Below are positions 1 through 20,189 of a stretch of 20,189 nucleotides of DNA, one piece after another. Numbering within the stretch: the first letter of the stretch is position 1; every line of letters starts with the position of its first letter. The position numbers and the translations under genes were made by a program. The notes under the pieces are model-generated. The model did no database searches and had not been told where the DNA came from. It worked only from the letters and a program-made list of their open reading frames with translations. This stretch comes from a virus: the IMG/VR virus record IMGVR_UViG_3300025498_000023, positions 1 to 20,189 of that record. The stretch is one strand, 5' to 3'.

Positions 1-180
1 ATCGTAGACTTACAGTTTCGTCTTAAACGTATACAAGATGAGTGTTCGCATCCAGTAATAGCTTTAACTAAAACACACCATTCAGATACTGGCAATTGGT
101 GTAGAAGTGATGATAGATATTGGACTACGTTTAACTGTGGGCTTTGTGAAAAAACATGGAACGAAGAGGGAAGTAAATGA
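1..180 (+). CDS. C-terminal end of a possible zinc-ribbon protein (partial)
   Basis: Reading frame 1 is open from the window edge to a TGA at 178-180, giving the last 59 residues of a protein whose start lies outside. The visible part holds a Cys-x-His pair (DECSHP) and, about 35 residues later, a Cys-x2-Cys pair (NCGLCEKTW). This spacing suggests one zinc-binding site. The stop overlaps the start of the next gene (ATGA at 177-180), so the two are probably translationally coupled. Many small phage regulatory or DNA-associated proteins carry such ribbons, but I do not recognise the family and assign no function. Confidence 0.6.
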   Translation: MVDLQFRLKRIQDECSHPVIALTKTHHSDTGNWCRSDDRYWTTFNCGLCEKTWNEEGSK

Positions 181-419
181 TACTAACTAACTTAATCGAT
201 GATATAGAAAACAGAGCAGCAAGACTTCATTCTTATATCGAAGCAATACTAGAATACAAAGAAGAAAAGAACATAGATGATTTTGAAGATATTACAGAAC
301 AACTTAATACATCTCTTATAGAAAAAGTAAAAATGGAATTCAAACTTAAACATTATTTTCCAGAAGAAACTTTCTCCAATCCAGACGGATTTTTTGAAGA
401 AGAACCTGAAGAAGAATAG
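177..419 (+). CDS. small acidic protein of unknown function
   Basis: An 80-residue protein. Its start codon overlaps the stop of the preceding gene by four bases and is preceded by a good ribosome binding site (GAGGG at about 166-170). The sequence is strongly acidic and predicted mostly helical, and it ends in a run of Glu and Pro (FFEEEPEEE). There is no signal peptide, membrane segment or known motif. It lies directly upstream of the gp32-like gene but is separated from it by a late promoter, so it probably belongs to the upstream transcription unit. Small acidic phage proteins sometimes bind host or replication proteins, but nothing here shows a partner. Confidence 0.7.
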   Translation: MILTNLIDDIENRAARLHSYIEAILEYKEEKNIDDFEDITEQLNTSLIEKVKMEFKLKHYFPEETFSNPDGFFEEEPEEE

Positions 420-430
420 ATTTTTAAAAG

Positions 431-438
431 TATAAATA
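431..438 (+). promoter_or_regulatory. T4-type late promoter before the gp32-like gene
   Basis: TATAAATA is an exact match to the T4 late promoter core, which is read by RNA polymerase carrying a gp55-type sigma factor. It lies in an 88-bp non-coding gap, 69 bases before the chosen start codon. Transcription would begin at about 445 and give a leader of roughly 60 nt containing the inverted repeats noted at 461-491. In DNA this AT-rich about three chance matches per strand are expected in the window, so the intergenic location is what supports this one. Confidence 0.6.
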
Positions 439-460
439 ATAGTATAGAAGTAATCGTTTA

Positions 461-491
461 GATTGCTCAATCACGCTGCATTGGCAGCATC
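461..491 (+). promoter_or_regulatory. structured leader of the gp32-like mRNA, possible autoregulatory operator
   Basis: Two overlapping inverted repeats lie just before the ribosome binding site. GCTGC (475-479) can pair with GCAGC (484-488) across a four-base loop. CAAT (468-471) can pair with that loop, ATTG (480-483). The two pairings interlock in pseudoknot order. An alternative nested hairpin pairs 461-471 with 480-491 through bulges. The A-rich stretch AAAAAGGAG follows. In T4, gp32 represses its own translation by binding a pseudoknot upstream of its start and spreading over an unstructured A/U-rich stretch. The resemblance is in layout only. The pseudoknot as drawn has no bases to cross stem 1, which is sterically difficult. 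Confidence 0.35.
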
Positions 492-507
492 AAAAAGGAG
501 TAACATT

Positions 508-1467
508 ATGGGACAAAAATTTGCGTTTGATTACACACCCTCCAAAGAACAGATGGTAAAAGACGAAGAAAACAAGAACAAGTTCACCAAAGACGAAAGA
601 TTCTGGAAACCCACCAAAGACAAAGATGGCAATGCTTCTGCTGTAATTCGTTTCCTTCCTGACATGGAAGGTATTCCACTCATCAAATTCAGTGATCACT
701 CTTTCGAGTATACCATTGGAACAAACAAAAAGAAGTACTGGAAGAATTGTATTAGCGATTTCGGATGGGACAGAGAATGTCCGATCTGTCTGAAAAATGC
801 AGAATACTGGAAATCAGATTTCGAAAAAGATATCAAGATTGCCAAGTTACGTAAACGTAAATATCATTTCATTTCAAACATTTTCGTAATCAAAAATCCT
901 CTTCACCCTGAAGATGAAGGTAAAGTTTTTCTTTACAACTACGGACAAAAGATTTATGAGAAGATCAAAGAAAAGATCACTCCTTCTGATGCTATCAAAG
1001 CTCTTGGAGAGTATGTAGAGTTTTATCCTTACGATCTTTACACTGGTGCAAACTTCACTTTGCTCATTTCAAAATCTGGTCCTAATCCCGAAGAAGTAGA
1101 TTATGCTGCATCTACTTTTGCATTGCAGTCAGCTTTCTTGAAAGGTGACGATAAAAAGATTGAAGCAGTAATGGCACAAACTTCATTGCTTTCTGAGTTT
1201 ACTGCTATCGACAAGTATCCTACAAACGATGCAGTTATTAAGTTGATCGGACCTGTACTTGGTATCCTGGCATCCGAAGAACCTGATGAACCCGATGAAC
1301 CTGATGCTGGTGGTTTCTTAGATGAGCCAGAATCTCCTGCTCCTGAAGAGGATGTTCCTCACTTTCCTTCTCCCGCAGCAGAAACTCCCGCAGAAGAAAG
1401 CGGTATCCAGTTAACCGCTGAACAACAAGAAGATAAGGATTTCTTCGACAAGCTTCTTAAAAAGTAA
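508..1467 (+). CDS. 32: gp32-like single-stranded DNA binding protein
   Basis: A 319-residue protein (T4 gp32 has 301) that coats single-stranded DNA at replication forks and during recombination. I chose the ATG at 508 over an in-frame ATG at 463 because it has a strong AAGGAG site at 495-500 and the protein then lines up with gp32. The zinc-binding set is His64, Cys81, Cys91 and Cys94, the last two in the motif ECPICLKNAEY, matching the His-Cys-Cys-Cys arrangement of gp32. A basic N-terminal segment (about 10-30) would mediate cooperativity. The C-terminus is a long acidic, proline-rich tail from about residue 255 with three tandem Asp-Glu-Pro units, ending in KLLKK. In T4 the acidic tail recruits polymerase, recombination and helicase-loading proteins. 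The gene is followed by a terminator. Confidence 0.93.
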   Translation: MGQKFAFDYTPSKEQMVKDEENKNKFTKDERFWKPTKDKDGNASAVIRFLPDMEGIPLIKFSDHSFEYTIGTNKKKYWKNCISDFGWDRECPICLKNAEYWKSDFEKDIKIAKLRKRKYHFISNIFVIKNPLHPEDEGKVFLYNYGQKIYEKIKEKITPSDAIKALGEYVEFYPYDLYTGANFTLLISKSGPNPEEVDYAASTFALQSAFLKGDDKKIEAVMAQTSLLSEFTAIDKYPTNDAVIKLIGPVLGILASEEPDEPDEPDAGGFLDEPESPAPEEDVPHFPSPAAETPAEESGIQLTAEQQEDKDFFDKLLKK

Positions 1468-1487
1468 ACAGAAAATATCATAATAGA

Positions 1488-1525
1488 AAAAAGGTCATTG
1501 AGAAATCGGTGGCCTTTTTCTTTTT
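1488..1525 (+). terminator. intrinsic terminator after the gp32-like gene, copy 1 of a repeated module
   Basis: AAAAAGGTCAT (1488-1498) pairs over 11 positions with 1509-1519, two of them G-T wobbles, followed by a T-rich tract to 1525. The terminal T of the tract is the first base of the late promoter TATAAATA. The same module recurs at 14577-14612. There the changes in the 3' arm keep every position paired by exchanging wobble and Watson-Crick pairs, which supports selection for the hairpin. Confidence 0.85.
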
Positions 1526-1532
1526 ATAAATA
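1525..1532 (+). promoter_or_regulatory. T4-type late promoter for the baseplate cluster
   Basis: Exact TATAAATA, 22 bases before the gp25-like start codon and fused to the tail of the preceding terminator. It is the only plausible promoter upstream of the structural run to 11918. The flanking stretch to 1543 is identical to that at the second fibre cluster (14613-14630). It would be used late by gp55-type sigma with sliding-clamp co-activation if the T4 scheme applies. Confidence 0.85.
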
Positions 1533-1554
1533 AAAGAAAACTTTAAGGTTTCTC

Positions 1555-1956
1555 ATGGCAACTACACAAACACCCGTAATTTACTATTGGGATGTCTCCA
1601 AAAAATCAATCAATCCTTTGAACAATAAGGATATTGCAGTATTGAACAATGCTCAAGCTATTCTTGAATCTATCAGCAATATTCTTCAAACAGGATTATA
1701 TACAGTTCTTTGGAGTCCAGACGAAGGAATAGACTTAGATAAATATCTGTTCGAACCAATAGATAATATTACTGCTATGCAAATTCAACAAGACATCATC
1801 TATGGATTGGATTTATATGAGCCTAGAGTTAAGAATGTAGTAGTTACAGTAATTCCAGATATAGATAATGAGACTTTCAACATCATTATAAATTGTACAG
1901 AGACTATAACAAACTCTGATCAAACATTCCAGGTCGATTTTAAAAAAATAAGATAA
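1555..1956 (+). CDS. 25: gp25-like baseplate wedge protein
   Basis: A 133-residue protein, the same size class as T4 gp25 (132). gp25/GpW-family proteins sit in the inner baseplate next to gp6 and nucleate sheath assembly. The sequence shows the family pattern: a short N-terminal strand region, helix with NNAQAILESISNIL, an acidic loop (WSPDEGIDLDKYLFEP), a second helix, and the hallmark Glu-Pro-Arg at residues 89-91 (LYEPRVKNVVV), followed by beta strands. The start is supported by TAAGG eight bases upstream. It is the first gene after the late promoter and is followed after nine bases by the gp6-like gene, whose ribosome binding site overlaps this gene's stop codon. The two products are direct partners in T4. 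Confidence 0.88.
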   Translation: MATTQTPVIYYWDVSKKSINPLNNKDIAVLNNAQAILESISNILQTGLYTVLWSPDEGIDLDKYLFEPIDNITAMQIQQDIIYGLDLYEPRVKNVVVTVIPDIDNETFNIIINCTETITNSDQTFQVDFKKIR

Positions 1957-1965
1957 GGATATCAT

Positions 1966-4900
1966 ATGCAATTTTCACTTACATCATTGAAATATCAAGA
2001 CATTAGACAACAAATCATAAAGCACTTGAACGCTAATAATCCATATGCTATCAGTAATGGTGGACAGTACGATTTTAGTTCTGCTAACCTAAGTATCTTC
2101 ATAGATTCTATGGCATATATTTGTATGACTTTTGGGTATGATGTTTCCTTTGTTACTAACAATTACTTCTTAGGCACAACTGAAATCAGAGAGAATGCAG
2201 TTTCAAAAGCTAGTGAAATAGGATATACTCCTAAACGACCATATGCTTCTAGATTCGCAGGAACATTTGTATATACTGGATCAGGATTTGTTTCGGGCAA
2301 TTCTTTATCAATATATGCTCGATCACCTTTTGTAGGAAGTTTGGGTAACATATATTACAATATGCAACCGATAGTTTTAAATTATAAGAGTGCTACTGAA
2401 CTAGAAGGGGAATATCTAATCTCTCAAGGAAGTTTTAACACATACTCTGTTACTCCAACCGGGGAAGATAATTTCTTTTTTGTTATAAACAATCCAAATA
2501 TTGACCAGGAAAACTTTACTCTATATGTAATTCCTACTAATGTATATGATAGTACTCAACCATTATCGTTATATACAAACTATATCTGGACAGGAATAGA
2601 TGCATTTACAAACTTAATGAATCCAAAATCTTATTATTTACAAGAAGATGTTGTTACAGGATATCCTTTGGTTATGTTCGGTAATGCTATTTCTGGAGCT
2701 AATGTTCCAACTGATACTGATATCATAATAGTTGAATATTTTGATACAAAAGGTAGTGCTGCTAACAATGAACTATTGAATTCATTACCACCATCTACAC
2801 AAACTAGTACAAATACTCCTGTTTATGTATATTACAATACATCTTCATTAGGAATAGGAAATACATTTAGTACTGATAAGTTTAGTGTCAGCTTTCAAAA
2901 TGCATATAACAAATCTTTCGGGGGAACTGATCTCGAATCACTATCATCTATTCAAGCTAATGCTCCACGCTTCTATTCTTCCGCAGGACGGGCAGTAACT
3001 CAAGATGACTACATCTACCTACTAAGTACGTTTGTTGGCATTGGAGCTATATATGTGATCGGTGGAGATGCATTATTTCCAGGAGATCAATCTCATTTGG
3101 GAAATATCTATATTTGTCTCGTACCTACTTTTACTCCAGCAGAATTTTTAACTAACAACAGTATATATGTAACTCCTATATTTCAGTCACAAATCAAGTT
3201 GGCAGTAGAAGATCATCCTATCATCTCTACAAAAAGATTTTTCTATAAACCAACATACATTCTTATAAACGCTATTCCTACTATAGAAATAGCACAGACA
3301 CTTACTACAGCAGATAAAAATAGTATCAGTAATCAGGTAACACAATTACTGACTACATATTTTGAAACTACATTTGATGCTTTAGGTGTTCCTTTTAGAT
3401 CATCTAAGCTGAATACTGCTATAGACAATTTGTTGTATGTAGAGTCTTCATCGATAGCTCTGGATTATAGTTTTGTTATTAACAACAACACAATAGCAGG
3501 AATGTCAACAGGTGTTGATAATTTCCTATATCTACCTATCAAAAATATAAAAGATAGCAATGGTAATGTAACAGGAACAACAAATTTTGTTCGTACTAAT
3601 AGTAAAAATATTGAAACTATCTACGATACTTTTAACTGGTCTATCTTAAAGGATTCGTTTGATTCATTGTCAGTATCGAATCAAGCAGTATTTAAGAGTA
3701 ATCTTTCGTTGTTAAATGCATACCAAAAAGATTTACCTGCAAACGAATGTACAATTTACAGCAAAGAAGGACTAATCAATATTGATAGTTTTGATAGATA
3801 TCTTTATAACGATGACATTATCACAATCGAGATAGCAAACTTTAACTATGTAGATAATCAGATAGTAACGTATAATGCTATACCGTTTACTGATCAATTT
3901 GGAAATATAGATTCATTAGAGATTTCTGTTTTAAACAACATCATAACTCTATATTTCTCATATCTTGTTAACAATATACAAACATTAAAAGATGTTGGTA
4001 CGTTGACATATAGTAATGGTAAATTTGTTGTTACTGTATCCAATACACAACAAGCAAATCTTCAACAATATTTCGGCATAGATGAGAACTTTTACTTTTA
4101 TAATTATGAAACTACACCGTTCAATGTTGTAGCAAATTCACTTTCAAATTTTTCTATCAATATTAAGACTGCTCAGAATGTATTTACAAATTTGAATTTG
4201 AAATCTAGCAAAGATATTTTTGATGTAATCATTACAAACGGAGTACATAAAGCAACAGCTTTAGAAAGTTTTACTTTTACGGCAGTTGGTAGTGATCCTA
4301 TTCCTACATTTTATAATATTAGTTCAGGCAGTATTGTAATAGGAGATATAGAAAATAGTCACTTAGCTTTGAATTATGATCCGTTTAAAGGATTTTTGAA
4401 TGATGAGTTTGATTACTCTGCAATCAATCTATCTACTTTAACTATAGGAGATTACTATATAGTATCTAGTAACTTCAATGTTACTACATTAGGCAATACT
4501 GTTTACTATTTCAAAGGAACTATATTATATTATAACGGAGCAGCATTAGCAATATCTACTGTTAAAGAAACTTTATCGTCTGCATCAGATATTACTTTAA
4601 ACACGGTTTACTCTCAAAACCAATTGTTTACTGATGCTAGTACATCACCATATTATAGAATTTATACTGGTGGAGATGTAACTAATTTGAGTAATTTTCC
4701 TTTACTGACAGATTTGATATATGCTAATAATGTTTATGGAGTTTCTGTAGATGGTTCGCAATTATTACCAACTCCTCTTACAGACGGAACAATGATAAAG
4801 ATAGTAATGAATTCTACTTTATATCCTACAGGAATAGAAATATACTATCCTCAAACAACAAATTCTAAAATAAACACATTGTACAATTGGGACTTGACAC

Positions 4901-6039
4901 CAAATAGTTCAACTATTGTTTATGATGGCGATCTTATTCTTTATAAAGATACAGGAATTCCTAGTACAAGTTATTGGGTTTTGATTACTAATCTCAATGG
5001 TGTAGCAGGAAGAGCAAGAGTTCTAGATAATATTGGTAATGCTTATAAATTTAAACAAATAGAATCGTTAGATGAAATGGCCCCATATCTATATCAAATT
5101 TATCAGATTGCTGGTAATGTTCCTATATTAATAGATACTAATCATCTATCTTTGTTTCCTACATTACCTCCGAATAACATTTTGAATGTTGGAGATTATC
5201 TTATTTGTACAGATGCAACAGCAAATCTTTGGGAAATCTTCAATGATGATTACTTTGATTTTTATATTGATGCTGTAAATGCTAATTCTACTTTCCCGGT
5301 TAGACTGTTAGTAGGAGATATGTTTACGGTAAAACTTCCTGGTACTCCGTCCAATACAAATTTTGGTGGGGAGACAGGTTCTGTTTACTATGCAGATGGA
5401 GACAAAATAATATATGAAGGAAACAATGAATGGGAAAAGTTTACCAGTACTAATTTGCCAGCAATCGCTAATCGTACTAATATTGCCAACATAGGAGATT
5501 TAGTAACAATAACTGATATTGGAAATTTCCAAAATGATACTTCTAAACTAAACGTTCCGTTATATGATTCTAATATGCAATTTAGTTATTTTGATACTCT
5601 AATCTTTACTAATACTGGTAGTACTGGAAATATGTGGATAAAAGTTAATCCTATAAATATTTACAATACTATCACAAATACATTTGATACTGATCCTAAT
5701 AGAGCAGAACTAAATGATTTAGGTTATAATTCTGATTTGAGATTATCTCAAACAGGTAATTATAACTATACTATATATCTAAATGACAAATATAACGGAG
5801 TAACTATAGGACAGTTAAATTACAATACAGGATTGTTAACATTGAAACTTATAATACCAGAAATTTTGAATGAACTTACAACCAATCCAAAAGGAGCATT
5901 GTCAAATATTTTTGACGTATCAAATTATAGTGATCAGCAAATGGATATTATTACTATGATTCCTAATGGTACAGATGATTTTGATACACTATTCGATCAA
6001 TACATCATAGGCAAAGTAGAACAGGTGGTTTTTAACTAA
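1966..6039 (+). CDS. 6: gp6-like baseplate wedge protein, about twice the usual length
   Basis: A 1357-residue protein; T4 gp6 has 660. gp6 dimers form the inner ring of the wedge and drive baseplate expansion. The N-terminus has the gp6 pattern (SIFIDSMAYICMTFGYDVSF, then the TTEIRENAVSKASEIGYTPKR stretch at about 67-87). The Baseplate_J-type core has APRFYSSAGRAVTQDDY at about 330-347, followed by an Ile-Gly-Gly motif. A family-like C-terminal motif (QLNYNTGLLTL, about 1282-1292) closes the protein. Between roughly 560 and 1230 lies material absent from T4 gp6. It includes several Gly-Asp modules (near 826, 986, 1074, 1117 and 1177) ending in aromatic residues such as NEWEKF, like modules found in phage fibres. 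The AAGGA site overlaps the previous stop. The gene ends in TAATG, overlapping the next start. Confidence 0.85.
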   Translation: MQFSLTSLKYQDIRQQIIKHLNANNPYAISNGGQYDFSSANLSIFIDSMAYICMTFGYDVSFVTNNYFLGTTEIRENAVSKASEIGYTPKRPYASRFAGTFVYTGSGFVSGNSLSIYARSPFVGSLGNIYYNMQPIVLNYKSATELEGEYLISQGSFNTYSVTPTGEDNFFFVINNPNIDQENFTLYVIPTNVYDSTQPLSLYTNYIWTGIDAFTNLMNPKSYYLQEDVVTGYPLVMFGNAISGANVPTDTDIIIVEYFDTKGSAANNELLNSLPPSTQTSTNTPVYVYYNTSSLGIGNTFSTDKFSVSFQNAYNKSFGGTDLESLSSIQANAPRFYSSAGRAVTQDDYIYLLSTFVGIGAIYVIGGDALFPGDQSHLGNIYICLVPTFTPAEFLTNNSIYVTPIFQSQIKLAVEDHPIISTKRFFYKPTYILINAIPTIEIAQTLTTADKNSISNQVTQLLTTYFETTFDALGVPFRSSKLNTAIDNLLYVESSSIALDYSFVINNNTIAGMSTGVDNFLYLPIKNIKDSNGNVTGTTNFVRTNSKNIETIYDTFNWSILKDSFDSLSVSNQAVFKSNLSLLNAYQKDLPANECTIYSKEGLINIDSFDRYLYNDDIITIEIANFNYVDNQIVTYNAIPFTDQFGNIDSLEISVLNNIITLYFSYLVNNIQTLKDVGTLTYSNGKFVVTVSNTQQANLQQYFGIDENFYFYNYETTPFNVVANSLSNFSINIKTAQNVFTNLNLKSSKDIFDVIITNGVHKATALESFTFTAVGSDPIPTFYNISSGSIVIGDIENSHLALNYDPFKGFLNDEFDYSAINLSTLTIGDYYIVSSNFNVTTLGNTVYYFKGTILYYNGAALAISTVKETLSSASDITLNTVYSQNQLFTDASTSPYYRIYTGGDVTNLSNFPLLTDLIYANNVYGVSVDGSQLLPTPLTDGTMIKIVMNSTLYPTGIEIYYPQTTNSKINTLYNWDLTPNSSTIVYDGDLILYKDTGIPSTSYWVLITNLNGVAGRARVLDNIGNAYKFKQIESLDEMAPYLYQIYQIAGNVPILIDTNHLSLFPTLPPNNILNVGDYLICTDATANLWEIFNDDYFDFYIDAVNANSTFPVRLLVGDMFTVKLPGTPSNTNFGGETGSVYYADGDKIIYEGNNEWEKFTSTNLPAIANRTNIANIGDLVTITDIGNFQNDTSKLNVPLYDSNMQFSYFDTLIFTNTGSTGNMWIKVNPINIYNTITNTFDTDPNRAELNDLGYNSDLRLSQTGNYNYTIYLNDKYNGVTIGQLNYNTGLLTLKLIIPEILNELTTNPKGALSNIFDVSNYSDQQMDIITMIPNGTDDFDTLFDQYIIGKVEQVVFN

Positions 6040-6815
6040 TGATAATAGAATGTATTTCTCAAGCTAAGAATACAATAAGTGCTATATTCTATAACAACGG
6101 AACTATAGTTACTCCCTCTAGTTATGTGTTATCAGACGCTTTTAACAAAGCTCAACCATCATTTCTAGACGAACCTTTAGAATTGGTTATGGCTGATCCA
6201 ACAGTAAACAAAATAGATATCATTATTCATTTTCCTAACAACATATTTTTTCAGGGATTGAACTATGATTTCATAGCATCTACTATTCCAAAAGTAGTCT
6301 TGAGTATGTCATATGATGGAATATCCTGGAAAGAGTTTCCATATTTTACGCTTCCTGCTGGATTGACTAGTACCGATCCTCCAACAATGCAAGTTATAAA
6401 TATGTTAAAGGATAAATTGATAAAGCAGATAGACGGTTTCAATATGATATATGATACTTTTATTCCTATTGTATTGTTATCATTAACTCCTCCACAACGT
6501 ATAATAGCAAACAGAATAATATCTTTACTGACTCAAAAGAATTATGGATACTTATGGACTGAGAATGGAGCTATAATAAACTTATTCAATGAATTCAACT
6601 TTATAAAATTAACACTAACAGATTTTGTTGTAAGTCCAGTACCATTATCATTGAATACCTTGACAGTATCAGCAGCAGTTGTTATAGATAATATTTCATA
6701 TATAGATTATTCTACATTCAATGATAATCTTTTTAAGTATAGATTTTTTGCAGATTATCCTTTTATACCATCTATCTGTAATACTATGTTGCAGATGATC
6801 AATACAGCATCATAA
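6039..6815 (+). CDS. structural protein of unknown function in the baseplate operon
   Basis: A 258-residue protein whose ATG shares one base with the gp6-like stop codon (TAATG), with AGGTGG about 12 bases upstream. This arrangement usually means coupled translation and a matched dose with the wedge protein. The N-terminal half is predicted beta-rich, and the middle (about 115-185) helical with repeated Ile and Leu. There is no transmembrane or signal segment. I do not recognise the family. Its place between the gp6-like and gp8-like genes is where T4 carries gene 7, so it could supply part of a divided gp7. That is inference from order only. Confidence 0.7.
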   Translation: MIIECISQAKNTISAIFYNNGTIVTPSSYVLSDAFNKAQPSFLDEPLELVMADPTVNKIDIIIHFPNNIFFQGLNYDFIASTIPKVVLSMSYDGISWKEFPYFTLPAGLTSTDPPTMQVINMLKDKLIKQIDGFNMIYDTFIPIVLLSLTPPQRIIANRIISLLTQKNYGYLWTENGAIINLFNEFNFIKLTLTDFVVSPVPLSLNTLTVSAAVVIDNISYIDYSTFNDNLFKYRFFADYPFIPSICNTMLQMINTAS

Positions 6816-6826
6816 CGAGATAATAT

Positions 6827-7651
6827 ATGCCAGTAGTAGAAGTAACACTTATATCAGGACATTCTCGTATTCAACACCCTATAACTACTCAAGTTATTAG
6901 AGGTACTTCTGCTATACTTAATGGTCCTGTTGATTTGTTCAATCCATTGTATAGATTGAATCAACTAGGTCAAGTTTTAAACTTTGCAAGTGTATTAGCA
7001 AATGCTTCTACTCAATATAATTATGGATTTACATCAGTTGCTGATGGAATAACTGTATCACAAGATATCAAAACAAAACTACTAGAGTTATATTTTACTC
7101 ATTACCTGAATAATTATACAGAATTTCAAAAATATATAGATATTCATTCAACCAATCCTGAAGTATTGAACAATACTAAATTGTATCTGTTGAAAAATTC
7201 TATAAGAATTTCTGCCGCTAAAGGTGTAAAACAAGGAATGCAAAAGATTTTAGAATTGTTTGCTTCTAATATTGGAAATTTTATTTTTGACATTCAATCT
7301 TCGCCGTATAATACAAATTTTGTATATAGAATAACTACTAATCTTCCTAAATATTATTGGACAAATATTCTCAGACCGATAGTTCATCCTTGCTCCTGGT
7401 ATGATGAATATGTATATGTTGACATAAATTCTTCTTTGCCTAATATCAATGTTATACCTATACAAAATAGAAATTTTTACTTTAGAATAAAACAGAAAAT
7501 TGAATTAAAAACTGACATATTATCATATACTTACTTCAATAATGATCCTTCAAGTATATTTTATACCGTTGTTGTTCCTCCACCATCATCAATAACAACA
7601 ACAAAAACACAAATAGGTATTGGAAATATTACTCTACCAGCAATAATATAA
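6827..7651 (+). CDS. baseplate-region protein with a C-terminal TQxG repeat, candidate gp7 part
   Basis: A 274-residue protein in the wedge operon. A helical middle (about 78-150) includes LLKNSIRISAAKGVKQGMQK. It is followed by a motif rich in aromatics, YYWTNILRPIVHPCSWYDEY (about 183-202). A His-Pro followed by aromatics is seen in wedge and tail-tip proteins of other myoviruses, but I cannot assign a family from it. The last 17 residues (KTQIGIGNITLPAII) match the repeat unit found many times in the next protein, suggesting that the two bind the same partner or each other. The ribosome binding site is weak (CGAGA). Position between gp6-like and gp8-like genes makes a gp7 role possible but unproven. 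Confidence 0.7.
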   Translation: MPVVEVTLISGHSRIQHPITTQVIRGTSAILNGPVDLFNPLYRLNQLGQVLNFASVLANASTQYNYGFTSVADGITVSQDIKTKLLELYFTHYLNNYTEFQKYIDIHSTNPEVLNNTKLYLLKNSIRISAAKGVKQGMQKILELFASNIGNFIFDIQSSPYNTNFVYRITTNLPKYYWTNILRPIVHPCSWYDEYVYVDINSSLPNINVIPIQNRNFYFRIKQKIELKTDILSYTYFNNDPSSIFYTVVVPPPSSITTTKTQIGIGNITLPAII

Positions 7652-7659
7652 GGAATATT

Positions 7660-9225
7660 ATGAGCTTTTTTTGTACTACAGATATGAATGGTCCGTGGGG
7701 AATAGCTTCTCACGGAGCTTATTTTTATGTAGCTAATATATCAGGTGGTAATGTTACACGATATGATATAGCAACAGGAGACGAAAATTCTTCAGGATTC
7801 CTTTGTTCTGCTGATAATACTTTTTATGGAATAGCTATAGATTCTTCATACATTTATATTTCTAATGGGGATAATACAGTATCAAGATATGACTTAGCAA
7901 CAGGAACTGAAAATAGTTCTGGATTCTCTTGTGCGTTTGACTTAAGAAGTGGGCCTTATGGTATAGCTATAGACTCTTCATATATTTATGTTGCTAATTA
8001 TGTTAGTAATACTGTAACAAGATATGACATAGCAACAGGAACAGAAAATTCTTCTGGATTTTCTTGCACTACTGATCTAGTAGGATCGATAGGAATAACT
8101 ATACATGGTTCTTATATCTATATTGCCGATAATCTCAACGATACAATAACTAGATATGATAAAGCTACAGGAACTGAAAATTCTTCTGGATTCTCTTGTA
8201 CTACCAGTTTTTCTGGTCCTGTTGGAATAGCTATAAACGATTCGTATATTTATGTTACCAATATTGATAATTATACAGTAACAAGATATGATCTAGCAAC
8301 AGGGACTGAAAACTCTTCTGGATTCGTTTGTTCTGCTGATCTGAATTCGCCTACTGGAATATTTATAGATTCTTCTTATATTTATGTCGGTGATAATGGT
8401 AGTAGTGTTGTAACAAGATATAATATAACAACAGGAAATGAAGATATTGGTGGTTTCTTTTGTCATGTAGATATAAATGGTCCTTATGCACTAGCTAGAT
8501 ATTCTTCATATATCTATGTTGCCAATGATGGCAGTACTTCAGTAACAAGATATGATGCAGCAACAGGACTTGAAAACTCATCTGGATTTTCTTGTACTAC
8601 ATCTATAAACAATTCCTATGGAATAGCTATAAACGATTCATATATTTATGTTGCCGACACAACTAACGAACTAATAAAAAGATTTGACTTAGCTACAGGA
8701 GATGAAAATTCTTCTGGATTCTCTTGTGCGTCTTTGGCCCCATATGGAATAGCAATAGATTCTTTGTATATTTATGTTGTTAATAATACGTATAATACAA
8801 TATCAAGATATGATATAGCAACAGGAACTGAAAATAGTAGTGGTTTCCTTTGTAATACAGACATGAATAATTCTATAGGAATAGCTGTAGATTCTTTGTA
8901 TATTTATGTTACCAACAGTACTAATATAGTAACAAGATATGATTTAGCAACAGGAAATGAAAACTCTTCAGGATTCTCTTGTACGGTTGATATACAGTAT
9001 CCTTTTAATATAGCGGTAAACGATTCGTATATGTATGTTGTTGATAGTTTTAGCAACTCTGTAACAAGATACGATAAAGCAACAGGAACCGAAAATACTT
9101 CTGGATTCTCTCTTAGTACTGATCCAATGGAACCATTTGCAATGGCTATAGATGCTTCATATATTTATCTTACTGGTAACAATTCAGTACTAAGATATCA
9201 TTTAGATACAGGAGCAGTAGCTATT
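7660..9225 (+). repeat. twelve tandem propeller-coding repeats of about 130 bp
   Basis: Each unit encodes one blade, and the DNA is similar enough that short runs such as ACAAGATATGA and GCAACAGGAA recur in nearly every copy. Such repeats can gain or lose copies by recombination. The same blade type is encoded again at 16162-17850 in the tail fibre. Confidence 0.85.
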
Positions 9226-10092
9226 GATAATTCTTCTACTACTATTGTTACTCAAATAGGTATTGCTACTATAGCTGTCAATACAACAACTAGAACACAA
9301 AATGGTATGTCATGTATTCTTGATATAGTTTCACCAAACCAAATTGAATCTTTTATGTCTACTGCTTATTACGGAATAGCTCCATGTCAATCATCTTCAT
9401 TTGATAATTTCAATCATGAATTTGAATTTGGATTTAAGTATAGTTCATATTTTGCACATATGGATTCTGCGGCATTGTTAGCACATATCATGACAACTGC
9501 TACCCTGGATGTTATCTATTTCGATAATGGCGAAGGAAATTATAGATTTGCTGCAAAATGTAATGTATTAGGATTTATCCATAAATATAAGTTTGATGTT
9601 TATATTGCTGCACAACGATACTTAACTTTTACATCTTCATCACCTTTTGTAAATTTTAAGATACCTTACGCTTTGAATTTGAATGAAATAGGAATCATAG
9701 CAACTGTATATTTAGATGATGATACAAGCGAAATGTTGCCAATATATGGAAATACTTCTTTCCAAAATCAAATTCAATATGGTATGGCTGATATTCTAAA
9801 GACAACAACACAGACTCAATTAGGAAATTCGTTTGTTGTATATACAAGAATACAGACTCAAATAGGAATATCTAATATTATAGAACCTATTATACAGACT
9901 CAATTAGGAATGGGTGATATTGCAGGAATAACAACACAAACTCAACCAGGAATGTCTAACATATTTGGTACTCAGACTCAATCGGGAATAGCTGATATAG
10001 AAAAAACTATATTACGAACTCAATCAGGAATGGGCGATCTAGAAAAAATAACAATACGAACTCAATCAGGAATGTCTGATATAACAGTATAA
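7660..10092 (+). CDS. virion protein with twelve beta-propeller repeats and a TQxG tail
   Basis: An 810-residue protein. Residues 1 to about 520 are twelve repeats of about 43 residues in NHL/YVTN style, each with Gly-Ile-Ala, a YIYVAN strand, T-V-T-R-Y-D, a Thr-Gly turn and SSGFSC. Eleven of twelve carry a cysteine at the same place. Repeats 6 and 12 end irregularly, which fits two six-bladed propellers. Residues about 528-560 have two TQxG units, about 560-705 form an unrecognised globular domain, and 706-810 are at least seven further TQxG units of about 14 residues. AAGGA precedes the ATG. It lies between wedge genes, so it is probably on the baseplate, where a propeller might contact a receptor or sugar. 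NHL propellers usually mediate binding, not catalysis, and no catalytic motif is visible. Confidence 0.85.
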   Translation: MSFFCTTDMNGPWGIASHGAYFYVANISGGNVTRYDIATGDENSSGFLCSADNTFYGIAIDSSYIYISNGDNTVSRYDLATGTENSSGFSCAFDLRSGPYGIAIDSSYIYVANYVSNTVTRYDIATGTENSSGFSCTTDLVGSIGITIHGSYIYIADNLNDTITRYDKATGTENSSGFSCTTSFSGPVGIAINDSYIYVTNIDNYTVTRYDLATGTENSSGFVCSADLNSPTGIFIDSSYIYVGDNGSSVVTRYNITTGNEDIGGFFCHVDINGPYALARYSSYIYVANDGSTSVTRYDAATGLENSSGFSCTTSINNSYGIAINDSYIYVADTTNELIKRFDLATGDENSSGFSCASLAPYGIAIDSLYIYVVNNTYNTISRYDIATGTENSSGFLCNTDMNNSIGIAVDSLYIYVTNSTNIVTRYDLATGNENSSGFSCTVDIQYPFNIAVNDSYMYVVDSFSNSVTRYDKATGTENTSGFSLSTDPMEPFAMAIDASYIYLTGNNSVLRYHLDTGAVAIDNSSTTIVTQIGIATIAVNTTTRTQNGMSCILDIVSPNQIESFMSTAYYGIAPCQSSSFDNFNHEFEFGFKYSSYFAHMDSAALLAHIMTTATLDVIYFDNGEGNYRFAAKCNVLGFIHKYKFDVYIAAQRYLTFTSSSPFVNFKIPYALNLNEIGIIATVYLDDDTSEMLPIYGNTSFQNQIQYGMADILKTTTQTQLGNSFVVYTRIQTQIGISNIIEPIIQTQLGMGDIAGITTQTQPGMSNIFGTQTQSGIADIEKTILRTQSGMGDLEKITIRTQSGMSDITV
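9781..10089 (+). repeat. tandem repeats of about 42 bp encoding TQxGMxDI units
   Basis: The C-terminus of the propeller protein is built of units such as QTQLGMGDIAGITT and RTQSGMGDLEKITI. Most are exactly 14 residues long, with one of 12. At least seven clear units and one worn unit are present. Isolated units occur earlier in the same protein (about 9235-9330) and at the very end of the preceding protein (about 7600-7648). Confidence 0.8.
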
Positions 10093-10103
10093 CGGAGTAA
10101 ATA

Positions 10104-11918
10104 ATGGAATATAACAAAATATCAGGATCAAACTTAAATAATAACAACGTTGCTCTATTCAATTTGTTTGAACATGAACAATGTTATTTGGCATTTGCTA
10201 GAGCAAACGAAACATGGGGAACATATACAGCAATCAATATTGCTTTAAATCCTACAGAAGTATTAGCAGATGTATTAGGAACTGGACATTTTTATGATCT
10301 GAATACTACTGGATATACCGAAACATTAAGTCAAATTACTATCGTTAAGACTCCTCTTGCTGATGCAGATTTTGATCTTACACATTCTAATCCAATAGCA
10401 GAACTAGAAAATATTACACTATATCTCGATTATATGAATGCTTATTGGGTATATATCAGAAATCTTCCACCTAACTATCTAGAATTTTTAAGTTCTTCCC
10501 TAGGAAAATACTATATACAAGCTGGCGGCAAAACAATCAAAATCAACAAAAAAACATTATCCAATCATAAATTTATAGTGGATACTGTTAGCATCAATAT
10601 TTATAGTAAAAATGATAGCAATTTCGTATTCAACTGGATAAGTGGATTGAGTAAGATAATGACAATATCCGGCGAAACTATTATATCTGGTTTGACAGAT
10701 GCGAAGTTAAGTCTCATAGATGCACCAACTATTATGACTTTTGCACAGAATGCAAATTTTTATTTCTGTTTAGCAGATAGTAATAACAATAAAATATCTG
10801 AAACTATGTATCTACAAACTTATATGAACAAAGAGAATAGAGTTTTTACTTTCTATGATACTAATGAAACAGAATATTTACTGTTTCAAATTGAAAATTC
10901 TACTACTAATAGTATACCATATGACTATTTCTTAAAAGTTACTTATGATATTCCTATCAACGAACTAGCCATTTTCAATGAATCATTACCATTCATGTAT
11001 CCTTTGTCAATGGTTTCTTCTAATGTATCAGATGGCAATCCTCCAGCATTAGATATAAGCTATTTAAAGAATCCTTTTGTCAATACTAGTTTGATAGAAG
11101 TAGAATCATATGTAAAAATAAAGAAGAATCAAAAAGAATCTTCTCCAAATCTATATTCTACTATTCAGTATGTAACGGAAATAGATTCTACAACCGAATA
11201 TAACAAATATCTTAATTGGGGATTCGGAGGTAGCAATCTCAATTTACAGTTTATACATATAGAAATGGATGTCGATCCTTATAACAGATTTGCTAATGTT
11301 GCTCCTAAACCTAGTGGACTGCCATATACTACAGGCGATACTAGAATTTGGTTATGGACTAATAATTTTGAAGTAGGTGATGTCGTTAATATCAAAATCA
11401 ATCCAGCTATTACATCTTTAGTTAACAATGTAATTCCTAATGCAAAGATAATAAACGTTGATTACTATTTCAATTTTATCGATCTTCAAAATGCTGTAGG
11501 AGGAAACCATATAATAATACCAAGTACAACCAATACTGCTACTTCCGATCTTGCTCAAGTAGTATCAACATCAACAACTTCAATATATAATATTTTGTAT
11601 GCTTCATGTAACAATTTTGATGATGCTATAAATTACAATATGGATTCTGTAATGATCAATTTGAAAATTCCTACAACATTTTATAATGGAATCTATCGAC
11701 AAATAGCTATATGCTTCGATCCACAAGTATATCAAAGTGGACACTCTGTATTGTGCAGCACTATTAATCAAGATTATGTAACAAACGGTGGGGGAATTTC
11801 GTTATTGAATCCTGTTCTTAATACCTGGACCCCAGGATATATTCAGTATATTTCTAATAAGAACCCGATATATCGTCAGTTTTTGACAGGACCAGAACTG
11901 TTTACATTAATCATCTAA
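10104..11918 (+). CDS. 8: gp8-like baseplate wedge protein, enlarged
   Basis: A 604-residue protein; T4 gp8 has 334. gp8 dimers link gp6/gp7 to gp10 in the baseplate wedge. Two segments resemble gp8. Near the N-terminus CYLAFARANETW (about 26-37) parallels the FITFGR-PW segment. At the C-terminus DSVMINL then FYNGIYRQIAICFDP (about 513-540) parallels the fRQ-hydrophobic-P segment, and PGYIQYISNKNPI (about 577-589) parallels the ending GEMIYMENRPPI. The middle, about 110-500, is beta-rich and without an evident gp8 counterpart. The start has ACGGAG upstream. It is the last gene of the late cluster, with no clear terminator after it before the ligase promoter. Identification comes from remembered motif patterns and gene order, not an alignment. 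Confidence 0.65.
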   Translation: MEYNKISGSNLNNNNVALFNLFEHEQCYLAFARANETWGTYTAINIALNPTEVLADVLGTGHFYDLNTTGYTETLSQITIVKTPLADADFDLTHSNPIAELENITLYLDYMNAYWVYIRNLPPNYLEFLSSSLGKYYIQAGGKTIKINKKTLSNHKFIVDTVSINIYSKNDSNFVFNWISGLSKIMTISGETIISGLTDAKLSLIDAPTIMTFAQNANFYFCLADSNNNKISETMYLQTYMNKENRVFTFYDTNETEYLLFQIENSTTNSIPYDYFLKVTYDIPINELAIFNESLPFMYPLSMVSSNVSDGNPPALDISYLKNPFVNTSLIEVESYVKIKKNQKESSPNLYSTIQYVTEIDSTTEYNKYLNWGFGGSNLNLQFIHIEMDVDPYNRFANVAPKPSGLPYTTGDTRIWLWTNNFEVGDVVNIKINPAITSLVNNVIPNAKIINVDYYFNFIDLQNAVGGNHIIIPSTTNTATSDLAQVVSTSTTSIYNILYASCNNFDDAINYNMDSVMINLKIPTTFYNGIYRQIAICFDPQVYQSGHSVLCSTINQDYVTNGGGISLLNPVLNTWTPGYIQYISNKNPIYRQFLTGPELFTLII

Positions 11919-11933
11919 ATCTAAAATAAAAGC

Positions 11934-11962
11934 TTGACTTTTGAATGGCCTTATGGTATTAT
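11934..11962 (+). promoter_or_regulatory. sigma-70 promoter for the N-terminal ligase gene
   Basis: TTGACT (11934-11939), a 17-base spacer, and TATTAT (11957-11962) make a near-consensus housekeeping promoter. Transcription would begin at about 11969, 29 bases before the start codon. The -10 box lies in the spacer of a perfect inverted repeat. This would allow early expression of ligase independent of the surrounding late genes. Confidence 0.75.
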
Positions 11963-11978
11963 ACATCATAAGGCCATT
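11944..11978. repeat. perfect 12-bp inverted repeat flanking the -10 box
   Basis: AATGGCCTTATG (11944-11955) and CATAAGGCCATT (11967-11978) are exact reverse complements separated by 11 bases that contain TATTAT. The arms cover the promoter spacer and the start site, a natural place for a repressor. A transcript reading through from the gp8-like gene would form a 12-bp hairpin here, but one starting at this promoter would lack the left arm. There is no T-tract after it, so a simple terminator is unlikely. Confidence 0.85.
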
Positions 11979-11997
11979 TCACTTTAAAGGAGAGCAA

Positions 11998-13074
11998 ATG
12001 AATCTGAATGAAAAGATGGAACTCGCAAGAAAGTATAACAAAGCATATCGTACTGGAAATGAACTGGTTTCCGATCCTGAATATGATTTGCTCCTGAAAG
12101 ACATTGAACGTCATTTTGCTTGTACTGTAAGTGCTGATACGTTTGAAGATTTTAAGAAAACCCTCATGGATATTCCTGGAGAAGTCAAATCCAATTATGT
12201 TCTCGGAAGTCTGACCAAAATAAAATTCGAAGATTACGAAGACCTTTATAAATGGATCAAGAAAGAAAATATCAATTCTCTTTTCATTTCCGAGAAGCTC
12301 GATGGTTGCAGTTATGAAGCTAACTATCGGTACGGCGAATACGTTTCCTGTGCTTCCAAAGGTGATGGAGACGAAGGAACCGATTGGACAGAAAAAGGCC
12401 GTATCATCCTTCCTCAAACAATTGCCAACAAAGCACCGATTTTCGATATACGTGGCGAATTTTCGCTAGTCGGAGATACTTACAAAGAGTTGGGATACAA
12501 AACCCGTAGAGCAGGAACTGTCGGCATCATGAATAGAGATTATTTTTCAGAAGAATTAGCATATGTCAAAGCATTTGCTTATCAAATTCTTTCTGGTGAT
12601 GATCCTATCAACATTCAATTTGATAATTTAGCATGTCTTGGTTTCACTACTCCGAACTATACCATGAGACGAAAAGAACATATGGTTTCTCTTTTTCTTC
12701 ATCACGATCTGAAAAAAATATATCTGGATTGGAAAGCTGCTGCTGACTATGAAATCGATGGTATCGTCATTTCCGAAATCAACTGGAAGAATGAGAACGA
12801 TCAATTCCTTCCTAAGAAAAAAGTTGCATTCAAAGTGAATTCAGAAGGTGTTGCGGCAATTGTTGTTGATATAGAATGGACAATTAGCAAAGGAAGATTA
12901 TTAAAACCTGTTCTAATAATAAACCCCGTAATTATTGATGGAGTAACTGTTAGTAGAGTAACCGCACACAATGCAAAATATGTACAAGACAATCGCATTA
13001 CTATAGGTAAAAAAATTTACATAGTAAGGTCTGGAGAAGTTATTCCGTATATAATTGGTGTCGAACAATCGTAA
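11998..13074 (+). CDS. ligA: NAD+-dependent DNA ligase, N-terminal fragment (Ia, adenylation, OB fold)
   Basis: A 358-residue protein equal to the front part of a bacterial-type LigA, which seals nicks using NAD+. Domain Ia, which binds NMN, is at about 1-45 (LVSDPEYDLLL). The nucleophile that takes AMP is Lys100 in EKLDG. Further motifs are KGDGDEGTDWTEKG (about 121-134), IRGEF (151-155), YEIDGIVIS and KKKVAFKV. An OB fold follows, from about 283 to RSGEVIP near the end. The zinc finger, HhH region and BRCT domain are missing here and are encoded at 13775-14554. The ATG at 11998 has AAGGAGAG upstream and fits the family start. The last 35 bases overlap the antisense endonuclease. The fragment ends right after the OB fold, so it probably works only together with its partner. 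Confidence 0.92.
   Translation: MNLNEKMELARKYNKAYRTGNELVSDPEYDLLLKDIERHFACTVSADTFEDFKKTLMDIPGEVKSNYVLGSLTKIKFEDYEDLYKWIKKENINSLFISEKLDGCSYEANYRYGEYVSCASKGDGDEGTDWTEKGRIILPQTIANKAPIFDIRGEFSLVGDTYKELGYKTRRAGTVGIMNRDYFSEELAYVKAFAYQILSGDDPINIQFDNLACLGFTTPNYTMRRKEHMVSLFLHHDLKKIYLDWKAAADYEIDGIVISEINWKNENDQFLPKKKVAFKVNSEGVAAIVVDIEWTISKGRLLKPVLIINPVIIDGVTVSRVTAHNAKYVQDNRITIGKKIYIVRSGEVIPYIIGVEQS
13030..13050 (+). repeat. left copy of the OB-fold end flanking the endonuclease
   Basis: This stretch encodes SGEVIPY, the conserved R-x-G-[DE]-V-[IV]-P motif that ends the OB fold of NAD+ ligases. A related stretch at 13721-13741 encodes TGDVVPK in the frame of the C-terminal ligase fragment. I count 12 identical bases of 18 over the six shared codons. 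The endonuclease stop codon (13040-13042) lies inside this copy. Confidence 0.75.
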
Positions 13075-13705
13075 ATCCTTTATGGTGTTTTCTATTACCA
13101 GAAACCACACAACTCATTTTGGATTGTCTAAGGTTATGTTTTTTACAAAATTCATTTAACCCTACAATAATTTCTTTTGTTCCGTTAGGAAAAGTAACTT
13201 CATATGATAATTTTTGTTTTTCATCTCCTTTTTGTTTGGCAAGTTTCCATTCAGGAGTTTTTGTTAAATATCTTATAGACTCCAAATGTTTTTGTTTAGT
13301 ATCAGGATTTGCCATAGAGTTATTATCTCCACAAAAATTCTTCATGACTATTCTTAAATTTTTTAAAGCTTTTTCTTTAACAAAAGGATCGATAGTAGGT
13401 CCATACTCACCACCTTTTGTTAAATTGTATCCTTTGCCAGTAGAAAAATGACTTTCATAATATGCAATAGTTTCTATTTCTTTCATACATAATTCTTCTT
13501 TACTTGAACACTCACATACAATTTCCCAAGTAAAGTTATTCCATCCATATTTTCTGATAGCATTGTGAATATATGATTTAGATTTTTTGTGTTTAGATGC
13601 ACTTTTATGACTTTGCATTCTTCGATGTAACGAAGAAATAGTTTGACCAATATAAACTTTACTATTGACAATATTAGTAATTTGGTATATAATACCGTAT
13701 ATCAT
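13040..13705 (-). CDS. GIY-YIG homing endonuclease splitting the ligase gene
   Basis: A 221-residue protein on the opposite strand, the only minus-strand gene here. The GIY-YIG nuclease domain occupies about 1-100: GIIYQITN (4-11), KVYIGQT (16-22), the catalytic Arg at 28 or 29, a metal-binding Glu at 76, and GKGYNLTKGG with Asn94. All key positions are present, so the enzyme should be active. The C-terminal part (about 155-221) has a pattern like NUMOD/IENR-type DNA-binding modules (NEFCKKHNL then SGNRKHHKGFTI). Such genes spread by cutting a gene copy that lacks them. AAAGGA lies about eight bases before the start and a late promoter 38 bases before it. Its 3' end overlaps the N-terminal ligase gene antisense. 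Confidence 0.9.
   Translation of the reverse strand: MIYGIIYQITNIVNSKVYIGQTISSLHRRMQSHKSASKHKKSKSYIHNAIRKYGWNNFTWEIVCECSSKEELCMKEIETIAYYESHFSTGKGYNLTKGGEYGPTIDPFVKEKALKNLRIVMKNFCGDNNSMANPDTKQKHLESIRYLTKTPEWKLAKQKGDEKQKLSYEVTFPNGTKEIIVGLNEFCKKHNLRQSKMSCVVSGNRKHHKGFTIVRHQLYTE
13665..13693 (+). promoter_or_regulatory. full-consensus sigma-70 promoter for the C-terminal ligase gene
   Basis: TTGACA (13665-13670), exactly 17 bases, then TATAAT (13688-13693): every base matches consensus. It reads rightward out of the first codons of the antisense endonuclease gene, toward the ligase start at 13775, with transcription starting at about 13700. The mobile gene therefore appears to bring in a promoter that serves the severed half of its host gene. 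Confidence 0.85.
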
Positions 13706-13774
13706 AAGATGTTCCTTTATACCGGAGATGTAGTTCCAAAGTTATTTATAAAACATTTCAAAAAGGAGAAACAA
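13706..13774 (+). other. residual ligase coding sequence upstream of the new start
   Basis: The frame of the C-terminal ligase gene stays open to the left of its probable start. From 13706 it reads KMFLYTGDVVPKLF and on to the Met at 13775. TGDVVPK matches the OB-fold ending of LigA, so these bases are probably the original ligase sequence left beside the insertion. They now act as leader DNA for both the ligase half and the endonuclease, and hold a late promoter on the minus strand. Confidence 0.7.
13743..13750 (-). promoter_or_regulatory. T4-type late promoter for the homing endonuclease
   Basis: The plus strand reads TATTTATA, so the minus strand carries an exact TATAAATA directed at the endonuclease, 37 bases before its start codon. 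Late transcription would start near 13737. T4 endonucleases such as I-TevI are likewise restricted to late expression. A chance match is possible, but the position and orientation suit a promoter. Confidence 0.6.
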
Positions 13775-14554
13775 ATGAACAAGTTTGAATTTGTACCTAC
13801 AACATGTCCCGAATGTGGAACCGGATTGAAATGGTATGGTGTAGAACTTCAGTGTAGTAATCTTGATTGTGGTGAAATCAAACGAGTAGAGCATTTCATC
13901 AAACAAAGCGATATCGAAAACGTTTCTGAAAAGAGACTTGCTAGTTGGGGCATTTATACCTTTGATGATCTGTTAAATTGGAATGCCGATTCTAGTTCCA
14001 AATCACAAATAGAATTCTATAACGAACTCTTGACAAAAGTATTTCATGTGTCTCCTGTACAGATTATGAGAAACTTTTCTTATGATGGTTTAGGACAAAC
14101 TCTTTTTGATAAAGTATTCAGTTATACTTGCAACAGCAATCTTAATAATATGAATATTCTTTTTAACGAAAAACTTAATGACTATTGTTTACCTGAAGGT
14201 ATTGGTACTCGAACAATTGAAAAAGCATCTTCTGATTGGAAAAAGAATTGGGATATTTGCTTAGAAATTACTACCGATCCCCGATATGAATATATCGAAA
14301 AAGAAGTAGCTCCTAAAGCAGAAACTAGCAACAAGCTGGCAGGTAAAACCTTTCTTCTTACTGGTACTCTTTCAAGAGGTAGAACAGAAATTGAAAAGGA
14401 AATAGTATCGTTAGGTGGAAAGATCGCATCAAGCGTTTCTAAAAACCTGGACTATCTTTTAGTTGGAGATAAGGCAGGAAGCAAGTTGGACAAAGCAAGA
14501 AAAATTCCTAGCATAACAATCCTCACCGAAGCTGATTATTCAACCCTGATCTAA
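13775..14554 (+). CDS. ligA: NAD+-dependent DNA ligase, C-terminal fragment (zinc finger, HhH, BRCT)
   Basis: A 259-residue protein matching the back part of LigA. A Cys4 zinc finger at 11-32 (CPEC, then Cys27 and Cys32) opens the protein. The middle (about 40-175) corresponds to the HhH DNA-binding region, with LPEGIGTRTIEKA recognisable and the rest divergent. A BRCT domain ends it (about 186-259: GKTFLLTGTLSRGRTEIE, VSKNLDYLLVGDKAGSKLDK). I prefer ATG 13775 because AAGGAG lies six bases before it. In-frame ATGs at 13643 and 13709 have no such site, and the first lies inside the endonuclease gene. It has no nucleotidyl transfer domain, so it must act with the fragment at 11998-13074 to give DNA-binding and sealing. 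A terminator follows. Confidence 0.9.
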   Translation: MNKFEFVPTTCPECGTGLKWYGVELQCSNLDCGEIKRVEHFIKQSDIENVSEKRLASWGIYTFDDLLNWNADSSSKSQIEFYNELLTKVFHVSPVQIMRNFSYDGLGQTLFDKVFSYTCNSNLNNMNILFNEKLNDYCLPEGIGTRTIEKASSDWKKNWDICLEITTDPRYEYIEKEVAPKAETSNKLAGKTFLLTGTLSRGRTEIEKEIVSLGGKIASSVSKNLDYLLVGDKAGSKLDKARKIPSITILTEADYSTLI

Positions 14555-14576
14555 CAGATCATTCATTCTCTAAAGA

Positions 14577-14612
14577 AAAAAGGTCATTGAGAAATCGATG
14601 ATCTTTTTTTTT
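14577..14612 (+). terminator. intrinsic terminator after the ligase genes, copy 2 of the module
   Basis: AAAAAGGTCAT (14577-14587) pairs with 14598-14608 over 11 positions with one G-T wobble, followed by nine T. The 5' arm and loop are identical to the terminator at 1488-1525, while three bases of the 3' arm differ without breaking any pair. Confidence 0.88.
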
Positions 14613-14619
14613 ATAAATA
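14612..14619 (+). promoter_or_regulatory. T4-type late promoter for the tail-fibre cluster
   Basis: Exact TATAAATA, sharing its first T with the terminator tract, 24 bases before the fibre start codon. The 18 bases from 14613 are identical to those after the same promoter at 1526-1543. AAGAGG at 14631-14636 is the fibre ribosome binding site. Confidence 0.87.
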
Positions 14620-14643
14620 AAAGAAAACTTAAGAGGTTGAATT

Positions 14644-17600
14644 ATGTCACTTACAACAGATGCAAATATCAATGATAGATTTTTGATTCCACCAGGAAGT
14701 TCGATTACAAATATTAAGAATACTTTCAATGATTTTGTAACTCAAATACAGAATTCGTCCTTCCTAAATATTCTTAAGAATTCTAAATTGAAAGAACATT
14801 TTAACGGAAATCCTTCTCCGTATGCGTGGAATATCGATCTAGGTGTTACAATAGATACTTCTGGTACAGAGACTGTGGCAAGATTCACTGGTTTGAATCA
14901 AGAAATAGCACAACCTATTACTGAAGTTCTAACCCCTCTCGATCAATATTTGCTACCTTCTACAGAATATCTTGCTATTTTTGATATTTCTCCAGATCAT
15001 GATTGTGAAGTCGGTGTGTCGTATGGCGCAGGATTAGTAAATCTTTTAGGATCGGGAGCAGTATCAGGTTCTGATTACAATGCATTACATTCTACTGTAT
15101 ACGGAGGAAGTTCTGGTATTACTTATTTTGTATTTAAAACTGCTGAAGATTTTTCAGGAGTTACTTTCTATATCAAAAATCTTACAGCAGGAGCTAATGC
15201 AATAACTTTACATAAACTTTCCTTGGTAGAAGGTACTCTTAACCTAATGGATTCGATAGAATCTAACTTATTCTTAGATCATATTAGATATAATGATTCT
15301 AGTTTAAAATGGGAGTATACAAACGATGGTATTACTTGGCATCCATTTTTAGAAGAGCTAAATCCTTCTTCAACATATGTTGCTTCGTATACTCCTATCC
15401 ACGATCAAATTCCTATTCTTTCTGGTACAGGCGGAACACAACTTGCTGCTGGTATTTTACCTATAGGAAATGGATATCTATCTCCTTTAGTAGATTTAAC
15501 TATAGGAGGTACAGGTGCTATCGATCTTAACACTTGTACTATTGCTGGTGTAATATATACTACTGATGGTTCAGTAAGCATACCAAATTCACCATATGAT
15601 ATTTACAATGGCACTGCATGGTGGACAGGAGATATATTCGGTAACGGTTGTCAATTTGCTGCTACTATAGACGGAAATTTATATAGCAGAACATATAATA
15701 CAGCAAATGCATCTCTCTGGAGTCCGTGGAATCTTCTTACTAATACTAACACTCTTACTGAAAATTTATTAATAAACGGAAATATGGATGTATGGAGAAG
15801 AGGAGGAGTAGCATCATCTTTCTTATTGCCTAATAACGTATCATCATATACTGCTGATAGATGGAAAGTATCTACTGCTGCTCATTATACCGATAATGTA
15901 AATATTTTTAAAGATATACTACAGCCTGTGGATGGAGCTTATTTAGTTCCAGGTTCTAGAAATGCTTTCAATATGTATCATCCTCAACTAACTGCTGATG
16001 TAACTTCAAGTACCAGAACAGCGATAGAACAAAGATTGGAAGACGTTACTAGATTTATAGGACAAGATATAACACTTTCATTTTGGGCGAATTCAGATAC
16101 CGATATGATAGGAACAGTATATGTAGATGTAAAGCCAGCAGGAGAGGCAAACGTAGCACCATTCATTTGTAATTCTGGAATGAACACTCCAAGATCAATT
16201 GCTATGGATGCTGATTATATATATGTTGCTAATGCTGGTACTCCTAATATAACAAGATATGATATAGATACTGGAACACTGGATGATACTTCTGGAGGAT
16301 CATTTGTTTGTAATACTCATTTCAGTGATATATATGGAATAGCTGTAGACAATTCATATATCTATGTTGTTAATCATGGTGCTCCTAATGTGACTAGATA
16401 CAATAAAGCAACAGGCGCATATGATATGACTACTGGAGGAGCATTTAGTTGTTCTGGTGGTGGTGACGATGCTTATATAGCTTTAGATGCTTCTTACATT
16501 TATATAACTAATGGTAATGCTGATACAGTAACAAGATACGATATAGCAACAGGAACAGCACATCCTTCAGGATTTTCGTGTACTACAACTGCTGATGTAG
16601 GTGGAATAGCTGTAGACAGTACTTATATTTACATCGCAAATATAAGTAATAATACAGTAACCAGATTCACCAAATCATCAGGAGCAGCACATCCTAGTGG
16701 ATTTTCTTGTACTGTTGGTATGAGCGATCCTATAGGAATTTCTGTTGATGCTTCTTATATCTATGTGTCTAATTTCAATGGTAATAATGTAACTAAATAT
16801 AACATAGCAAACGGTACACAAGTTACTTCTCCTACTTTTGCTTGTATTACAGCAATGAACAAACCAACAGGAAATTTAGTAACTGCTAGTTACATATATG
16901 TATTACAAAGTTCGAATACTGGAGCTAATAAAAATTCAGTAACAAGATATGACATTGCAACAGGAGTCTTTGATAGTGCTGGTATACCTATAGCATCTAC
17001 AGTAGGATTCAATTGTAATGCTGGAATGAAACATCCTAACGGACTTTTAAGTTATGGTGGTTATCTTTATGTAACTAATAGAGATACTAATACTGTAACA
17101 AGATATATTAAACTAAACGGTGTTGAAGATAACACTACTGGAGGAGCATTTCTTTGTAATACTGGAATGTCTAAACCAGAGGATGTTACAACTGACGGTA
17201 CATACTTATATGTAGTAAATTATACTGGTCATGTCAGTAGACATAATTTAGTAACAGGTGCATTAGATATGACTACAGGAGGAGCATTTAGTTGTAGTAC
17301 TGGTGGATGGTATGCTTATGGTATTGATACTGACGGTACATATTTGTATATCAGTTCTTGGATAGATCAAGAAAGTACTTTTGTCAATAAGATAAAAAGA
17401 TTTGATATAGCAACAGGTGCAGTAAATGCTACAGGATTTAATTGTAATACTGGATTTGGTCCTGCTGGAATAGCTATATATGGTGCTTTTATCTATGTTA
17501 CTAATGCTTTTCCAGATACCAATACATTAACAAGATATGATCTAGCAACAGGCACAAGAAATACTTCTGGCGGATTTTTATGTTCTACTCATATGCATTG

Positions 17601-18480
17601 GCCTCGAGGTGTTGTTACTGATGGTACATATTTATATGTAGTAAATGTTACTGCCAATACTGTTACTAGATATGATATAGCAACAGGAATTGAAAATACA
17701 AATGGTTTTTTATGTAATACACATATGAAAAGACCAGTAAACATTGCAATAGATACTAATTTTATATATATTACTAACTATGCTACTAATACAGTTACTC
17801 GTTATGGTATTGGAACAGGATCATATGATACTTCAGGTACTCCTATTCCACAAATTTCTATACATGATTATGAACAAGATATAGAATTTATACCTGGAGT
17901 ATGGCAGCAATATTCTGTTACTTTTAGTATAGATGTTTCTGCTGGAATATTTTCTATCGATCCTACTTCTCCTGACTTTGTTGCTATAGGTATCATTCCT
18001 AATAAGTCAATCTTAAGTGGGACACCTGAGTATAATTTTAGTTTTACTCAGGCTCAATTAGAATATGGAACAACAGCATCTATTTTTGGAGTCAGACCAA
18101 TAACTGAAGAAGAACTTTTATGTCAAAGATTTTTTCAGACTTCATATCTAAAAGACATAACTCCTGGAACTGCTGTTCAACAAAGAAATGGTGCTGTCAA
18201 TTGGTTTAATGGAACTTTTGGAACAACCCATTGCATAATTGGAAATATACAACTTGCTCCTAGAATGAGATATACACCAACTGTAAATTTTTATTCTCCT
18301 AATGTTGGTACTATCGGAAGTATAGATAAAAATTCTGCCTATACTACTCCAACTGCTCTTGCTACACCTACTATATGGTGTTCTGATGGAGCTATTACAG
18401 AAATAGATTCTGCTACTATTACTTCTGGAGAAGGTTCAGTATCTTATCAGTTCCATTATACAGCAGATGCGGAGTTATAA
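14644..18480 (+). CDS. tail-fibre protein with two propellers inserted in a carbohydrate-binding-like domain
   Basis: A 1278-residue protein expected at the tip of the tail apparatus, where it would bind the host surface. In order: an N-terminal region with a jelly-roll-like part (about 1-230); a pyocin-knob-like domain (about 292-365: DLNTCTIAGVIYTT to WSPWNLL); and the start of a common fibre domain (NLLINGNMDVWRRGG, 374-388; TADRW; LSFWANSD near 480). Twelve propeller repeats follow (about 507-1069). Then the same fibre domain resumes (WQQYSVTF, 1087-1094; QAQLEYGTTASIFGVRP; EEELLCQRFF, about 1156-1165). The C-terminal 110 residues are unrecognised. All twelve repeats carry a cysteine at the same place. 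It is the first gene after a late promoter, and its stop overlaps the resolvase start. The receptor is unknown. Confidence 0.88.
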   Translation: MSLTTDANINDRFLIPPGSSITNIKNTFNDFVTQIQNSSFLNILKNSKLKEHFNGNPSPYAWNIDLGVTIDTSGTETVARFTGLNQEIAQPITEVLTPLDQYLLPSTEYLAIFDISPDHDCEVGVSYGAGLVNLLGSGAVSGSDYNALHSTVYGGSSGITYFVFKTAEDFSGVTFYIKNLTAGANAITLHKLSLVEGTLNLMDSIESNLFLDHIRYNDSSLKWEYTNDGITWHPFLEELNPSSTYVASYTPIHDQIPILSGTGGTQLAAGILPIGNGYLSPLVDLTIGGTGAIDLNTCTIAGVIYTTDGSVSIPNSPYDIYNGTAWWTGDIFGNGCQFAATIDGNLYSRTYNTANASLWSPWNLLTNTNTLTENLLINGNMDVWRRGGVASSFLLPNNVSSYTADRWKVSTAAHYTDNVNIFKDILQPVDGAYLVPGSRNAFNMYHPQLTADVTSSTRTAIEQRLEDVTRFIGQDITLSFWANSDTDMIGTVYVDVKPAGEANVAPFICNSGMNTPRSIAMDADYIYVANAGTPNITRYDIDTGTLDDTSGGSFVCNTHFSDIYGIAVDNSYIYVVNHGAPNVTRYNKATGAYDMTTGGAFSCSGGGDDAYIALDASYIYITNGNADTVTRYDIATGTAHPSGFSCTTTADVGGIAVDSTYIYIANISNNTVTRFTKSSGAAHPSGFSCTVGMSDPIGISVDASYIYVSNFNGNNVTKYNIANGTQVTSPTFACITAMNKPTGNLVTASYIYVLQSSNTGANKNSVTRYDIATGVFDSAGIPIASTVGFNCNAGMKHPNGLLSYGGYLYVTNRDTNTVTRYIKLNGVEDNTTGGAFLCNTGMSKPEDVTTDGTYLYVVNYTGHVSRHNLVTGALDMTTGGAFSCSTGGWYAYGIDTDGTYLYISSWIDQESTFVNKIKRFDIATGAVNATGFNCNTGFGPAGIAIYGAFIYVTNAFPDTNTLTRYDLATGTRNTSGGFLCSTHMHWPRGVVTDGTYLYVVNVTANTVTRYDIATGIENTNGFLCNTHMKRPVNIAIDTNFIYITNYATNTVTRYGIGTGSYDTSGTPIPQISIHDYEQDIEFIPGVWQQYSVTFSIDVSAGIFSIDPTSPDFVAIGIIPNKSILSGTPEYNFSFTQAQLEYGTTASIFGVRPITEEELLCQRFFQTSYLKDITPGTAVQQRNGAVNWFNGTFGTTHCIIGNIQLAPRMRYTPTVNFYSPNVGTIGSIDKNSAYTTPTALATPTIWCSDGAITEIDSATITSGEGSVSYQFHYTADAEL
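16162..17850 (+). repeat. twelve propeller-coding repeats within the tail-fibre gene
   Basis: Units of about 43-57 codons share YIYVAN-, TRYDIATG- and FxC-type segments with the array at 7660-9225. Repeats 6 and 12 each end in a longer, similar tail (DSAGIPIAS and DTSGTPIPQ), marking a boundary after every six units. Repeats 6 and 9 carry internal insertions of several residues. Confidence 0.85.
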
Positions 18481-19070
18481 TGGATAGAATACTAGGAATT
18501 GATCTTTCTCTTAGATCAACTGGATTGTTTATAGATGGTAAGTATAAACTAATCCAGGCTGATCCAAAAAAGATAAACGAAGAAGCATTGTTGGTTTATA
18601 ATGCTATTGCTATTTTAGATTTTATAAAAGAAACTAAACCAGACTATATAAATCTGGAAGGTCTTTCTCTAGGTTCTGTATCTTCGTCTTTGGATATTAT
18701 ATGTGGAAATTTTTGGTATCTTAGAACAGAAATTTTTAAAGCATATCCTGATCTAAAAATAAACGTTATTCCTGTCAAGACCTGGAGATGTCCTTTGTTC
18801 TCTAAAGCAGATAACAAACTCTTTTTAGAAAACAGCAAAAAACTAAAAGCTTTGAAAAAAGAACTCGAATATGAAAAAATGGATTACCAAGGAAAACGAG
18901 ATTTTGCAAGTGACAATGCTGAACTAATTTTAGATTCAAATGTAAAGTATTTGACCTTTTTAAAACTCCCTATTGAATGGCAAGAGGAGTTTCATCTGAT
19001 TTCATTTACCAAAGGCTGTTTTGACCTTGTAGACGCATATTTCTTAAGTAAGCATGGATTGACCTTATGA
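18480..19070 (+). CDS. ruvC: RuvC-like Holliday junction resolvase
   Basis: A 196-residue protein with the RNase H-type RuvC fold, expected to cut branched recombination intermediates before packaging. The catalytic acids are visible: Asp8 in GIDLSLRSTG, Glu60 in INLEGLSLGS, and Asp182 and Asp185 in CFDLVDAYFLSKH. The spacing from Glu60 to the last pair is about 120 residues, some 50 longer than in bacterial RuvC, due to a lysine-rich helical insertion at about 108-165. T4 uses endonuclease VII (gp49), a different fold, for this task. The start shares one base with the fibre stop codon (TAATG), with GGAG five bases upstream, so it is expressed with late genes. It ends in an ATGA overlap with the next gene. 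Confidence 0.87.
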   Translation: MDRILGIDLSLRSTGLFIDGKYKLIQADPKKINEEALLVYNAIAILDFIKETKPDYINLEGLSLGSVSSSLDIICGNFWYLRTEIFKAYPDLKINVIPVKTWRCPLFSKADNKLFLENSKKLKALKKELEYEKMDYQGKRDFASDNAELILDSNVKYLTFLKLPIEWQEEFHLISFTKGCFDLVDAYFLSKHGLTL

Positions 19071-20189
19071 AACTGTTTAAAGACTTCCTAGAGGAAGCTC
19101 GTTCGCATACTGATCAAAATAAGAAGATATCAGCATGGCAGATAGAGAAAAATTTCTATGAACACGAAAAAGAAACTGGCATTAGATATTTTGTTTCATT
19201 TACAAACCTGGAAAAGCTAGGCATAAATGTTCAAACAAGATGGATCGATCCGTCAGGTGTATATTGCTATCTTCTGAAAGAATCCTGGGAAAAATATCAT
19301 ATCGGGATTAAGGAAGCTCCTCTTAACGAATACTATCCTTTTGCTGGAGATAATAAATATATCAATATTTTTACCATCAAACCGGACGCAAAGATTCTAA
19401 ACATTTCTGAATATAGCAAAACAGATTTATTTAAGGATATAGAAAAACTCGAAGAGATGGAAAATTTAACAGGACTTGATCATCTCATTAAAAATCAAGA
19501 CACGAATCCTTTTCTTAGATTGTGGAACATAACCAAAGAATTATCCAAACGTATTATAAAAAAACGTTCACCAAACTATGTTCCGTTTCAAGGACCAGAT
19601 TCAGAAAAAATTTCAGACTATCAAACTATGTATAAGAATATGATTCCGCAACGAAGTGTTATAGTGTGGAACTCTCTTCTTAGAAAACTTGGGTATGATA
19701 TGGTTATTGACGATAAAGGTTTTGGATATATCCATGAGAACGAAACTCTACAAGGTGTTGTTCTCAATATGAAAATAATCAACAAAGTCAATCGATACGA
19801 AAACAAATTTTACAGATTAGGGGAACACAAAGAACCAGAAAATTATCTTGATGTAAAATATGAAATGACTAATATGGACAAAAAATATATAGAAAAGCGT
19901 TCCTTGCATTTTGAATATCTTAAAGATATTATAACTAATAATGACGATAAGTTAGACCTAAGTATTGATTTTGGAATAGCTGTTATAGATGGTATATTAT
20001 ATCCTTCTCATTTCAAAATAAATTCTAGAAGAATACGAGATGTTACATTTCAAGATTGTAAAATAGAACATTCAAATATTATAGGCAAATATGATTTCGA
20101 TCAAAAATTTATACATTGCGTGATAGAAGATACTGCTACTAATAATTTTGACATTACAGATTCAGTAATCTCTAATTGTGTATTGAGAA
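19067..20189 (+). CDS. conserved myophage protein of unknown function, 3' end outside the window
   Basis: The frame is open from ATG 19067, which overlaps the resolvase stop (ATGA), to the window edge, giving 374 residues. The start MKLFKDFLEEA is typical of many myophage proteins. RYFVSFTNLEKLGINVQTRW, PSGVYCYLL and PFAGDNKYINIF are followed by WNSLLRKLGYDMVIDDKGFG and YIHENETLQGVVL. This pattern recalls a family I know only as uncharacterised phage proteins with GIY-x-YP and a closing GIIHxNEPxQAV motif. From about residue 325 the sequence changes to short repeats (FQDCKIEHSNI, HCVIEDT, ITDSVISNCVL) like a right-handed beta-helix or pentapeptide-type region. No enzyme function can be assigned. 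Expression is presumably coupled to the resolvase, and its own ribosome binding site is weak. Confidence 0.75.
   Translation, partial: MKLFKDFLEEARSHTDQNKKISAWQIEKNFYEHEKETGIRYFVSFTNLEKLGINVQTRWIDPSGVYCYLLKESWEKYHIGIKEAPLNEYYPFAGDNKYINIFTIKPDAKILNISEYSKTDLFKDIEKLEEMENLTGLDHLIKNQDTNPFLRLWNITKELSKRIIKKRSPNYVPFQGPDSEKISDYQTMYKNMIPQRSVIVWNSLLRKLGYDMVIDDKGFGYIHENETLQGVVLNMKIINKVNRYENKFYRLGEHKEPENYLDVKYEMTNMDKKYIEKRSLHFEYLKDIITNNDDKLDLSIDFGIAVIDGILYPSHFKINSRRIRDVTFQDCKIEHSNIIGKYDFDQKFIHCVIEDTATNNFDITDSVISNCVLR

Follow-up and report, generated by a model that had tools for sequence, protein, structure and literature searches.

The window analysed here is a stretch of 20,189 bases, the IMG/VR virus record IMGVR_UViG_3300025498_000023 from position 1 to 20,189. 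It encodes a single-stranded DNA-binding protein (phrog_224), baseplate wedge genes (phrog_261 and phrog_219) and a RuvC-like gene, and because baseplate genes are present it appears to derive from a contractile-tailed phage. A named-phage search with the window DNA and with both of its whole propeller proteins returned no match. At 11941-14554 the gene for an NAD-dependent DNA ligase is broken into two frames, which match positions 13-382 and 369-646 of phrog_3869, and an antisense ORF between these frames, at 13040-13705, reads like a GIY-YIG homing endonuclease. The features that concern us are the following:

7660-9243, plus strand: second twelve-blade propeller array, the N-terminal part of the 810-residue gene 7660-10092; homologous to and colinear with the insert listed below
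14644-18480, plus strand: tail-fibre/adhesin gene, 1278 residues, with a PHROG 4492 tail fiber match
14644-15756, plus strand: N-terminal 371 residues, no PHROG match; two pieces without Pfam match
15757-16149, plus strand: left half of a CBM4/9-like jelly roll, residues ~372-502 (NLLINGN, TADRW, SFWA), profile positions 1-113 of 231
16150-16962, plus strand: inserted ring 1, six predicted propeller blades, residues ~503-773, from the AlphaFold model and NHL alignment
16963-16995, plus strand: inter-ring linker, residues ~774-784 (DSAGIPIAS and following), placed by a longer blade 6 and the ring limits
16996-17820, plus strand: inserted ring 2, six predicted propeller blades, residues ~785-1059, from the AlphaFold model and NHL alignment
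17833-18141, plus strand: right half of the CBM4/9-like jelly roll, residues ~1064-1166 (WQQYSVTF, QLEYG, LCQRFF), profile positions 132-231
18142-18480, plus strand: C-terminal domain common to uninterrupted relatives, with an acidic-EL type terminus (...YTADAEL) and a phrog_4492 match

The preliminary description of this DNA had proposed that the motifs of a fibre domain, from NLLINGN to LCQRxF, run in their usual order on either side of a large insertion. All of them are found in that order in the product of 14644-18480: ENLLINGN begins at residue 373, TADRW at 403, LSFWA at 478, WQQYSVTF at 1087, QLEYG at 1138 and LCQRFF at 1159; the outer domain spans residues ~373-1166 around the insert. 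The residues ahead of it look, by eye, like a jelly-roll-like region followed by a short knob-like region. With the insert removed, the joined flanks (227 residues) match the PHROG 4492 tail fiber profile in a single stretch (residues 2-227, profile positions 792-1000, E 1.8e-32), whereas the intact protein matches it in two separate ones. When a profile derived from 38 relatives that lack the insert was run on the intact gene, it too matched in two parts that complement each other: positions 1-113 align at residues 373-495 and positions 132-231 at residues 1086-1165, leaving 572 surplus residues in between. Had two separate, complete domains come to share this motif order by coincidence, left and right pieces would be expected to score apart in the intact protein, as they do. 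However, the pieces occupy complementary profile positions, merge into one continuous match when joined and align together to a single CBM4-2 in the structural model, and we regard two separate domains as vanishingly improbable. At the C-terminus, the phrog_4492 match covers residues 1059-1278 against profile positions 901-1096 of 1096, reaching both ends, and a similar C-terminus is present in 212 of 254 closed relative ORFs.

Flanks and propellers were modelled apart, since the right half was misplaced in every mix tried when flank and propeller rows were combined in one MAFFT alignment; no single model is good for jelly roll and propellers together, and the parts were folded separately. AlphaFold2 prediction of residues 366-1175 with the 38 uninterrupted relatives gave good flanks, with many ten-residue blocks at pLDDT 80-90, and poor propellers, for an overall pLDDT of 52.7. 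The Foldseek list of this whole-region model was set aside (rmsd above 30 A) and the VIA-align comparison of its flanks was kept; VIA-align lists are second looks at Foldseek matches, and the absence of other folds from them carries no meaning. Model residues 7..777, reaching across the insert, align with the whole CBM4-2 of R. marinus xylanase (2y6j; Z 13.5, rmsd 2.8, 161 of 167 residues). The list for the flanks also includes phage proteins, namely tailspike 4 of CBA120 and baseplate proteins of E217 and Pa193. By profile, the family matches the CBM4-2 of T. maritima laminarinase Lam16A (1gui, E 5.7e-6), and PF02018 (CBM_4_9) is matched by 10 of the 39 family members scanned (best 8.5e-6); the window's own joined domain gave no CBM match in Pfam. 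Profile searches and model together confirm that ORF 14644-18480 holds one predicted CBM4/9-like domain interrupted by a propeller insert. The earlier proposal that the outer domain is a single domain despite the insertion thus came through the check that might have overturned it, as the flanks form one domain both in the profile search, where they were joined, and in the model, and its label of a carbohydrate-binding-like tail-fibre domain can be narrowed to CBM4/9-like.

Uninterrupted copies of this domain are abundant. IMG/VR was scanned with the domain profile and also with its left half only, because a full-domain search could select against inserts. Together the scans matched 304 ORFs, comprising 279 full single-piece domains, 16 with small gaps and seven left halves close to where their contig stops; an insert above 40 residues was absent from all 304, the left-half-only scan included. 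The 254 distinct complete domains (243 non-redundant) have a median length of 215 residues and a maximum of 249, and all are without the insert. The SFW-to-W spacing is 605 residues in the 14644-18480 protein, while in the 169 relatives for which it was measured the median is 37 and no value exceeds 62, which bears out the suggestion that this stretch is normally a short loop. Among named phages the domain occurs in 363 records, and in 358 of them one place covers at least 80% of it; among the carriers are tail fibre proteins from phages of Rhizobium, Stenotrophomonas, Synechococcus, Pseudomonas and Vibrio. One partial match in a named phage, H101, turned out to be an ordinary uninterrupted domain. 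The exact split architecture is found in one metagenomic record alone, that of the window.

The insert itself holds twelve propeller repeats between SFWA and WQQY, at residues ~510-1070, most of them 43-49 residues long, with blade 6 reaching 57. It occupies about residues 503-1063 (nucleotides ~16150-17832), and the extent first given for it, 16078-17910, does contain the insert within limits that are too wide: the adjoining hairpin strands (residues ~490-502 and ~1064-1086) form part of the outer domain. Modelled alone with AlphaFold (residues 503-1070, four related rows), the insert reached a pLDDT of 72.8 and folded into twelve blades with three long strands each. In VIA-align, ring 1 (model residues 2-271, protein 504-773) aligns with the whole NHL ring 7qrv at Z 29.5 (2.1 A, 240 residues) and ring 2 (model 282-556, protein 784-1058) with the NHL domain of TRIM2, 7b96, at Z 30.4 (2.5 A, 245 residues). 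The double propeller of twelve repeats put forward from the sequence is therefore seen in the model as two six-bladed NHL-like rings. Pfam NHL (PF01436) gave no match in either propeller protein of the window at E values up to 1, and the Pfam models that score on these proteins instead are Lactonase, PQQ_2 and SGL; we therefore call the rings NHL-like and do not assign them to the NHL family.

The Lactonase match, above its cut-off on the blades of ring 2 (E 1.3e-8), raises the question of whether the propellers are lactonase-, lyase- or depolymerase-like enzymes that modify the host surface. A propeller fold is reportedly found in the phage K1F tailspike with endosialidase activity, which would supply a precedent. 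Yet the Lactonase match lies at the level of the repeats, and in structure the propellers come closest to NHL rings, which are non-catalytic, and to designed Pizza proteins. An enzymatic role is, in our judgement, quite improbable.

Several features bear on how the cassette was built. As read from the sequence, a short F-x-C strand opens each ring and could act as the outer strand of that ring's last blade, and the inter-ring segment DSAGIPIAS resembles the exit sequence DTSGTPIPQ after ring 2. Blades six positions apart resemble each other above expectation, with p values of 0.027 in the insert and 0.044 in the second gene; these statistics are weak, and the likeness suggests a duplicated ring. 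The inserted cassette thus probably arose by ring duplication.

The second twelve-blade array lies in gene 7660-10092, directly after baseplate-type genes, and is 46% identical to the insert. Blade i of one array resembles blade i of the other beyond chance (p 0.0023), and this colinearity points to a common ancestor that already had twelve blades, from which both arrays probably descend. After the array, the product of 7660-10092 continues with repeats of the type TQxG(M/I)xxI, and the same short motif occurs at the C-terminus encoded by the preceding gene, 6827-7651 (TKTQIGIGNI). Within the propellers, cysteine is confined to the outer strands of the blades, one in each: the insert has 12 (residues 509-1024; 16168-17715) and the second array 11 (7672-8982).

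A homologous array on the same contig, and a split architecture known from a single metagenomic contig, could also mean that the gene is an assembly chimera of two genes from this or another phage. Against this, the longest exact DNA common to both arrays is 25 nt, the GC content of the insert (0.334) is like that of its flanks (0.34-0.35), the frame is open through 1278 codons, and nesting of the same type is seen in the two further contigs described below. The short maximum identity and the like GC argue against misassembly, and also against a very recent copy; a chimera seems very improbable indeed.

The position of the insert suggests what it may affect. In the closest uninterrupted subfamily, the place of insertion is a hairpin such as FxQxFGSGGSxS. 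When T. maritima CBM4-2 is aligned to R. marinus CBM4-2 variants (2y64), the matching hairpin holds GNQSFDEYGRLH, residues ~106-117, including F110. In the CBM4-2 binding site residue 110 is critical, with residue 112 close by (PMC2783032). Going by this alignment, the loop opened by the insert corresponds to the CBM4-2 loop of residues ~106-118, which carries ligand-binding residue 110, and since the two hairpins would be homologous, the insert probably stands at the rim of the putative cleft or replaces it.

Searches for other propellers of this kind were made in several ways. A first propeller-profile scan yielded no relatives, a two-blade profile scan yielded three NHL-type loci, and a scan of bacterial genomes for the blades found no relative. 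A scan for NHL blades returned 21 loci, mostly phage structural-type proteins as judged by eye, and two of these show nesting; in the other NHL proteins read from the scan, the array is an ordinary domain or was not resolved. The first nested case, L262 (IMGVR_UViG_3300005573_000072, ORF from nt 3762, 1245 residues), has two tandem units that we name, by eye, jelly roll plus LamG-like. Three NHL blades (residues ~412-552) lie inside its first LamG-like domain, and the second is without blades. The joined flanks of the first domain match the second with z 21 against shuffles, compared with 9.4 and 15.2 for the single flanks; on this evidence the second LamG-like domain is an empty site within the same protein. 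Three blades are too few for a closed ring, which would call for chains to associate. In the second case, L094 (IMGVR_UViG_3300037042_004068, 4318-7518), twelve NHL blades follow directly after positions 1-63 of 151 of Laminin_G_3, a match with E 0.00029 that is below Pfam's cut-off. The contig ends after blade 12, any second LamG half would lie beyond that end, and relatives of this protein are without its LamG and propeller parts. It is possible, though we hold this tentatively and rather doubt it, that propeller cassettes of 3, 12 and 12 blades are a recurrent plug-in for loops of unrelated sugar-binding beta-sandwiches, CBM4-like and LamG-like, at least once at a ligand-site loop, giving a one-step receptor change that the old fold survives.

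For the window, we consider it likely that the CBM4/9-like jelly roll of a tail-fibre adhesin took a double NHL-like ring cassette into a hairpin loop that borders the cleft where it presumably binds glycans, and that the rings are a putative receptor-recognition module. The cassette would stem from ring duplication and have an ancestry in common with the twelve blades encoded by gene 7660-10092. The N-terminal outer strand of each ring might close that ring and bring the ring ends close together, which would let the jelly roll still fold. Displayed sideways from the adhesin, the rings would offer a new surface for recognising a receptor of the host envelope, whether glycan or protein, and this surface could replace the original cleft or add to it. 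Display geometry, receptor binding, receptor change and fit with a trimer are points that we infer.

Alternatively, the insert might be structural, a rigid spacer or a contact surface for other fibre or baseplate proteins with no part in receptor binding. The propeller of the SU10 nozzle, which lines a channel and splits the platform domain, is structural (PMC9509320), and the second twelve-blade protein of this phage adjoins baseplate genes. However, the carrier belongs to a family of tail fibres in which a CBM4-like domain is present, and since every other copy does without the insert, the fibre itself does not depend on it; moreover, identity between this phage's two arrays has fallen to 46%. 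A structural role is in our view unlikely, and receptor recognition by the inserted rings is the reading we prefer.

Gain of a receptor by phages is usually explained via point change, tip swapping or whole-domain exchange. The nested double propeller, set against the hundreds of phages in which this domain is uninterrupted, provides a before-and-after pair for testing whether specificity changes when a closed module is inserted, and the internal empty-site copy of L262 adds to this comparison. The insertion site also marks a natural insertion-tolerant position in a widespread fibre domain. Our findings suggest that an adhesin already in use by a phage can take up a large new recognition module and stay intact. 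If cassettes of this kind are indeed recurrent, the receptor could change in one step with the old fold kept.

The design was put forward at the outset as one not seen described before. In the open-access literature searched, we found neither a phage CBM with a propeller nested in it nor a double propeller in a CBM4-like binding-site loop; the SU10 nozzle and the evolved Dits are partial precedents. Phage receptor-binding proteins of the PHROG 4492 / CBM_4_9 kind, CBM_4_9 being among the listed binding domains of such proteins (PMC9230537), resemble the 14644-18480 product in jelly roll, motif order, C-terminal domain and acidic-EL terminus and, unlike it, are without the insert in 254 distinct complete copies. 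Closest in the type of repeat are the Nitratiruptor phages NrS-2 and NrS-3, which have NHL repeats in their tail fibres, NrS-3 being without three of the six of NrS-2 (PMC9723563). They and the IMG/VR NHL proteins are like our case in placing NHL-type arrays of varying blade count in phage tail fibres. The available part of the Nitratiruptor description mentions no insertion of the NHL domain into another one, whereas the window's tail fibre has two rings within a CBM4-like domain, and their sequence falls outside Pfam NHL. The fibres of eCIS carry beta-propeller lectins such as eBAP3 (PMC12923769), in which, in the part of that work available, propellers are combined with collagen-like shafts and nesting in a CBM is not described. 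Splitting of a host domain has its nearest parallel in the SU10 / T7-type nozzle. In both cases a propeller cuts a different domain of the tail protein in two, the platform domain of SU10 being separated into N- and C-terminal parts (PMC9509320), but the nozzle is a structural channel protein with one seven-bladed ring and no adhesin. Finally, the evolved Dits of siphophages, which carry a CBM inserted into a loop of the galectin domain (PMC9692632), present a purely functional analogy, since in both cases a recognition module occupies a beta-sandwich loop of a phage adhesion device. The roles are reversed, however: in the evolved Dit it is the CBM that has been inserted, whereas in the window's tail fibre a CBM-like domain receives a double propeller of ~560 residues.
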